A stretch of DNA of 61,891 nucleotides from an uncultured Bacteroidota bacterium (GTDB taxonomy: Bacteria; Bacteroidota; Bacteroidia; AKYH767-A; JABDAW01): NCBI GenBank assembly GCA_903844645.1, contig CAIMUP010000037.1, positions 1 through 61,891 on the forward strand, written 5' to 3'. Shown here one piece after another: positions 1 to 61,891 of the stretch. Both the position numbers and the translations under genes were made by a program. Within the stretch, counting starts at the first letter, position 1. Each line of letters opens with the position of its first letter. Under the pieces are notes generated by a model. It did not search any database. It saw only the letters and a program-made list of their open reading frames with translations, and was not told the DNA's origin.

Positions 1-362
1 GCATAGATTTTACAACTCTCATTAAACACACTTGCCTGATGGAGGATGGTTGTTTTGCCCGTGAATATATTCAGCCTTTCGTAGTTCACATCGGCATTCC
101 AGGTGCGCTTGTAATAAGTTGTCGGATGGACGAAAAATACATCTACCAAAGCACTGTCTTCATTCACTTTTAATCCTGAATTCAAGGGAATGAGATGGGC
201 GTTATCTTTTTTATTAGGCAATGCAGCCCAGGTATTTTCATTGGAGTAATCGGGCTTAGGAGGCGGGATAAAGGATTCAAAATCGCCACGAGGACGGATG
301 AAACAGGAGGAGAAATTAATAAGAAAAACTACGGCAAATGCCAAGCGAATAAAGGCTTTCAT
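1..362 (-). CDS. DUF3089-family lipoprotein, 3' end cut by window edge
   Basis: Reading the minus strand from the ATG at 362 gives an open frame to the left edge, so the C-terminal part lies outside the window. The first 20 residues are a lipoprotein signal ending in the lipobox FSSC, with Cys20 the predicted lipidated residue. The following sequence carries WAALP (after about residue 40), VDVFFVHPTTYY and a WNADVN/QASVF series, which I recognise as the N-terminal half of DUF3089 (alpha/beta-hydrolase-like, function unknown). An envelope-anchored protein is therefore likely. No substrate can be named. Confidence 0.72.
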   Translation of the reverse strand, partial: MKAFIRLAFAVVFLINFSSCFIRPRGDFESFIPPPKPDYSNENTWAALPNKKDNAHLIPLNSGLKVNEDSALVDVFFVHPTTYYKRTWNADVNYERLNIFTGKTTILHQASVFNESCKIY

Positions 363-449
363 TCAATGAGAAAAGATATAATAAGATTTACCCCTGATAC
401 TTTTGGCATCAGGAAAGATGTGATGAAATAAAAAAGAATCAAACCTAAA

Positions 450-863
450 CTATCCTACCAAATGATGGAGCAAGAACTCGTTGATCGGACCAAAAACATA
501 GTCCTCCCAGCCGCTCTCATGATTCTTGGTTTCTTTTAGGTTGGGGAGTTTGTGATGTTCCAGCTTTACCTCCGTGCCACCATCCGTGGCGGGAGATAAA
601 ACGTAGGAAACCACCGAATCTTCCCACTCTTTCTTAAAGTCATCCGGTCTCCAGGTGTAGGAAAGCGATTTGCCGGGAACAAAATCCAGCACTTCGCCTT
701 TCACCCAACCGTCAAACATTTCAAATTTGCCGCCCACCTTGGGTTCGACAAGAGCTTTTCCGCCACCCCAAAGGGCGACCTTTTCCTGATCGGTGAGAAG
801 CTCAAAAACCTCATCAGGCGCGGCATTCACGTGGAATGTCATTTCAATAGAATACGCTGTCAT
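450..863 (-). CDS. SRPBCC/AHSA1-type START-like protein
   Basis: This 137-residue protein has the pattern of the AHSA1 (activator of Hsp90 ATPase homolog 1-like) branch of the SRPBCC fold. It opens with a strand ending FHVNAAPDEVFELLTD, continues through GGKFEMFDGWVKGEVLDF, and closes with the helix GWEDYVFGPINEFL. Such proteins form a hydrophobic ligand-binding helix-grip cavity; bacterial members are mostly of unknown ligand. It has no signal peptide, so it is probably cytoplasmic. It is monocistronic, between the DUF3089 gene and an unknown gene. Confidence 0.85.
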   Translation of the reverse strand: MTAYSIEMTFHVNAAPDEVFELLTDQEKVALWGGGKALVEPKVGGKFEMFDGWVKGEVLDFVPGKSLSYTWRPDDFKKEWEDSVVSYVLSPATDGGTEVKLEHHKLPNLKETKNHESGWEDYVFGPINEFLLHHLVG

Positions 864-965
864 AGTATTAGTTATTTATGAAGGGGTAAAATTAATAAAT
901 TTCTTTATAAACAAAAAACTATTATTTCAGGATTTTATTTTATTTGAAAAACGAAAACCAAAAAG

Positions 966-997
966 AAAAGCCCTCCGACTTATCATCCGAGGGCTTC
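966..997 (-). terminator. Hairpin terminator downstream of the 317-residue unknown gene
   Basis: Read on the minus strand, AAGCCCTC and GAGGGCTT form an eight-base-pair stem around an imperfect 13-base interior, followed by TTCTTTTT. It starts about 25 bases after the stop of the gene at 1023-1976 and fits an intrinsic terminator for that gene. Confidence 0.65.
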
Positions 998-1022
998 CAA
1001 ATTCTTAAATCACAGTCCTTCA

Positions 1023-1976
1023 TCAATCCTTATGAACCACACGCCAAACCTCCATATTCCCCTTATTATGCGTAGATAAATTCACAAACCGAAGATTCTC
1101 ACTATAAGTATTTTGCTTCACATCCCCAGGGTTAAAAGTAATTTTATTCCCCTCATTAATCGGCTTATCCAAATCATACATATACACCACCTCCGCCCCC
1201 AAATTCTTAATATCCTTCAACTTCACCGCATTATGAATATCCTTATGCCCAGCCTCTTTCACACCCACCTCCTGCTTCATCTGATGCGGAGGATGGATAA
1301 TTTCATACTGAATACCATAAGTAAAAAGAGCAAGCGTAGTAGCCGATACAAACACAGCCGATTCAGCAGCAGTATGAGTCAATTGATAATCGTCATACAA
1401 CTCATTTTTCTTCACCATTTTAGCATTCGTCAAACTCCGCGAAACCTCCAACTGCCCCGTATAAAGCAATTCACTATGCTCCAAATCAGTCTTCGCACTC
1501 GCACAACTCCCCGGAAAACCATCCGGCATACCCCCATCAACCATCGCCGAACCATTCGTCCCAATAAACGAAATCAAAGAAGTAATCAACTCCAAAGCAT
1601 CCCCATAATTATGCGTCGAACCATCAAAATGAGCATAACCCGCCTGATTTTTCTTCGTCCCCAACAAAACCTTATCCCCCTTCCACTTAAAATCCATGAA
1701 GCCCATACCCGTCTTAAAAACCCCATGAACATTCGCCATCTCCACACCCCGCGCATCATGAAATTCCTTATCATTAGCCTCCCGAGTATGCTCATCAGGC
1801 ATCAGCTTAACAGCAGTGAACTTCGCACGGTTAGCCGCCTCCCGAGCAGCCGTCATCATAGTATTCACCGCAAAAAGAGGACCATGAAAATCATGCTCCG
1901 CCGTCAACCCAATCTCATAGATACGATAAAAATCATCCTCCGTACCCTTGTACTTTTTTATTAAAATCTCTTCCAT
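1023..1976 (-). CDS. Unrecognised 317-residue cytoplasmic protein
   Basis: I do not recognise a family. The protein has no signal peptide or membrane segment and is rich in His, Asn and Asp. Noticeable stretches are TAEHDFHGPLFAVNTMM near residue 25, NVHGVFKTGMGFMDFKWKG near residue 82, and DGGMPDGFPGSCASAKTDLE near residue 147. Several short segments resemble enzyme loops but match no motif I can name. The opposite strand also carries a 283-codon open frame (1113-1964), which I take as a shadow because the minus frame is longer, has a normal composition and is followed by a hairpin terminator. Its start faces repeat array 1. Confidence 0.6.
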   Translation of the reverse strand: MEEILIKKYKGTEDDFYRIYEIGLTAEHDFHGPLFAVNTMMTAAREAANRAKFTAVKLMPDEHTREANDKEFHDARGVEMANVHGVFKTGMGFMDFKWKGDKVLLGTKKNQAGYAHFDGSTHNYGDALELITSLISFIGTNGSAMVDGGMPDGFPGSCASAKTDLEHSELLYTGQLEVSRSLTNAKMVKKNELYDDYQLTHTAAESAVFVSATTLALFTYGIQYEIIHPPHQMKQEVGVKEAGHKDIHNAVKLKDIKNLGAEVVYMYDLDKPINEGNKITFNPGDVKQNTYSENLRFVNLSTHNKGNMEVWRVVHKD

Positions 1977-2054
1977 AGTTACTATTTTTTAGTTAGTTAA
2001 TTTCTACCAAGCCGCCAAAACTACATTAAATAAAGTAAACACCACCACAACAAG

Positions 2055-2455
2055 GAAAACTTTTTTTTAAAATAAGGAACATTTTTTTTGAGATAGAGCG
2101 AACTTTTTTTGAAATAAAGAACATTTTTTTTGAGATAGGATGAACTTTTTTGGAGATAAGGAACATTTTTTTTGAGATAAGAAACACTTTTTTTGAGATA
2201 AGAAACACTTTTTTTGAGATAAGAAGAATTTCAATCACCATCAACAAAACTTTTTTTGCGATAAAGAACAATTCACCACTTCTACCCAACAATTCACCAC
2301 TATTAAACAAGAATTCGGTGAATCACGCATAAAACCCTGTTTTTATAAACAGCTGATTAACAACACATCCAAACATCTTTTTTGAGATTCACAACACTTT
2401 TTTAAAAAAAGACAACATTTTTTTTGAGATAGACAACATTTTAATCACCCACCAC
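2055..2455. repeat. Array 1: degenerate 21-bp tandem repeats, T-rich
   Basis: This fills most of the 576-base divergent gap between the genes starting at 1976 and 2553. The clearest units run from about 2055 to 2240: a 5-6 base purine-rich start (GAACA or AAACAC), a run of 6-8 T, then GAGATAAG, each totalling 21 bases. Further copies lie at about 2370-2440. Between them are two consecutive 21-base units beginning AACAATTCACCACT, a different sequence with the same length. The arrangement reads open in several frames on both strands, which creates spurious ORFs with repeats such as FLISKKV. I see no ribosome site or conserved protein. TATCTTCG at 2521-2528 may be a weak promoter for the downstream gene. 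Confidence 0.9.
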
Positions 2456-2552
2456 AACATTTTTACAACCCCACCCACCCCCTTTACACCACAAAACAAG
2501 ATTTTCCCCACCCAAATCCCTATCTTCGCCTCCTTAATTAATAAAATATACA

Positions 2553-2999
2553 ATGATGAAACGAATGATATTGGTAATCGCGCTGGTGGGAGTGATGATG
2601 GGGAATAAAAGTTTTGGGGATGGTGATGGTGAAGGACTTGGTTTAATGTTTGGAGGGATAATACTCACTCTTCCTAATTTAGTTTTCACAGGAATAAATA
2701 TCGCTCAAGCTAACTCTCCTTATGAACATAGTGGAGTAATTCCATCCATCGGAATACTTACCGGCGGATTGGAAGTTTATGATGGAATAAAACTTGCAAT
2801 TCTCGATAGAAGGTATCATGGTAATAATGAGTTCTCTTCTTTATTTGTTTTCGTTGGATCGTTTACTGTAATTTCTGGCATCTTGAATTTAACAGCTAAT
2901 AAGAAACCCCAAGACACCCGCAGCAGTTGGAATCTCTATTCCTTCCCTGCCCGCGATAAAAGCATGGGCATGGGCATGAGTTTTAGTTTAAGGTTTTAA
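2553..2999 (+). CDS. Hypothetical exported or membrane protein, 148 residues
   Basis: No family is recognised. The N-terminal 22 residues form a signal peptide, followed by an acidic Gly/Asp patch and two or three hydrophobic stretches (around residues 28-50, 60-75 and 93-115). The C-terminus ends in aromatic Phe after MSFSLRF, a pattern common in outer-membrane or surface proteins of Bacteroidota. The stop overlaps the stop of the convergent methyltransferase by four bases. It could be an integral membrane protein instead of a barrel. Confidence 0.6.
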   Translation: MMKRMILVIALVGVMMGNKSFGDGDGEGLGLMFGGIILTLPNLVFTGINIAQANSPYEHSGVIPSIGILTGGLEVYDGIKLAILDRRYHGNNEFSSLFVFVGSFTVISGILNLTANKKPQDTRSSWNLYSFPARDKSMGMGMSFSLRF

Positions 3000-3673
3000 A
3001 GGAATTTCGACCTCGCAATCAAGCTCTTCGGGAAGCCATAAAACCGCTCCGTAATAAAATCGCTGCCTTGGAATAAGAACCGAAACTCGCGATCGGTCAG
3101 CATCCTGTTCTCTTCAAACCCCTGCGTCGCCTTATCGAAATCATACCCTCTGAATCGCATCAACAACTTCGTCTGCACATTCCGCGGAAGCCAATGAATA
3201 AAAGGAAAAACGTAATGCGGCTCCACCGGAAAGCCGTAGTTCGGCGTCTGAATAAAATAATATTTCGCAATCCGTTTTACTTCATTCCGCATCATCTTTA
3301 TCCGCCCCCAATTCCCCACATGCTCAATCACCGAATTAGAATGAGCAATGTCGAAATGCCCGTCCTCCACCGTATTCATGTCGCAAGCATCCGCAATCAA
3401 GGAAGAAAAATTCACGTTCTCAATCACCACCTCTTTGAAGATTTTATACTCCTCAATATTCGCCAACGTAATGTTGAACGTAATGCCTGCGAATTCATGA
3501 AAAGGGAAGATGCTCCAATAAAAATAATTCCCCCCGATGTCGCAAATCGAGACCGTATTTTTATTCTCTTTTTTAATCACCTCCCGAATAAAATCAGTCA
3601 GATGTTTGATCCTTTTCTTCCGCAACCGCGACCGGAAGGAATTCGGATTAGAAATGTCTATAAGGCTTGCCAT
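2996..3673 (-). CDS. Class I SAM-dependent methyltransferase
   Basis: A 225-residue protein. The SAM-binding motif I is VSICDIGGNY at residues 41-50, and the post-motif strand FDIAHSNSVIEHVG lies at 107-120, typical of the Methyltransf_11/23 fold. The C-terminal half (HWLPRNVQTKLLMRF, then MLTDREFRFLF) resembles methyltransferases found in polysaccharide clusters. It is the last gene of the minus-strand surface-polysaccharide run, 30 bases after the sulfotransferase, so a sugar or lipid-linked glycan is the likely substrate. That substrate is an inference from context. Confidence 0.8.
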   Translation of the reverse strand: MASLIDISNPNSFRSRLRKKRIKHLTDFIREVIKKENKNTVSICDIGGNYFYWSIFPFHEFAGITFNITLANIEEYKIFKEVVIENVNFSSLIADACDMNTVEDGHFDIAHSNSVIEHVGNWGRIKMMRNEVKRIAKYYFIQTPNYGFPVEPHYVFPFIHWLPRNVQTKLLMRFRGYDFDKATQGFEENRMLTDREFRFLFQGSDFITERFYGFPKSLIARSKFL

Positions 3674-3703
3674 AATGTTGCTGTTAGTGAATGTTAGCGA
3701 TGT

Positions 3704-4573
3704 TTAATGCCACCATGGGGAATTAAAAAGAAGGGTTATTTTGTCTTTCATAGAATATTTTTTACCGGATGACAAAGCTGTTTTCTCCATCACTATTTTG
3801 TCCTTCATCCGTAACCTGTTTCCATCAAACAAACAACCTGTCGTCAGCGGCGAATAATTTTTGGTGAGTTCAATAGAATGGGATAAATCCACTCCCAAAG
3901 TGTTGGAAATATAAGACAATGTTTTCTCTGGTTCGTTCGTCAAATCCTCCAGCGTGATGGTCGCTATCTTAGAATTCCTGCCGACTTTTTTCAGGATAAA
4001 TAAACAAAGGATATTCACACAGCAGAGGTATAAATTCGCCATCACCCAGCTCTTCGGGGGCTGCTCAATATCCTTCTTGGCAAAGGACTTCACGACCTCC
4101 ACCGGATTTCTTTTGATATACACAAAACAAATATTTTCTTTGTAAAGCTCCGACAAATGATAGCCCCTGCAAGGATATTTCGAGGAGTCCACGATGTATT
4201 CTTCGTCCACCTCCCCTGCCAATGTTTCAAAGAATGTTTCGAGGTATTCATGATAATCATTCATCGTCCTGTTCGTCTTCGACGCAAAAAGAATTCGTAA
4301 CACCCCGAGATGATATTCAAATTTATTGATGAGAATCTGCATACCCGCGAGGTCGTATTTTTTATAGTTACCAAGGAAGTTCATCCTGAATTTATCCCAG
4401 AAAAGAAACTTCGGACTCCCCGCATTCAGCAACGGCGGAACCCCCTGACGAATCGGAAACCGATTCAACTCCCCTGCACTAAATACCTGCGGATTATTTC
4501 CCAAAACAATATCCAATAAAGTCGTTCCGCTCCTCCCCGCCCCAATGATGTATATTATCTTTTTATTCATCAT
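3704..4573 (-). CDS. PAPS-dependent sulfotransferase
   Basis: A 289-residue cytoplasmic protein. The 5'-phosphosulfate loop is GAGRSGTTLLD at residues 11-21, and the 3'-phosphate-binding segment is YIKRNPVEVVKSF at 151-163, with the Arg and Ser spaced as in the sulfotransferase superfamily (Sulfotransfer_1/3). It would transfer sulfate from PAPS to a hydroxyl group. It begins one base after the stop of the acyltransferase gene, so the two are surely co-transcribed. It is the second sulfotransferase in the cluster and only distantly like the one at 7431-8333. Confidence 0.85.
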   Translation of the reverse strand: MMNKKIIYIIGAGRSGTTLLDIVLGNNPQVFSAGELNRFPIRQGVPPLLNAGSPKFLFWDKFRMNFLGNYKKYDLAGMQILINKFEYHLGVLRILFASKTNRTMNDYHEYLETFFETLAGEVDEEYIVDSSKYPCRGYHLSELYKENICFVYIKRNPVEVVKSFAKKDIEQPPKSWVMANLYLCCVNILCLFILKKVGRNSKIATITLEDLTNEPEKTLSYISNTLGVDLSHSIELTKNYSPLTTGCLFDGNRLRMKDKIVMEKTALSSGKKYSMKDKITLLFNSPWWH

Positions 4574-4574
4574 T

Positions 4575-5087
4575 TCATTTTCTGCTTTTAATAAATTTTG
4601 CCGGCGTTCCGCCTACTATCACATACTCCGGAACGTCCTTCGTTACCACTGATCCGGCAGCAACAATACTTCCTTTTCCGATCCTCACTCCGGGCATCAC
4701 GATGGCGTTCCTTCCTATCCATACATCGTCTTCAATGATCACTTTGTTGCCTTCTATTTTACCCTGTTGAACCATTGGTATGTCTGTTCGGGAAGAGTTG
4801 TGCATATTGGCGATGAGAGAGACATAAGGAGCTATCATTACATAGTCGCCAATCACCGCACCCTGTATGAATACCCGTTCGTTTATCTGGCAAGATTTAC
4901 CAATCGAAACTCGCCCCGGTCCGCTGATATAAATATGATCTTCAAAGCGCGTATTGTCGCCTTTCTTCATGATCTTCAACACCTTCACCATGTACCAAAC
5001 CCGAATGGTATTTGAAAATTTTACATAGCGATAATTAGGCAGATACGTTATTAAAATATAATAGAAGAAGTAAGCAAATCTTTTCAT
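4575..5087 (-). CDS. Left-handed beta-helix (hexapeptide repeat) acyltransferase
   Basis: A 170-residue member of the WbbJ/CatB-like O-acetyltransferases. From about residue 50 the sequence has hexapeptide repeats ([15 protein letters not shown], then [18 protein letters not shown]) and ends with the family's GGTPAKF near residue 160. His96 in ANMHNSS is in the position of the catalytic histidine. It probably acetylates a sugar of the glycan built by this cluster. It follows the GT4 gene by two bases. The hydrophobic N-terminal 35 residues could associate with the membrane. Confidence 0.87.
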
Positions 5088-5089
5088 GA

Positions 5090-6127
5090 CTATGCAGTTA
5101 AAGTATTGTATAATATAACCAGTTCGTTGCAGACATTCTGTAATGAAAATTGCTTGTTAGATTGCAAAGCATTTTGACAAAGCATTTTGTAGTTTTCATC
5201 AGTCATCATAGCATCTTTTTTCATTTCATCAGCTAAGTTTTCGGGTGTATTTTCTTTAAGAATAAAACCATTGAAGCCATCCACCACTTGATCTACCAAT
5301 CCTCCAGTAGGGGCTATAATTACAGGAGTTCCGCTGTACATACTCTCCGTAACAACTAAGCCAAAAGCATCTAATCGGGAACACATTACTAAGAATTTTG
5401 CTCGGTTGTATTGCTCCACCAATTTGTCATGGTCAATGTTTAAGAAGATGGAAATGTTGAAATCGTTTTTCAGCTTTTTGATCTCTTCTAAATATTCACC
5501 CGAGCCTACAAAACATATACGGAGATTTTTATCATTCAACAACTTTATGGCATCAATAAAAATATCTACGCCTTTGTATTCATAAAACGAACCTATAAAT
5601 AAGAAATCGTATTCTTTTTTAGTATTTTTTACGGAATAAAACTTAGTCGAATCAACACCTGCACAAAGAACTTTAGAACCGATAGGCTGTATATATTCTT
5701 CGATGTATCTTAACTCCTGATTACCCACGGCGAGGATGTAATCTATCTTCTTAGCAAATGCCCGATAGAGCTTTGAAGATATACCATTACCAATAAAATT
5801 GTTGTAATCAGAACCATGAAAAGTAACAACGATCTTAGTTCTTGGATAAATCACTTTATAAAAATACGCAAGAAAAAAATGTGCAGCAAAAGCATGCACA
5901 TGAACTATATCGAACCGCTTGAAAATTAAAGGGAGGAATCGAAAATAAAACATAAGATACTTAATAATTGATCCCCACATTCCAGTAAAAGTACGTTTCA
6001 TATAAAATAAATTTAAATTCAACAATGAATTGGTTTTAAGATATTCAAATTGATTCTTTACAAAGATGCCGGCATACGGTTTTTCAATGGAAGGATACAT
6101 GTTTGAAATAATTAGGATTCGCAGCAT
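5090..6127 (-). CDS. GT4-family glycosyltransferase
   Basis: A 345-residue GT-B retaining glycosyltransferase. The N-terminal Rossmann half includes [11 protein letters not shown] (75-85) and [11 protein letters not shown] (101-111). The C-terminal donor-binding domain begins near residue 172 with [19 protein letters not shown]. The usual EX7E motif reads DAFGLVVTE at 253-261, so the first acid is Asp instead of Glu; the second, Glu261, is kept. The substitution is conservative, and activity is plausible. It lies 9 bases after the polymerase gene. It would add a hexose or similar sugar to the growing repeat unit at the cytoplasmic face. Confidence 0.88.
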
Positions 6128-6136
6128 TAATTTACT

Positions 6137-7447
6137 TTAAGGTATTTGTGGAGAAGCGAGAGCGAGGGCAATATGTGGAGCAATTTTTGAGCGGGTTCTA
6201 CTAGCTATAACATGTCGTTCCTTAGTTAATTGCACATTCAAGAAAATAGCATAAATCATGCATGGATAGGCATTTATCAGCAATGGGTGAACAACGAAAT
6301 ACACCAAGACAGTTAGAAAAATAATGTTAATATAATGCATTCTTTCGGGATGATATGTTAATGTTTTTTTGCAAAACAACCGTATGGTATTTAATAACCA
6401 AAAAATTAAACTTACTCCCAATAAACCCATTTCTCCGGCAATAGAAGCAAAATTACTATCATAAGCACCGCCTGTCATTGTATCAAAAACTCCACGACTT
6501 CCGATTTTGATATCATCATATACCTTACTGCCTAATGACAATGATGTTCCAAAGGTTGCCATGCCTGTTCCCACAGGGAAATGTAAGTACATAATCTTGA
6601 AACCGTTATAAATCATGATTCCACGCAAGTACTCTGATTCATCTTGCTTCTCGGTAATAGCAGTAAGATTTTTTTTTGTTCTATCAATAATAGATTGCCC
6701 CCATAAAACCAAAGAAACGGTGGAAATAACGGTAAGAGAGACAATAACAATAAACGATAGAATTTTATTTTTTTTACCTAATAATAAATAACCAAAAGAC
6801 AACGGTACAACAATCAACGGGGTACGACTGCCAATCAAAATGATACAAATTAAAGCGAAGATGATGGTTGAGATTACAATTTTGGTGTAACTGGGCATTC
6901 CATTGAAAAAATTAACATAGATAAAAATAAGGGATATTAATATTCCAAGATTATTTGGATGCATTTCAAAACCCATCATCCTTAATTTATTGTCTCGGAC
7001 CATGACATCTTGATTAAAATAATTATTAAACTGTTCTTGCAAAACAAAATTTATTAAAACCCCAAATGTAGATAAGGCGAGAGTTATCAAAAAAAGTCGT
7101 TTCATAAAGATATAATCATCTTTATAAATTTCGTAAATAACATAGAACATGATGAACCATTTTACATGGATAAAGGCGCATAGAATTATGTTGTTTATAG
7201 TCGAATAATATTTACTGAAAAGCGAAACAATTACAAAAATAAATATTGTAGCTAAAGGACGCAAAGCTAGTTTGTTCACTTTAAGAGTTGTCAATAATTG
7301 ATACCCGACAATTATTAAATATAATGCAACGAATACTGCATCAATATGCGTGAATAATTCATTGCCGGTAATGGATTCAAATAGCTTATTGTAAAGAAGC
7401 ATTACAATCATTATTGCAAAAAACCAAAGCTTAATTTGTCGCCCCAT
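6137..7447 (-). CDS. O-antigen polymerase/ligase-like membrane protein (Wzy-like)
   Basis: A 436-residue polytopic membrane protein with about ten to twelve hydrophobic segments. The central part carries MGFEMHPNNLGILISL and IGSRTPLIVVPLSFG, followed by a large periplasmic loop with FPVGTGMATFG, the arrangement of the Wzy_C/O-antigen ligase superfamily. In this cluster it most likely polymerises the flipped repeat unit; a ligase role cannot be excluded. Its start lies inside the 3' end of the upstream sulfotransferase gene (17-base overlap), showing translational coupling. Confidence 0.8.
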   Translation of the reverse strand: MGRQIKLWFFAIMIVMLLYNKLFESITGNELFTHIDAVFVALYLIIVGYQLLTTLKVNKLALRPLATIFIFVIVSLFSKYYSTINNIILCAFIHVKWFIMFYVIYEIYKDDYIFMKRLFLITLALSTFGVLINFVLQEQFNNYFNQDVMVRDNKLRMMGFEMHPNNLGILISLIFIYVNFFNGMPSYTKIVISTIIFALICIILIGSRTPLIVVPLSFGYLLLGKKNKILSFIVIVSLTVISTVSLVLWGQSIIDRTKKNLTAITEKQDESEYLRGIMIYNGFKIMYLHFPVGTGMATFGTSLSLGSKVYDDIKIGSRGVFDTMTGGAYDSNFASIAGEMGLLGVSLIFWLLNTIRLFCKKTLTYHPERMHYINIIFLTVLVYFVVHPLLINAYPCMIYAIFLNVQLTKERHVIASRTRSKIAPHIALALASPQIP

Positions 7448-8333
7448 TCTTGAAATTGATGTTTAATTTCTGATTAAGCTTCTCGGAATCTTCTTCAAAG
7501 TAATGTAACATTAAATCCGTAGAAACAACGACCGATTGCGACTCGTTCGGGTTCGATATTTTCGTAACATTTAATTCTCTTAGCCATGGAAGAAATTTTG
7601 TTAAGACAAATAATTTTGCAGAACGCGGTAGGATTGTCCTTAAAGTCTTTATGATAATTTTATTGTCAGTTATTAACAGGCTTTGAAGATATTTTGACCG
7701 CACCTCAACAGCTTCATTATAGTTTTTTGAGGCATCTATTTCAACATTCTTATCAATAGCTAAAAAATCAAATATGCGTGATAATATTTGCTTCGGGTTA
7801 GTTCTTAAATCTGAATCTTTAAGTAGAAGGAAATTTTCTTTTGGAAAGAATTCAAACCAATGCGTGAGATGCTTAAAATAAAGACCATTATAAAAATAAG
7901 TCAAGTCATAATTTGGCGAGCCAGCAGCCAATCTTTCGGGTTCTTTGTTGAAGGCATCAACAAGCGAATTGTTTTGGTTTTCCCAATTATTTTTTATAGC
8001 ATAGTTATATGCCGAAGTTGCTCGTTTCATAGGATCGCGGAGCATCACGATGAACTTCATCTCTGGGTTATATTCTTTCACTCTTTGAGGACATTTGGGA
8101 TTGGGAAGCATATGTACATACGAGCTTGCTATAACCTTTTGTCCTTTGAGTTTTGGAAAGAAAGAATGGTAGTATTTCTCACCTCGTTTGTAGTGTTCAT
8201 CATTTGAAAAATAGATTACTTCTTTCACCTCCGAGAAGTAGATATCAGGGTGTTGATTCAAATAATAAAACAAGGAAGTGGTTCCGGCTTTTTGAGTGCC
8301 TATGATTAATAAATTTACTTTTCCTTTCATCAA
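7431..8333 (-). CDS. PAPS-dependent sulfotransferase
   Basis: A 300-residue sulfotransferase-domain protein. The 5'-phosphosulfate loop is IGTQKAGTTSLFYYL at 11-25, followed by QHPDIYFSEVKE, and the 3'-phosphate motif is MLRDPMKRATSAYNY at 97-111 (Arg99, Ser107). This is the heparan-sulfate-sulfotransferase-like type often seen in bacterial capsule clusters. It overlaps the flippase stop by four bases (ATGA) and the polymerase start by 17, so it is fixed in the operon. Together with the gene at 3704 it implies a sulfated exopolysaccharide or glycolipid. Confidence 0.88.
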   Translation of the reverse strand: MMKGKVNLLIIGTQKAGTTSLFYYLNQHPDIYFSEVKEVIYFSNDEHYKRGEKYYHSFFPKLKGQKVIASSYVHMLPNPKCPQRVKEYNPEMKFIVMLRDPMKRATSAYNYAIKNNWENQNNSLVDAFNKEPERLAAGSPNYDLTYFYNGLYFKHLTHWFEFFPKENFLLLKDSDLRTNPKQILSRIFDFLAIDKNVEIDASKNYNEAVEVRSKYLQSLLITDNKIIIKTLRTILPRSAKLFVLTKFLPWLRELNVTKISNPNESQSVVVSTDLMLHYFEEDSEKLNQKLNINFKNGATN

Positions 8334-9718
8334 CTATTGATTGCAAAATTAGAATAATATCTTTTCAGGAAACTTATCCCGGGAAAGTAAACAGAGATAA
8401 TATTCAGCTTCCGTTTGATGGATATTACAGCCATAAAATTCCACAAAATAACTGTGATAGAATTCGCGATGGCTGCCCCAAGAACTCCCATGGTAGGGAT
8501 AAAGAGCATACAGAGGATGATATTCATGAAACTGGTGAAAAGGATAATATTTTGATAGATTCTTTGATAGCCAGTCATGATTAAAAGGTAGCCTACTGAC
8601 CCTGAAATGATTCCAAGAAACTGCCCTACGGTCATAATAATTAATGGAATGCTGCCTATTACAAATGCCTTCCCAAAGAATCGTAAAACCAATTCAGGAA
8701 ATAAACAAAAAGCTATCAACACAGGTAGTGATGAAAAGAATATCATTTGCGTAGATTTCGTTACGAATCGTTGGAAGCCGTGCATATCTCCTTTGGTGAA
8801 TAACTCGGAGAATTTAGGGGCTGAAATACTATTTATTGCCAGCAGGAAAATACTCGAAATAGAGGATATTCTTTGGATGGTATTAAACACCCCTACATCT
8901 ACATCGGTACCATAAATGCCGAGGATGAAAGTAGCCGTCCAGTTTTGGATGAAAAAGATGGAGCTGGCGAGCAGCATAGGCATCGAAACGCTTAATAATT
9001 CCCCATAAGGGATGACATGAGTAACTTTTACTTTGAAGAATTTACTGGTCCGTAGCCATACAATCATGCTTAGAAAAAAGGTCAATAAAACCGACACATT
9101 TTGTGCCATAACGGTGGTGGAATTACAATAAATCTTGGGAATAAACTTTCCTCCAAAATAAACCAATGCTCCAAGCATAATCAAGGCACTGAAAAGATAC
9201 AAGGCTACCGAATTAAAGAACATAAACAGCCCTACTTTTTTTAAGCCTCGTAAACATTCAAAGTTGAGATAAGTCAATGCCAGCGGGGTTACCAAGAAGC
9301 CTTGCACGCGGATAAACTCTTCCAAATAAGCTTTATGAAATACATTATTCGCCAAAATAGGAGCAATAAAATACAGCAAAATTCCCAGCGGAATAGACAC
9401 CGAAAGGATGACCATAAAGGCTTTCACATAAATCTCTTTGACCAATTCCGGCTTGTTTTGAGAATGATATTGGGCAATGAATTTCAAGCTCGCCGTTTCG
9501 ACCCCTACTTTGCCTATGATATTTGCAAAATTCAGGATGACAAACACCAGCGACGTAACGCCCAAAGCATCGGCACCGTAATATCTCGTCGTGATGATGG
9601 TCGCCATAAAAGCAATCACCGTGCCCAGCACTTTCACGCCGAAAGAAAGGATGCTGCCCTGCAACAACTCCTTAAAATGAATATCGTACTTTAATAAATG
9701 TTTAAATTTTCTAATCAT
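8330..9718 (-). CDS. Polysaccharide flippase (Wzx-type, MOP superfamily)
   Basis: A membrane protein with about twelve to fourteen hydrophobic segments. The N-terminal half has GSILSFGVKVLGTVIAF and TRYYGADALGVTSL, the hallmark of the polysaccharide synthase/flippase (MOP) family. It moves undecaprenyl-linked repeat units across the inner membrane. The frame is open upstream to 9772, but a TATCTTTG promoter box at 9750-9757 lies downstream of those earlier ATGs. The ATG at 9718, giving 462 residues beginning MIRKFKHLLKYD, is therefore the probable start. It is the first gene of the minus-strand cluster that runs to 2996. Confidence 0.87.
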   Translation of the reverse strand: MIRKFKHLLKYDIHFKELLQGSILSFGVKVLGTVIAFMATIITTRYYGADALGVTSLVFVILNFANIIGKVGVETASLKFIAQYHSQNKPELVKEIYVKAFMVILSVSIPLGILLYFIAPILANNVFHKAYLEEFIRVQGFLVTPLALTYLNFECLRGLKKVGLFMFFNSVALYLFSALIMLGALVYFGGKFIPKIYCNSTTVMAQNVSVLLTFFLSMIVWLRTSKFFKVKVTHVIPYGELLSVSMPMLLASSIFFIQNWTATFILGIYGTDVDVGVFNTIQRISSISSIFLLAINSISAPKFSELFTKGDMHGFQRFVTKSTQMIFFSSLPVLIAFCLFPELVLRFFGKAFVIGSIPLIIMTVGQFLGIISGSVGYLLIMTGYQRIYQNIILFTSFMNIILCMLFIPTMGVLGAAIANSITVILWNFMAVISIKRKLNIISVYFPGISFLKRYYSNFAINS

Positions 9719-9749
9719 CAGCCCGTCGCGCAACCTTTTTTTGAGGGCG

Positions 9750-9757
9750 CAAAGATA
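9750..9757 (-). promoter_or_regulatory. TAnnTTTG promoter box of the polysaccharide cluster
   Basis: TATCTTTG on the minus strand matches the Bacteroidota -7 element. I do not see a clear TTG at the usual distance. It fixes the flippase start at 9718 because transcription would begin around 9743, after the two upstream in-frame ATGs. Confidence 0.55.
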
Positions 9758-9890
9758 ATTCATTTTGGGCATCTTTAACTAATGCCCCGCAAAAGCAATA
9801 AACTTAGCCACCTTGTCCAAGATAAAAGAGCCTATTATTATCGAAAGGATATTACACATAGATAAAGAAAAATTTTAGGATTCATTGTTA

Positions 9891-10121
9891 GAAACTGTGC
9901 TACCGTTTTCGGAAACCGTGTTGCCGTTTTCAGAAAACGGGATGTCCTTTTCAGAAAACGGGATGTCCTTTTCAGAAAACGGGATGTCCTTTTTGGAAAA
10001 CGGGATGTCCTTTTCAGAAAACGGGATGTCCTTTTCGGAAAACGGGATGTCCTTTTCGGAAAACGGGATGTCGTTTTCAGAAAACGGGATGTCCTTTTCA
10101 GAAAACGGGATGTCCTTTTCA
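9891..10121. repeat. Array 2: eleven 21-bp units
   Basis: Exactly 231 bases, eleven contiguous units with no spacers. Most units read GAAAACGGGATGTCC followed by TTTTCA or TTTTCG. The first two (9891-9932) are diverged at the same length: GAAACTGTGCTACCG and GAAACCGTGTTGCCG, then TTTTC. Arms GAAAA and TTTTC flank the CGGGATGTCC core. The array lies in the divergent gap between the flippase (start 9718) and the gene at 10402. Both strands are open through it because 21 bases are seven codons. Confidence 0.95.
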
Positions 10122-10148
10122 AGGTTTTTAGGGTCGTTTTAGGGGTAT

Positions 10149-10202
10149 TTAACGATAGAAACAGGGCTTCCGCCCAATTAAATACAGGGTTTCTATTGTT
10201 AA
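10149..10202. repeat. 14-bp inverted repeat beside array 2
   Basis: TTAACGATAGAAAC at 10149-10162 and GTTTCTATTGTTAA at 10189-10202 are reverse complements except for one base, separated by 26 bases. They could form a cruciform or an RNA hairpin. The inner flanks (AGGG and CAGG) extend it weakly. There is no T-tract, so a terminator is not obvious. The rest of the gap to 10334 shows nothing recognisable. Confidence 0.6.
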
Positions 10203-10334
10203 TTTCAGAATTCATGGGGAATTTCGAGGTATCCTCCGTGCCCTCCTCCATGCCCTCTTATGTTCCCTTTCAAATTGGTTTTGATCCATCCCTCAAACCC
10301 ATTATTTCTGGTTTTATGCTTTCGATTTCATCTT

Positions 10335-10362
10335 TTGCATGCGATAACTCATCTTAATTTTG
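10335..10362 (+). promoter_or_regulatory. TTG-N17-TAnnTTTG promoter of the MpaB-like gene
   Basis: TTG at 10335-10337, then 17 bases, then TAATTTTG at 10355-10362. This is the Bacteroidota housekeeping promoter layout. The start codon is at 10402, giving a leader of about 33 bases. Confidence 0.65.
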
Positions 10363-10401
10363 TATAATTGCAGCCTTAATAACCATTAAATAGATACTAC
10401 C

Positions 10402-11814
10402 ATGAGTAATTACCCACCCCTGAATTGGAGCGACGAAGAGTTCGAATCCTGGCGTTATAAACAAGATGATTATGCCGATAAAGTTGCCGAAGCAATCATG
10501 CACTCGCCCCACCATATCGAGGTCTATCAGGCACTCGGCAATATTCAGAAAAACAGCGATCCGGTAGATATTAAAATCTTCGATTTGCCCCAACATAAGG
10601 GCAGAGAATTGGGTAAGGACCACGAGGATTTGGTGGCTATCTTGGATGAATATTTTTCTAATAAAGTACATTTTGAATTCACTGATGAACAAAGAAAAGT
10701 AATCACCAAAGCCAGTGAATTCTATTCAGGACGAATCAGCGATTGTACCCTCGCCCTCGCAGTTCGTAGTTTGTTAAAACAATATGCCGCCTTCAAAGCG
10801 ACGAATGTATTGGTCTTCACCAAGCTGCTTACCCAATATCCGCATCGGAGAATATTAGAGACCATGCAATTCGTGATGGATGTCATGGACCCTAAAGGCA
10901 TGGAGCCAGATGGTTATGCTATTCGTTCCATCCAAAAGCTGCGCTTGGTTCATGCCATGATTCGTTGCCGGATTAAGCACGGAGGCTATGATGTAAGCAC
11001 CTTCGGGGAGTTTAATTCCAAAGAATGGGGCTTAGCAATTAATCAACAAGATATGATCCTCGCCATCCATACCTTTAGTATAGAAGTTATTGATGGATTA
11101 AAGGCAAACGATGAAATGATGACCGATGACGATATTGAGAATTTCTATGTCTGTTGGCATTATTATGCCCGTGCTTTGGGTGTGATGGATGAAATAAACC
11201 CAACCACTTATGCCGATGGAAAAGCATTGCAAGAAAGGATCTACAAGAGCCAGTTTACCGACCCAAACCCAAACGGACCGATGCTTGCCGAGCCGTTGAT
11301 TACCTTCTTGCAAGAGATTATGCCCTTCCGCCCAAAGCTCGCTGATATATATGCCGTCATCAAGATGTATAATGACGAAAAAGATTACGAACCCATCTTT
11401 CAAAACATCCTGAAGATCCCTTTGAATACCGCGAATGACCACCTCCTTACCTTCATGCGGGATGCCGATAAACTGATGCATGGTATTCTTTTCCTGAAGT
11501 ATTTGTTTACTCCGAATCATAAGAAAAAATCTATGTACAATGCCATGGTGATGACACAATACAACCTTCTGGATAAGGTCGTGAATGTAGAGAAAACATG
11601 GGGCGACAAGCACTTCCGCGTTGCTGATGGTTTCGGCGATGCCTTTGCCAAAGAAGATGCAAAGAAAACCGAAGACCGTCCGAGTTTCTTCGTTTGGGTT
11701 ATTCATCGTATCTTCTTTAAAGATGACCATGCGAAGGAGAAAACCTTTATCCATAAAATGTTTGATGCGGTGTTTATGCACCAAGAGAAAAATCAGGACG
11801 AGTATTTGAAATAA
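10402..11814 (+). CDS. MpaB/rubber-oxygenase-like (Lcp superfamily) protein
   Basis: A 470-residue protein without a signal peptide. The central region contains ALAVRSLLKQYAAFKATNVL (119-138), the helix RSIQKLRLVHAMIRCRI (175-191) and EWGLAINQQDMILAIHTFS (208-226). That order is characteristic of the oxygenase MpaB/MpaB'/latex-clearing-protein catalytic domain (PF09995, also DUF2236). In Lcp the histidine of the LxHAxxR helix is the axial haem ligand; here it is His184. It is cytoplasmic, unlike secreted rubber oxygenases, so a terpenoid or lipid substrate is more likely; that is inference. It probably forms an operon with the methyltransferase 23 bases downstream. Confidence 0.7.
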   Translation: MSNYPPLNWSDEEFESWRYKQDDYADKVAEAIMHSPHHIEVYQALGNIQKNSDPVDIKIFDLPQHKGRELGKDHEDLVAILDEYFSNKVHFEFTDEQRKVITKASEFYSGRISDCTLALAVRSLLKQYAAFKATNVLVFTKLLTQYPHRRILETMQFVMDVMDPKGMEPDGYAIRSIQKLRLVHAMIRCRIKHGGYDVSTFGEFNSKEWGLAINQQDMILAIHTFSIEVIDGLKANDEMMTDDDIENFYVCWHYYARALGVMDEINPTTYADGKALQERIYKSQFTDPNPNGPMLAEPLITFLQEIMPFRPKLADIYAVIKMYNDEKDYEPIFQNILKIPLNTANDHLLTFMRDADKLMHGILFLKYLFTPNHKKKSMYNAMVMTQYNLLDKVVNVEKTWGDKHFRVADGFGDAFAKEDAKKTEDRPSFFVWVIHRIFFKDDHAKEKTFIHKMFDAVFMHQEKNQDEYLK

Positions 11815-11837
11815 CGATACCTGCATCCTGATATAAG

Positions 11838-12689
11838 ATGGAGAAAGCTATCACAGAACAAGATATTATTAACTACTACGACGACTGCCAGATAGATTAC
11901 GAATTAGTCTGGCATCTCAAGTCGCGAATGGCGATGCACTACGGCTATTGGGATGCCGATACGAAGAACTTACGCCAGTCATTAACCAATATGAATACCA
12001 AGCTGGCTGCCGTAGTTGGGATTACGAAAAACGATTACATATTAGATGCCGGATGTGGCGTCGGCGGATCCTCAATCTTCCTCGCGAAGCAATTCGGATG
12101 CAGGGTAAAGGGCATTACATTAAGTGCCAAGCAGGTGGCAACTGCGAGGGCGAATGCTAAGGATAATAAGGCATCGGATAAGGCAGAATTCGAGGTTGCG
12201 AACTTCACCGCGACGGGCTTTCCTGATGAATCTTTCGACGTTGTATGGGCGATTGAAAGCGTTTGTCATGTTGCGGAGAAGGCTGATTTCTTAATCGAAG
12301 CCCATCGAATTCTGAAGAAGGGAGGACGGTTGATTCTTGCCGATTTTTTTTCCAATTCAGCCCATCATTCATTGGATAAAAACAATCTTCTAAGCAAATG
12401 GGCGACCACTTGGGCGGTGCCGGAGTTTGAATTCATCGAATCGTTCGGGAAAAAAACCAAAGCCGCGGGCTTCCATTCCACAGAGACCCTCGATGCTACC
12501 GAAAACATTACGCCCTCTGCCTGGCGGTTGTATCTCGCTTTTTATCCAGGCATCATTTGCCACGCATTCCTAAGGATGATAGGGGCGAGAAACCGGATTC
12601 AATCGGCAAACGTGTGGTCCACTTATTACCAGTACAAGAGTTTAAAGCGAGGCTTGTGGAGTTACCGCATCGTTTTAGCCAAGAAATAG
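11838..12689 (+). CDS. SAM-dependent methyltransferase (tocopherol/CFA-synthase-like)
   Basis: A 283-residue methyltransferase. Motif I is YILDAGCGVGGSSIFLA at 67-83, followed by VKGITLSAKQVATAR (90-104) and FDVVWAIESVCHVAEK (133-148), close to small-molecule C-, O- or N-methyltransferases such as gamma-tocopherol or phosphoethanolamine types. The N-terminal segment ELVWHLKSRMAMHYGYWD resembles that subgroup. With the MpaB-like gene directly upstream it suggests a two-step modification of a lipid-soluble compound, which is speculative. The stop codon overlaps the left arm of a long inverted repeat. Confidence 0.8.
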   Translation: MEKAITEQDIINYYDDCQIDYELVWHLKSRMAMHYGYWDADTKNLRQSLTNMNTKLAAVVGITKNDYILDAGCGVGGSSIFLAKQFGCRVKGITLSAKQVATARANAKDNKASDKAEFEVANFTATGFPDESFDVVWAIESVCHVAEKADFLIEAHRILKKGGRLILADFFSNSAHHSLDKNNLLSKWATTWAVPEFEFIESFGKKTKAAGFHSTETLDATENITPSAWRLYLAFYPGIICHAFLRMIGARNRIQSANVWSTYYQYKSLKRGLWSYRIVLAKK

Positions 12690-12841
12690 CGGCATCCTTT
12701 TCTTATTAATCCTTTTTTGAGGGATGAAAGGTTTTTACCATCAATTCACCTCTTTTCACCAAAACAGCCTCTATAATGTCTGCCATTTTCTTAGTATTTC
12801 TTAGTTATAAATTCTTATTTCTATTGTAAAAAGGATGCCGC
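12689..12841. repeat. Perfect 13-bp inverted repeat spanning the methyltransferase-array 3 gap
   Basis: GCGGCATCCTTTT at 12689-12701 is perfectly complementary to AAAAGGATGCCGC at 12829-12841, with 127 bases between. The left arm starts on the last base of the methyltransferase stop codon. The right arm ends five bases before array 3. The interior is T-rich and shows no gene. Confidence 0.7.
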
Positions 12842-12845
12842 AAAG

Positions 12846-13033
12846 GCGATTCATTGGTAAATCGAAGCGATTCATTGGTAAATCGCTTCGATTCATTGAC
12901 AAGTCTCGGCGATTCATTGATAAATCGAAGCGATTCATTGACAAGTCTCGGCGATTCATTGATGAATCGAAGCGATTCATTGACAAGTCTCGGCGATTTA
13001 TTGATGAATCGCTTCGATTTACCAATGAATCGC
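12846..13033. repeat. Array 3: nine 21-bp units with inverted ends
   Basis: This lies in the convergent gap between the methyltransferase and hldD. Units begin GATTCATTG and end in one of three variants: GAAGC, CTTCG-type or CTCGGC. From 12890 the variants alternate. The last unit (13016-13033), GATTTACCAATGAATCGC, is the reverse complement of the first (GCGATTCATTGGTAAATC), so the whole array is bracketed by inverted copies. The centres AATCGAAGCGATT and AATCGCTTCGATT are reverse complements of each other. Open frames on both strands across it are spurious. Confidence 0.95.
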
Positions 13034-13110
13034 ATTTTCTAAGGTTTATGGCGGCTGTTGCCGGTTTTAATTCAGAGTTAATTTCATTTTGAGGGCTGCA
13101 AATCCCTACA

Positions 13111-14076
13111 TTAAAAGTGCCTTTTCGGGATAAGATACTCCTCGAGGTAGTCCTCAATACCCTCTTCCAAAGAATAAAACGAGTCGGTACAACCAATGCT
13201 TTTCAACTTCTCCATCTTGGCTTGGGTATAATATTGATACTTGTCGCGAATGTCCTCCGGCGTATCAATATATTCAATTTGCGGCTGCCGGCTTATGGTT
13301 TTATAAATCGCTTTCGCAAGGTCGTTGAAGGAACGCGCCTCGCCAGTTCCGAGATTGTACAAGCCCGAATGGTTGCGATGATTCATCATAAAGAAACAGA
13401 CATTGACGACATCTTTTACATAAATAAAATCGCGCAATTGCATACCATTTTTATAGTCAGGATGGTGCGAACGAAACAACTTCATCTTACCCGTTTCCGT
13501 GATCTGATTATAGGCATGATAAATCACCGAAGCCATCCTTTCTTTGTGATATTCATTCGGTCCATAGACATTAAAGAACTTCAACCCCACCCAAAAATAC
13601 GGCTTCTTTTCCTGATGAACAGCCCACTTATCAAATTCGTTTTTTGATTCCCCATAAGGATTCAGAGGCTTTAATTTATCAAGCAATGCTTCATCATCAT
13701 CATAACCGAACTCCCCACCACCATACGTCGCAGCCGAAGAAGCATACACCAAAGGGAGACCAAATTCGACACAAATATTCCAGATGGCTTTGGAATAATT
13801 AAGGTTCAGTTTGTTGAAGATCTCCACATCGAATTCGGTAGTATCCGTCCTCGCCCCGATGTGAAAAACGAACTGCACCATCTTATGATTCTCCCTCAAC
13901 CACGGAATAAATTCCTCCCGATCTATCTTCGCAGCGAAAGTTTTATTGTTCAGATTCTTGTTCTTTTCAACATCACTGAAATCATCCACCAGGATAATAT
14001 CCATAAAGCCTTCGTCATTTAATTTCTTCACCAAACAGCTCCCAATGAAGCCCGCAGCACCAGTTACAATAATCAT
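13111..14076 (-). CDS. hldD: ADP-L-glycero-D-manno-heptose 6-epimerase
   Basis: A 321-residue extended short-chain dehydrogenase. The NAD(P) loop is VTGAAGFIGSCLV at 4-16; YASSAATYG at 111-119 and YGESKNEFD at 141-149 supply the catalytic Ser/Tyr/Lys group (Tyr141, Lys145). FHIGARTDTTE at 71-81 is characteristic of the HldD/RfaD branch over generic UDP-sugar epimerases. It converts ADP-D-glycero- to ADP-L-glycero-manno-heptose for the LPS inner core, in the cytosol. It starts six bases after mqnD and ends the mltD-like/mqnD/hldD operon. Confidence 0.9.
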   Translation of the reverse strand: MIIVTGAAGFIGSCLVKKLNDEGFMDIILVDDFSDVEKNKNLNNKTFAAKIDREEFIPWLRENHKMVQFVFHIGARTDTTEFDVEIFNKLNLNYSKAIWNICVEFGLPLVYASSAATYGGGEFGYDDDEALLDKLKPLNPYGESKNEFDKWAVHQEKKPYFWVGLKFFNVYGPNEYHKERMASVIYHAYNQITETGKMKLFRSHHPDYKNGMQLRDFIYVKDVVNVCFFMMNHRNHSGLYNLGTGEARSFNDLAKAIYKTISRQPQIEYIDTPEDIRDKYQYYTQAKMEKLKSIGCTDSFYSLEEGIEDYLEEYLIPKRHF

Positions 14077-14082
14077 GATTGT

Positions 14083-14922
14083 TTATATTTTGATAAAAAA
14101 TTCACCCCTAATTATAGGTATAATTTTAGTAATCATCCCGGACGCTAATAACAATGTAATAGCCCCTCTTCCTTTTTTCCCAAGGTCTATGGAATAATTA
14201 TTTACATATAATTCGATATGCTTCCTCATCACCTCCTCATCCATTTCCTGCGAATGTTTCTTAATAAAATCCATGCTCGAATCAGGATTCGCAAAGGCAA
14301 ACTCAACGCTTTGTCTTATAATTCTGTTAACCTTCTGTTGGATGTCATTAGGAATGTTTCTCTTTACAACAATGCCCCCCAAAGGAATCGGATGTTGATA
14401 TTTCGTTTCATAAAATTCACCAAGGTCAATGATCTTATGCAAGCCTTTTACCTGATAAGTAAAACGATTCTCATGGATAATAACTCCCGCATCAACCGTA
14501 CCATTCAAGACAGCTTCTTCGATATCAGAGAATACCATTTCAACTTTATTCTTTGCATTCGGAGCATACAAACCCAGCAACAAATTAGCTGTGGTGTATT
14601 TCCCAGGAATAGCAATCTTGAAATCATCAATGTTTGGAATGGCGTTGGAACAATCCTTCTTAGAAATCAATAAAGGTCCGCAGTTATTTCCTAAAGCACT
14701 CCCTGAATTTAATAAAACATACTCATTAGCTACATATGCAAAGGCATGAAAACTCAATTTGGTAATATCCAATTCGCCTGAAAAAGCTCGTTGATTTAAG
14801 TCCTCAACATCAGTCATTACCGGCTCAAATTCCAAACCTTCTGTATCAATCTTATCATGAATCATTGCATCAAAAATGAAGCAATCATTGGGACAGGGAG
14901 AGAAGCCTAAAGAGTATTTCAT
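14083..14922 (-). CDS. mqnD: 1,4-dihydroxy-6-naphthoate synthase (futalosine pathway)
   Basis: A 279-residue MqnA/MqnD-type periplasmic-binding-fold enzyme. The N-terminus LGFSPCPNDCFIFDAMI, the TDVEDLNQRAFSGELDITKLS segment split around residue 40, and GVIIHENRF near residue 157 fit MqnD, which converts cyclic dehypoxanthine futalosine to 1,4-dihydroxy-6-naphthoate for menaquinone. This indicates menaquinone synthesis through the futalosine route. The start codon directly follows the stop of the lytic transglycosylase gene. Confidence 0.9.
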   Translation of the reverse strand: MKYSLGFSPCPNDCFIFDAMIHDKIDTEGLEFEPVMTDVEDLNQRAFSGELDITKLSFHAFAYVANEYVLLNSGSALGNNCGPLLISKKDCSNAIPNIDDFKIAIPGKYTTANLLLGLYAPNAKNKVEMVFSDIEEAVLNGTVDAGVIIHENRFTYQVKGLHKIIDLGEFYETKYQHPIPLGGIVVKRNIPNDIQQKVNRIIRQSVEFAFANPDSSMDFIKKHSQEMDEEVMRKHIELYVNNYSIDLGKKGRGAITLLLASGMITKIIPIIRGEFFIKI

Positions 14923-16518
14923 TTATCCACCAATCTGAACCTTCAATTTGGTTCCGGGAGTGAGGGTAAAGTTGTCGTTCAGTTTATTAATTTCTTTCAG
15001 CTTCTGGACGGTCAAGCCTTGATAACGACGAGCAATATTCCAAAGCGTATCTCCTGGCTGAATAGTGTAGTAGATGTAATTAATCGGAGGAGCAGTTTCC
15101 TTATTTTCAGCAAGGGTTTGCGTAGTGTTTATAGAATCTTTCTTGGCGAACTTTGCTGAATCATTTGGGTTGATGGAATCTCTCGAAAGAGCTATTGAGC
15201 AGGAATCTTTACACACAATATCTTTCTCTACTTTCACCACTTCTTTAGTAACGATACTCAATTTTTGCCCAGGATAAATGGTGTTTCCTTTCAAGTGATT
15301 CCACTTCGTTAAGTCAGCGACGGTGACACCAAACCTACCTGCAATTAATGGTAAACTTTCACCATGCTGAACAGTGTAGGTTTTATCAACTTCTTTGGAT
15401 ACAACATCGAATTTTACATTCGGTTTCAGGGCTTGCTGCTGCGTGTAGGTGCTAACTGTTTCCTGATAGCTTGCCTTCGCGATAGCATCTACATTTGCCA
15501 TGTAGATGCCCACTTTGTTGTATGGCAAGCGCAATTTATAATTCGCATCCAGCGAAGGAATGTACCCCTTTTTATAGATAGGGTTGAGGTATTGCAATTC
15601 ATCCATCGGAACATTGAGGGCTTTGGATAATTGGTTAAAAGTTAAGGGTTTGGTAACGGTTACGGTATCTACCTGGAAGTAGGAGAAGGCTGGCGGTTCT
15701 GCGATAATATTATAATCTGCCGCATAGTTCATCATGTAATTAACGGCAATAAAAGCCGGTACATAAGCTCTGGTTTCGGAGGGTAGATATTTGCTTATTT
15801 CCCAAAAATTATTGCTGCCGCCAGACCGCATAATGGCTCTGTTGACATTGCCTGCACCGCAATTGTAAGCGGCGATTACGAGCAGCCAATCTTTATAAAT
15901 CAGGTACATATCCTTAAAATATTGGCAGGCGGCGACGGTGGCTTTGTATGGGTCGCGGCGTTCATCAATATAGGAAGTTGTTTTTAAGTCATAAAGAATG
16001 CCCGTGGTGTACATAAATTGCCACAATCCGGTCGCTCCGCAACGCGAGCAGGCGATGGGATTCAAAGCCGATTCGACAATGGAAAGGTATTTGAATTCCA
16101 TCGGCAAGCCTTCTTTATCCAGAATTTCTTCAAACATGGGGAAATACAGGTTTGCCAAGCCCATCACTCGCTTCATTAACGGAACTTTGTGGGCGTAGAA
16201 TTCTATGAATTGCTTGACCTGATCATTATAATCCAAGGCGATGGGCGATTGCAATTTTGCGAGGTTGCGCTTGTAAATCGAATCGGAAAACGAACGAAAT
16301 TCATACGGCGCATTGTCCCTGAAGGAAAGGCTCTTTTGGGCATCAATATAATCCGCACGGTTCAGAAAGGTTTGGGCGGTGAGGCTGTCCAGCATTGCCG
16401 AAATCTGATCGTAAGATTTGCCTTGTGTGGAATCATTGGCTTCCGAATATTGGGCACGGGTAATTGTTCCGAGGACCAACATCGGGAGCAGGAGGAGTAT
16501 ATAGATTTTAGTTTTCAT
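14923..16518 (-). CDS. Membrane-bound lytic murein transglycosylase, MltD-like, with two LysM domains
   Basis: A 531-residue exported protein: signal peptide 1-22, SLT goose-type lysozyme domain about 108-235, LysM modules about 379-423 and 485-528. The catalytic Glu is Glu149 in YLSIVESALNP, and the supporting motifs are GATGLWQF (161-168) and AAYNCGAGNV (216-225). It cleaves the MurNAc-GlcNAc bond with anhydro formation. A linker at 430-475 is rich in Ser, Lys and Asp. It is the first gene of the operon with mqnD and hldD. Length and domain order match MltD of Bacteroidota; no lipobox is seen. Confidence 0.9.
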   Translation of the reverse strand: MKTKIYILLLLPMLVLGTITRAQYSEANDSTQGKSYDQISAMLDSLTAQTFLNRADYIDAQKSLSFRDNAPYEFRSFSDSIYKRNLAKLQSPIALDYNDQVKQFIEFYAHKVPLMKRVMGLANLYFPMFEEILDKEGLPMEFKYLSIVESALNPIACSRCGATGLWQFMYTTGILYDLKTTSYIDERRDPYKATVAACQYFKDMYLIYKDWLLVIAAYNCGAGNVNRAIMRSGGSNNFWEISKYLPSETRAYVPAFIAVNYMMNYAADYNIIAEPPAFSYFQVDTVTVTKPLTFNQLSKALNVPMDELQYLNPIYKKGYIPSLDANYKLRLPYNKVGIYMANVDAIAKASYQETVSTYTQQQALKPNVKFDVVSKEVDKTYTVQHGESLPLIAGRFGVTVADLTKWNHLKGNTIYPGQKLSIVTKEVVKVEKDIVCKDSCSIALSRDSINPNDSAKFAKKDSINTTQTLAENKETAPPINYIYYTIQPGDTLWNIARRYQGLTVQKLKEINKLNDNFTLTPGTKLKVQIGG

Positions 16519-16713
16519 CGTCGTTAGCTGTATTATTTAATAACTTTTAAAACGGTACTTTTATTGTCCGAGGCGGCTAAATTACAAAAAAAATGTTCTT
16601 CCATCAAAAACCATCCCCCAGAATCATTAACAAATGATTGTTGAATTTCTCATAATTCATCGAAAAGGACGACCTTAATTCCCATTAAAACATACTTTCG
16701 GGAATCTCCCGAA

Positions 16714-17060
16714 TTACGTACTGCTCCAAATGTCTATATTTGGAATAGTCCGAAAGTACGTTCCATTCCAAATGTTGACATTTGGTATGGTCCGAAAGTA
16801 CATTCCATACCAAATGTCTCCATTTGGAATAGTACGAAAGTACGTTCTACTCCAAATGTTGACATTTGGTATGGTACGAAAGTACGTTCCATTCCAAATG
16901 TCGACATTTGGAATAGTCCGAAAGTACGTTCTGCTCCAAATGTCAACATTTGGAATAGTCCGAAAGTACGTTCTGCTCCAAATGTCTAGATTTGGAATGG
17001 TACGAAAGTACGTTCTGCTCCAAATGTCTATATTTGGAATGGTACGAAAGTACGTACTAT
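16714..17060. repeat. Array 4: eight 42-bp units with palindromic core
   Basis: This lies in the 705-base divergent gap between the transglycosylase and the desaturase. Each 42-base unit consists of GTACGTTC-type sequence, the palindrome CCAAATG-N4-CATTTGG, and TAGTCCGAAA or TGGTACGAAA. The four central bases vary (TTGA, TCGA, TCAA, CTAGA/CTATA types). TTGA at 16776 and TCAA at 16944 are reverse complements, so the centre occurs in both orientations. GTACGAAAGTAC at unit junctions gives a second dyad. The 42-base period equals two 21-base steps. The remainder of the gap (16519-16713, 17061-17152) shows nothing else. Confidence 0.95.
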
Positions 17061-17152
17061 AATTAAAATACATTTCGCCAATAATCCCCAAAAAACAGCC
17101 TATATATATAGGTGTAGGGAATGAAATATGGGAAATGGGCTGCTGGCGATTC

Positions 17153-17180
17153 TTGATTCTTGATAGATTTGCTATCTTTG
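17153..17180 (+). promoter_or_regulatory. TTG-N17-TAnnTTTG promoter of the desaturase
   Basis: TTG at 17153-17155 and TATCTTTG at 17173-17180 with 17 bases between. The start codon at 17224 leaves a leader of about 35 bases. Confidence 0.7.
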
Positions 17181-17223
17181 CAGCCCTGAATTTTGATAGA
17201 TTAATAACAAAAAATTAAATAAA

Positions 17224-18231
17224 ATGAATAAAAAAACCGATTTTGTCTATTCCGACGAACGCGAACCGCATCGAGCACGAACGAAAACCATCCTGAAGGA
17301 ACATCCCGATATTCGCGAATTAATTGGGAGGAATCCTTTTACTTTTTGGATTATATTCTTTGTCGTAGCGGTGCAGATTACCCTGGCGATAGTTTTGAAA
17401 GAGTCTCCCTGGTGGCTCGTATTTGTAGTCGCATATTTTGTAGGAGCCTTCGCCGATCACACCCTCTTTGTTTCGATTCATGAATGTGCCCACAATCTTT
17501 TATTTAAGAAAAAAGCAGCCAATACCTTGGCAGGAATTTTTGCGAATCTCCCACAAATTATCCCGAGTTCGGTGTCCTTTCAGCGGTATCATATCAAGCA
17601 CCATTCGTTTCAGGGTATCCATGAATTAGATGCCGATCTTCCCAATGAATGGGAGGCGAAATTGATTAATAATTCCACCTTCGGCAAGGCGATGTGGATG
17701 CTTTTTTTCCCTTTCTTCCAATCCGTCCGCGTGGCGCGGCTGAAGGAAATAAAGCCTATTGACGGCTGGATTTTATTGAATATCTTCTGCCAGATAGCAT
17801 TCTCTGCGCTGGTTATTTATTTCTTCGGAGCCAAGGCATTTGTGTATCTTTTATCAAGTCTGTTTTTCTCCATCGGCTTGCATCCCTTGGGTGCTCGCTG
17901 GATTCAGGAACATTATTTAACGGATAGCGAAGAACAAGAAACTTACAGTTATTATGGGGTCCTGAATTCGATTGCGCTGAATGTCGGATACCACAACGAG
18001 CATCACGATTTTCCTTCCATCCCCTGGAATAAACTTCCGGAATTAAAGAATAAGGCGCATGAACATTATGATAATTTGCATTCGCATAAATCATGGACAA
18101 AATTGTTCTTACGATTTATCTTCGACCCTAAGATTTCGCTGTATTCCCGAGTCGTAAGACAAGAGCGCGGTAAGCTCGCCTTAACCGATATGTCCACACC
18201 GGATACCGACCTGATTAATTCGGAAAAATAG
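17224..18231 (+). CDS. Sphingolipid (dihydroceramide) delta-4 desaturase-like protein
   Basis: A 335-residue membrane di-iron desaturase. The N-terminal segment DFVYSDEREPHRARTKTI (6-23) matches the Lipid_DES leader of animal/plant sphingolipid desaturases. Histidine boxes are HECAH (86-90), HIKHH (123-127) and HNEHH (257-261), within QRYHIKHHSFQG and GYHNEHHDFPSIP. From memory, the C-terminal half (ETYSYYGVLN, YYDNLHSH-like spacing, LYSRVVRQ) tracks human DEGS1 closely. Four to six membrane segments flank the boxes. It would introduce the 4,5-trans double bond in dihydroceramide at the inner membrane. Bacteroidota make sphingolipids, but no other sphingolipid gene is adjacent. A different acyl or alkyl substrate is possible. 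Confidence 0.8.
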   Translation: MNKKTDFVYSDEREPHRARTKTILKEHPDIRELIGRNPFTFWIIFFVVAVQITLAIVLKESPWWLVFVVAYFVGAFADHTLFVSIHECAHNLLFKKKAANTLAGIFANLPQIIPSSVSFQRYHIKHHSFQGIHELDADLPNEWEAKLINNSTFGKAMWMLFFPFFQSVRVARLKEIKPIDGWILLNIFCQIAFSALVIYFFGAKAFVYLLSSLFFSIGLHPLGARWIQEHYLTDSEEQETYSYYGVLNSIALNVGYHNEHHDFPSIPWNKLPELKNKAHEHYDNLHSHKSWTKLFLRFIFDPKISLYSRVVRQERGKLALTDMSTPDTDLINSEK

Positions 18232-18241
18232 AAACTAATGA

Positions 18242-18291
18242 AGCCACGAATTACATGAATCAACTAATTTCAATTCGTGTAATTCATGGCT
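18242..18291. repeat. Dispersed AGCCACGAATT hairpin element, copy 1
   Basis: AGCCACGAATTACATGAAT and ATTCGTGTAATTCATGGCT are inverted with two mismatches around a 12-base loop, followed by ATTTCTTTTTAA. It lies 10 bases after the desaturase stop and probably acts as a terminator before surE. A second copy of the same design lies after purD at 45624-45676. Confidence 0.7.
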
Positions 18292-18310
18292 ATTTCTTTT
18301 TAATAATCTA

Positions 18311-19087
18311 ATGACAAAATCTTCCAACCGCCCAATAATATTAGTAACCAATGACGATGGGATAACAGCTCCTGGGTTAAGAGCTTTGGTAGAAGAAATG
18401 CAGACCCTTGGCGAGGTAGTCGTCGTCGCTCCAGATAGCCCTCAATCCGGCATGGGACATGCCATCACGATTAACAAACCCTTGCGTTTGGATAAGGTTT
18501 CCTATCATGGTGAATCGTTGGGGTATCAATGTTCCGGCACCCCTGTTGATTGTGTGAAGATAGCGATTGATAAGATACTTCATCGCAAGCCTGACATCTT
18601 GGTTTCGGGGATTAATCATGGCTCGAATTCTTCTATTAATGTTATTTATTCAGGCACTATGTCTGCCGCTATGGAAGGTGCTATCGAATCTATCCCTTCT
18701 ATCGGTTTCTCTTTGAATAATTACAACCTCGATGCTGACTTTAATGTCTCCCAAAAGTATGCAGGCATCCTTGCCATCAATGTACTTAAACATGGCTTGC
18801 CGCAAGGCACGCTGCTGAATGTAAACATCCCGAACCTTTCTGAAAAAGATATAAAAGGAATCAAAGTTTGTCGGCAAGCTATTGCAAAGTGGGAAGAAGA
18901 ATTTGATGAAAGAAAAGACCCCTACAACCGCAGTTATTATTGGCTAACCGGTAAATTCAAGAACTATGACAAAGGTGAAGATACTGATGAATGGGCATTA
19001 GCCAATGGCTACGTTTCGGTGGTTCCGGTGCAGTTTGATTTCACTGCCCATCATGCCATTCCTTTTCTTAATAATTGGGAATTATAA
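18311..19087 (+). CDS. surE: 5'/3'-nucleotidase SurE
   Basis: A 258-residue SurE. The divalent-metal site begins with TNDDGITAPGLRAL (13-26; Asp15, Asp16), followed by SPQSGMGHAITI near residue 43, CSGTPVDCVKIA near residue 75 and SGINHGSNSS near residue 99, all diagnostic. It dephosphorylates nucleoside 5'- and 3'-monophosphates in the cytosol, and the gene is often linked to stationary-phase survival. The downstream membrane gene begins immediately after its stop codon and lpxB follows, so surE, the 97-residue protein and lpxB form an operon, a linkage I recall from other Bacteroidota. Confidence 0.94.
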   Translation: MTKSSNRPIILVTNDDGITAPGLRALVEEMQTLGEVVVVAPDSPQSGMGHAITINKPLRLDKVSYHGESLGYQCSGTPVDCVKIAIDKILHRKPDILVSGINHGSNSSINVIYSGTMSAAMEGAIESIPSIGFSLNNYNLDADFNVSQKYAGILAINVLKHGLPQGTLLNVNIPNLSEKDIKGIKVCRQAIAKWEEEFDERKDPYNRSYYWLTGKFKNYDKGEDTDEWALANGYVSVVPVQFDFTAHHAIPFLNNWEL

Positions 19088-19381
19088 ATGGCCAAGAAGG
19101 ACTCAATGATTGTTGGTTTAATCTTCGGAATCCTTGCTCCGTTGCTTGGCATCATAATCTATTGGTTCATTCAATTCCGTGAAATGAAGTTGAGCGAATT
19201 CTTCAGCCACATCATCGTTTATAAACTTATTTCGCCGGCATTGAGTTTAAGTTTATTGATCAATCTCGGCATCTTCTTTTTGTTTCTTCAGAAAGAATAT
19301 TATCTCGCTACACGCGGCGTTCTATTCGCAACTTTTATCTATGCAGGGATTATTGTTCTTGCCAAGGTAGGGGTACTTTAA
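19088..19381 (+). CDS. Small three-helix membrane protein between surE and lpxB
   Basis: A 97-residue protein with three hydrophobic segments (about 7-28, 40-62 and 73-95). I do not recognise the family. Its position between surE and lpxB, with no gap before and six bases after, makes co-expression certain. The context suggests an envelope role but nothing more specific. Confidence 0.75.
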   Translation: MAKKDSMIVGLIFGILAPLLGIIIYWFIQFREMKLSEFFSHIIVYKLISPALSLSLLINLGIFFLFLQKEYYLATRGVLFATFIYAGIIVLAKVGVL

Positions 19382-19387
19382 TTAGCT

Positions 19388-20506
19388 ATGAAATATTACA
19401 TTATTGCGGGGGAAGCTTCGGGAGATTTACATGCTTCCAATTTGATTAACGAACTTAAACTTCTCGATGCAGATGCTGCCTTTCGATGCTGGGGTGGAGA
19501 TTTGATGCAAGCCCAGGGTGCGACCATCGTGAAGCATTACGAAGAACTTGCCTTCATGGGTTTTGTAGAGGTGTTGTTGAATCTTAAAACCATTCTATCC
19601 AACATTAAATTCTGCAAGAACGACATCCTTAAATATAAGCCCGATGTTTTGATTTTGGTGGATTATCCGGGCTTCAATTTGAGGATAGCAGAGTTCGCGA
19701 AAGCCAATGGCATCAAGGTATTCTACTATATCTCCCCAACGGTGTGGGCATGGCACGAATCTCGTGTGGAGACTATCAAGAAGTATGTGGATAAGATGTT
19801 TGTTATCCTCCCTTTTGAGAAGGAGTTTTATGCAAAGCATAACTGTCATGTCGAGTATGCAGGGCATCCCTTGACTGATGTTATTAATGATTGGAAGAGA
19901 AATAATGAGGACGTTATTCTATGGCGAAAAGAGAATGTTATTACCGACAAGCCTATCATTGCAATTCTTCCCGGAAGCCGCAAACAGGAGGTGTATCGTA
20001 TGTTTCCGATCATGCTCGAGGCTTGCGATAAGTACAAAGGTCATCAACCGATTGTTGCCGGTGCGACCTCCATCCCTATCGAATATTATCAGCAATTCTT
20101 TGGCGGGAGGGATGTCAAAATCCTCTTCAACCAAACTTATTCCATCCTTAATAATGCCGAGGCAGCCCTTGTTAAATCAGGGACTTCGACCTTGGAAGCG
20201 GCGTTATTACATACCCCGGAGGTCGTTTGTTATAAAGCGAACACGATCTCTTATTCTATCGCTAAGATGGTTACGAATATTAGGTTTATTTCTTTGGTTA
20301 ATTTGATTATGGACAAGGAAGTGGTGAAGGAATTGATTCAAAATAATATGACGGTTGAGAACATTCGGAAGGAACTCGATGACCTGTTATTAAACCCTGA
20401 TAAGCGAATGGCGATGCTCCAAGATTATCAGGAATTAAGGATTAAACTGGGAATTGACGGTGCTTCTAAAAGCATTGCCCAATTGATGTGGAAGCTCATT
20501 AAATAA
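19388..20506 (+). CDS. lpxB: Lipid-A-disaccharide synthase
   Basis: A 372-residue GT19 enzyme. The N-terminal AGEASGDLHASNLI (7-20), YYISPTVWAWHESR (113-126) and LPGSRKQEV (194-202) are signature sequences. It joins UDP-2,3-diacylglucosamine and lipid X to make the lipid A disaccharide at the inner-membrane surface. Together with hldD in this window it shows a conventional LPS core and lipid A. The stop is 15 bases from the convergent sufD stop. Confidence 0.94.
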   Translation: MKYYIIAGEASGDLHASNLINELKLLDADAAFRCWGGDLMQAQGATIVKHYEELAFMGFVEVLLNLKTILSNIKFCKNDILKYKPDVLILVDYPGFNLRIAEFAKANGIKVFYYISPTVWAWHESRVETIKKYVDKMFVILPFEKEFYAKHNCHVEYAGHPLTDVINDWKRNNEDVILWRKENVITDKPIIAILPGSRKQEVYRMFPIMLEACDKYKGHQPIVAGATSIPIEYYQQFFGGRDVKILFNQTYSILNNAEAALVKSGTSTLEAALLHTPEVVCYKANTISYSIAKMVTNIRFISLVNLIMDKEVVKELIQNNMTVENIRKELDDLLLNPDKRMAMLQDYQELRIKLGIDGASKSIAQLMWKLIK

Positions 20507-20521
20507 CTTCCGAATCCTTTT

Positions 20522-21844
20522 TTAAAAGTGATGATTCAACTGCTCAGAGATCAGATGGAGAAGGTTTATCTTGAGTTTGTCTATCTTGACTTTATCCACC
20601 ACATCGCTGGCAAAGGCATGAACCAAAAGGGCTTGTGCTTTCTCCTTGGTGATGCCGCGAGATCGCAGGTAGAACAAGGCTTCCTGATCAAGCTGCCCGG
20701 TGGTAGCTCCGTGGCTGCATTTAACGTCATCGGCAAAGATTTCTAACTGCGGCTTGGCGGTAACATGGGCATCGTCAGACAATAAAATATTTTTATTGGA
20801 TTGAAAAGCGTTCGTTTTCTGGGCATCTTTCCGGACCATAATCCGACCATTAAATACACCGGTAGATTGTTCCTTCATGATGCCCTTATACAGTTCATTA
20901 CTCATGCAACGCGGCAGGGCATGATCTACCAACGTATGGTTATCCACATGTTGCTTTCCATTTAATAAATACAAGCCGTAGAGATGCGTTTCGCAGCCTT
21001 CGCCTTGGATAAGAAAGTTGAGGTTGTTCCTTACCAATGCACCATCCAGGGTGATGGTAGTGGAGGAAACTACGGCATTCTTTTCTTGTTTGATCTGTGT
21101 GTTATTTATTTGGAAGGAGGCATTGTTTTCATCCTGAATTTTATAATAATCGAGGTTGCAATTCTCTTCTGCAAGGATTTCGGTAAGGGCATTGGTGAAG
21201 CTGATGTTGGTATTCATAGAATGATAACTCTCCACAATCTGCACCTGCGAAGACTTCGAGGCGATGATCAGATTCCGAGGGAAAGTCATCGTGTTTCCAT
21301 CGGATGAATCGGTGAGGTATAGCAGGTGTATCGCTTGCGGAATTATGACATTCTCTGGAATAAAAACGAATGCTCCATCATTCACAGAGGCGGTGTTGAG
21401 AGCGGTAAAGGCTTCCTTGGTATCGTCTGCAATTTGGGCGTAATGTTGTTGAAATAATGGGTTATTAAATTGGTTTGAAATAGCATCTATAATGACTCCA
21501 TCGGGCAACTTATTAAGGTGCGAATGTTCTTTCATTAAATACCCATTATAAAATACCAAGACGGTCGCATCGAAGCCCGCGATGAAGTATTTATTCAGTT
21601 CCTCTTTGGTTAATTTGTCGCTCGCGATTCGTTCAGGCATCCGATACACGGGTTTAAGAATAGGTTGGATATTGGTATATTTCCAATATTCCATTTTCGT
21701 GGTCGGGAATCCCAATTGATCGAACCTTTGTATCGCCTCTTTTTTGATTTTATTAAAATAAAAGGGAGCTTCCGCTAGGATTGATGCTTCGCATTGTTGG
21801 ATGAACTTTTCCTTGGTACCTGCTGTTTCTGTTGCTGTATTCAT
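20522..21844 (-). CDS. sufD: Fe-S cluster assembly protein SufD
   Basis: A 440-residue SufBD-family protein. WKYTNIQPIL near residue 50 and the C-terminal core (GRIMVRKDAQKTNAFQSNKN, then SHGATTGQLDQEALFYLRSR) are typical of SufD. It partners SufB and SufC in the SufBC2D scaffold that assembles iron-sulfur clusters. In most Bacteroidota sufD lies in a sufBCDS operon. Here its upstream neighbour is repeat array 5 and then ispH on the other strand, and its downstream neighbour is lpxB, so sufB and sufC are elsewhere. A TACTTTTG box lies 17 bases before the start. Confidence 0.92.
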   Translation of the reverse strand: MNTATETAGTKEKFIQQCEASILAEAPFYFNKIKKEAIQRFDQLGFPTTKMEYWKYTNIQPILKPVYRMPERIASDKLTKEELNKYFIAGFDATVLVFYNGYLMKEHSHLNKLPDGVIIDAISNQFNNPLFQQHYAQIADDTKEAFTALNTASVNDGAFVFIPENVIIPQAIHLLYLTDSSDGNTMTFPRNLIIASKSSQVQIVESYHSMNTNISFTNALTEILAEENCNLDYYKIQDENNASFQINNTQIKQEKNAVVSSTTITLDGALVRNNLNFLIQGEGCETHLYGLYLLNGKQHVDNHTLVDHALPRCMSNELYKGIMKEQSTGVFNGRIMVRKDAQKTNAFQSNKNILLSDDAHVTAKPQLEIFADDVKCSHGATTGQLDQEALFYLRSRGITKEKAQALLVHAFASDVVDKVKIDKLKINLLHLISEQLNHHF

Positions 21845-21860
21845 GATTTTGTTTGCGCCG

Positions 21861-21868
21861 CAAAAGTA
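21861..21868 (-). promoter_or_regulatory. TAnnTTTG box of sufD
   Basis: TACTTTTG on the minus strand, 16 bases upstream of the sufD ATG. The TTG element is not clear. It supports sufD being an independent transcription unit. Confidence 0.5.
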
Positions 21869-22032
21869 GCAAAACTTTCGGGCTTCGTCAGCCCTTTTCT
21901 TTATTTCCCGAAGAAGTCTATTCTTGTGAAATAATCGGCGAATGCCATTTAATGCCTTACTTAAGGATAATCTTCGCCCTTTTCTTTAAAAACTCCAAGT
22001 CGCCACAATTTTTACATCATGATATTTTCTTT

Positions 22033-22494
22033 GGTTTAGGCATGCGAAAAAGTTTGTACGGGGAATTCCGGTTTGGTTTAGGCATACGAAAAAGTTAGCA
22101 CAGGGAATCCGCCCTTATTTACCCCTTCACAACTATTTATGACGGGGAAAACACCCTTAGTTACCCCTTCACAACTATTTATGACGGGGAAAACACCCTT
22201 AGTTACCCCTTCACAAATATTTATGACGGGGAAAACACCCTTAGTTGCCCCTTCACAAATATTTGTGACGGGGAAAACACGCTTAGTTACCCCTTCACAA
22301 ATATTTATGACGGGGAATTCACCTTTAGTTACCCCTTCACAAATATTTGTGACGGGGAATCCGCCCTTAGTTACCCCTTCACAAATATTTGTGACGGGGA
22401 ATTCACCCTTAGTTACCCCTTCACAAATATTTGTGTCGGGGAATTCACCCTTAGTTACCCCTTCACAAATATTTATGACGGGGAAAACACGCTT
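22033..22494. repeat. Array 5: eleven 42-bp units
   Basis: Exactly 462 bases, between divergent sufD and ispH. Nine units from 22117 contain AGTTACCCCTTCACAAAT, ATTTATGACGGGGAA and then AACACCCTT, TTCACCCTT or TCCGCCCTT. CACAAATATTTGTG is a perfect palindrome in several units. The first two units (22033-22116) have a different sequence (GGTTTAGGCATGCGAAAAAG) but the same 42-base length, and they share the GGGGAATTCCG/GGGAATCCGCC part. The bases from 21869 to 22032 show nothing I recognise. Confidence 0.95.
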
Positions 22495-22555
22495 ATTCCC
22501 TCCTTCCCAGGTTTTCCACTCCTTATATATAGGAGTGTTTTTCGGTTGATTCCGA

Positions 22556-22582
22556 TGGTTACTCAAAAATTTCGTAATTTTG
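22556..22582 (+). promoter_or_regulatory. TTG-N16-TAnnTTTG promoter of ispH, leaderless arrangement
   Basis: TTG at 22556-22558 and TAATTTTG at 22575-22582. Only four bases (CGGC) separate the box from the ispH ATG at 22587. Bacteroidota transcripts usually start five to seven bases after this box, so the mRNA should begin at or near the start codon. Confidence 0.65.
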
Positions 22583-22586
22583 CGGC

Positions 22587-23477
22587 ATGAACGTAGTAAT
22601 TGATCCCCATTCAGGCTTTTGTTTCGGAGTTGTTTTCGCCATCCAAATGGCAGAAGATGAATTAAATGAAAGCGGCACGCTGTATTGCTTAGGCGATATT
22701 GTGCATAACAATAAGGAAATCGAACGGCTGAAGGCAAAGGGTCTGAAGATTATTAATCATGAGGAATTGAAGTCGTTACACGATTGTAAAGTGATGATTC
22801 GGGCACATGGCGAACCACCGGAAACGTATCAAACGGCTATTAATAATAACATAGAATTGATAGATGCGTCTTGCCCGGTAGTGCTGAAACTGCAAAATCG
22901 TGTCCGTACCAGCTTCGATGGATTAGAAAAAGATGGAGGGCAAATCGTGATTTATGGGGAGGTCGGGCATGCCGAAGTAGAAGGCTTGGTCGGGCAAACC
23001 AATGGCGATGCCATCATCGTCAGCAAGGAGGAAGATTTGGAGAAGATAGATTTCACAAAGCCTGTTTATTTCTTCTCTCAAACCACGAAGAGTACAGATG
23101 GCTTTAACAGGATGCAAACCTTGATAGAAGAGAAATTAAAAGAGAAACAAGGAGTGGTGGATAATGATAACTTTATATCTAATGATACCGTCTGCCGGCA
23201 AGTATCTAACCGCGAACCCCAGTTGCGGAAATTTGCCACCGAACATGATGTAATCATCTTTGTAAGCGGTAAAAAAAGCTCTAACGGGAAGGCATTATAC
23301 GGAGTCTGTAAGGAAGAAAATGAACGGACTTATTTTATTTCAGAAACCGAAGAACTTGCCGACATCAATTTCGCTGGAGTTAAATCAGTAGGGATTTGTG
23401 GTGCTACCTCCACCCCGATGTGGCTCATGGAAGAAGTCTCAAACACCTTGAAATCAAAGGAAGATGTGTTAATTTAA
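22587..23477 (+). CDS. ispH: 4-hydroxy-3-methylbut-2-enyl diphosphate reductase
   Basis: A 296-residue IspH/LytB. The three cluster-binding cysteines are Cys12 (GFCFGVVFA), Cys96 (DASCPVVLK) and Cys203 (TVCRQVSNRE). Conserved His40, His74 (RAHGEPPE) and His128 (YGEVGHAEVEG) bind the substrate diphosphate. It catalyses the last step of the MEP pathway, giving IPP and DMAPP. It is preceded by a promoter box four bases from the ATG and followed by the rpsA promoter. Confidence 0.94.
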   Translation: MNVVIDPHSGFCFGVVFAIQMAEDELNESGTLYCLGDIVHNNKEIERLKAKGLKIINHEELKSLHDCKVMIRAHGEPPETYQTAINNNIELIDASCPVVLKLQNRVRTSFDGLEKDGGQIVIYGEVGHAEVEGLVGQTNGDAIIVSKEEDLEKIDFTKPVYFFSQTTKSTDGFNRMQTLIEEKLKEKQGVVDNDNFISNDTVCRQVSNREPQLRKFATEHDVIIFVSGKKSSNGKALYGVCKEENERTYFISETEELADINFAGVKSVGICGATSTPMWLMEEVSNTLKSKEDVLI

Positions 23478-23522
23478 GACCGCAAAGGGTCTTTCCCTTC
23501 AAAAAATATTGATGCCGTTTCA

Positions 23523-23551
23523 TTGTATGTCAAATATTTTTAGTAGATTTG
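23523..23551 (+). promoter_or_regulatory. TTG-N18-TAnnTTTG promoter of rpsA
   Basis: TTG at 23523-23525 and TAGATTTG at 23544-23551. The start codon at 23595 leaves a leader of about 37 bases. Confidence 0.65.
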
Positions 23552-23594
23552 CACCCCTTAACAAATAAATAATAGTATTAATCAAAAAATTTAA

Positions 23595-25772
23595 ATGACA
23601 GAAAACGAAGAATTAGAGAACACATCCGCGACAAGCGAGGAAACCGTTTCCGAACAGGAATCAGTAAGTGTTGTGGATGAAAACACCACCCAGAATGTAC
23701 AAGCAGAAGCCGCAACAGAAACCATTGTTGAAGAAGCTCCTGTAAAAATGAAAGCCAGCCCAAGCGCACCGCCAAAACCTGATCCGAATTTTGATTGGGA
23801 TCAAGTGAGTAAAGGGGGCGAAAGCCACAAATCAAGTGAGCGATTGGCGATGGAGGAAAAGTATGGAAAGACTATTAACTCCGTAGCAACTTTCGATGTG
23901 GTCGTAGGTACTGTGGTACACATGAACGACAGAGAAGTGATATTAAATATCGGTTTCAAATCCGATGGTTTGGTTCCTGCTTCTGAATTCAGGAATATGC
24001 CTAACTTGAAGGTAGGCGATAAAGTGGATGTTTTTGTTGAATCGCAAGAGGATAAAAACGGGCAGTTAGTTCTTTCTCACAAGAGAGCTTTAGCATTGAA
24101 ATCATGGGATAAGGTTCATGAATTATTAGCTTCCGGTGAAGTAGTAACCGGATATATTAAAGGAAAAACCAAAGGAGGATTGATAGTGGATTTATTTGGT
24201 CTGGAGGCTTTTCTTCCTGGCTCTCAAATTGATTTTAAACCTATCAAAGACTTCGATGTGTTTTTGGGTAAGACAATGGAGTTTAAAGTCATCAAGATTA
24301 ACGAAGACTTTAAGAACGTAATCGTTTCTCACAAAGCTTTAATAGAGCATGAAATGGAAGCTCAAAGGTCGGAAATCATGTCGAAGTTAGAGAAAGGGCA
24401 AATCATAGAAGGCGTTGTTAAAAACCTTACTACTTACGGTGCTTTCCTTGATTTAGGCGGGGTAGATGGGTTGCTTCATATTACCGATATGGCTTGGGGA
24501 AGGATTAATCATCCAGAAGAAATCATGAAGATTGATGAAACCATCCGCGTAGTAATACTTGAATTCGATGACGAGAAAAAGAGAATAGCTTTAGGATTAA
24601 AACAATTAACCCCACATCCTTGGGAAGCCATGAATCCTCCTTTGATTGTTGGCGAAACCATTAAAGGCAGAATATCTTCTATTACTGATTATGGTGCTTT
24701 CATGGAAATTTCTCCTGGCGTGGAAGGTTTGATTCATGTATCTGAAATGTCATGGAGTTTGCATTTAAGAAGTCCTCATGATTTCGTGAAAGCTGGCGAT
24801 ATGGTTGATGCGGTTATCATTAGTATTAATCCTGAAGAAAGAAAATTGTCTCTCGGGATGAAGCAATTAAAAAGCGAACCTTGGGTTACTGCTATTGACA
24901 AGTATCCTGTCGGTTCTAAGCACAAAGCGATCATAAGAAACTTCACTAATTGGGGAGTTTTCGTTGAGTTGGAAGAAGGCGTTGACGGATTGATTCATAT
25001 CTCTGATTTATCTTGGCAAAAGAAAATCAGACATCCGAATGAATTCGCCAAAATAGGCGAGACGATAGAGGTTATTGTTCTTGAAGTGGATGAAACGAAC
25101 AAGAGGTTGGCGTTGGGTGTGAAACAACTCGAAGAAAATCCTTGGGAAGTGTTTGAAACCGTATTCACCGTAGGCTCTGTTCATCAGGGAACTGTTGCCA
25201 AGATTATTGATAATGGCGCATTAATCACGATGCCTTATGGTGTCGAGGCTTTTGCTCCGATGAAACAATTAATCAAAGAAAACAAGATGCCTGCGAAATT
25301 AGATGAGAAGTTAGATTTTAAGATTTTGGAATTCCATAAAGACGGAAGAAGGATTCTCGTTTCTCACACCAAGTTGGTGGAAGAAAAACAGTTTGCTAAC
25401 TCTGTTAAAGAAGGAGAAAAACAGTCTGCCGAAGATATTGAGAATACAAAAATTGTCGAGAAGATTCAAAGTTCTGTGGAGAAATCAACGATGGGCGATA
25501 TTTCCGCTTTATCAAATCTGAAATCGGAATTAGAAACTTCGGAAGCAGCAACGGCAGCGGTGGCGAATGAAGCGGAAGCGGTAATTCCTGCTGAAATGCC
25601 AGCGACTGAAACTCCCAATGAAGCCGAAGGCGCGAAAAAAGAACCAGCCAAAAGAGGTCGCCCAAAGAAGAAAACTGAAGAGGGCGATGCCCCGACAGCA
25701 GAGGGTGAAACTCACGAAGCAGGCGACGAGCAGCCAGAGGAAAAACCAGATGACAAACCAAAAGATGAATAA
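23595..25772 (+). CDS. rpsA: 30S ribosomal protein S1 with long acidic and basic tails
   Basis: A 725-residue protein with six S1 (OB-fold) modules between about residues 95 and 594. Recognisable units include GAFLDLGGVDGLLHITDMAW (third) and GVFVELEEGVDGLIHISDLSW, here split around residue 475 (fifth). The first 90 residues are acidic, Ser/Thr-rich and low in complexity. The last 130 residues are Ala/Glu-rich and include KRGRPKKK near 686-693, an AT-hook-like patch. S1 feeds mRNA to the 30S subunit; Bacteroidota largely lack Shine-Dalgarno use, so S1 may matter more. A strong terminator follows. Confidence 0.93.
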   Translation: MTENEELENTSATSEETVSEQESVSVVDENTTQNVQAEAATETIVEEAPVKMKASPSAPPKPDPNFDWDQVSKGGESHKSSERLAMEEKYGKTINSVATFDVVVGTVVHMNDREVILNIGFKSDGLVPASEFRNMPNLKVGDKVDVFVESQEDKNGQLVLSHKRALALKSWDKVHELLASGEVVTGYIKGKTKGGLIVDLFGLEAFLPGSQIDFKPIKDFDVFLGKTMEFKVIKINEDFKNVIVSHKALIEHEMEAQRSEIMSKLEKGQIIEGVVKNLTTYGAFLDLGGVDGLLHITDMAWGRINHPEEIMKIDETIRVVILEFDDEKKRIALGLKQLTPHPWEAMNPPLIVGETIKGRISSITDYGAFMEISPGVEGLIHVSEMSWSLHLRSPHDFVKAGDMVDAVIISINPEERKLSLGMKQLKSEPWVTAIDKYPVGSKHKAIIRNFTNWGVFVELEEGVDGLIHISDLSWQKKIRHPNEFAKIGETIEVIVLEVDETNKRLALGVKQLEENPWEVFETVFTVGSVHQGTVAKIIDNGALITMPYGVEAFAPMKQLIKENKMPAKLDEKLDFKILEFHKDGRRILVSHTKLVEEKQFANSVKEGEKQSAEDIENTKIVEKIQSSVEKSTMGDISALSNLKSELETSEAATAAVANEAEAVIPAEMPATETPNEAEGAKKEPAKRGRPKKKTEEGDAPTAEGETHEAGDEQPEEKPDDKPKDE

Positions 25773-25780
25773 TAAATTTG

Positions 25781-25812
25781 AAAAAGCCTTCCAATCGGGA
25801 GGCTTTTTTTTG
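25781..25812 (+). terminator. Intrinsic terminator of rpsA
   Basis: AAAAAGCCTTCC and GGGAGGCTTTTTTTT pair around the four-base loop AATC (one G-U), ending in a run of eight T. It starts about 10 bases after the rpsA stop. Confidence 0.88.
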
Positions 25813-25864
25813 GATGCTCGTTTCCTGAATTTGAGGAAGCGGCTGGCATTAACCAAACTTGATT

Positions 25865-25872
25865 TATATTTG
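25865..25872 (+). promoter_or_regulatory. TAnnTTTG box upstream of array 6 and pyrR
   Basis: TATATTTG, followed by GCAAAG, is the only good -7 box between the rpsA terminator and pyrR. No TTG sits at 16-21 bases upstream. If used, the transcript would contain the whole of array 6 as a 420-base leader before the pyrR start. Confidence 0.45.
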
Positions 25873-25944
25873 CAAAGTTCTAAACAGAAATTGATTTGAC
25901 TAACGCAACGAAAAATGCCTAAGGATAAAAGATACAACGATACC

Positions 25945-26238
25945 GATCTACCGTTTTCTGGTAGAACTCTACCGAATTATGGTAGAGCTCTACCAAAAAA
26001 CGGTAGAGCTCTACCGAATTATGGTAGAACTCTACCGAATTATGGTAGAATTCTACCGAAAAATGGTAGAGCTCTACCGTTTTTTGATAGAGCACTACGG
26101 TCATTTGGTAGAGCACTACTGTTTTTCGATAGAGCACTACTGTTTTTTAATAGAGCACTACCGTTTTTTGATAGAGCACTACGGTTATCTAATAGAGCAC
26201 TACCGTTTTCAGGTAATGCCTTACCAGTTTTTAATACT
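25945..26238. repeat. Array 6: fourteen 21-bp units with CTACC/GGTAG arms
   Basis: This lies in the co-directional gap between rpsA and pyrR. Typical units are CTACC-N7-GGTAG joined by AGCT, AACT or AGCA, so GGTAGAGCTCTACC palindromes form at the junctions. The seven-base spacers differ: GAATTAT, AAAAAAC, GAAAAAT, GTTTTTT. AAAAAAC (unit 3) and GTTTTTT (unit 7) are reverse complements, so one spacer occurs in both orientations. Later units drift to CTACT/GATAG. Each unit could form an RNA or DNA hairpin. Confidence 0.95.
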
Positions 26239-26294
26239 CCGAAACCATTTTTTTGCATCCCGAAGGAACAAAACTTTTATCTTATAATAAATTA

Positions 26295-26834
26295 ATGCAA
26301 CAAAGATTATTATTAAGCGATGGGCAATTCGACATCACGATCAACCGCCTCTGTTACCAGTTGATCGAGAATCATAATGCCTTCGACGAATCGGTTATTA
26401 TCGGGCTGCAGCCGCGCGGCGTGTTCTTGTCGAATAGGATTAAGAATAATTTGGCGAGGATATTGGATAAAAATATTGTGGCAGGCAATCTCGATGTTAC
26501 TTTTTATCGCGACGACTTCCGAAGGTCGGAGAAAATTCACATTCCGAGCGTTACCGAAATTGATTTTATCATCGAAAATAAAAAAGTAATCTTGGTGGAT
26601 GATGTATTATTTACAGGCAGAACAATTCGTGCCGGCTTGGATGCAATTTTATCGTATGGAAGACCGAAAAAAGTGGAATTATTGGTACTGATAGACCGGA
26701 GATATAGCCGCCAATTGCCCATCGAACCGGATTATATCGGCAAGACTGTGGACACAATTTCATCCGAAAAAGTAAAAGTAGAATGGCAGGAAACGGAAGG
26801 GAAAGATCAGGTGTGGTTAGAAACTAAAGACTAA
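26295..26834 (+). CDS. pyrR: PyrR-type uracil phosphoribosyltransferase/attenuation protein
   Basis: A 179-residue PyrR. The PRPP loop is VILVDDVLFTGRT at 99-111, preceded by IIGLQPRGVFLS (35-46) and followed by LLVLIDRRYSRQLPI (129-143), all typical of PyrR. The frame is open further upstream to 26253, but the ATG at 26295 starts the conserved sequence MQQRLLLSDGQ. In Bacilli PyrR binds pyr mRNA leaders; here it is immediately upstream of pyrB (6-base gap). Whether this protein regulates, or acts only as a UPRTase, cannot be read from sequence. Confidence 0.93.
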   Translation: MQQRLLLSDGQFDITINRLCYQLIENHNAFDESVIIGLQPRGVFLSNRIKNNLARILDKNIVAGNLDVTFYRDDFRRSEKIHIPSVTEIDFIIENKKVILVDDVLFTGRTIRAGLDAILSYGRPKKVELLVLIDRRYSRQLPIEPDYIGKTVDTISSEKVKVEWQETEGKDQVWLETKD

Positions 26835-26840
26835 AAAAAT

Positions 26841-27776
26841 ATGGCAGGACTAAGCGTAAAACATTTGTTGGGGATAAAAAATATCAATGCATCGGATATT
26901 AATCTCATCTTTGAAACTGCCGAAAACTTCAAGGAAATCATCAATCGCCCTATCAAGAAAGTGCCGTCGCTTCGGGATATTACGATTGCTAATCTCTTCT
27001 TTGAAAACTCGACCCGTACTAAGCTTTCTTTTGAATTAGCAGAGAAGCGATTGTCTGCCGATGTGCTGAATTTCTCTGCCTCCGGTTCTTCCGTCAGTAA
27101 GGGAGAAACATTGGTGGATACGGTGAATAATATTCTCTCCATGAAGGTAGATATGTTGGTCATGCGGCACCCAAATCCGGGGGCTGCCGTGTTTCTTTCC
27201 AAACATATCTCTGTAAATATCATTAACGCTGGCGATGGCACTCACGAACATCCTACCCAAGCCCTGTTGGATGCTTTTACCATCAAAGAAAAGTTGGGAG
27301 AATTGCAGGGAAAGAAGATTGCCATCATCGGAGATATCATGCACTCGCGGGTTGCTTTGTCGAATATCTTTTGCTTAAAGAAAATCGGGGCGGAGGTGAT
27401 GGTTTGCGGTCCTACTACTCTGATTCCGAAGTACATTTCTTCCCTCGGCGTGGAGGTCAGTCATAATTTGCGGGAGGCTCTGGAGTGGTGCGATGTGGCG
27501 AATATGTTACGCATCCAGATGGAGCGGCAGGATATTAAATACTTTCCCTCTATTCGGGAATATATTATGCAATTCGGGTTGACGAAAGCCATTTTAGATT
27601 CGCTGCATAAGAAAATTCTTGTTCTCCATCCCGGACCTATTAACCGAGGTGTGGAAATTACCAGCGACGTTGCCGATTCCTCGCAATCGGTTATTCTGAA
27701 TCAGGTAGAGAATGGCGTTGCGATCAGGATGGCGGTGTTGTATTTGCTTGCCGGGAAGATTCACAATCAGGATTAA
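26841..27776 (+). CDS. pyrB: Aspartate carbamoyltransferase catalytic subunit
   Basis: A 311-residue ATCase catalytic chain. The carbamoyl-phosphate loop is FFENSTRTKLSFE (53-65), the 80s loop includes SSVSKGET (83-90), and GTHEHPTQALLDAF (133-146) binds the substrate carbonyl. It catalyses the first committed step of pyrimidine synthesis. Forming an operon with pyrR matches the common pyrR-pyrB arrangement. No pyrI regulatory subunit is present, as expected for this class. Confidence 0.95.
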   Translation: MAGLSVKHLLGIKNINASDINLIFETAENFKEIINRPIKKVPSLRDITIANLFFENSTRTKLSFELAEKRLSADVLNFSASGSSVSKGETLVDTVNNILSMKVDMLVMRHPNPGAAVFLSKHISVNIINAGDGTHEHPTQALLDAFTIKEKLGELQGKKIAIIGDIMHSRVALSNIFCLKKIGAEVMVCGPTTLIPKYISSLGVEVSHNLREALEWCDVANMLRIQMERQDIKYFPSIREYIMQFGLTKAILDSLHKKILVLHPGPINRGVEITSDVADSSQSVILNQVENGVAIRMAVLYLLAGKIHNQD

Positions 27777-27818
27777 TACAGAGTTTCCTTTTGATAAAAT
27801 CAAATCGTATTCTTTGAA

Positions 27819-28685
27819 ATGAATTTTTATCTCGCCGCGGTGATGCTTGGTCTCGGATTCATTGCCTTAGGCTTCGGCATCTTTATTTCGATGCGTATCT
27901 TTAATATTCCAGACATCACGACAGACGGAAGTTACACATTGGGAGGAGTGGTAACAGCTGTTATTCTGATAAAATTTCATTCTGTACCGATGGCGATGGC
28001 AGCATCTGTTCTTGCAGGAATCGTGGCAGGTTCCTTGACGGGATTTATTCATACCAAGTTGCGGGTCAATGCCTTGTTGGCGGGGATATTAGTGATGACG
28101 GCTTTGTATTCTGTGAATCTCTCCCTCATGGGTCGGTCGAATATTCCATTAATTAATGTGCCGGTTATCTACGATTGGTTTGCATTCATTACCGATGCGG
28201 TGATGAGGCAATTAACGATTTTAATATTGATTACTTTAACCTTGTTATTACTGCTTTCGTGGATCTTAAAAACCGATTTTGGCATCGCGATTCGTGCCAC
28301 CGGGAATTCTGAAACGATGGTTCGGGCAATGGGTGTTGATACCTCCAAAATGAAGATTATAGGACTTGGAATATCGAATGGATTGGTGGCGATGAGCGGC
28401 TCTCTCATCAGCCAATACCAAGGCTTTGCAGATATTAACATGGGCATCGGGATCATTATTTTAGGATTAGGATCGGTGATGATTGGCGAGACTGTAACGA
28501 CCGTTTTGAAAGTCGAAAGTATCTTCGGGAGGCTGGTGGGCGTGATTGTGGGGACGATTATCTTTCGATTAATCCTCGCATTCGTCCTTTCATTAGGCAT
28601 TGATCCGAATTATTTGAAGTTGATTACGGCAGCGATTGTATTAACGGTGGTGTGCATTCCCACCCTTCGCAAGGCGAGGAATTAA
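27819..28685 (+). CDS. ABC transporter permease, TrpY/branched-chain-like
   Basis: A 288-residue permease with about eight membrane segments. The start IALGFGIFISMRIFNIPDIT, TDGSYTLGGVV and the TDFGIAIRATGNSETMVRAMG loop (near residue 150) are the COG4120/branched-chain permease type. It is paired with the ATPase that starts at the next base after its stop. The expected partner binding protein of the COG2984 type is encoded at 32089-33057 on the other strand. Tryptophan/tyrosine-like substrates are known for some homologs (TrpXYZ), but the substrate here is unknown. Confidence 0.85.
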   Translation: MNFYLAAVMLGLGFIALGFGIFISMRIFNIPDITTDGSYTLGGVVTAVILIKFHSVPMAMAASVLAGIVAGSLTGFIHTKLRVNALLAGILVMTALYSVNLSLMGRSNIPLINVPVIYDWFAFITDAVMRQLTILILITLTLLLLLSWILKTDFGIAIRATGNSETMVRAMGVDTSKMKIIGLGISNGLVAMSGSLISQYQGFADINMGIGIIILGLGSVMIGETVTTVLKVESIFGRLVGVIVGTIIFRLILAFVLSLGIDPNYLKLITAAIVLTVVCIPTLRKARN

Positions 28686-29435
28686 ATGATAGAATTAAAT
28701 ACGATATCGAAGACCTTTAATGCCGGAACGCCCCAGCAGGTAAGGGCTTTGCGAGATATTAATCTTACAATTGCCGACCAAGAATTTGTAATCGTTGTCG
28801 GGGCGAATGGTTCGGGGAAGTCCACTTTATTAAATGTTATTGCTGGTGTTGCGATGCCGAGTAGCGGAACGATTTTGTTGGACGGTATGGACGTTACCCA
28901 TTGGGAGGATTACCGAAAAAGCCGATGGATAGCTAGGATTTTTCAAGACCCATTTATGGGCACGGCATCCGAATTAAGTATCCTCGACAACTTCCGATTA
29001 GCCGCCATCCGAACACATAAAAAAGGATTATCCATCGGGATTGATTCCAAATTTAAAACGAAGGTGCAGGAGCGGATTGCGATGCTGGGCTTGGGTTTGG
29101 AGGATAAACTGGAGCAACGGATGGGGACATTATCGGGCGGTCAGCGGCAGGCTTTGACCTTGATAATGGCGGTGATGGATGATGCTAAAATAATTTTGCT
29201 GGATGAGCCTTCGGCGGCGTTGGATCCTCGGACTGCGGCATTAATTATGGCGAAAGCGAATGAGATTATCAGGGAATTTGGCTTGACGGGGATTTTGATT
29301 ACTCATCATCTGAAAGATGCGGCTCTTTATGGGAATCGAATTTTGTTGATGCGGGAAGGGAGCGTCGTTCACGACATTAAAGCTGATGAAAAACGTAAGA
29401 TGACGGTTGGCGATTTGCAGAATTGGTTTGTGTAG
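28686..29435 (+). CDS. ABC transporter ATP-binding protein of the TrpY-like importer
   Basis: A 249-residue ATPase. Walker A is GANGSGKST (39-47), the Q-loop is RIFQDPFMG (84-92), the signature is LSGGQRQ (149-155) and Walker B is IILLDEP (169-175). The long insertion before the signature (about 93-146) is typical of COG1101. The start codon abuts the permease stop. It energises the importer with the permease upstream. Confidence 0.9.
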   Translation: MIELNTISKTFNAGTPQQVRALRDINLTIADQEFVIVVGANGSGKSTLLNVIAGVAMPSSGTILLDGMDVTHWEDYRKSRWIARIFQDPFMGTASELSILDNFRLAAIRTHKKGLSIGIDSKFKTKVQERIAMLGLGLEDKLEQRMGTLSGGQRQALTLIMAVMDDAKIILLDEPSAALDPRTAALIMAKANEIIREFGLTGILITHHLKDAALYGNRILLMREGSVVHDIKADEKRKMTVGDLQNWFV

Positions 29436-29472
29436 GGGTTTAAATCTTAAATTTATGGGGTTTTAGAAAAGT

Positions 29473-29703
29473 CATAAATGGCTTTATTCCGACTATAAAT
29501 CGTATTCTTCCTCCTATAAAGGATAAAAGTCGGACCATGAGAGGCTTTATTTTTGTCATTAAAGGGAATAGTGGAGGCATAAATTAGATTAGTGGGATGA
29601 TGATTGATAATAGGGCAACTGTGAAGGGTTTTATTATGGATATAAACCGTATCGAGGGGGGGTATAAATCGTACTTTGGAGGGGAAAAATCGGGATTTGG
29701 AGG
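29473..29703. repeat. Array 16: decayed 21-bp repeats
   Basis: This lies in the convergent gap between the ABC ATPase and the ABC-2 permease. The units are too diverged to see by identity, but recurrent starts CATAAA/TATAAA fall every 21 bases: 29473, 29494, 29515, 29536, 29557, 29578, then weaker units to 29641 and a one-base slip at 29663. Ends are often GGAGG or CCGAC. Eleven steps cover 231 bases. I read this as an old array in which the period outlived the sequence. Confidence 0.7.
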
Positions 29704-29748
29704 AGATTTCCCGTAGTGGCGGGAGGAAAAATATTCTTTCAGGAGTTT

Positions 29749-30858
29749 TTATTCCCAGCGGAAGACCTTAATAGCGAGCAAGTAGATGCCCACGCCCCAA
29801 AGGACTACGATTAATATTTGATGATGGACATCCCACAGCCCCGCACCCTCGAATGCGATCTTCCGCATCGCGTCATTAAGGTAAGTGAGGGGTAGTGCAT
29901 AGCTGACATACTGCAGCCAATGGGGGAAATTCTGTATCGAAAAGAAGGTGCCGGCAAGTAAAAACTGTGGCATGGTTATTAAATTGGCAAAGGGCGGTAT
30001 GGAACTTTCGTTCTTGGCTAATCCTGAAACTACGAAGCCAAATCCCATGAAAACAATCAACCCTAAAGCGGAGAGCGCAATCATATTTAAGAAGGTAGTG
30101 AACCCATGAATGAGGGTGAAGCCGAATGCAAACCTGCCGATGAGGATTATTACCATAGACCCCATCATTGCGAAGATGAGTCGGGCTATTGCTTCGCCAA
30201 TGATGATCCCCGAACGCTTGATAGGTGTTGCAAAAAAGCGTTTCAAGACGAGTGTTTGGCGGAGGGAGAAGAATACGAAGGCGGTGCCGAACACTCCGGA
30301 GGCGAGGAGGGAGAAGCCGAGCTGCCCGGGGAGGATGAAGTCAATACTTTTGTATGCTCTGCCTTTGATTTCGGTGGGTTGATTCATCTGTATCTTCATG
30401 TCGGCGATGGGTGTTCCCATAGAATTGACGGTGGAGATGATTGCATTTAGTTGGGATTGGAATATTTTGCCGTTCCTCCCTGATGCATCGCAAAGTTGGA
30501 GGTTTACTTTTACTTTGCCGTCCTTTAAATTGTCTATCGGGAGTATGGAAATGATGGCGGCGGTGTTTCCTTTCTTGAGGTCGGCAGTCATTTCGGCAGC
30601 AGTGGGGTAGGTAACGAGGTTGACTCCTGAATTTTCTCCTGCAAGGATTTTATAAAGGACGTTGGTAGTGTCCGAAGTTTTGTCGAAGCCTACATCAACG
30701 GAGATGTTGCCACCGCCAATGAATCCGAAGACTACAATAAAGATAAGGGGGAACATCAACGAGAAGATAACGGCAGACGGACTGCGGAAAATGGATTTTA
30801 AACTTGCCCTCGTGATGGCAAGAGTGGCTTGAAACTGACTGTAAGGTGGGGTATTCAT
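29749..30858 (-). CDS. ABC-2 type transporter permease
   Basis: A 369-residue ABC-2 permease. One membrane segment lies near 29-50, then an extracytoplasmic domain of about 130 residues, then five segments from about 180 to the end. SLRQTLVLKRFFATPIKRS and AGTFFSIQNFPHWLQYVSYALP carry the conserved ABC2 motifs. It is coupled to the ATPase gene ending six bases upstream. It probably exports a lipid, drug or polymer; the substrate is unknown. Confidence 0.88.
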   Translation of the reverse strand: MNTPPYSQFQATLAITRASLKSIFRSPSAVIFSLMFPLIFIVVFGFIGGGNISVDVGFDKTSDTTNVLYKILAGENSGVNLVTYPTAAEMTADLKKGNTAAIISILPIDNLKDGKVKVNLQLCDASGRNGKIFQSQLNAIISTVNSMGTPIADMKIQMNQPTEIKGRAYKSIDFILPGQLGFSLLASGVFGTAFVFFSLRQTLVLKRFFATPIKRSGIIIGEAIARLIFAMMGSMVIILIGRFAFGFTLIHGFTTFLNMIALSALGLIVFMGFGFVVSGLAKNESSIPPFANLITMPQFLLAGTFFSIQNFPHWLQYVSYALPLTYLNDAMRKIAFEGAGLWDVHHQILIVVLWGVGIYLLAIKVFRWE

Positions 30859-30864
30859 AGTTTA

Positions 30865-31632
30865 TTATTCATCTTTCCATTCCTTACCGGTGAGGGAGAG
30901 GAATACATCTTCGAGGTTTGCTTTCTTAACTTCTTTCTTGCGCTCAAAGCCGGAAGCGATGAGGTTATCAATCAGTTTATCGGGGGTGTCCATCGCAATG
31001 ATTTTCCCACTTTCTATCACGCCGACCCGGTCGCAGAGGTTCTCGGCTTCATCCATATAATGAGTGGTGATGACGACCGTAGTTCCGTTATCCCGAATCT
31101 GGCGAATCAAATCCCAAAGGTTACGCCTTGCCTGCGGATCGAGACCGGTTGTAGGTTCATCGAGGAAGATGATTTTAGGATTATTGATAAGGGTAGTCGC
31201 AATCGAGAATCTTTGCTTCTGACCGCCCGAAAGTTCTTTATGTTTTGCTTTCGCCTTATCCTGAAGACCTACCGCGGCAAGCATTTCCATCTTGTTAATC
31301 TTCCGGTTGTATAAGCCGGAGAACAGTTGCATCAACTCCAGCAGCGTAAGCCCGGGATAGTACCCTGCAGCCTGTAATTGGACTCCGATAATCTTTTTTA
31401 TTTCTTGCGGATGGGTATCTACGTTCAAGCCATTGATCAGGACTTCGCCACTGGTCTTGCTTCTCAAGGTCTCCATGATTTCTAAGGTCGTTGTTTTCCC
31501 CGCGCCGTTAGGTCCTAGAAGCCCGAATATCTCGCCTTCATACACCTCGAAACTGATACCCTTTACGGCGGGGAGTGTGCCGTAACTCTTGACTAATTCT
31601 TTTACCGATATTATTGTTTTGGAAGGATTCAT
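30865..31632 (-). CDS. ABC-2 transporter ATP-binding protein
   Basis: A 255-residue ATPase of the DrrA/NodI type. Walker A is GPNGAGKTT (40-48), the signature LSGGQKQR (134-141), Walker B IIFLDEP (154-160) and the H-loop VVITTHYMDEAE near residue 182. It pairs with the permease directly downstream. A TAGATTTG box lies 17 bases before the start. Confidence 0.92.
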   Translation of the reverse strand: MNPSKTIISVKELVKSYGTLPAVKGISFEVYEGEIFGLLGPNGAGKTTTLEIMETLRSKTSGEVLINGLNVDTHPQEIKKIIGVQLQAAGYYPGLTLLELMQLFSGLYNRKINKMEMLAAVGLQDKAKAKHKELSGGQKQRFSIATTLINNPKIIFLDEPTTGLDPQARRNLWDLIRQIRDNGTTVVITTHYMDEAENLCDRVGVIESGKIIAMDTPDKLIDNLIASGFERKKEVKKANLEDVFLSLTGKEWKDE

Positions 31633-31648
31633 CTGTATAATTAGGCTG

Positions 31649-31680
31649 CAAATCTAAACAATAAACCGTAACTTGTACAA
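31649..31680 (-). promoter_or_regulatory. TTG-N21-TAnnTTTG promoter of the ABC-2 operon
   Basis: On the minus strand TTG lies at 31680-31678 and TAGATTTG at 31656-31649, with 21 bases between. The ATG is at 31632. Confidence 0.55.
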
Positions 31681-31865
31681 TAAATGACACTTTATTTTTA
31701 TCAGGAGAAACCCTGTTGTTACCATTATTTAATACCATTATTTATGAAAACATCCCATTACCAAGTCGAATCACAAAAGCCCCTTCCCCAATCCCTTCAA
31801 CCAGTATTCGGTAGTGTATCATTTTGAATTTTTATCAGTCAAACGCAAGCCCGATACTCATTACA

Positions 31866-32012
31866 TCATCCCCCCTTTGGCGAAAAGATGAATACGTTTG
31901 TCTCAAAGATGAATACATTTGGCTCAAAGATGAATACGTTTGGCTCAAAGATGAATACGTTTGGCGAAAAGATGAATACGTTTTACCGAAAGGATACTTC
32001 CTTTGACCGAAG
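31866..32012. repeat. Array 7: seven 21-bp units
   Basis: This lies in the co-directional gap between the ABC-2 ATPase (start 31632) and the binding protein (end 32089). Central units begin GATGAATACGTTTGGC and end in TCAAA or GAAAA. The first (31866) and last (31992) units are diverged but keep the length and the TTTGgCgAAA part. No palindromic arms are obvious. Upstream, 31681-31865 shows no gene or repeat that I can see. Confidence 0.92.
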
Positions 32013-32088
32013 GGAACTCAAAAGCTTCCTCTGGATATTGAGTTTAATAGTTTCTTTTCAAACTGATATAGTACCGAAAATCGAAAAT

Positions 32089-33057
32089 TTATTGGTGATA
32101 TGCCTCGAACGAAGCATCAAATTGCAAATGGTATCGTGCTGCAGTGGTTTTATTAAACACCTTCTTCCGAACGATAACATGCTCTGCTTTCATCTCATTC
32201 GCAGACTTATTTTTTAATAACAAAACCGCCTGCTTGCCAGCCTGCAAACCCCATTGATAAAGGTCAGCACCATAAGACACCAATGCGCCGCGAGCTACCA
32301 GCCCGATTTCGCAGGTAAAGACCGGGATATTTTTTTCATCGCAGCTCTTGGCAATCGTTTCGAAGGATGCAAAAACGGCATTGTCTGGCATCGCGAAGAA
32401 CACGTCTATCCCTTTATTAATAAGGGCTTGGACGGCGAGCTGCGTTTCCGATGAATTATTTACGGGCAACACCTCGAGGGGGAGATTCAGAGCCTTGCAT
32501 TTGTTTTTCACCTCCATAAAAGCATCGGCTGATTGCGGTTCTGCCTGGTTGTAAATCAGCCCCAGCTTCTTCGCATTCGGGAAGATATTTTTTATCAATG
32601 CTACAGATGAATCTATATAATCCAACGTCTCGAATGCTCCTAATAAATTCTTGGGCGGATTGCCATCGGCATCGAGCAACTTCGCCAACTTTGGGGAAGG
32701 CGATACGAGCATGAAAATAGGAATCTCTTTCGTCCTTTGCGCCGCTGTAATAGATGAAATGGTCGGGCAAGTAGCGATCAGATTAACCTTTTTGGAGATA
32801 AGATAATCGCAAGCCTGCAACAAGGTCGGCTGATCGCCTTGGGCATTACGGTAAATAATCTTGAGGGTAGAATCACGTTCGCTAAAGCCGCCTTGCGCAA
32901 GGGCATCGGTGAATCCTTTACGGGCTTGGGCAAGTGTTTCGTCTTGTAATAAATCTAAAAAACCGATGACCGGAACGCACTTTGTTTCTTTCTTATCTTG
33001 CGGGGTGTTGCAAGCCCACAAACAAAGGGCGAAGAAAGCGGCAAAGTAATTTTTCAT
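32089..33057 (-). CDS. ABC transporter substrate-binding lipoprotein (TrpX-like, PF04392)
   Basis: A 322-residue lipoprotein with lipobox LWAC (Cys16). The mature sequence has GFLDLLQDETLAQARKGFTD and LGLIYNQAEPQSADA, typical of the ABC_sub_bind (COG2984) family. It would serve the COG4120/COG1101 permease and ATPase at 27819-29435, although it is on the opposite strand and separated by the ABC-2 exporter genes. It lies 21 bases after the TPM/LemA genes and may be read with them. The ligand is unknown; aromatic amino acids are known for some relatives. Confidence 0.85.
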   Translation of the reverse strand: MKNYFAAFFALCLWACNTPQDKKETKCVPVIGFLDLLQDETLAQARKGFTDALAQGGFSERDSTLKIIYRNAQGDQPTLLQACDYLISKKVNLIATCPTISSITAAQRTKEIPIFMLVSPSPKLAKLLDADGNPPKNLLGAFETLDYIDSSVALIKNIFPNAKKLGLIYNQAEPQSADAFMEVKNKCKALNLPLEVLPVNNSSETQLAVQALINKGIDVFFAMPDNAVFASFETIAKSCDEKNIPVFTCEIGLVARGALVSYGADLYQWGLQAGKQAVLLLKNKSANEMKAEHVIVRKKVFNKTTAARYHLQFDASFEAYHQ

Positions 33058-33078
33058 TCCATTAAGTATAAATAATAC

Positions 33079-33891
33079 CTACCAACTACCGCTTGCGCCA
33101 CCACCACCAAAGCTTCCGCCACCGAAGCCTCCAAAAGAACTATCGCTACTGCCGCTTCCGCCTCCATAACCACCGAAACTTCCACCGCCAGAGTTGAAAT
33201 CGTTCCAGCCACCGCGGTTGCCCATATTCATTAACAACAACCATGCAGCCCAAAAGCCGAGGTTATTCGTGGAAGCATAACTATTCACCGACCGAGCCTT
33301 GCGAAGGAACACAATCAGGATAATTATAAAGATGATAATCCCCAAGAAAGGGAACGGACGGCTGCGTTGATGCCTGTTACCACCAGTTCTTTTGATGTAT
33401 TGATCAGGAGTGAACTCTTTACGGGCTAAAGACATCAGGGTATTCACGGAATTGTGCAGCCCAAGGTAGAAATTTCCCTGCTTAAAGGCTGGCGACATCT
33501 CGTTATCTACAATTGTCTTCGCAATAACATCGGGAATTACCGGCTCCAAACCATATCCTACCTGGATAGTCATCTTATGATCCTCCTTAGCTACTAATAT
33601 CAGGATGCCATTGTCTTTTTTCTTCGTGCCGATGCCCCATTTCTCCCCTATTTGGGCGGCATAGTCGGCAATATCGTTATCGCCTACTGATTGCAGGATG
33701 ATGATCGCTATCTGCGTGGAGGTTGAGTCCGTGAACTTCCGTAATTCTTGTTCTAAGGCGTGGATTTGTGGGGGCGAAAGGGTGTTTCCGGTATAGTCAT
33801 TGACCAATCTATCCGTCTTGGCGGGTAATTCGTCTTTAGATATTCCAAGAAATGGAAGTAACAGTAATAATATGACTAATATCTTCTTCAT
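33079..33891 (-). CDS. TPM-domain membrane protein (YgcG-like)
   Basis: A 270-residue exported protein. A signal peptide (1-18) is followed by a TPM domain (about 25-150; RLVNDYTGNTLSP, then STSTQIAIIILQ and KWGIGTKKKDNGILILVA), a membrane segment (about 183-200) and a Gly/Ser-rich tail ending GGGGASGSW. TPM domains face the periplasm or exterior; biochemical roles are poorly known, with a photosystem repair or phosphatase link in plants. It overlaps the preceding smaller TPM gene by four bases. Confidence 0.88.
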   Translation of the reverse strand: MKKILVILLLLLPFLGISKDELPAKTDRLVNDYTGNTLSPPQIHALEQELRKFTDSTSTQIAIIILQSVGDNDIADYAAQIGEKWGIGTKKKDNGILILVAKEDHKMTIQVGYGLEPVIPDVIAKTIVDNEMSPAFKQGNFYLGLHNSVNTLMSLARKEFTPDQYIKRTGGNRHQRSRPFPFLGIIIFIIILIVFLRKARSVNSYASTNNLGFWAAWLLLMNMGNRGGWNDFNSGGGSFGGYGGGSGSSDSSFGGFGGGSFGGGGASGSW

Positions 33892-34328
33892 TTCCCAAAT
33901 ACTATTTCATCGGGTAGCTCATTGACATCGTCTTCTTGGTGCGGAAAGTGGGTTTTCAATGCTTCGCCAGCCATTATAATCCCCTTACTCATGCCCGTTA
34001 CCAAGTCATGCGCTTTAAAGTGCCGCAGCATCTCGAATTTTATCTCCTCCCAGAAGTCTTTCGGCACCTTGATATTAATCCCTGCATCGCCAAGGATGGC
34101 AAACTTCCTGTCAGACAAAGAAAGATAAAACAATACCCCATTCCGCGCCGCCGTTTTGTGCATTTCAAGCTCCTTAAAAATAAAAGATGCCCTATCCAAA
34201 ACATCGCCCTTACAGGTATCTTCGATAAACACACGAATCTCCCCGGAAGTATTCCCTTCCGCTTCTTTTACTGCCGCAACAATCTTATTTTGTTGCTCTT
34301 TCGTAAAGAAATCCCGTGCTTTTATCAT
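33888..34328 (-). CDS. Small TPM-domain protein
   Basis: A 146-residue TPM-domain protein with no signal peptide or membrane segment. Features are GNTSGEIRVFIEDTC (25-39), the RNGVLFYLSLSDRKFAILGD strand pair (61-80) and a C-terminal acidic tail. It sits between lemA (no gap) and the larger TPM gene (four-base overlap). The lemA/TPM/TPM set is a common conserved trio in Bacteroidota. Confidence 0.88.
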   Translation of the reverse strand: MIKARDFFTKEQQNKIVAAVKEAEGNTSGEIRVFIEDTCKGDVLDRASFIFKELEMHKTAARNGVLFYLSLSDRKFAILGDAGINIKVPKDFWEEIKFEMLRHFKAHDLVTGMSKGIIMAGEALKTHFPHQEDDVNELPDEIVFGK

Positions 34329-34922
34329 TTAATCGAACTTCACTTTCGGTGCTTTCTCCGCTCCGGCATCAGCTTTAAAGAACTCCATCGCCTTAAAATT
34401 AAACATACCTGCTATCATATTCTTCGGAAAGAGAACAATGTAGCTATTAAACTCGCCTACCGCATCATTAAACTTGCGGCGTTCATTCGCGACGCGATGT
34501 TCCGTTCCCTCCAACTGCGATTGCAGAGCCATAAAGTTCTGATTCGCCTTCAAATCGGGATATTTCTCCACCACAACCATCAGCCGTGCCAGCGTTCCTT
34601 CCATTTGATTCGCTGCTTTCACCTGATCATTCATCGAAAGATTTTTATCCGTCAGATTAATCTTCGCTTGCCCCGCCTGCGACCGAAGCCCCGCAATCTC
34701 GGTGAGTGTTGATTGCTCAAAATGAGCATATCCCTTCACTGTTTCGACGAGTTGCGGAATCAAATCGGCACGTTGCTGATACTGCACCTGCACTTGTCCC
34801 CACTGTTTCTCGACCGCCACCTTCATCGTCGCCATATTGTTATACGGACCGACGAAACTTGAATAGAGAACGAATAGCACTACGACTATGATCCCTAAAA
34901 TTATCCATGTTCTTTTGTTCAT
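34329..34922 (-). CDS. LemA family protein
   Basis: A 197-residue protein: one N-terminal membrane helix (about 5-25), then a helical bundle with EKQWGQVQVQYQQRADLIPQ split around residue 45 and the FNDAVGEFNSYIVLFP stretch near 155, both LemA hallmarks. It is the first gene of the LemA/TPM operon. It is probably anchored in the inner membrane with the bundle outside. The molecular function of LemA proteins is not settled. Confidence 0.92.
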   Translation of the reverse strand: MNKRTWIILGIIVVVLFVLYSSFVGPYNNMATMKVAVEKQWGQVQVQYQQRADLIPQLVETVKGYAHFEQSTLTEIAGLRSQAGQAKINLTDKNLSMNDQVKAANQMEGTLARLMVVVEKYPDLKANQNFMALQSQLEGTEHRVANERRKFNDAVGEFNSYIVLFPKNMIAGMFNFKAMEFFKADAGAEKAPKVKFD

Positions 34923-34955
34923 GATTTTTTATTTTTATTAAATTATTTGAAGGCG

Positions 34956-34963
34956 CAAAAATA
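34956..34963 (-). promoter_or_regulatory. TAnnTTTG box of the lemA operon
   Basis: TATTTTTG on the minus strand, 33 bases before the lemA ATG. No clear TTG is seen at the usual distance. Confidence 0.45.
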
Positions 34964-35088
34964 GGAAATTGTTAAGTAAATAATCCGAAATGGGGCATAA
35001 AATCACACATCACAGCCATGCCCAACATGAATATTTACCTATATTTTAACCTAATCAGCCATGAAAATCCCCATTTATTCCTCTAATA

Positions 35089-35340
35089 GCTCGCCGAAGC
35101 CAAAGATAACTTCCTTATGCATCGGCGAGTGCTCGCGGGTCCAAAGGGAAACTTCCTTACGGTCTGGCGAAGGCTCGCGGGTCCAAAGGGAAACTTCCTG
35201 AAGGTCTGGCGAGGGCTCGCGGAGCCAAAGGGAAACTTCCTGAAGGTCTGGCGAAGGCTCGCGAAGGCAAAAGGAAACTTCCTTACGGTCTCGCGAAGGC
35301 TCGCAGGTGCAAAAGGAAGCTATCTTTGCATTTCGCGAGG
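35089..35340. repeat. Array 8: six 42-bp units, the last holding a promoter box
   Basis: Exactly 252 bases in the divergent gap between lemA and the T9SS protein. Units contain GCTCGCGGGTCCAAAGGG, then AAACTTCCTTACGG or AAACTTCCTGAAGG, then TCTGGCGAAG. GCGA-N4-TCGC dyads occur at junctions and GGAAACTTCC-type dyads in the middle. In the last unit the CTTCCTTACGG part has become CTATCTTTGCA, placing a TAnnTTTG box (35321-35328) inside the repeat. From 34964 to 35088 I see no feature. Confidence 0.95.
35321..35328 (+). promoter_or_regulatory. TAnnTTTG box formed in the last unit of array 8
   Basis: TATCTTTG replaces the usual repeat bases in unit 6 of array 8. It points to the T9SS gene and would give a leader of about 180 bases. 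A second box closer to that gene (35496) competes with it. Confidence 0.4.
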
Positions 35341-35495
35341 CAAATTCAAGTTCAAATACACTATACTATATATATAACGAGAGAAAATCACCGTCTAAAT
35401 TACCCTTCATTTCTATTCAAACGAATAAATTTTGATGGATATTCGTTATCACATACTAAATCATATCCTAAAAAATGGCTTAATTCCCTATTCTC

Positions 35496-35503
35496 TATCT
35501 TTG
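35496..35503 (+). promoter_or_regulatory. TAnnTTTG box five bases from the T9SS gene start
   Basis: TATCTTTG followed by CCCGC and then ATGATG at 35509. No TTG is clear at 16-21 bases upstream. If used, the transcript would be leaderless. Confidence 0.5.
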
Positions 35504-35508
35504 CCCGC

Positions 35509-37146
35509 ATGATGCGATTAATTCTAACACTGTTCACTGTTCACTTTTCACTCTTCACTGCCGATGCGCAGCCCGCTATTGCATGGGCAAAATGCTTTGG
35601 AGGCAGCGGCACGGATTATGCCAATGCTATTCTCCAAACCGATGATAAAGGGTATTTAATATTAGGTACCACCGCCTCTGCTGATGGCGATGTAAATGGC
35701 TTGCACGATTCATTAGGCAATGACCCTGATTATTGGCTTATAAAATTAGATGAAAACGGCAACATGGAATGGCAAAAATGCCTCGGAGGAACACGTAGAG
35801 AATTCGCATCTGCCATGATTAAAACATCGGATGGCGGTTATGCTCTTTGCGGATATTCATGGTCTCCCGATGGCGATGTTTCGGGGAATGGATTCCACTA
35901 CAGTGCCGACTTTTGGGTACTTAAATTAGGGAGCGATTATGAACTAACATGGCAACGAACCTACGGCGGATACAATGACGACAAAGCCTTCACCATCGCA
36001 GAAACAAAGGACGGAGGATACGTAGTTGCAGGCAATGCGAACTCTCCCGATGGCGATGTTACAGGGCTTATCGGGAAGACGGATTACTGGTTAATTAAAT
36101 TAGATTCTATCGGCAACCTGAAATGGAATAGATGTTACGGCGGTACTGGCGATGAAACCGCAAATTCTGTTATTCAATGCGACGATGGAGGCTATATTCT
36201 CTGCGGTTACACCAATTCTCTCGATAGCGAAGTAACGAATTTGCATAAGGATATTAATGGCAATAAAACATACGATATATGGGTCGTTAAAACAGATAGT
36301 ATCGGCACTATGGAATGGCAAAAAACGTATGGCGGCAGTGGTATGGATTACGGAAAGACCATTATCCAAACAAAGGATGGTGGTTATACTATCTTCGCTA
36401 CTACCGACTTCGGCAGGAACGATTCAGGGTATTACTTTTACGATGATTATTGGTTGATAAAAGTTGATGCAACGGGTACTATTGTATGGCAACAAAGCTA
36501 TGGTGGCAGCTATTACGACGATGCAGCTACTATGGCGCAAACAAAGGATGGTGGCTATCTTTTATCAGGTTCTGTTTTATCAAATGACATGCAAGTTTCC
36601 GGCAATCATGGTGGTTACGACATCTGGATTGTAAAGACCGACTCCTCTGGCGGTATCGAATGGAGTAAAACAGTAGGTGGCAGCCGCGATGACATTGCTT
36701 ATTCCGTGATAGAAACCAAGGATGGCGGCGTTGCGGTAGCCGGTAGCACTATTTCTTATGATGGCGATGCTGCTGGCTTGCATGATAATTGCTATTACGA
36801 TGCCCTCTTGCAAGACTCGGTATGTAATCCTGATGTGTGGGTACTTAAACTCCATCCAAACGTGATGAAAGGTCCATTCAACGGCAATAACAACGCCTCG
36901 ATGGTTAATTATCCCAACCCGTTTGATAAGAATACAACCATCGTATTCAACCTCGATTCGTTGCCGGATCATTGCGCATTAATTATCTATAACAGCGCAG
37001 GGCAAATGGTCAGAAGCCGTGCCATTACAGGTCATTCCAATACTATTATTGTATCTCGCGAGGGTTTGCCGAAGGGTATTTATCTTTGCAACCTCATCCA
37101 TAATAATAAGGAGGTATTGGCGGTCGGGAAATTAGATATTGAATAA
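35509..37146 (+). CDS. Secreted repeat protein with T9SS type A sorting domain
   Basis: The start at 35509 (MMRLILTLFTVHFSL) gives a signal peptide and a 545-residue protein; the frame is open upstream to a TTG at 35326, which I reject. The mature part has about eight copies of a 50-60 residue repeat with GYxLxG(S/T), WLIKLD, G-N-WQKxxGG and D-A-x-x-I-x-x-T-x-DGGY, a beta-propeller-like pattern common in surface proteins of Bacteroidota. The last 75 residues, starting NYPNPFDKNTTIVF and ending GKLDIE, form a T9SS type A (Por_secre_tail) domain. It is therefore expected on the cell surface or released. The ligand is unknown. Confidence 0.88.
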   Translation: MMRLILTLFTVHFSLFTADAQPAIAWAKCFGGSGTDYANAILQTDDKGYLILGTTASADGDVNGLHDSLGNDPDYWLIKLDENGNMEWQKCLGGTRREFASAMIKTSDGGYALCGYSWSPDGDVSGNGFHYSADFWVLKLGSDYELTWQRTYGGYNDDKAFTIAETKDGGYVVAGNANSPDGDVTGLIGKTDYWLIKLDSIGNLKWNRCYGGTGDETANSVIQCDDGGYILCGYTNSLDSEVTNLHKDINGNKTYDIWVVKTDSIGTMEWQKTYGGSGMDYGKTIIQTKDGGYTIFATTDFGRNDSGYYFYDDYWLIKVDATGTIVWQQSYGGSYYDDAATMAQTKDGGYLLSGSVLSNDMQVSGNHGGYDIWIVKTDSSGGIEWSKTVGGSRDDIAYSVIETKDGGVAVAGSTISYDGDAAGLHDNCYYDALLQDSVCNPDVWVLKLHPNVMKGPFNGNNNASMVNYPNPFDKNTTIVFNLDSLPDHCALIIYNSAGQMVRSRAITGHSNTIIVSREGLPKGIYLCNLIHNNKEVLAVGKLDIE

Positions 37147-37161
37147 CTTAAATATAATAAT

Positions 37162-37698
37162 ATGGACACCTTAGAACAACTAAAGTACCCCGTAGGCAGG
37201 TATGAAAAGCCTGTAAACTACACAGAAGCGCAACGCGATGAATGGATCAAAAACATTCAGGAACTGCCCACCAAATTGCGGCATGCCGTAGCCGGATTAT
37301 CCGATGAACAACTCGATACTCCCTATCGCGAAGAGGGCTGGACAGTACGCCAGGTGGTGCATCATGTTGCCGACAGCCACATGAATGCCTTCATCAGATT
37401 GAAGCTCACATTAACCGAAGACAAACCGGTTATCAAACCCTACAAAGAGGACCGTTTTGCTCGCCTGGCAGATACCGTGGATGCCCCGATAGCCCTCTCT
37501 TTGACCATTCTCGATGCCCTCCACAGCCGATGGATGCTGACTTTGAATGCGTTGCATGACGACGACTTCCACCGCATCTACATCCATCCCGAATACGGCA
37601 AAGAATTCACGATAGAAGAGTCCATCGCCCTCTATTCATGGCATTCCCGCCACCATGTAGCACATATCACGAGCCTCAAAGACCGCATGGGCTGGTAA
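37162..37698 (+). CDS. DinB-fold YfiT-like putative metal-dependent hydrolase/thiol transferase
   Basis: A 178-residue four-helix-bundle protein. YPVGRYEKPVNYTEAQRDEWI at the start (split after residue 20), WTVRQVVHHVADSHMNAF (60-77) and YSWHSRHHVAHI (158-169) match the YfiT/BstA group. His68, His161 and His165 occupy the Ni/Zn ligand positions of YfiT. Relatives act as bacillithiol S-transferases; Bacteroidota can make bacillithiol, so this is plausible. It is 15 bases after the T9SS gene, possibly by chance. Confidence 0.88.
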   Translation: MDTLEQLKYPVGRYEKPVNYTEAQRDEWIKNIQELPTKLRHAVAGLSDEQLDTPYREEGWTVRQVVHHVADSHMNAFIRLKLTLTEDKPVIKPYKEDRFARLADTVDAPIALSLTILDALHSRWMLTLNALHDDDFHRIYIHPEYGKEFTIEESIALYSWHSRHHVAHITSLKDRMGW

Positions 37699-37929
37699 TA
37701 TAATCATGCCCTTCATCGTGGTATTGGTGCACCGCCAAAGCGGATGCATTCATACCACGATGATAGTATTAATAACAGAATAAAACTTGATGATGGCGAT
37801 TTATTCATCAAAAAGGGGCAAACAAGGAATAAGAATCACGACAGAGGCAATACCTCCGGCAGGTTTTTCTATGGTGGAGGTAGTGATTGGAATACAAATA
37901 GTAGTTTAAACATATACAAAAAAAGTACA

Positions 37930-38160
37930 AACATATGTTATAGCAACAATAACATACGTTATAGCAACAATAACATACGTTATAGCAACAATAACATACG
38001 TTATAGCAACAATAACATATGTTATGGCTACTAAAACATATGTTATAGCAACAATAACATACGTTATAACAACAATAACATATGTTATAGCAACAATAAC
38101 ATATGTTTTAGTAGCCATAACATATGTTTTAGTAACAATAACATATGTTTTGGTAATTCT
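37930..38160. repeat. Array 9: eleven 21-bp units with NdeI-like AACATATGTT dyads
   Basis: Exactly 231 bases between two plus-strand genes. Units begin AACATACGTT or AACATATGTT (the latter a perfect palindrome) followed by ATAGCAACAAT. The unit at 38014 carries ATGGCTACTAA and the unit at 38098 carries TTAGTAGCCAT, which are reverse complements, so one spacer sits inverted between palindromes. From 37699 to 37929 I see no supported gene; a plus-strand frame at 37744 runs into the array and is probably spurious. Confidence 0.95.
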
Positions 38161-38173
38161 CTCTATTGAACCG

Positions 38174-38289
38174 AGCATCCTGACGGGTTGCACCCTTTAT
38201 AAAATGATATAGGCGTGAAAGGTTAGCATACTATAAGAACATACAACCTTATAAAAAATCGTAAACGAGCGATAACCGGTCAGGATGTT
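38174..38289. repeat. REP-like dispersed element, copy B, with outer inverted arms
   Basis: The conserved part at 38245-38289 has AACCTTATAAAAAATCG, GAGCGATAACC and GGTCAGGATGTT, matching copies at 54298-54342 and (minus strand) 50702-50749. Here an additional inverted arm, AGCATCCTGACGGGTT at 38174-38189, pairs with AACCGGTCAGGATGTT at 38274-38289 (14 of 16). It follows array 9 directly. Confidence 0.65.
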
Positions 38290-38343
38290 TGTTCAATAAA
38301 AAGAAAGAGAAGAAGGAAAGGATATGGAGAATGCCGAATACTA

Positions 38344-38370
38344 TTGCGTATCGTTTATTTTGTATCTTTG
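38344..38370 (+). promoter_or_regulatory. TTG-N16-TAnnTTTG promoter of nadK
   Basis: TTG at 38344-38346 and TATCTTTG at 38363-38370, 19 bases before the nadK ATG. Confidence 0.65.
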
Positions 38371-38389
38371 CACCCTTAAATAATTTGAT

Positions 38390-39268
38390 ATGAAGGTCGC
38401 TATTTACAGCCGTATTACCAGCCCCGAACCCGATCCCTTCTTCGAGAAGGTGTTGATGATATTAGAGAACATCGGTGCCGATATTTTTATTCATAAACCG
38501 TTGAATGATTTTATCGTGCCCTCTCTTTTGAATAATACGGTGTATAAAACCTTCCACGATCATACCGATTTGAAGGGCAATGTGGACTTCCTTTTCTCCA
38601 TCGGTGGCGACGGAACGCTGCTCGATACGTTGGACTTTGTAAGGGATACAGGAATACCCATTGTCGGTATCAATACCGGGCGATTGGGCTTTCTCGCAGG
38701 CGTGCATAAAGACAATATTATGGCTGCCATCGAGAGTTTGGACAAAGGGCATTACTCTCTGGATAAAAGGGCATTGCTGCGGCTCGAAACTTCTATTGAT
38801 TTATTCGGCAAAGTGAACTACGGGCTGAACGAATTGACGATACATAAAGCCGAAACATCGTCCATGATGAGCATCCATACCTACCTGAACGGCGAGTACC
38901 TCAATACTTACTGGGCTGATGGCTTAATTATCGCTACTCCCACCGGATCTACGGGGTATTCATTAAGCTGTGGCGGACCCATCATGATGCCGCAATCCGA
39001 GAACTTCGTCATCACGCCGATTGCGCCACATAACCTTAATGTAAGACCTATCGTGGTGTCTGACAAGAGCGTCATAACCCTTGAATTAGAAGGACGGAGC
39101 CAGTATTTTATGGCATCGCTCGATTCTCGTTCGGTAACGATTCCCTCCACCGTACAATTGGCGGTGCGGAAGGAAACATTTTGCATTAATTTGATACGGA
39201 TAAACAACGATAACTTCCTGAAAACAATCCGAGAGAAGCTGTCGTGGGGCAAAGACTCGAGGAATTAG
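38390..39268 (+). CDS. nadK: NAD kinase
   Basis: A 292-residue ATP-NAD kinase. The catalytic GGDGT motif is at 72-76 (FSIGGDGTLLDTL), with GINTGRLGFLAG near 94-105 and PTGSTGYSLSCGGPIM near 184-199. It phosphorylates NAD to NADP in the cytosol. The stop overlaps the stop of the convergent SPOR gene by four bases. Confidence 0.95.
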   Translation: MKVAIYSRITSPEPDPFFEKVLMILENIGADIFIHKPLNDFIVPSLLNNTVYKTFHDHTDLKGNVDFLFSIGGDGTLLDTLDFVRDTGIPIVGINTGRLGFLAGVHKDNIMAAIESLDKGHYSLDKRALLRLETSIDLFGKVNYGLNELTIHKAETSSMMSIHTYLNGEYLNTYWADGLIIATPTGSTGYSLSCGGPIMMPQSENFVITPIAPHNLNVRPIVVSDKSVITLELEGRSQYFMASLDSRSVTIPSTVQLAVRKETFCINLIRINNDNFLKTIREKLSWGKDSRN

Positions 39269-39678
39269 TTCTGTCTCTTCTTTATATCATCCCGAACGAT
39301 AAAGGTAGCCCCGAAATCAGGATGAATCTTCCGATAAAACTTGTAAGCATCCAACCGTGATTTGAAATCGCCAACCCGCACCTTATAGTTCGGTTGCTGA
39401 TAGATTAAGTACACGTCTTCGTCAGGATATTTCTTCAGGAATTCAGCCTTCGCATCGTCGGCTTTGATTCTTTTATTCCCGAAATACACCTGTACGCGGT
39501 AGCCTGGTTGCGTTTGTTTGGCGGCATTGTACGCAATATGATGCTGAAGTAAAGTATCTATCGCCGGGGCTTGGATAATAGTTATCTTGGCATCGTTTTC
39601 GGCGGTTTGCGCACCTATTTTATTCCCTGTTATCAGATACAGAGCGAGGAAGAATATAAGTTTAATCAGCGTTTTCAT
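39265..39678 (-). CDS. SPOR-domain exported protein
   Basis: A 137-residue protein with a signal peptide (1-22) and a SPOR-like domain from about residue 58 (GYRVQVYFGNKRIKADDAKA, NYKVRVGDFKSRLDAYKFY). SPOR domains bind denuded glycan strands at division sites. The domain fills nearly all of the mature protein, so it has no catalytic part. It is two bases downstream of the 63-residue membrane protein gene. Confidence 0.85.
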   Translation of the reverse strand: MKTLIKLIFFLALYLITGNKIGAQTAENDAKITIIQAPAIDTLLQHHIAYNAAKQTQPGYRVQVYFGNKRIKADDAKAEFLKKYPDEDVYLIYQQPNYKVRVGDFKSRLDAYKFYRKIHPDFGATFIVRDDIKKRQN

Positions 39679-39680
39679 AC

Positions 39681-39872
39681 TTACTTTTTCATCTTGGTAA
39701 AGAGTACCGAAATGCCTACAACTACGGCTACAGAGAACAATAAGTTGACGAAGATATTGCCCATCAATTGTGCATTCGCAGTCTTATAATGCGAGATCAA
39801 GATCAATGCCGAAAGCCCTGTTCCTATTGTCAGGGATATTAATACCAACCAAAAGCGTTTCTTTTTACTCAT
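39681..39872 (-). CDS. Small two-helix membrane protein
   Basis: A 63-residue protein with a basic start (MSKKKRF), two hydrophobic segments (about 8-26 and 35-58) and a basic end. No family is recognised. It is the first gene of a two-gene unit with the SPOR protein and has a promoter box four bases from its ATG. Confidence 0.7.
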   Translation of the reverse strand: MSKKKRFWLVLISLTIGTGLSALILISHYKTANAQLMGNIFVNLLFSVAVVVGISVLFTKMKK

Positions 39873-39876
39873 GCGG

Positions 39877-39884
39877 CAAAGTTA
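39877..39884 (-). promoter_or_regulatory. TAnnTTTG box, leaderless arrangement
   Basis: TAACTTTG on the minus strand, then CCGC, then the ATG at 39872. The four-base spacing is the same as at ispH and thyA. Confidence 0.6.
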
Positions 39885-40019
39885 GCAAACGAGTGGGAGG
39901 TGGTTTCGCGGTGTTGCCACAGATTCATTGGTTATCAGGAGGTCTATTATTCATTACTAATGATGGCGGCTATTTAATAACTGATAAAAAGATCGTTTGG
40001 GGCGATTTGTTGGGGATGA

Positions 40020-40229
40020 TTCCTGATGAGGGAACTAATTTCCCTGACTGGGGATGTTCTTGCCCTAGTCAGGGAAGGTTCTGCCCCAGTCAGGGAAATT
40101 AGTTCCCTTACTGGGGATATTCTTGCCCTAGTCAGGGAAATATTCGCCCCAGTCAGGGAAATGCTCGCCCTGACTGGGGATATTCTTGCCCCAGTCAGGG
40201 ATACTCTTGCCCCAGTTAGCGGAAGGAGG
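40020..40229. repeat. Array 10: ten 21-bp units in two orientations
   Basis: This lies between two minus-strand genes. Units contain either CCCCAGTCAGGGA or its reverse complement type CCCTGACTGGGGA, followed by ATTCTT, AATATTC, AATGCTC or similar. The orientation flips several times (for example forward at 40062, 40083, 40125, reverse at 40041, 40104, 40167) without losing the 21-base step. From 39885 to 40019 and 40230 to 40387 I see no gene or repeat. Confidence 0.95.
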
Positions 40230-40387
40230 GAAATGACCGCTTATTCCATGTAAATAGCCTTAAATTAAGTATAAATAATCGTTTAAAGCAATTAAAAGGG
40301 GATAAAAAGAGGGGAGGTGGCATGGTTGTTTCTGGATTTGATGGGCGGAAAAGTGCCGATTCTCGGCTTTCAGTTTTTCGCTATTCG

Positions 40388-42379
40388 TTATTCACTCCTC
40401 CTGCCGAGGTTTCGGAATCCTTTGATGAGGATGTTGAAATCGTTCCAGAATTGGTAGTCTTTCGCGTACAGCAGATTCAGTTTTTCGATCGCCTGGTCAT
40501 CGGGCTTGTATGCTTTGATGGCATCCATCGGCGATAATATTCCTCGCTTGATAATAGGTAATGCTGCGGTCGTCGTCGCCTCGGTTTTTAATGGGATATA
40601 TCCTATCCAGCTGCGCTTGCCGATTAATACGCTGACGATATTTCGGAGCATCCCGAATGGTTTTTTGACGATGAAGATCAGGATTGGAAAGAGGGATAGT
40701 ATGGCGAAGGCGGCGGCAATGTCGAACAGTTTTTTGTTCCTTCTGTTGACGGGTTTGGTGATGGCGTTAATGTCTATGATGTACAGATCTCCGGGATTGT
40801 TCACCGAGTTGCTCCCGATGATGTAGAGGCTCTCGGGCGGGGCGATTTTATATTCTATTTCGCCCCTGTTTATTTGGGACATTTGGTTGATAATTTGTTG
40901 TACGGGGATGTTCTTGGCGCAGAATATCAGCTCGCGGATGCCGTATATCATCACCATTTCGTTCAATTGGCTGATGTTGCCAAGATAGTTTTTGGTGTCC
41001 TCCGTTGCGGCATTCGGGGAACTGTCCGGCATCACGAAGCCGATGAAGTTGGTGTTGCTCTCGCCCAGGTTTAAGAGGGTTAATACGCGTTTGCCCTCCT
41101 CCAATTCGCCTACGATCAGCACCCTTTTCTTATCGTTGGTATTGAGGATGAAGTTTTTGATTTTAAAAATATTCAGGAACATCCGAATGCCGACTATTGA
41201 GACGCTCGCCCAGAAACTTCCGAGCAGAATCAAGGCTCTGGAGAACCGATAACTCTCTGGCAAAAGGGCATAGACGACCAAGATAAAGATGGTGCCGGAA
41301 AAGATACCGCGGATAATTTTGGAGAGCCTGATGGGGCGGTCGTAACCACCGCTTAAATAGATGGACCCAATCCAAATAATGACGTAGAGCGGCACGACAT
41401 AGATTATGAACTCATGCGGAAACCGTAATCCGTCGCTTTCCTTGACATTGTTCTGCCAATAATTCTTCAGGACATACATGCCGCCCCATAATAAAACGAA
41501 ATCGGCGGCAGGGAGGAATATCATCTTGATAAACCGAACCGTTATCGCCACAGCAGCCCGTAAATAAATCGCGACATTGATGAGCAACGTGAAGAGTTTG
41601 GCGTTCTTTTGAGAGAAGTGCTTCTTCGCGAAAATAATCATGGCATTATAAAATACGAAGACGTAGTTCACGCTGCTTTTCTTGGTGCTCTCACCTTTGT
41701 AATGAATGATGCGGGTGTCCGGGAAGTAGTAATTTTTATATCCTCCCTTGATAATTCGGTAAGATAAGTCTATGTCTTCGCCGTACATAAAGAAATCTTC
41801 GTCGAGCAACCCGATCTTATCCAGCACTTCCTTGCGCAGCAGCATAAAAGCACCGCTCAATACTTCTATCTCGTGGGTCTTGTCCTTATCCAAGTATCCC
41901 AAATGATACCTGCCGAAGAGCGGAGAGTTCGGAAACAGTGTCGACAACCCGAATATCTTGAAGAATGCCGCAGAGGGCGTGGGCAATCCGCGTTTCGATT
42001 CCGGGAGAAAGCTCCCTTTGCCATCAATCATCTTCACGCCTAACCCGCCAGCATCAGGATGCGTGTTCATAAAAGAAACGACTTTCTCAAAGGTATCTTC
42101 CTCCACCACCGTATCGGGGTTTAATAATAAAATATACTTCCCCGCAGCAACCTTTATAGCTTGATTGTTTGCCTTGGAGAATCCTTTGTTGTCTTTGTTT
42201 TCAATGATCTTCACCGAAGGGAATTTGGCACGAACCATTTCTAATGAACCATCCACAGAGTTATTATCCACGACAAATAATTCGGCATCTATATTCGCAG
42301 AAGCCTTGATAACAGCATGCAAGGCTTGCTCTAAGAAATACTTGACATTATAATTTACGATGATGATACTTAAATCCAT
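40388..42379 (-). CDS. GT2 glycosyltransferase fused to a membrane sugar-transferase-like domain
   Basis: A 663-residue protein. Residues 1 to about 245 form a GT-A glycosyltransferase of the rhamnosyltransferase (WbbL-like) group: SIIIVNYNVKYFLEQAL, ELFVVDNNSVDGS, LLLNPDTVVEED and FMYGEDIDLSYRI. Then come about five membrane segments (270-400), a Rossmann-like region starting KKRVLIVGELEEGKRVL near 425, and a final hydrophobic segment (about 555-575). The latter half resembles the CoA-binding/membrane part of undecaprenyl-phosphate sugar transferases, but I do not see the usual catalytic Asp-Glu C-terminal core. It likely makes a surface or exopolysaccharide at the inner membrane. Confidence 0.8.
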   Translation of the reverse strand: MDLSIIIVNYNVKYFLEQALHAVIKASANIDAELFVVDNNSVDGSLEMVRAKFPSVKIIENKDNKGFSKANNQAIKVAAGKYILLLNPDTVVEEDTFEKVVSFMNTHPDAGGLGVKMIDGKGSFLPESKRGLPTPSAAFFKIFGLSTLFPNSPLFGRYHLGYLDKDKTHEIEVLSGAFMLLRKEVLDKIGLLDEDFFMYGEDIDLSYRIIKGGYKNYYFPDTRIIHYKGESTKKSSVNYVFVFYNAMIIFAKKHFSQKNAKLFTLLINVAIYLRAAVAITVRFIKMIFLPAADFVLLWGGMYVLKNYWQNNVKESDGLRFPHEFIIYVVPLYVIIWIGSIYLSGGYDRPIRLSKIIRGIFSGTIFILVVYALLPESYRFSRALILLGSFWASVSIVGIRMFLNIFKIKNFILNTNDKKRVLIVGELEEGKRVLTLLNLGESNTNFIGFVMPDSSPNAATEDTKNYLGNISQLNEMVMIYGIRELIFCAKNIPVQQIINQMSQINRGEIEYKIAPPESLYIIGSNSVNNPGDLYIIDINAITKPVNRRNKKLFDIAAAFAILSLFPILIFIVKKPFGMLRNIVSVLIGKRSWIGYIPLKTEATTTAALPIIKRGILSPMDAIKAYKPDDQAIEKLNLLYAKDYQFWNDFNILIKGFRNLGRRSE

Positions 42380-42439
42380 TTTTTACTTTTACGATTAAGA
42401 TTTAAGGAACGAAAATAAAGAGATTAACTTGCACGGGAC

Positions 42440-43060
42440 TTATTTTACCAACGTATTTTCGTACGGAATACGGTGTAAAATAGAACGCCCTAAGGTTACT
42501 TCATCGGCATATTCCAAATCATCGCCAACCGATACGCCGCGGGCAATAGTGGTGAACTTAATATCAAAGTCTTTCAGCCGTTTGAAAATATAAAATACGG
42601 TGGTATCACCTTCCATCGTCGCGCTTAATGCCATGATTATTTCTTTAATTTCATCCTGCCCAACGCGGACAACGAGATTCTCCACATTAATATCTTTCGG
42701 ACCGATGCCTTCCATAGGATTGATGATACCACCAAGCACATGATACACGCCGTTAAATTGGTTGGTGTTTTCGATGGCGAATACATCGCGAATGTCTTCC
42801 ACCACGCAGACCACGGTACGGTCGCGTTTTGTATTGGAACATATTTCGCAGAGATGTTTCTCGGAGATATTGTTGCAATTGATACAATATTTTATTTCAT
42901 TCCGAAGCCGAATAAAGGTGCTGCCAAACTGCTCGACATCTTCTGGTTTTTGCTTTAATAAATAAAGAACAAAACGCAAGGCGGTCTTTCTACCGATGCC
43001 TGGCAATTGCCCGAATTCAGTAACGGCAGCTTCTATTAAACGATTTGAATTTATATCCAT
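42440..43060 (-). CDS. recR: Recombination mediator protein RecR
   Basis: With the ATG at 43060 ([16 protein letters not shown]) the protein has 206 residues; a further in-frame ATG at 43084 would add eight residues but is less typical. [17 protein letters not shown] (19-35) is the helix-hairpin-helix, Cys59, Cys62, Cys71 and Cys74 (CINC ... CEIC) form the zinc finger, and [15 protein letters not shown] starts the Toprim domain. RecR acts with RecF/RecO to load RecA on gapped DNA. Confidence 0.94.
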
Positions 43061-43126
43061 ATATTTTTTAGAATGAAGCCACAAAATTACTTAAAACAGG
43101 GAAATGAAAAGACGAGTGAAAATACC

Positions 43127-43882
43127 CTAAAGCATACTTATTAATTCTTGCCGTGAGGAATTAAAATACCAATTCACAACTTCATTCACGGTGGCTGTTT
43201 CTTGCACGTCATCCGCCATGAATTGCTCGAAGGTGAGGTGCTTTTCATTCAATAAATACCCTGTCAATACGCCGTACATCCAATAATGTTTCCGCATAGA
43301 GTGGTTACTCAAATCCTCCAGATTATGCCGCACATATTTATAGCTGATATGTCCGTTATTGATGATTAAATTATTCTTCGCGATGTAAAAAGCATACCCT
43401 TCAATCTTCCATTCAGGCTGCTCGATAACTTTCCAGAATCCGAGCTTCTTTTCCTGCATGGAATGAATGGTTTCGTGTATCATGGTTTGCGCCAAGTTCC
43501 GCGCTTTCCCATCGAGAAAGGTGATGGTATTATTCCGAACATCCACCTTGGGGACGACCATGGAATTATTCACCAAAAATTCGTGATACCCGCACCGTTC
43601 TTTGCTGAATGATTTGGTCATTTGATAATAAAAGGAGTCGTCAATAAAGAATATTTTTTGATGCACGGTGGAGTCATAAATTTCGCTGGTTTTTAATTGA
43701 ACGATGCAGTTATCCAAAATCCAATTAATGTTCTTATCAATGGCATTATTGGAATAAATGCTGAAATTCCGGTAGTCCACTTTATTTTTAAAAAGCACCT
43801 GCGGAAAAAGTATCAGGTAGCAATAAATTCCGGCGCATAGGGCGGCAAGAATCAGGAAATATTTTAGTAATTTTTTAAGCAT
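43127..43882 (-). CDS. Putative membrane-anchored zinc peptidase-like protein (HExxH)
   Basis: A 251-residue protein with an N-terminal membrane helix (about 5-28) and the rest probably periplasmic. HETIH at 136-140 fits HExxH, and Glu161 in WKIEGYAF lies 21 residues later, in the spacing of a gluzincin third ligand. The remaining sequence matches no family I know. A metallopeptidase is an inference from the motif alone. Confidence 0.6.
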   Translation of the reverse strand: MLKKLLKYFLILAALCAGIYCYLILFPQVLFKNKVDYRNFSIYSNNAIDKNINWILDNCIVQLKTSEIYDSTVHQKIFFIDDSFYYQMTKSFSKERCGYHEFLVNNSMVVPKVDVRNNTITFLDGKARNLAQTMIHETIHSMQEKKLGFWKVIEQPEWKIEGYAFYIAKNNLIINNGHISYKYVRHNLEDLSNHSMRKHYWMYGVLTGYLLNEKHLTFEQFMADDVQETATVNEVVNWYFNSSRQELISML

Positions 43883-43922
43883 TGTAGTATAGTTTTGCGG
43901 GGCAGTAGTTTTGTTTCGGCGA

Positions 43923-43930
43923 CAAAAGTA
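43923..43930 (-). promoter_or_regulatory. TAnnTTTG box of the HExxH gene
   Basis: TACTTTTG on the minus strand, 40 bases before the ATG at 43882. Confidence 0.45.
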
Positions 43931-44028
43931 GAAATAATAGTTGGAGGAAAAAAATTTATTTGATTAATTCTACTATAAAATGTCCTTTTCGAGGCTTGGC
44001 TAACTGTTTAGAACTTCACAAGTGCAGT

Positions 44029-44175
44029 AATTATTCCTCCAATGGCAGTAATTGCTCCTCCAACGACAATAATTCCTCCTCCAACGGCAGTAATTCCTCC
44101 TCCAACGACAATAATTCCTCCTCCAACGGCAGTAATTCCTCCTCCAACGGCAGTAATTACTCCTCAAAGTGCCCC
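44029..44175. repeat. Array 11: seven 21-bp units
   Basis: This lies in the divergent gap between the HExxH gene and purD. Units begin AATTCCTCCTCCAACG and end GCAGT or ACAAT, the two endings partly alternating. There are no obvious palindromic arms. The plus-strand frame reads as Asn/Ser repeats (SSNGSNS), which I take as spurious. Confidence 0.93.
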
Positions 44176-44301
44176 AGTCGTAGCCCCTTTTTCCATAATT
44201 TTATAGAATAGGAGAAGAATTAACACGAATGGAATTTAATAACTGCGACTAATAATGGTAACAAGACTAATAATGGTAACAAATAGTATCGAGGAAACAA
44301 T

Positions 44302-44309
44302 TAGTTTTG
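44302..44309 (+). promoter_or_regulatory. TAnnTTTG box of purD
   Basis: TAGTTTTG, 29 bases before the purD ATG at 44339. It argues against the upstream in-frame ATG at 44255. Confidence 0.5.
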
Positions 44310-44338
44310 CCGCCTTATTAAACATAATTACTTATACT

Positions 44339-45619
44339 ATGAATATCCTAATCCTTGGTTCCGGCGGCAGAGAGCATACTTTTGCCTGGAAAATCGCCCA
44401 AAGCCCCCTTTGTAATTCCCTTTTTATTGCCCCGGGCAATGCAGGTACATCGCTTTGCGGAATAAATGTGCCGATTTCGGTGAATGATTTCGAGGCTATC
44501 AAAACATTTGTCATAGCGAATGAAATCGAACTCGTCGTCGTCGGTCCTGAAGACCCCTTGGTAGCCGGTATCCACGATTTCTTTTTGAATGATAATTACC
44601 TGAAAGCAATCCCCGTCATCGGTCCTAAAAAGGACGGTGCGCAACTGGAAGGGAGTAAGGAATTTGCCAAGCAATTCATGGTGGATAATAACATCCCCAC
44701 TGCCGCTTATGCGAGTTTTACTTTGGATACTTTGAAGGAGGGTTTGGCATATTTGGATACACAAAAAACGCCTATCGTCCTCAAAGCCGATGGACTGGCG
44801 GCAGGCAAAGGAGTGTTGATATGTAATGAAATTTCGGAAGCCAAAAAAGAACTGACCGAGATGCTTGCCGGAGCGAAATTCGGCACCGCGAGCAGCAAGG
44901 TAGTGATTGAAGAATTTTTGGACGGCATCGAATTATCCACCTTCGTCCTGACCGATGGAGCGACTTATAAAATCCTCCCTTGCGCCAAAGATTATAAACG
45001 CATTGGCGACGGCGACACAGGCTTAAATACTGGCGGAATGGGAGCCGTTTCTCCTGTTCCTTTTGCCGATGAATCGTTCATGCAAAAGGTGGAAGAACGC
45101 ATCATCATCCCTACCATTAATGGATTAAGGAACGCAGGAATTAATTATAAAGGATTCGTCTTTATCGGCTTGATGAATGTTGGCGGAGACCCCTTCGTAA
45201 TAGAATATAATGTCCGCATGGGCGACCCCGAAACAGAGGTGGTAATTCCAAGAATAAAAACCGATTTGGCAGCCCTTTTTCTCGCCGTCGCAAATGGAAC
45301 ATTGAAAGATACTTCTATCGAAACCGATGACCGAACTGCAGTAACCGTAATGCTTGTTTCGGGTGGCTATCCGGGAGATTATGCCAAAGGAAAAATAATT
45401 ACCGGATTAGACAAAACCAACGGCAGCCTTATCTTCCATGCCGGCACTTTCAATGCAAAAGATGCTGACGATATAAAAACTTCGGGAGGGAGGGTAATCG
45501 CTGTAACATCGTTCGGAAAAACAATTGCCGAGGCTGCCGAACAATCCTACAAAAATGCCGCCCTGATAGCCTATGATGGGAAATATTACCGCAAAGATAT
45601 TGGCAACGATTTGATGTAA
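44339..45619 (+). CDS. purD: Phosphoribosylamine-glycine ligase
   Basis: A 426-residue GARS with an ATP-grasp fold. The start MNILILGSGGREHTFAWKI (1-19) is diagnostic and sets the start at 44339. VVVGPEDPLVAGIHDF, PIVLKADGLAAGKGV, NTGGMGAVSPVPF and EYNVRMGDPETEVV follow in order. It makes glycinamide ribonucleotide in purine synthesis. A hairpin element after the stop probably ends the transcript. Confidence 0.95.
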   Translation: MNILILGSGGREHTFAWKIAQSPLCNSLFIAPGNAGTSLCGINVPISVNDFEAIKTFVIANEIELVVVGPEDPLVAGIHDFFLNDNYLKAIPVIGPKKDGAQLEGSKEFAKQFMVDNNIPTAAYASFTLDTLKEGLAYLDTQKTPIVLKADGLAAGKGVLICNEISEAKKELTEMLAGAKFGTASSKVVIEEFLDGIELSTFVLTDGATYKILPCAKDYKRIGDGDTGLNTGGMGAVSPVPFADESFMQKVEERIIIPTINGLRNAGINYKGFVFIGLMNVGGDPFVIEYNVRMGDPETEVVIPRIKTDLAALFLAVANGTLKDTSIETDDRTAVTVMLVSGGYPGDYAKGKIITGLDKTNGSLIFHAGTFNAKDADDIKTSGGRVIAVTSFGKTIAEAAEQSYKNAALIAYDGKYYRKDIGNDLM

Positions 45620-45623
45620 AAAG

Positions 45624-45676
45624 AAAGCCACAAATTCCACGAATTAATAATTTCAATTCTTGGAATTCGCGGCTTT
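45624..45676. repeat. Dispersed AGCCACGAATT hairpin element, copy 2
   Basis: AAAGCCACAAATTCCACGAATT pairs imperfectly with AATTCTTGGAATTCGCGGCTTT, given here in pieces: left arm 45624-45645, right arm 45655-45676. The centre AATTTCAATTC is the same as in the copy at 18242. It lies between the convergent purD and the 57-residue membrane protein gene and may terminate both. Confidence 0.7.
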
Positions 45677-45695
45677 TGCTTTAAAAGAATCAGGC

Positions 45696-45869
45696 TTACA
45701 CCTTTCCCTTTTCTTCGTGGTTGTGCTGGTATTGATACACAATCCAGCCGATAGACCCGATAAAACCAAGCACCAAAAATGTTTGATTCGGGAACATAGC
45801 CAATTTATCCATGACAGCAAACAGCTTCTCGAAGCAGCTTGCAATAAAATGCCAAAATGAAGTCATCAT
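45696..45869 (-). CDS. Small membrane protein, 57 residues
   Basis: Minus-strand ATG at 45869 (or 45866) to TAA at 45696. The sequence starts MMTSFWHFIASCFEKLF, has one or two hydrophobic segments including FLVLGFIGSIGWIVYQY (31-47), and ends in a charged tail HNHEEKGKV. The family is not recognised. A TATTTTTG box lies 26 bases upstream. Confidence 0.65.
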   Translation of the reverse strand: MMTSFWHFIASCFEKLFAVMDKLAMFPNQTFLVLGFIGSIGWIVYQYQHNHEEKGKV

Positions 45870-45894
45870 AGTATTTATAATTTTAATTAGGGCG

Positions 45895-45902
45895 CAAAAA
45901 TA
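45895..45902 (-). promoter_or_regulatory. TAnnTTTG box of the 57-residue membrane protein gene
   Basis: TATTTTTG on the minus strand, 25 bases before the ATG at 45869 and after the folA stop. It makes the small gene independent of thyA-folA. Confidence 0.45.
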
Positions 45903-45927
45903 GGGATTCTTTCGTTAAAACAAAATA

Positions 45928-46416
45928 TCAGCGATTCTTCCTTTCATAGAGATTGAAGGAATAATCGTATTTATTCTTCTCATCTTTGGCAAAGGGGCGG
46001 GCATCGGTCAGCTCCCATTCATCGTGATTGATGGCAGGGAAATATACATCGCCGTCGAAGGTTTCATTGATTTCGGTAACGTACATTTTATCCACCAAAG
46101 CGATGGCTTGTTTAAAGATTTCGCCACCGCCGATGATGAATACTTCATCCTCCTTCAAATTGCTCAAAGCACTTTCCAAAGATGGCTCTATGATGACCCC
46201 TTCGGCTTGGAAGTTTTGTTGGCGAGTGATGACAACATTCTGCCGCCCGGGCAATGGTTTGCCCATCGAGTCATAAGTCTTCCGACCCATCACTACGGTA
46301 TGCCCGAGGGTCATGGTTTTGAAATATTTTAAGTCGGCGGGGAGGTGCCAAATCAATTGGTTATTCTTCCCGATGACATGGTTTTTCGCGATGGCTACAA
46401 TGAGGGAAATGGTCAT
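45928..46416 (-). CDS. folA: Dihydrofolate reductase
   Basis: A 162-residue DHFR. IVAIAKNHVIGKNNQLIWHL (6-25) contains the substrate loop, with Asp28 in PADLK the catalytic acid. VVMGRKTYDSMGKPLPGR (41-58) and FIIGGGEIFKQAI (93-105) bind NADPH. It regenerates tetrahydrofolate from the dihydrofolate that ThyA makes. It starts six bases after thyA, the classic pair. Confidence 0.95.
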   Translation of the reverse strand: MTISLIVAIAKNHVIGKNNQLIWHLPADLKYFKTMTLGHTVVMGRKTYDSMGKPLPGRQNVVITRQQNFQAEGVIIEPSLESALSNLKEDEVFIIGGGEIFKQAIALVDKMYVTEINETFDGDVYFPAINHDEWELTDARPFAKDEKNKYDYSFNLYERKNR

Positions 46417-46422
46417 GATAAA

Positions 46423-47217
46423 TTATACAGCAATAGGTGCTTTGATACTCGGATAGGGGTCATAATTCATTACTTCAAAATCTTCAAATTTGAAGTCAAA
46501 GATATTCTTTACATCAGCATTTATTTTCATCGTAGGCAAGGGCTTTGGGGTGCGGCTCATTTGTAATTTCACTTGGTCCAGATGATTCAAATAAATATGG
46601 GCATCGCCGAAGGTATGGATGAATTCGCCGACTTGGAGATTGCAAACTTGGGCTATCATCATCGTGAAAAGGGCGTATGATGCTATATTAAAGGGCACTC
46701 CGAGAAAAATATCGGCACTGCGCTGATAAAGCTGGCAGGAGAGCTTCCCGTTGGCTACATAAAACTGGAATAAAATATGGCATGGCGGCAATGCCATCTT
46801 CCCGATTTCCCCAACATTCCAGGCATTCACCAAGAGGCGGCGCGAGTTGGGATTGTTTTTTATTTGATTAATCAATTCCGAAATCTGATCCACAGATTTA
46901 CCATCGGCAGTGTCCCAACTGCGCCATTGATGCCCGTAAACCGGTCCGAGATTGCCTGCTTCATCCGCCCATTCGTTCCAAATCTTTACGCCATGTTCAT
47001 TCAGGTATTTGATATTAGTATCGCCATTTAAGAACCACAATAATTCGTGGATGATGGACTTGGTATGGAGCTTCTTGGTGGTCATTAATGGGAAGCCTTC
47101 TTCGAGATTAAACCGCATTTGATAGCCAAAAACGCTGATGGTTCCGGTGCCGGTTCTATCCGATTTTTCGATGCCATTCTTGATGACATGGTCAAGCAAT
47201 TCGATGTATTGTTTCAT
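46423..47217 (-). CDS. thyA: Thymidylate synthase (ThyA)
   Basis: A 264-residue Thy[21 protein letters not shown] (19-38), [11 protein letters not shown] (91-101) and the catalytic Cys146 in [13 protein letters not shown] (142-154) are diagnostic. It methylates dUMP using methylene-tetrahydrofolate. It heads a thyA-folA operon and has a promoter box four bases from the ATG. Confidence 0.96.
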
Positions 47218-47221
47218 GGGG

Positions 47222-47229
47222 CAAAGATA
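47222..47229 (-). promoter_or_regulatory. TAnnTTTG box of thyA, leaderless arrangement
   Basis: TATCTTTG on the minus strand, then CCCC, then the thyA ATG at 47217. The four-base distance predicts a transcript starting near the start codon. No TTG is visible at the usual distance. Confidence 0.55.
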
Positions 47230-47282
47230 CAGAAATTTGGGATTTTGGGAATTTTAAGACGAGGAATCATTCTTTTTAACCG

Positions 47283-47408
47283 CACATCTCACGGGGTGGG
47301 ACATACATCTCACGGGGTGAGACGCACATCTCACGGGGTGGGACACACATCTCAAGGGATGGGACTCACATCTCACGGGGTGAGACACACATCTCACGGG
47401 GTGAGCAA
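47283..47408. repeat. Array 12: six 21-bp units with TCTCAC/GTGAGA arms
   Basis: This lies in the divergent gap between thyA and the small gene at 47570. Units begin CACATCTCACGGGGTG and end GGACA, AGACA or similar. TCTCACGGGGTGAGA forms a six-base stem with a short loop in four units; in the others one base is changed. A decayed seventh unit follows to 47429. Confidence 0.93.
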
Positions 47409-47569
47409 AACTTTTCATGGGAATAAAATCGCCTCTGACGGATATTTTGGCGGTTCAAATTCATCCTGCTAAAAGATTTCGGTCGGAACTTTTGTAACCT
47501 TTTATTTTTCTCATCCGTAATAAGCGTCCCAATCAATTAAAAAATTTACATTAATCAATCCAAAAAATT

Positions 47570-47704
47570 ATGAGTAAAGCACTACAAAATCTCGCCACGC
47601 GTATTGACCACCTGACCCATTTGGAAGGATCGGCATACCTAATTATCGTTTATCTGGTAATATTCACCGCCATTATGGTCGGATGGTTGTTTACCCGAAT
47701 ATGA
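47570..47704 (+). CDS. Small single-pass membrane protein, 44 residues
   Basis: ATG at 47570 to TGA at 47704. The N-terminal 20 residues (MSKALQNLATRIDHLTHLEG) are amphipathic and a hydrophobic helix follows (AYLIIVYLVIFTAIMVGWLF, 22-41). AT-rich leader sequence precedes it as in many genes here. No family is recognised. It lies 47 bases before the T9SS-like broken gene and may share its transcript. Confidence 0.6.
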   Translation: MSKALQNLATRIDHLTHLEGSAYLIIVYLVIFTAIMVGWLFTRI

Positions 47705-47751
47705 TCTTAAAAAGTACCTTGAACAATCTTAAAAATCACCCCACAATTGTA

Positions 47752-48864
47752 ATGAAATCGCTAACAAAAATTATCTTCACAGTTCTCACGGCTCTATGTA
47801 TCAATGTTAATGGAGCAGCCATTTATTCTGGTGCTGATGGAGAATGGAGCGGTGTACGATCGCACATTTGGTCTTCTAATGCCTCGGGTTCGCCCCTATG
47901 TGTCGGGGTTACCTGTTCTCCTACTTGCAATTTCTCTGGTATAGCGAACATCAAAAACAAAGTTACCGATACGGCATGTAGCGGGACCTTGACCATCTCT
48001 GGTTGAGGTGCTGTAAACCTCACCGGAGCTACCAGCCGCTTCACCGTAATAGGGAATTTAGTGGTTACAGGGGGCAGCACCATGTTGATTCCGGCAAGCG
48101 ATACACTGTATGTTACGGGAAATCTTACCGTCAGTTCGGCATCCACCATCACTGTTAATGGTTATATCAAGGTAACGGGCAATGTTACTACCAGTGGTAG
48201 TTCGAGCGTTTGTGGCAGTGGTGGCGGCATTTATCTTGGAAGTCTTACAGGTCCTTCAGGTACGCCGGGCTGGTGTTTTGCACCGGTTACTGTTCCTATT
48301 CAATTGATCAGTTTTGATGCCTCGTATATCGCTGCCGAAAATTCTGTGAAGGCGAATTGGGTAACCGCATCGGAGGTTAATAACAATTACTTCACCTTAG
48401 AGCGAGCTCTGGATGGTAATTCTTTTGAACCTGTCGGCAAGATTAATGGAGCGGGTAACAGCAATGCTTTTAAGGAGTATTCTTTTATTGATCCGAGTCC
48501 TATCAAAGGAATTTCGTACTACCGTTTAGTTCAAACCGATAATGATGGTACGAATACCGTTTATGCCCGTGTACCCGTCGAGGTTACGGATGCTACGATG
48601 GGGTCGAACTTTATTATCTTCCCGAATCCTGCTCAAAACAATGTGGTTTATATTACCATTACCGGGGAGAAAACCGGAGAGAAGGTGGTGTTTATTGTCA
48701 AGGATTTGATGGGTAGAATTATCCAGCAAGAGACCTTTGAAGTGAACCACAAGGGTGCTACGGTTTATCAATTAAATACCGAAAAAAGAATCGGCAAGGG
48801 TGTTTATTTCATCACTGGTTTTGTGAATAACAAAGTCAGTACCCAACGGCTTATTGTTAATTAA
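47752..48864 (+). pseudogene. T9SS-sorted surface protein gene interrupted by an in-frame TGA
   Basis: From the ATG at 47752 a signal peptide (about 1-21) and a repeat-like beta domain are read to TGA at 48004-48006. The same frame then continues without another stop to 48864. The continuation matches: before the stop CSGTLTISG, after it GAVNLTGATSRFTVIGNLVV, one continuous beta-solenoid pattern. The tail includes PIQLISFDASY, VKANWVTASEVNNNYF (a domain that precedes sorting tags) and a T9SS type A tail from FPNPAQNN to QRLIVN. The single TGA replaces what would most simply be TGG or a similar codon. It may be a real nonsense mutation, a sequencing error or recoding. Confidence 0.75.
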
Positions 48865-48903
48865 AATATCTATCAACTATATTATCAACCAATCCATCTA
48901 AAA

Positions 48904-49569
48904 ATGAAAACATTTGTACTTATCTTATTGTTATTTCCCTGCCTTGTTTCAGCGCAGGAGTGGAGTTTGGGGTTCAAGACGGTTCCTCAAACGAGTGTAT
49001 GCTTTAGGGAGAATACCCCGATACCGGGTATGTCTCTTACTTCTTCCATTAACACCAGCTTCGGGCTGAATTACAACTTCTGCTACAATCTTCGTAGCTA
49101 TTATTCGCACAGTAAAAACTCTTTTTCTGTCGAGCTTCTCTACCTGTCGGATCAATTCCATTACACGATGAAGAATGTGGAATCGTCGCAGGTTGATTAT
49201 TCTATCCAGTCGCTTGAACTGCCTGTTTTGTTTCACTCTCGTAGTGAGGATGCGGGTTTGTATGGAGAGATCGGGATGGGTTATTGGATTACGCTGAACA
49301 GGACTGTTGTTCCGGGTACTGTGGCTCCTGCCTTGCGATTTAATGATAGTAATGTGGATGGTATTGCCGGCTTCGGGTTCGATTGTAAGGCGACTAAATC
49401 TATCATGATTAATATCGGGGCAAGGGCTTATTATCCTTTGTTTGATCAAACGCAGAGGATGCCGCAGAATACGGAATATAATCCTTTGCATTTGATGAGA
49501 ACGGGCTTGTCGCTTGGGTTTCTGTATTACTTTGATTACTTTCACAAGAACAATCATCATCATCGGTAG
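48904..49569 (+). CDS. Outer-membrane beta-barrel-like protein
   Basis: A 221-residue protein with signal peptide MKTFVLILLLFPCLVSAQ. The mature part alternates polar and aromatic residues (LLYLSDQFHYTMKNV, GEIGMGYWITLN, GARAYYPLF, LSLGFLYYFDYF), the pattern of an eight-stranded barrel, with a His-rich end. I see no named family. It follows the interrupted T9SS gene by 39 bases and may be co-transcribed. Confidence 0.65.
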   Translation: MKTFVLILLLFPCLVSAQEWSLGFKTVPQTSVCFRENTPIPGMSLTSSINTSFGLNYNFCYNLRSYYSHSKNSFSVELLYLSDQFHYTMKNVESSQVDYSIQSLELPVLFHSRSEDAGLYGEIGMGYWITLNRTVVPGTVAPALRFNDSNVDGIAGFGFDCKATKSIMINIGARAYYPLFDQTQRMPQNTEYNPLHLMRTGLSLGFLYYFDYFHKNNHHHR

Positions 49570-49904
49570 GGTTCTGATCTGAAAATTAAACACTCTTAAA
49601 AACTAATAAATCAAATCATTAAAAAAATGAAAAGACAACTCTTGATCTGGCTGACGGAACTGGAAATTTAGGCGCCTAATATCCATTTTCTAAGATACTT
49701 TCGGGTATCTGTGTGGGTGGTATTCGATGGCTGTCGAAGGCGATGAATACTGCATTATACCACATCTTACGCACTGCATGATCGGGTCTGAAAGCCTGGT
49801 TACATAGGGATTCTTTGTCCTTATACAATCCAATAAAAATTATCATCAACAAACAACCAAACTTAATTAAAAGAAATTGTTTAACCCATTAAAAGAAAAA
49901 AATT
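49570..49904. other. Gap without a supported gene or 21-bp array
   Basis: The only gap over 300 bases in which I see no 21-base periodicity. A 14-codon frame (MKRQLLIWLTELEI) begins at 49627 after an AT-rich leader like those of real genes here. It may be the start of a decayed gene; the following 170 bases have stops in all forward frames that I followed. No hairpin or promoter box is clear. Confidence 0.4.
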
Positions 49905-50048
49905 ATGGAAAGTTCATTCTCAACGATTCTTATCGTAAGCTACGCGATCGCCAATTTAGCGATCTTGCATTTTGTACTGTATTATCAACGTTCGGTACGA
50001 AGAAAGTATAACAAAGGTCTGTGGAAGAAACACAGGTCCAGAGCCTAA
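49905..50048 (+). CDS. Small single-pass membrane protein, 47 residues
   Basis: ATG at 49905 to TAA at 50048. The first part (MESSFSTILIVSYAIANLAI) is a membrane helix up to about residue 26, followed by a strongly basic cytoplasmic tail (RSVRRKYNKG ... KKHRSRA). It has an AT-rich leader like its neighbours and ends just before a long hairpin. No family is recognised. Confidence 0.6.
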   Translation: MESSFSTILIVSYAIANLAILHFVLYYQRSVRRKYNKGLWKKHRSRA

Positions 50049-50054
50049 GCAACT

Positions 50055-50106
50055 GGTTTAAGGTTTAAGGTTTTGGATATTCCACAACCTTAAACTTTAA
50101 ACCTTA
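50055..50106. terminator. Long hairpin after the 47-residue gene
   Basis: Left arm GGTTTAAGGTTTAAGG continuing TTTTGGA and right arm TCCACAACC continuing TTAAACTTTAAACC pair over about 24 bases with one mismatch and one G-U, around a loop of three to four bases. It begins seven bases after the stop codon. It lacks a T-tract, so it may be a repeat or an RNA-protecting structure instead of a simple terminator. Confidence 0.65.
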
Positions 50107-50212
50107 AACTTCCTCATCATCTTCTTGCTGCTCCTCAAGAAGGTCGCTATCATAAAAGGATGATGGCAAAATAATTTAATTATCCACCAGACCTCTTGTA
50201 GAATTACCCTAT

Positions 50213-50220
50213 TATATTTG
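50213..50220 (+). promoter_or_regulatory. TAnnTTTG box upstream of array 13
   Basis: TATATTTG followed by CACAAAAG. A TTG lies 14 bases upstream (50196-50198), shorter than usual. If active it would transcribe array 13 and possibly ctaB. Confidence 0.35.
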
Positions 50221-50268
50221 CACAAAAGTCCGGTAGGGACTGAATTATGCAAGATGTCTATTGAAAAC

Positions 50269-50583
50269 AGCGGGATAAATGTCGCTGGCAGCGGGATAAA
50301 TATCGTTCCCAGCGGGATAAATATGGCTGGCAGCGGGATAAATATCGTTCCCAGCGGGATAAATATCGTTGGCAGCGGCATAAATATCGTTGATTGGCGG
50401 GTTTTTCGAGGAGGTTTCCGTGGTCGGGGCAGAAGTTTCCATGTTATGCCTGATGGCAGCCATGTTTTGGTCAAAGGCTTCCATGTTTTCATCAAAGGTT
50501 TCCATGCGTTGGTCAAAGGTTTCCATGTTTTTATCGTTCCCAGCCATGTTTTTATCGGTGATTGGCGGGATTTTCGGGGCATT
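50269..50583. repeat. Array 13: fifteen 21-bp units of two families in one phase
   Basis: Exactly 315 bases upstream of ctaB. Units 1-6 (50269-50394) read AGCGGGATAAATATCG with ends TTCCC, TTGGC or TGGC. Units 7-8 are different (TGGCGGGTTTTTCG, then TTCCGTGGTCGGGG). Units 9-14 read TTCCATGTTTTCATC or AGCCATGTTTTGGTC with ends AAAGGT, AAGGC or GTTCCC. Unit 15 repeats TGGCGGGATTTTCG. No unit breaks the 21-base register, although the sequence families are unrelated. Arms GATA/TATC (first family) and ATG/CAT (second) are visible. Confidence 0.95.
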
Positions 50584-50701
50584 AAATAGGAGTTTTCAGG
50601 CTCTGTATTTGATATTTTAGACGGGGAATGGGGTTTTCGAGTAATGGAGTCGGTGAAATAACATAAGTCGTGTAGGGAGGAACTTTTAAAATAATAACCC
50701 A

Positions 50702-50749
50702 AGCATCCTGACACGGAATCGCCCCTTCCCGATTTCCTGTCAGGAGGTT
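50702..50749 (-). repeat. REP-like dispersed element, copy C
   Basis: Read on the minus strand: AACCTCCTGACAGGAAATCG, GGAAGGGGCGATTCC and GTGTCAGGATGCT. CCTGACAGGAAATCG and CGATTCCGTGTCAGG are inverted, giving a 14-15 bp hairpin. It matches copy A (54298-54342) at about 40 of 45 positions by eye. It follows array 13. Confidence 0.7.
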
Positions 50750-50801
50750 CCCACCCCCACTTTTCACTTTTCACTATAATTTTCTTATTTTCGCCCCCTC
50801 A

Positions 50802-51728
50802 ATGCAAGTCCTGAAACTCCCAATGATAGCTAATAAAGAAGCCGAAAGCCAAGCCCTCGAGATAGAAGCCACATCATCCAAGATGAAAGACTATGTCCAG
50901 CTCATCAAATTCCGCCTCTCCTTCCTCGTCGTCTTCTCCGCTACCGCCATGTTCCTTTTAGGCACCACCGGACCTATAGATTGGATGAAATTAACGATGC
51001 TCGTATTAGGAGGATTCATGGTCACAGGCTCCTCCAACGCCTTCAATCAAATCATCGAAAAAGATCTCGACAAACTAATGACCCGCACCCAGAAACGCCC
51101 CCTCCCCGACAACCGGATGGACGTCCCCGAAGCAATGATTTTTTCCTTAATAATGGGCATAGTCGGCGTTTTCCTCCTCACTTATTTTATCAACATCCTT
51201 TGCGGCATATTAGGGTTAATTGCATTGCTATCCTACACCTTAATTTATACCCCGCTCAAGAAACACACACCCTTCGCCGTCTTCGTCGGAGCCTTCCCCG
51301 GAGCCATCCCCCCAATGCTCGGATACGTTGCCGCCACCGGCAAGTTAGACATGATCGCCTTCGTTGTTTTCGCCATCCAATTCATCTGGCAATTCCCACA
51401 CTTCTGGGCTATCGCCTGGGTATTGGATGATGATTACAAAAAGGCAGGCTTCAAAATGCTTCCATCCCCAGGTGGCAGAAATAAAGCATCCGCATTTCAA
51501 GCATTAGTATATACCATTAGTTTAATACCATTGAGCCTATTGCCCTTCTTCTTCAATATCACAGGCAGCATCTCCTCCATCGTGATTATCGCGGCAGGAG
51601 TTTTCTTTATGCTGAAGGCAATCAAACTCTATCAAACCCTCACCATCGAAGCAGCACGAGCCTTAATGTTTGCATCCTTCATCTACCTCCCCGTGGTGCA
51701 GATAGCCATGTTCCTGGATAAGGTATAA
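50802..51728 (+). CDS. ctaB: Protoheme IX farnesyltransferase (heme O synthase)
   Basis: A 308-residue UbiA-family prenyltransferase with about nine membrane helices. NAFNQIIEKDLDKLMTRT (79-96) is the first prenyl-diphosphate Asp motif and the second Asp-rich region lies near residue 205 (DDDYKKAGFKMLP). It converts haem B to haem O for the cytochrome oxidase encoded next. A TATTTTCG sequence precedes the ATG by about eight bases and could be a promoter. The upstream subunits I and II are not in this window. Confidence 0.94.
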   Translation: MQVLKLPMIANKEAESQALEIEATSSKMKDYVQLIKFRLSFLVVFSATAMFLLGTTGPIDWMKLTMLVLGGFMVTGSSNAFNQIIEKDLDKLMTRTQKRPLPDNRMDVPEAMIFSLIMGIVGVFLLTYFINILCGILGLIALLSYTLIYTPLKKHTPFAVFVGAFPGAIPPMLGYVAATGKLDMIAFVVFAIQFIWQFPHFWAIAWVLDDDYKKAGFKMLPSPGGRNKASAFQALVYTISLIPLSLLPFFFNITGSISSIVIIAAGVFFMLKAIKLYQTLTIEAARALMFASFIYLPVVQIAMFLDKV

Positions 51729-51761
51729 ATTAATGAAAGTTCATAAATAATAAATAAGATC

Positions 51762-52346
51762 ATGGAATTAAAAGTAGTAGCCCCCGAAACAGAATATCAA
51801 AGAATGCCCTCCACCAAGCTCCTCCTCCTTATCGCGATGGGAAGTATGGTCATGCTCTTTGCCGGAATGACCAGTGCATACCTCGTCCGCCAAGCAGAAG
51901 GCAATTGGTTGCTATTTGAATTACCAAAACTGTTTTGGGTCAGTACCACGATGATTGTAATCAGCAGCATCACCATCCAGTGGGCATACAAAGCCGCAAA
52001 AGCAAACAACAGTGCCGCAGTATTGCAAGCATCCTTTATTACTACAGTACTCGGCTTCGGCTTTTTAATATGTCAATACTTCGCCTGGAGCAAATTATAT
52101 TCCCAAGGGATAGTCTTCGGCGGCGCACAGTCCAATCCTGCCGGGTCTTTTATGTATGTCATCACCGGTTTACACGTTGCCCATTTAATAGGAGGGCTGA
52201 TAGCCTTATTAGTAGTCTTATTCAACGCCACCAAGAAAGTTTACTCCTCGACCCACTGTCAGGGCTTGCAAAATTGTGCCATCTACTGGCATTTCCTGAC
52301 GGGATTATGGATATATCTTTTCTTTTTCTTGCTCTATGTTCGTTAA
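51762..52346 (+). CDS. Cytochrome c oxidase subunit III (first copy)
   Basis: A 194-residue heme-copper oxidase subunit III with about five membrane helices. GMTSAYLVRQAEGNWLLFEL, GSFMYVITGLHVAHLIGG and the C-terminal YWHFLTGLWIYLFF are typical. Two adjacent subunit III genes are usual in Bacteroidota caa3/aa3 operons. It is 33 bases after ctaB. Confidence 0.92.
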   Translation: MELKVVAPETEYQRMPSTKLLLLIAMGSMVMLFAGMTSAYLVRQAEGNWLLFELPKLFWVSTTMIVISSITIQWAYKAAKANNSAAVLQASFITTVLGFGFLICQYFAWSKLYSQGIVFGGAQSNPAGSFMYVITGLHVAHLIGGLIALLVVLFNATKKVYSSTHCQGLQNCAIYWHFLTGLWIYLFFFLLYVR

Positions 52347-52411
52347 TTCCAAAAATTTTCTTTGCTTTGCAGCCTTAAATAAAATCTTTAATTCCTAATT
52401 CCAAACAATAT

Positions 52412-53113
52412 ATGTCAAATACAGCAGCAATACACGAAACAAAAACCGGTTACTGGGGCGGCGGAGAATCCCCTTACAACGTATCATGGGGCAAGCTCTA
52501 CATGTGGATATTCCTCCTCTCAGATGCCTTCACGTTCTCCACTTTATTAATTGCTTACGGCACCCTTCGCCACAAGTTCGAGGGACATTGGCCCGTCCCG
52601 GGAGATGTATTCCATCACTTCCCGTTCTATCACGGAGAGATTAAACTGGCGTATGTCGGGTTGATGACCTTTATCCTCATCATGTCCTCCGTAACGATGG
52701 TACTGGCAGTAGAAGCAGGACACAGGAACTCGAAAAAAGAAGTCATGATATGGTTATTCCTCACCATTATCGGAGGACTGATGTTCGTCGGGTCGCAAGC
52801 ATGGGAGTGGTTCCACTTCATTACCGGCACCGAGGAAGGAAAGATGATCAACGGCAAATTAATTCATGGCGCAAACCTCTCCATCAACGAATATGGCAAC
52901 CCCTTATTCGGCGATTTCTTCTTTTTTATCACCGGTTTTCACGGCTTCCACGTATTCAGCGGGGTAGTGATTAACACCGTAGTATTTACCCTCGTGGCAC
53001 AAGGATTTAATGATAAGAAAAAGGACTATGAACTCGTCGAGAAGGTAGGATTATACTGGCACTTTGTAGATTTGGTGTGGGTATTCGTCTTCACCTTTTT
53101 CTATCTTATTTAA
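52412..53113 (+). CDS. Cytochrome c oxidase subunit III (second copy)
   Basis: A 233-residue subunit III-like protein with five to six membrane helices. It begins with a soluble leader (GYWGGGESPYNVSWGKLYMW), and has FITGFHGFHVFSGVVINTVV and the end YWHFVDLVWVFVFTFFYL. It is longer than the first copy because of an extra loop around residues 120-160. Together they make the non-catalytic membrane subunit(s) of the oxidase. Confidence 0.92.
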   Translation: MSNTAAIHETKTGYWGGGESPYNVSWGKLYMWIFLLSDAFTFSTLLIAYGTLRHKFEGHWPVPGDVFHHFPFYHGEIKLAYVGLMTFILIMSSVTMVLAVEAGHRNSKKEVMIWLFLTIIGGLMFVGSQAWEWFHFITGTEEGKMINGKLIHGANLSINEYGNPLFGDFFFFITGFHGFHVFSGVVINTVVFTLVAQGFNDKKKDYELVEKVGLYWHFVDLVWVFVFTFFYLI

Positions 53114-53145
53114 TAAAACAAAATTCAATAATAAATAGTAATAAT

Positions 53146-53505
53146 ATGACACAAGAAAACACAGCCTCCATCCAAGACAATTCTCACGGAACGAACGACG
53201 GTGGCAGAGCCATGCGGAAACTGATCTGGAAAACATTTTGGATCATGCTTTTCATCACCATTGGCGAGATTGGGATCGCATTTACGAAGATTGATCACGA
53301 GATTCTGAAGATCATCTTCATTTCCTTAACCATCGTGAAGGCATACTTTATTGTAGGCATCTTCATGCACGTAAATCATGAACGGACTCACCTCCGATTC
53401 ACGCTTTTATTACCGTTTGCATTAATTATTTATTTCATCGCGATGCTGATGGCAGAAGGGAATGCGTTGCATTATATCCGCGAGGTAATCGAAGGATTCA
53501 AATAA
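53146..53505 (+). CDS. Cytochrome c oxidase subunit IV-type protein
   Basis: A 119-residue protein. The ATG at 53146 (MTQENTASIQDNSH) is preferred to the longer frame beginning at 53077, which lies inside the previous gene. Three membrane helices (about 23-43, 50-72 and 85-108) match the prokaryotic Cox4/CyoD-like subunit of caa3 oxidases; IKAYFIVGIFMHVNHE-type residues (KAYFIVGIFMHVNHE) are conserved. It closes the ctaB-oxidase operon, and a strong terminator follows. Confidence 0.88.
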   Translation: MTQENTASIQDNSHGTNDGGRAMRKLIWKTFWIMLFITIGEIGIAFTKIDHEILKIIFISLTIVKAYFIVGIFMHVNHERTHLRFTLLLPFALIIYFIAMLMAEGNALHYIREVIEGFK

Positions 53506-53529
53506 AATAAAACCCTGTTTTTATTCCCG

Positions 53530-53566
53530 AAAAAACCTCCTCAATACGGTATTGAGGGGGTTTTTT
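53530..53566 (+). terminator. Intrinsic terminator of the oxidase operon
   Basis: AAAAAACCTCCTCAATAC and GTATTGAGGGGGTTTTTT pair over 12 bases plus A-T flanks (one T-G), with a tiny loop. A six-T run ends it. Confidence 0.9.
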
Positions 53567-53649
53567 CATGCCCAAAAAATCAGGAATACTTTTCGTTCAA
53601 AGTTTTGACAACTTTGTAAAAACCCAATAACCACGCACCTTTCAGCAAT

Positions 53650-53985
53650 CTCTTGGCGGAAAGTACGCCGCTCTTGGCAGATTTTACGTCCCTCTTGGAG
53701 CGTTGAACACCCCCGATTTTCGATTTTACCCCCATAATGCCCCTTTTTATCCCAAAATCAATAAATCCCAAAACACCGATTTAGCCCTAAAATGCGTTTA
53801 AAGCCATTTTCCCATTTCTCATGTCTGCCAATTTGGCAGACTCATCACTTTTTACCCCCTTTTTCTCAAATAAAACACCGCTCTCACGAAATAAAACACC
53901 GCTCTTGACGGATTTTACGCCGCTCTTGGAACGTTGAAGCCCCTCGAAAATAAAATTCTCAAACCCCCTTTTTAATGCCAAATAA
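53650..53985. repeat. Array 14: sixteen 21-bp steps, partly decayed
   Basis: Clear units at both ends: CTCTTGGCGGAAAGTACG (53650), CTCTTGGCAGATTTTACG (53671), CTCTTGGAGCGTTGAACA (53692) and again CTCTTGACGGATTTTACG (53902), CTCTTGGAACGTTGAAGC (53923). The two clusters differ by 231 or 252 bases, exact multiples of 21, so the register is kept across about nine decayed units. It lies between the oxidase operon and a probable gene remnant. The rest, to 54118, shows no gene. Confidence 0.85.
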
Positions 53986-54118
53986 CTCCCTTGGTTCGAC
54001 AAGATAATATTATCAGATTAAGAAGGGAGGGAAAAATTACACAGAGGTACACTGGGGTTACCCAGAGATTCACTGTGGGAAAAGAGAAGATTGTTGAAAA
54101 CTTTTTTTCTCAAAAATT

Positions 54119-54149
54119 TTGTTCATATTGTTTTAATTTCGTAACTTTG
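54119..54149 (+). promoter_or_regulatory. TTG-N20-TAnnTTTG promoter without an intact gene
   Basis: TTG at 54119-54121 and TAACTTTG at 54142-54149, followed by a typical AT-rich leader. The only frame it serves is the 50-codon frame at 54226. Confidence 0.55.
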
Positions 54150-54225
54150 TCGGCGTAAACAAAAAATATAGCCTCTATGTAATCTATACGTTCATCTAAA
54201 CTATCTCTTAAAAACATCTCTCGCC

Positions 54226-54378
54226 ATGTACTTATTAAACTTGAAAACCTTTGCGCTGCTTGCCTTTTGCTTCTCTTTGACCAGGTATAAAAATTACAAC
54301 CTTACAGGAAATCGCGAAAGGGCGATTGCCTGTCAGGATGCTCGCGAACCAGTCAGGTGGTTTACCCACTATTCATAA
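54226..54378 (+). pseudogene. Orphan signal-peptide frame, probable gene remnant
   Basis: ATG at 54226, 50 codons to TAA at 54376-54378. The first 19 residues (MYLLNLKTFALLAFCFSLT) are a signal peptide and the rest is translated from a REP-like element (54298-54342) and flanks, with no family. A promoter box precedes it. I think the body of a secreted protein gene was lost and the element inserted or left behind. It could also be a short exported peptide. Confidence 0.45.
54298..54342 (+). repeat. REP-like dispersed element, copy A
   Basis: AACCTTACAGGAAATCGCG, AAAGGGCGATTGCCTG and TCAGGATGCT. AATCGC and GCGATT pair around GAAAGG, and ACAGG/CCTGT extend the stem. The same element occurs at 50702-50749 (minus) and in weaker form at 38245-38289. 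Confidence 0.7.
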
Positions 54379-54544
54379 AAACGTGTTTTTGTGCAGGGCG
54401 TTAGTTACAGGTATGCCGAAAAACGTGTTTTTGTGCAGAGCGTTAGTTACAGGTATGCCGAAAAACGCGTTTTTGTGCAGAGCGTTAGTCCAAGGTATGC
54501 CGAAAAACGGGTTTTTCGAGCTAACGTTAGTTAGCGATGTGCTA
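54377..54544. repeat. Array 15: four 42-bp units
   Basis: Exactly 168 bases. Units contain AAAAACGTGTTTTTGTGCAG, GGCGTTAGTTACAGG and TATGCCG. AAAAACGCGTTTTT in unit 3 is a perfect palindrome. The last unit keeps AAAAACGGGTTTTT but is changed after it. The bases from 54545 to 54645 show nothing else. Confidence 0.93.
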
Positions 54545-54645
54545 TCTTTTTCCCTTTTTCCACTCCTATTATATATAGAGTGGGGAATAAAAGATTCATC
54601 ACAAGGAAGGTCAGCAGGGGTTTCACAGGGAAGGAGCGGTTTTGG

Positions 54646-55170
54646 TTAATGGTAGAAGATAAGATCGTAAGTATGGAATTCTCCTCCGGGAATACCGCAA
54701 TCAGTTGGGGAAGCCATTGAACCAAACTCTCCATAATCAATTGTGCCATTCGCTGGAATCTTAAGATGAGTTAAAACCGAAAAGCCTACTACGCTATATA
54801 GCCTAATATCGGTAACACAGTCTATGTCCTTATTAATTAAATTCTGAATTGTTAAAAAAAACTGGCAAGAGTCGGTGCCGCAGGTTGGATAATTATACTT
54901 GACATGGTAAGTCGTTAAAAAACCCCTCGCGACATTCTGCATATAGTACATACTGCCAGAATTATAATCGAATAAAAAAATGGAAGCCGTGTCGCACTTC
55001 GTGATTGTTGTTTTGCAATACATACAGGTCCCATCATCCTTATCGGCAATGGTGCTATAATTAATCGCAGCTTTGTCGGTGCATCCCTCCTGCTTGCAAC
55101 TATTGGAAATAATGGTGATTAGGGATATTAGTAAAATTAGGAGAATGGAAGGAATGGTAGGGTGCTTCAT
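54646..55170 (-). CDS. DDGSC-motif lipoprotein, paralog 1
   Basis: A 174-residue lipoprotein with lipobox cysteine 25 in SNSCKQEG. Right after it comes GCTDKAAINYSTIADKDDGT, then CMYC, a Bacteroidota motif seen beside calcium- or metal-binding surface domains. The body is beta-rich with paired cysteines (CGTDSC) and ends CGIPGGEFHTYDLIFYH. It is the most downstream of five tandem paralogs (54646-57351). Probably outer-membrane anchored; function unknown. Confidence 0.8.
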   Translation of the reverse strand: MKHPTIPSILLILLISLITIISNSCKQEGCTDKAAINYSTIADKDDGTCMYCKTTITKCDTASIFLFDYNSGSMYYMQNVARGFLTTYHVKYNYPTCGTDSCQFFLTIQNLINKDIDCVTDIRLYSVVGFSVLTHLKIPANGTIDYGEFGSMASPTDCGIPGGEFHTYDLIFYH

Positions 55171-55191
55171 GGTATTTAATTAAATAATTGT

Positions 55192-55716
55192 TTAACGGTA
55201 AGCAATGTATCCTACAAGGCTATAATTTGCGTAAGGTTGGCTAATATACAACCTACCTTGACGAGCGAATAGCCCATTAATAATAGTGAACCCATGGGGA
55301 GGAATATTAATATTGTAAATAGTGGTATCCATGGTCGGGTTAGTTATAGTAAATACTCCGTTAAACACGATAGTCTCGCTTTCAAGGTTTTTTAATTTCA
55401 AATTAGTGATACACGATTCTGTATCGCATAATGCGCTATTATGAGTTACTAAGTAATTGATAAATGTCAATTCGACAACAAGATGCCCATAATGTGGGCT
55501 GGTGGGATTGAAATCTTTTAAAAGCCCCTGTACCGAGTCTCCTTTGGTCAGATTCTCCTTGGAATACACACAAGTCCCATCATCCGCATCCGCAGCGATG
55601 TTATAATTCAAGGCACTCTTATCCGTGCATCCCCCTTGCTTACACCCGATGGAGCAAACGATAGTCAGCGATGTGAGTAAAATCAGGAAAACGGAAGGAA
55701 GGATGGTAGGCTTCAT
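55192..55716 (-). CDS. DDGSC-motif lipoprotein, paralog 2
   Basis: 174 residues. Lipobox cysteine 25 (SIGCKQGG) and GCTDKSALNYNIAADADDGT follow as in its siblings, but the CxYC pair is CVYS and the C-terminal CGIP motif is missing (GRLYISQPYANY). The body is the most diverged of the five. The signal peptide is nearly identical to that of paralog 3, at DNA level too. A 21-base gap separates it from paralog 1. Confidence 0.8.
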   Translation of the reverse strand: MKPTILPSVFLILLTSLTIVCSIGCKQGGCTDKSALNYNIAADADDGTCVYSKENLTKGDSVQGLLKDFNPTSPHYGHLVVELTFINYLVTHNSALCDTESCITNLKLKNLESETIVFNGVFTITNPTMDTTIYNINIPPHGFTIINGLFARQGRLYISQPYANYSLVGYIAYR

Positions 55717-55737
55717 GGTAATTAATTTAATGAATGT

Positions 55738-56262
55738 TTAATGGTAAAGAATCGTTCCGAAGGGATAAATATTTCCTTGCGGAATGCCGCAACTCCCTGT
55801 CGAGGCGATGGCATTGATTTCACCATAATCCCGAACTCTTAAAGGCGGAATATAAATATGCTTCCTTCCACTGTAAGAGATGGGGCTATAGACGTTCATC
55901 TGGCAATCAAACTCTATCGTCTGATTCACTAAATTAAACCATTCCATAAACACCTGGCAGGAGTCTGACCCACACGTCTTATAATTATAATGAACCGAGT
56001 AATTGGTCAGCAGTACCCGCGCCACTTGCTGCCCATAGTAGGGACTTTGATTGTTCGTTTCGCCAATAAAGAACGAAGCCGTGTCCCCCTTCACGATGGT
56101 TGTTTGGCAATACTCGCAACTGCCATCGTCCTTATCGGCAGTAACATCGTAATTCAGCGCATGGGCATCGGTGCATCCCTTCTGTCGGCAGCCGATGGAG
56201 CAAACGATAGTTAGCGACGTGAGTAAAATCAGGAAAACGGAAGGAAGGATAGTAGGCTTCAT
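55738..56262 (-). CDS. DDGSC-motif lipoprotein, paralog 3
   Basis: 174 residues. Lipobox cysteine 25 in SIGCRQKG, GCTDAHALNYDVTADKDDGS and CEYC. The body includes CGSDSCQVFMEWFNLVNQTI and ends SCGIPQGNIYPFGTILYH, closest to paralog 1. The first 120 bases are nearly the same as in paralogs 2 and 4, while the rest differs, which suggests sequence exchange at the 5' end. Confidence 0.8.
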   Translation of the reverse strand: MKPTILPSVFLILLTSLTIVCSIGCRQKGCTDAHALNYDVTADKDDGSCEYCQTTIVKGDTASFFIGETNNQSPYYGQQVARVLLTNYSVHYNYKTCGSDSCQVFMEWFNLVNQTIEFDCQMNVYSPISYSGRKHIYIPPLRVRDYGEINAIASTGSCGIPQGNIYPFGTILYH

Positions 56263-56283
56263 GGTATTTAATTTAATTATTGG

Positions 56284-56805
56284 TTAATAGTAAAGGAATT
56301 GCCCCTCTAAATAAATAATTGCATGAGGGATTCCGCAACTGGTGATGGTTGGATTCGATACCATTACGCCTAAATCAACAGATTGATAGGGTGGAATATT
56401 AATATGATAATGCATGGTATCTAAAGCTGGAGATAAATATTGGATATTATAAGAAAAACAAGTTGTCCAATTCACTAAATTCTGGATTGTCAACATAGTC
56501 TTACACGAATCTGTTCCACATCGTTTGCTATTATAGTTTGTGGAGTAATTAGTGAAAGTATATTTAATAACATCAACCATATATTGCCCACCGACTGAAT
56601 TGTTGTCTTTCATTGTTACAGAAAAGCTATCGCCCTTTGCAATCGTTGTCTTGCAATACAGGCAACTGCCATCGTCCTTATCGGCAGTGTTGCTATAATT
56701 AATAGCAGCCTTATCCGTGCATCCCCCCTGCTTACAGCCGATGGAGCAAACGATAGTTAGCGACGTGAGTAAAATCAGGAAAACGGAAACTTTGGTAGTT
56801 AGCAT
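56284..56805 (-). CDS. DDGSC-motif lipoprotein, paralog 4
   Basis: 173 residues. It has a different first eight residues (MLTTKVSV) but the same signal core, cysteine 24 in SIGCKQGG, GCTDKAAINYSNTADKDDGS and CLYC. CGTDSCKTMLTIQNLVNW and SCGIPHAIIYLEGQFLYY link it to paralogs 1 and 3. It is preceded by paralog 5 with a 15-base gap. Confidence 0.8.
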   Translation of the reverse strand: MLTTKVSVFLILLTSLTIVCSIGCKQGGCTDKAAINYSNTADKDDGSCLYCKTTIAKGDSFSVTMKDNNSVGGQYMVDVIKYTFTNYSTNYNSKRCGTDSCKTMLTIQNLVNWTTCFSYNIQYLSPALDTMHYHINIPPYQSVDLGVMVSNPTITSCGIPHAIIYLEGQFLYY

Positions 56806-56820
56806 CGTGGTAACTTTTAA

Positions 56821-57351
56821 TTATTTATAAGTAATGGTTCCTATCATCCCCATACTTACTGATGGCGGACCGCAAGCCGTAGTCGAGGGGGTGGAAAAAA
56901 GTATGCCGAGGTTCAGACTGTCGCCAGGCGGTACCGAGATATTGGTAATGGTGGTGCTTCTGCCACTGGGGGTCATCGTGAATTTCCCACTGAAGGTAAC
57001 AGTCTTATTAATCAGATTATACACCATCGCCGAAATCGTACAATGGGTGCTGCCACATTGGGCACTGTTGTACTTTACGAAGGCAGAGTAGAACTGCACC
57101 GCGAAAGGATAATGATTCCAGAAAGGATTCGTACCACTGGCATAGTTGCCATCGCGAACTTCATCGTAAACAGAATCCACCATCACCACGGTCGGCGTAC
57201 AATAGATACAGCTCCCATCGTCCTTATCGGCAATGTTGCTATAATTAATAGCAGCCTTATCCGTGCATCCCCCTTGCTTGCAGCCGTTAGAAAGAATCAT
57301 AGTAAGGGATATTAATAAAATCGCAACGGCAGAAGAAAGAGTGATGGACAT
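56821..57351 (-). CDS. DDGSC-motif lipoprotein, paralog 5
   Basis: 176 residues and the first gene of the five. Lipobox cysteine 24 in SNGCKQGG, GCTDKAAINYSNIADKDDGS and CIYC. The body has CGSTHCTISAMVYNLINKTV and ends TACGPPSVSMGMIGTITYK, a variant of the CGIP end. DUF4907 lies 19 bases upstream, so the whole set may be one transcript starting there. Confidence 0.8.
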   Translation of the reverse strand: MSITLSSAVAILLISLTMILSNGCKQGGCTDKAAINYSNIADKDDGSCIYCTPTVVMVDSVYDEVRDGNYASGTNPFWNHYPFAVQFYSAFVKYNSAQCGSTHCTISAMVYNLINKTVTFSGKFTMTPSGRSTTITNISVPPGDSLNLGILFSTPSTTACGPPSVSMGMIGTITYK

Positions 57352-57370
57352 AGTGCTATCTTTTTTAATT

Positions 57371-57817
57371 TTAGTTTAATACCCCGAGGCTGTCCAGCTC
57401 CTGCGGCGTAACACGGGGCATTCCGGTGTTTTGTCTTATCTTATGAATCACAAAATTGCCAGCCTTCGTAGCCTGTTCCTTCGTATTGAAACCGCGAATG
57501 CCGCTTACCCCCGGCTTGTGTGGCTGAATAATATAGGCGTGGTCATCACCCTCCCTCCAGATAGCGTATCCCCACGAATTATCGGCGTTTGGTGTTACCT
57601 TCAACTCGAATTTGGTATTCGCAAAGGGGTTTTCTTTGGGCATGTCCGGCACTTTCGCGGTATCTTTCGGGTCCCGCTGAATGGAAGGCTGGTTGTTGAA
57701 CAGGTTCTCGGCAGTAACTGGTTTCTCATCGGCAGTTTTAGGCTTGTCAGCCGAGTTGCAAGCCCCCATCAAGCCCACAACAGCAAGAAAAACGAAGGAA
57801 TAAATAAGTATCTTCAT
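57371..57817 (-). CDS. DUF4907 lipoprotein
   Basis: A 148-residue lipoprotein with cysteine 20 (MGACNSAD). After a Pro/Lys/Asp-rich linker (22-70) the C-terminal 75 residues match DUF4907: WGYAIWREGDDHAYIIQPHK, GIRGFNTKEQATKAGNFVIH and the end MPRVTPQELDSLGVL. Function unknown; common in Bacteroidota envelopes. It is the first gene of the run with the DDGSC lipoproteins. Confidence 0.82.
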   Translation of the reverse strand: MKILIYSFVFLAVVGLMGACNSADKPKTADEKPVTAENLFNNQPSIQRDPKDTAKVPDMPKENPFANTKFELKVTPNADNSWGYAIWREGDDHAYIIQPHKPGVSGIRGFNTKEQATKAGNFVIHKIRQNTGMPRVTPQELDSLGVLN

Positions 57818-57842
57818 AGATATTTTGGTGTTTTATAAGCCG

Positions 57843-57850
57843 CAAAAGTA
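57843..57850 (-). promoter_or_regulatory. TAnnTTTG box of the DUF4907/DDGSC run
   Basis: TACTTTTG on the minus strand, 25 bases before the DUF4907 ATG. Divergent from the box at 57883. Confidence 0.5.
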
Positions 57851-57882
57851 CACATTCATACAATATCTGCAAAAAGATTCCG

Positions 57883-57890
57883 TACCTTTG
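57883..57890 (+). promoter_or_regulatory. TAnnTTTG box of the 140-residue lipoprotein gene
   Basis: TACCTTTG, 22 bases before the ATG at 57913. It overlaps the region used by the divergent box at 57843. Confidence 0.5.
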
Positions 57891-57912
57891 TGCTCCTTCT
57901 ATTATATATCCG

Positions 57913-58335
57913 ATGAATACTCGCTACCTCTGCACACTTTCCCTCCTCTTACTGTTTTTCGGTTGCTCCGCTACCAAGCGAAGTCCTAACTCCGGCATCA
58001 ATCAAGTTCAATATAAATCTGAATCCCCCAAAGACAGCGTTTCTCCGGTGGTTTATAATCTTATTGTTTCCTTTTTCAGCACCCACGCAGGCATTGATGG
58101 AAAAGCACGAGCCAAATTTTTAGATTACAAAAACTCCTTTGAACACTTTGAGATGACAAAAATCGGCGTTGAGGAAGTCCATTGGGGCAGAGAAGGCGAA
58201 ATAGATTATTGTATGAAACTCGAGGAACTCTATGCCACACAGTTTGTCCGTTTTATAGACGGACTCAAAGAAACGATGAAGGATTTTAAGTCCGTTCGCA
58301 TCTATGAAAAGAGTATTTGCCTCCACAAAAAATAA
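57913..58335 (+). CDS. Hypothetical lipoprotein, 140 residues
   Basis: The signal ends in lipobox FFGC (Cys18). The mature part is charged, includes FFSTHAGIDGKARAKFLDYK and a VHWGREGEIDYCMKLEEL segment, and matches no family I know. It is monocistronic, upstream of pckA. Confidence 0.65.
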   Translation: MNTRYLCTLSLLLLFFGCSATKRSPNSGINQVQYKSESPKDSVSPVVYNLIVSFFSTHAGIDGKARAKFLDYKNSFEHFEMTKIGVEEVHWGREGEIDYCMKLEELYATQFVRFIDGLKETMKDFKSVRIYEKSICLHKK

Positions 58336-58433
58336 ATTCTGACGGGTGTATTTGTTGGTTTCCGAAATTTTTTATTATTTTGCAAGGCTTCACAAATTAA
58401 GTACCCCCTAAATAACCAAAATAAAGTAACAAC

Positions 58434-60047
58434 ATGAATGAATATGGAAACAAATCTGAATCGGCTTCGATAGCCGATATCGGGTTAAGGAATGTAGCTA
58501 ATGCTTACTGGAATTTAAGCCCCTCCGAATTAGTCGAACAAACAATAATTCTCGAACAAGGATTACTAACCGAAACTGGTGCGCTCGCCGTAGATACAGG
58601 TCAGTTCACTGGTCGCTCCCCGAAAGATAAGTTCATTGTCTGTGATGAAAAGACAGAGAATAGCGTGTGGTGGGGAGACATCAACATCAAGTTTACACCC
58701 GAAAAATTTGATAGAATCTATGATCGGGTTTGTGCTTACTTCATGGGCAAAGATGTTTATGTTCGCGATTCTTATGCTTGTGCAGATTCCGCTCACCGTC
58801 TTAATATCCGAGTGATTACCGAAGCACCCTGGCAAAATCTTTTTGCCAATAATTTGTTCCTTCGTCCTACAGATGACGAAATTCAAACACAAGTTCCTGA
58901 TTGGACAATCATTGCAGCACCTGGTTACCATGCCGTACCAGATGTTGACGGGACTCGGAGTAAAAACTTTGCCATTATTAACTTTACCAAGAAGGTTATT
59001 CTCATAGGAGGCACTGCATACACTGGCGAAATTAAGAAAGGTATCTTCTCGGTTTTAAATTACATCCTTCCCCATGAGAAGAATGTTTTGTCTATGCACT
59101 GCTCTGCAAACATTGGCAAGGGCGGCGACACAGCAATCTTCTTCGGCTTGTCAGGAACTGGTAAAACCACGCTCTCTGCTGATCCTGAACGAGGGCTGAT
59201 TGGCGATGATGAGCACGGTTGGTCAGATAAATCAGTGTTTAACTTCGAGGGTGGATGCTATGCCAAGTGCGTAAACCTGACAAAGGAAAAAGAACCACAA
59301 ATTTTTAATGCAATTAAGTTCGGGGCGTTGTTAGAGAATATTAATTTTTATGAAGGTTCATCAAAAGTTAATTATGATGACATCAGCAAGACCGAAAATA
59401 CTCGCGTCGCCTACCCGATAGACTTTATCGAGAACGCCGTGGAGCCTTCTGTTGGTGATATTCCTAAAAATATTTTCTTTCTTACGGCGGACGCATTTGG
59501 TGTATTGCCCCCAATATCTAAATTAGATACAGGACAAGCGATGTATCATTTCATTTCCGGTTATACCGCCAAAGTTGCAGGTACAGAAATAGGAATTACC
59601 GAACCACAAACAACTTTCTCCGCTTGCTTTGGCAAGGCATTCCTGCCATTACATCCTACAAAATATGCCGAACTCTTAGGAAGGAAATTAAAGGAAAACA
59701 AAGTCAATGTTTGGTTGGTGAATACCGGTTGGTCAGGGGGTAGTTATGGCGTCGGGAGCCGCATCAAGTTGGCTTATACCCGTGCAATCATCACAGCAGC
59801 TTTAAATGGCGACCTTGATCATGTTCATTTTGAAACACTCCCAGTTTTTGGCTTGGAAATACCGATGGCTTGCCCCAATGTTCCGGCAGAAATGCTGAAT
59901 CCAAGAAACACTTGGGAGGATAAGAATGCCTATGATGCAAAGGCTAATCAATTAGCCGTTGCATTTGTAAAAAACTTTGAGCAGTATGCTGATTTCGCTA
60001 ACGATGAAATCCTTGCCGCCGCTCCAAAAGTATCCGAAATAGCTTAA
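58434..60047 (+). CDS. pckA: Phosphoenolpyruvate carboxykinase (ATP)
   Basis: A 537-residue ATP-type PEPCK. FTGRSPKDKF (58-67) binds oxaloacetate, the kinase-1a P-loop is GLSGTGKTT (238-246), and the metal site DDEHGW lies at 258-263. It interconverts oxaloacetate and PEP with ATP/ADP, the usual enzyme in Bacteroidota. Length matches the family. Confidence 0.96.
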   Translation: MNEYGNKSESASIADIGLRNVANAYWNLSPSELVEQTIILEQGLLTETGALAVDTGQFTGRSPKDKFIVCDEKTENSVWWGDINIKFTPEKFDRIYDRVCAYFMGKDVYVRDSYACADSAHRLNIRVITEAPWQNLFANNLFLRPTDDEIQTQVPDWTIIAAPGYHAVPDVDGTRSKNFAIINFTKKVILIGGTAYTGEIKKGIFSVLNYILPHEKNVLSMHCSANIGKGGDTAIFFGLSGTGKTTLSADPERGLIGDDEHGWSDKSVFNFEGGCYAKCVNLTKEKEPQIFNAIKFGALLENINFYEGSSKVNYDDISKTENTRVAYPIDFIENAVEPSVGDIPKNIFFLTADAFGVLPPISKLDTGQAMYHFISGYTAKVAGTEIGITEPQTTFSACFGKAFLPLHPTKYAELLGRKLKENKVNVWLVNTGWSGGSYGVGSRIKLAYTRAIITAALNGDLDHVHFETLPVFGLEIPMACPNVPAEMLNPRNTWEDKNAYDAKANQLAVAFVKNFEQYADFANDEILAAAPKVSEIA

Positions 60048-60195
60048 CTACTTTATGCGCTAAACCAATATCCTTTTCGTACATCCGAAGTGATTTTGAC
60101 ATATACATTACACTCCAAAAATCCTTGCAATTAATGACACATCCATGAGCCGAACGATCCTAATTTTCATTCATTAAAATACTAATTCCAATACC

Positions 60196-61083
60196 TTGAA
60201 AACACTAAACCTAATCTTGTTTGTTTTTCTTATTACGATCGCAACATCCTTTAACTACAATGCTTTGGCGCAGTCTGTTTACTTTGATTTAAGTCCGGGA
60301 TATGCCCTGAACCTGATGCCCGATGCACCAAACGATGTCTATATGAATTCATTGACGACCTATGCCCCGCTAAAAATATCCGGCTCCTTTGGGAAAGGAT
60401 GGAATTATGGTGCAAATGTGGGCTTTTTCGTAACTCCGTATCTCGCCGTCGAGTTAGGGTTTAACCAATTATCTGGAGGCACGTATTCATCTTCTCAATA
60501 CTTGAGATTAAACGATTCTCAATCCATCACTTTAGATGAATCCAACCATGGAAACATGTTTCGCTTTTGTCCGATGATAAAATATTCTACCTTCGATGGA
60601 AAGATTTTACCGTTCGTGAATAATACCGCTCGAGACGGCGGCAGTTGGGTGGAATATTACATTAAATTTGGCTTCATAATCGGCGTGAGCAACTCCATTA
60701 CTTCTAATCAAACGATTACCAAAACCGATACCACGACCAGTTTGGCATATAACGCTACAACGGTCTATTCTGGAGGCTCTTCGACAGGCTACAACTTTCG
60801 TTTTGGGGTTTCTTTCAAGCAAAACGACAACATCTTTTTGTTTGCCGAAGCCTCCTTCCTTAGCCAATATTTCATCCCGCAGCATTCTGAAATTACATCC
60901 TATACCTATGGCGGTACCGACATCTTGAATACCCTCTCGGCAAGCCAGCGGGAGACCAATTATATCACCACCTATACCTCCATCCATAATACTGGAAAAG
61001 GACCTACACAGGCAGCAGCAAAATCCTATCCCTTCTCCAGCATTGGCTTGAATGTAGGCATCCAATACAAGATAAAAAGATGA
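60196..61083 (+). CDS. Outer-membrane beta-barrel-like protein, TTG start
   Basis: A 295-residue exported protein read from a TTG at 60196 (signal MKTLNLILFVFLITIA ... NALAQ). The mature part has barrel-like strands (GYALNLMP, WNYGANVGFFVTPYLAVEL, YNFRFGVSFKQNDNIFLFAE) and ends in FSSIGLNVGIQYKIKR. No ATG lies close enough to give a full signal peptide, so the TTG start is favoured. No family is recognised beyond porin/OmpA-like barrels. Confidence 0.65.
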   Translation: MKTLNLILFVFLITIATSFNYNALAQSVYFDLSPGYALNLMPDAPNDVYMNSLTTYAPLKISGSFGKGWNYGANVGFFVTPYLAVELGFNQLSGGTYSSSQYLRLNDSQSITLDESNHGNMFRFCPMIKYSTFDGKILPFVNNTARDGGSWVEYYIKFGFIIGVSNSITSNQTITKTDTTTSLAYNATTVYSGGSSTGYNFRFGVSFKQNDNIFLFAEASFLSQYFIPQHSEITSYTYGGTDILNTLSASQRETNYITTYTSIHNTGKGPTQAAAKSYPFSSIGLNVGIQYKIKR

Positions 61084-61138
61084 ACTGCCATGAACCGGAA
61101 TTAACAATGAAGAGACTACCTCACAAATTATTAAAACA

Positions 61139-61681
61139 ATGACCGAACAGAAAGAAAAATGGACTACATTTCTCGCTATTACGACGGTATTGATTGCCGT
61201 TTGTGCGACGCTATCTACCTTTAAGGGCGGGGGGTTCAGCACAAAGTCGTTGCTGAATCAATCGAAGGCAAGCGACCAGTGGGCGTTTTATCAGGCGAAG
61301 GGAATTAAGGGATATTTATACGAACTCCAGCGCGATAAATTGCAACTGGATTTGGATATTAATAAAAAAGAAAACCTATCGCAAACCGTGGTAGATGAAT
61401 ATACCGACAAGATAAATTATTACACCAAAAACATTAAGCGATACAGCCATGAAAAAGACTCGATACAAGCCGTGGCAAAGGGCTTTGAAGCCGACCGCGA
61501 TGAAAACAAAAAGCATTCCGAAGTGTTCGGCATCGCGGTAATTTTTCTACAAGTATCCATCCTGCTTTCATCCATTTCCGCACTCCTGAAAAGGAAATAT
61601 ATATGGCTGCTTTCCCTCGCCGTTGCCGCCGTTGGTATCTTTTATTTCGTGGACGGATTCCTGCTTTTTTATCTCGTTTGA
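61139..61681 (+). CDS. DUF4337 membrane protein
   Basis: A 180-residue protein with one N-terminal membrane helix (about 9-28), a coiled-coil central part (SKASDQWAFYQAKGIKGYLY at 43-62, then many Lys/Asp/Gln) and two C-terminal helices (about 128-147 and 154-178). The arrangement and the DQWAFYQAK motif match DUF4337. Function unknown. It is 55 bases after the barrel gene. Confidence 0.82.
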   Translation: MTEQKEKWTTFLAITTVLIAVCATLSTFKGGGFSTKSLLNQSKASDQWAFYQAKGIKGYLYELQRDKLQLDLDINKKENLSQTVVDEYTDKINYYTKNIKRYSHEKDSIQAVAKGFEADRDENKKHSEVFGIAVIFLQVSILLSSISALLKRKYIWLLSLAVAAVGIFYFVDGFLLFYLV

Positions 61682-61891
61682 TTTTATTGTGGTCTGTCGC
61701 CAGATAGGTTGAAAGATTGTATTATAAGTTTTTTTGCCCTTAATACCCGATGAATGGCTCTTTAAAGCCAGCGTTACGTATGAGTTTTATAATCATCGTC
61801 CTGTTGTTGCTCCCAAAAAGTCGCAATCACAAGACTATGAATGAAAAATTATCGAACGTATCCTAAAAGGTTTTCTCCTTTAAGATTTCTA
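61682..61891. other. Right-edge sequence without a confident gene
   Basis: A 38-codon frame begins at about 61750 (MNGSLKPALRMSFIIIVLLL) and could encode a short membrane peptide, but I cannot tell it from noise. No repeat period is visible. Confidence 0.3.

Follow-up and report, generated by a model that had tools for sequence, protein, structure and literature searches.

How can a tandem array change its sequence midway without losing its step? The question is raised by array 13, which lies in a 61,891-nt stretch of DNA from an uncultured Bacteroidota bacterium (the whole stretch is called the window below). In the original prediction, two unrelated repeat families had been joined here in a single 21-bp register, either by selection on spacing itself or by a copying event that respects the register. 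The analysis described here leads to a somewhat different picture. The explanation that we hold to be probable, with moderate confidence, is that array 13 is a non-coding pair of anchored blocks, that both blocks belong to one dispersed 21-bp family and were joined in register, and that the preference of the genus for periods that are multiples of 21 (21n) is a separate constraint.

The anatomy of array 13

The array runs from 50269 to 50583 (315 bp) and consists of fifteen units in steps of 21 bases. This part of the original prediction was borne out when the proposed autocorrelation check was run: at lags of 21, 42 and 63 the 315 bp match themselves in fractions of 0.67, 0.63 and 0.53, respectively. 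Two sub-arrays are reported by TRF, at 50268-50392 and 50457-50548, both with periods of 21/42. The arrangement is block A followed by an anchor, then block B followed by an anchor (Table 1). The linkers of block A alternate between GCTGGC and GTTCCC, which creates a 42-bp sub-period.

Table 1. Features of array 13 and its surroundings (window coordinates).
Feature	Position	Strand	Basis or remark
Left flank TCTATTGAAAAC	50257..50268	+	common to C85 paralogue
Block A, units 1-6: AGC-GGGATAAATATC-linker	50269..50394	+	TRF, lag match, unit comparison
13-mer TATCGTTCCCAGC in block A	50301..50313, again 50343-50355	+	in phase with block B copy
Anchor unit 1 (unit 7), within (GAT)TGGCGGGTTTTTCG	50395..50415	+	unit and paralogue comparison
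Unit 8, diverged B-like	50416..50436	+	13/21 to unit 12
Block B, units 9-14: (TTC/AGC)CATGTTTTNATC-linker	50437..50562	+	TRF, lag match, unit comparison
TATCGTTCCCAGC in units 13/14	50532..50544	+	231 bp (11 x 21) from units 2/3 copy
Anchor unit 2 (unit 15), TGGCGGGATTTTCGGGGCATT	50563..50583	+	168 bp after anchor 1, 16/21 identical
Right flank (TTTTCAGGCTCTGTATTTGATATTTTAGACGGGG...)	50593..50641	+	common to C85, about 87% over 85-bp match including anchor
Putative protoheme IX farnesyltransferase (ctaB)-like gene, downstream of array 13	50802..51728	+	named by sequence and position ahead of cytochrome oxidase-type genes

Over two truly unrelated 21-bp arrays it is always possible to lay one 21-step grid. 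What gives the register of array 13 its meaning is that the phase is set by shared pieces. The 13-mer TATCGTTCCCAGC is found twice in block A (units 2/3 and 4/5) and, in the same phase, once in units 13/14. In addition, units 1-6 and the rest have 24 pairs of 7-mers in common, 19 of them at exact multiples of 21 and the other five off by one. The two families thus do have sequence in common, contrary to the original prediction. Nor are units 7, 8 and 15 of other types, as had been thought. Units 7 and 15 are mutual copies (16/21 identical) and represent one terminal "anchor" unit type. Unit 8 belongs with the B units but has diverged, matching units 11 and 12 at 12-13 of 21 positions.

The gene downstream appears to be ctaB-like, to judge from its sequence and the gene order. 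Its ortholog in the relative designated G001 is 81% identical and has no TRF 21-bp array upstream. Upstream of array 13 is an ORF (48061-48864, plus strand) whose product has a C-terminal sorting domain of the Por secretion system (Pfam PF18962).

What if the array encodes something? Since a heptad takes 21 bp of coding sequence, the arrays could specify seven-residue repeats, such as METFDQR on the minus strand. There is indeed an open minus-strand frame of 100 codons that passes a crude codon-usage gene caller, and open frames are slightly above those of shuffles (3.14 against 2.4-2.6). However, the variation has no three-base periodicity (3/117 arrays at p<0.05), the same frame is interrupted by stops in the paralogues at C142 and C2, its start codon falls within the array and there is no Pfam match. 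A heptad-repeat protein gene is therefore rejected as very improbable. A structured RNA or known RNA element deserves equally little credence. Across the genome, array units are rich in inverted repeats (stems of at least 6 bp in 23/135 units where about 6 are expected, and in 8/32 where about 2 are expected in G001; 16715-17059 of the window is an example), but the fold energy of array 13 is ordinary on both strands (z of 0.23 and -0.38) and no Rfam match is found in the window.

Several other candidates were discarded. Phased A-tracts were rejected since A/T power shows no excess at 21 or 10.5 bp, and a minor-groove reading, in which a pattern of A/T versus G/C would be conserved, since the substitution types are ordinary. 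The sequence CTGCGCCAC bounds the whole stretch at C2 in inverted orientation, like the ends of a small mobile element, and also occurs near some other array loci. A mobile element with these ends was nevertheless rejected as the cause: approximate matches number 41 against 22 for a reversed-pattern control, and the window has no good match. A Y1 transposase is represented in the genome by one partial domain, which is fewer than in several relatives. A CRISPR array was rejected because the 21-mers abut directly without spacers and a PF01867 search of the organism's own genome found no Cas1 homologue. The Cas1 and Y1 results are also all that was found on a candidate enzyme for duplication.

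Paralogous loci and the probable joining of two blocks

Nine loci in the genome follow one design, in which core-linker units in 21-bp steps are followed by the anchor GATTGGCGG. Besides the window these are C85, C106, C142, C98, C2, C96, C54 and C42. At the paralogues the units mostly start with AGC and the last one ends in ...GAT, with the anchor TGGCGGC after it; at C42 units start with AGT or TTT. (Two further anchor matches, at C123 and C117, have one mismatch each, and that at C123 has no surrounding array and was taken as chance.) The family was not found in 40 relatives, G001-G003 included.

The cores of these loci form a gradient that starts at GGGATAAATATC (A), passes by way of GGGGTAAATATC, GGGGTTTTTATC and CACATTTTTATC and ends at CATGTTTTTATC (B). 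At C2 and C96, B-like cores stand alone, with this anchor. It is thus unnecessary to postulate that two unrelated families were joined, as the A and B cores are the ends of a graded series within one family. The change from A to B would have come about by divergence inside the family, because intermediates occur in paralogues. The series itself is observed, and its direction and history are presumed.

The anchor is present once per locus, except in the window, which has two copies 168 bp apart. Both window anchors read TGGCGGG, whereas the other eight loci have TGGCGGC. By this shared ending the two window anchors are probably each other's copy. The nearest paralogue, C85, has the same left flank, A units that are 97% identical over 158 bp and a right flank that is 87% identical over 85 bp. 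It contains block A, the anchor and the right flank in the same register and lacks only block B. In other words, the window exceeds C85 by a single anchored block, which measures exactly 168 bp (8 x 21) and is bounded by homologous anchors. The original prediction called for a check on whether size changes are always multiples of 21, and this difference agrees with it, with a paralogue in place of a strain. Its alternative of a copying event that respects the register likewise fits array 13.

Was the block inserted in the window or deleted between anchors in C85? The G shared by the window anchors speaks for local duplication on the window side. A copying event (unequal recombination, template switching or gene conversion) probably joined the two blocks. 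It would have aligned on the shared segments, that is the anchor and TATCGTTCCCAGC, and thereby kept the register.

Two other observations concern the anchor loci. At C54:7150-7370 (L008) a B-like sub-array (GCATGGAAATCTTTGATGTTC) has an orientation opposite to the anchor when compared with the window, which suggests a sub-array inversion. An extended flank, GATAATTTATTCCCTGTACTCCCCCACA, is shared beside the anchor at C2 (L006), C142 (L004) and C42 (L161).

The 21-bp step across the genome and genus

Array 13 is one of many. TRF finds 146 arrays in 540 kb of this 3.84-Mb genome, and the period is a multiple of 21 in 140 of them; this sample is slightly enriched by eight paralogue stretches (L039-L046) picked for carrying the family. 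In 372 kb picked regardless of arrays the proportion is 88/93, at 23.7 arrays per 100 kb and 4.3% of bases. Extrapolation from about 24 per 100 kb gives an array count of about 900 per genome. Periods beyond 21 are 42, 63, 84 and 126, and in nearly every array of the window the unit sequence is distinct. The arrays are mostly intergenic between genes of any orientation, and about 8 of the 140 21n arrays lie inside longer gene calls, made with a simple codon-usage script on draft, metagenome-type assemblies.

The same is true of the genus but not of its surroundings. Arrays of a sister species have 21n periods in 35 of 39 cases, and the array density in two other species of the genus is 15.5 and 12.9 per 100 kb, against 0.8 in a sister genus, 0.9-1.0 in other members of the order and 0.5 in other Bacteroidota (862 kb). 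Among named relatives the nearest is uncultured Bacteroidetes Umea1_bin-0439, a metagenome bin. The gene at 38390 is preceded by 21-bp arrays whose units are unrelated, AACATATGTTATAGCAACAAT here and AACTTCGATGTAAGCACCAAG in G001, and no TRF array was found upstream of the G002 counterpart. Hundreds of arrays of equal length and differing sequence suggest that the length is fixed by something besides sequence likeness.

A multiple of 21 also appears in a set of genes. At 54646-57351 (minus strand) there are five tandem ORFs of 173-176 aa, and three of their start-to-start steps are exactly 546 bp (26 x 21). Two of the five were compared with Pfam and gave no match. Contig C5 of G002 matches this region several times at shifted positions, as expected if the tandem gene set is present there too.

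Can the constant length be a consequence of homology? One clue comes from 29 arrays (22 in this genome and 7 in G001) with a period of exactly 42 and no 21-bp sub-period. Their 21-nt halves are unrelated, with an identity of 0.274 at lag 21 compared with about 0.25 at other lags, and the G002 sample adds three further period-42 arrays. Homology alone therefore does not explain the length. Repeated words with both copies outside arrays lie at 0 mod 21 in 17% (7-mers) to 48% (12-13-mers) of cases, and in 34-48% for words of 9-14 nt, where 4.8% is expected. Intergenic DNA outside arrays has a residual lag-21 similarity of 0.305 versus 0.27. When neighbouring sub-arrays that differ in consensus are compared, the best likeness falls at zero shift in 10/16 pairs, where about 0.8 is expected. 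Substitutions between units look neutral-like, with 48.5% transitions and no conserved A/T versus G/C class.

What fixes the length, and what is known elsewhere

A near-universal 21n period in the genus would reflect a separate constraint, deeper than the event that may have built array 13. One proposal is historical: an old 21-bp family decayed and reseeded later arrays by ordinary slippage, after which homology-driven copying always proceeded at 21n. It accounts for the lag-21 similarity outside arrays and for the likeness in register of adjoining different arrays, and array 13 itself is fully explained by it. However, it does not easily explain the whole genome pattern. The halves of the 42-bp arrays are unrelated, outside arrays, seed words sit on multiples of 21 in only 34-48% of cases compared with 96% for arrays, and similar 20-21-nt arrays have been published from distant phyla (PMC8161180). 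We regard this history as an unlikely account, although some of the pattern could stem from older 21-bp arrays, given the residual lag-21 similarity. As inherited register and homology do not readily cover the genome-wide pattern, it calls for either selection on spacing or duplication in steps of fixed length.

Selection on spacing is rated no higher than the historical account. A protein that forms polymers on DNA, or that binds at every second helical turn, would favour 21-bp steps regardless of sequence, and 21 bp is two turns of B-DNA. Moreover, length stays constant while sequence changes in three species of the genus, and the intergenic region upstream of the gene at 38390 holds arrays of a different unit in relatives. 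Subirana and Messeguer propose likewise for similar arrays (PMC8161180). The difficulty is that no word occurs in most arrays (the top 4-mer, GGGA, is in 43/135 units where 21.7 are expected), that A/T bases are not phased at either 21 or 10.5 bp, that the substitution spectrum is neutral-like and that a sequence-blind protein does not need tandem copies. Because change is neutral-like and there is no common word, length-fixed duplication is favoured over selection.

We infer that the most likely basis of the constraint is a duplication process whose step is built in and measures about two helical turns, its main rivals being selection through a DNA-binding protein and an inherited register. 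In its full form, the proposal is that duplication in the genus uses a 21-bp ruler on any sequence and makes or reshapes the roughly 900 intergenic arrays of each genome, array 13 being a composite product. This remains tentative, short of an even chance, and the length step is deduced from end products. A process that is mutational only would also need purifying selection to account for the intergenic bias of the arrays. As for the original prediction that the spacing itself is constrained, the constraint stands genome-wide, on evidence outside array 13 (the 140/146 arrays at 21n, the unrelated 42-bp halves and the outside-array words at 21n); that selection is responsible does not separate from length-fixed duplication.

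How do these arrays compare with known systems? In eukaryotic satellite DNA, higher-order repeats arise when blocks of diverged monomers are copied in register. The block copying is alike, but here the arrays are very short, are found at hundreds of intergenic sites and belong to a bacterium. Plasmid iterons are direct repeats of about 20-22 bp with two-helical-turn spacing, and they are similar in size and spacing, whereas here there are hundreds of arrays with unrelated sequences. Borg elements carry many intergenic and genic tandem arrays with fast turnover and independent origins (PMC9879509). Those properties are shared; however, the units of Borgs are perfect and rich in A and vary in length, and the units here are imperfect and of fixed length.

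The closest match is the class of bacterial 20-21-nt arrays with constant length and variable sequence described by Subirana and Messeguer (2021; PMC8161180) and in their earlier survey. Their arrays are mostly non-coding and species-specific, with little kept between relatives; the 20-21 nt are equated with two helical turns, and a few related 40-41-nt arrays are mentioned. The arrays of this genus likewise have one repeat length and many unrelated units and are species-specific and non-coding. They differ in being exactly 21 bp, with 42, 63, 84 and 126, in occurring in Bacteroidota and in including 42-bp arrays of unrelated halves and composite arrays in one register. The density is also different, at about 24 per 100 kb compared with 29 arrays listed for the 4.36-Mb genome of B. 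weihaiensis, with detection programs that differ (PMC8161180). Finally, in some species, such as B. weihaiensis, most repeats contain a common short word, whereas none of the enriched 4-6-mers is present in most units here. Literature searches on 21-bp arrays in Bacteroidota turned up nothing specific.

The genus is thus an extreme example of a constant-length, variable-sequence class already known in bacteria. It carries many more arrays of this kind than the Bacillus examples in the literature, and the unrelated halves of its 42-bp arrays are an argument for a length that is fixed independently of sequence likeness.
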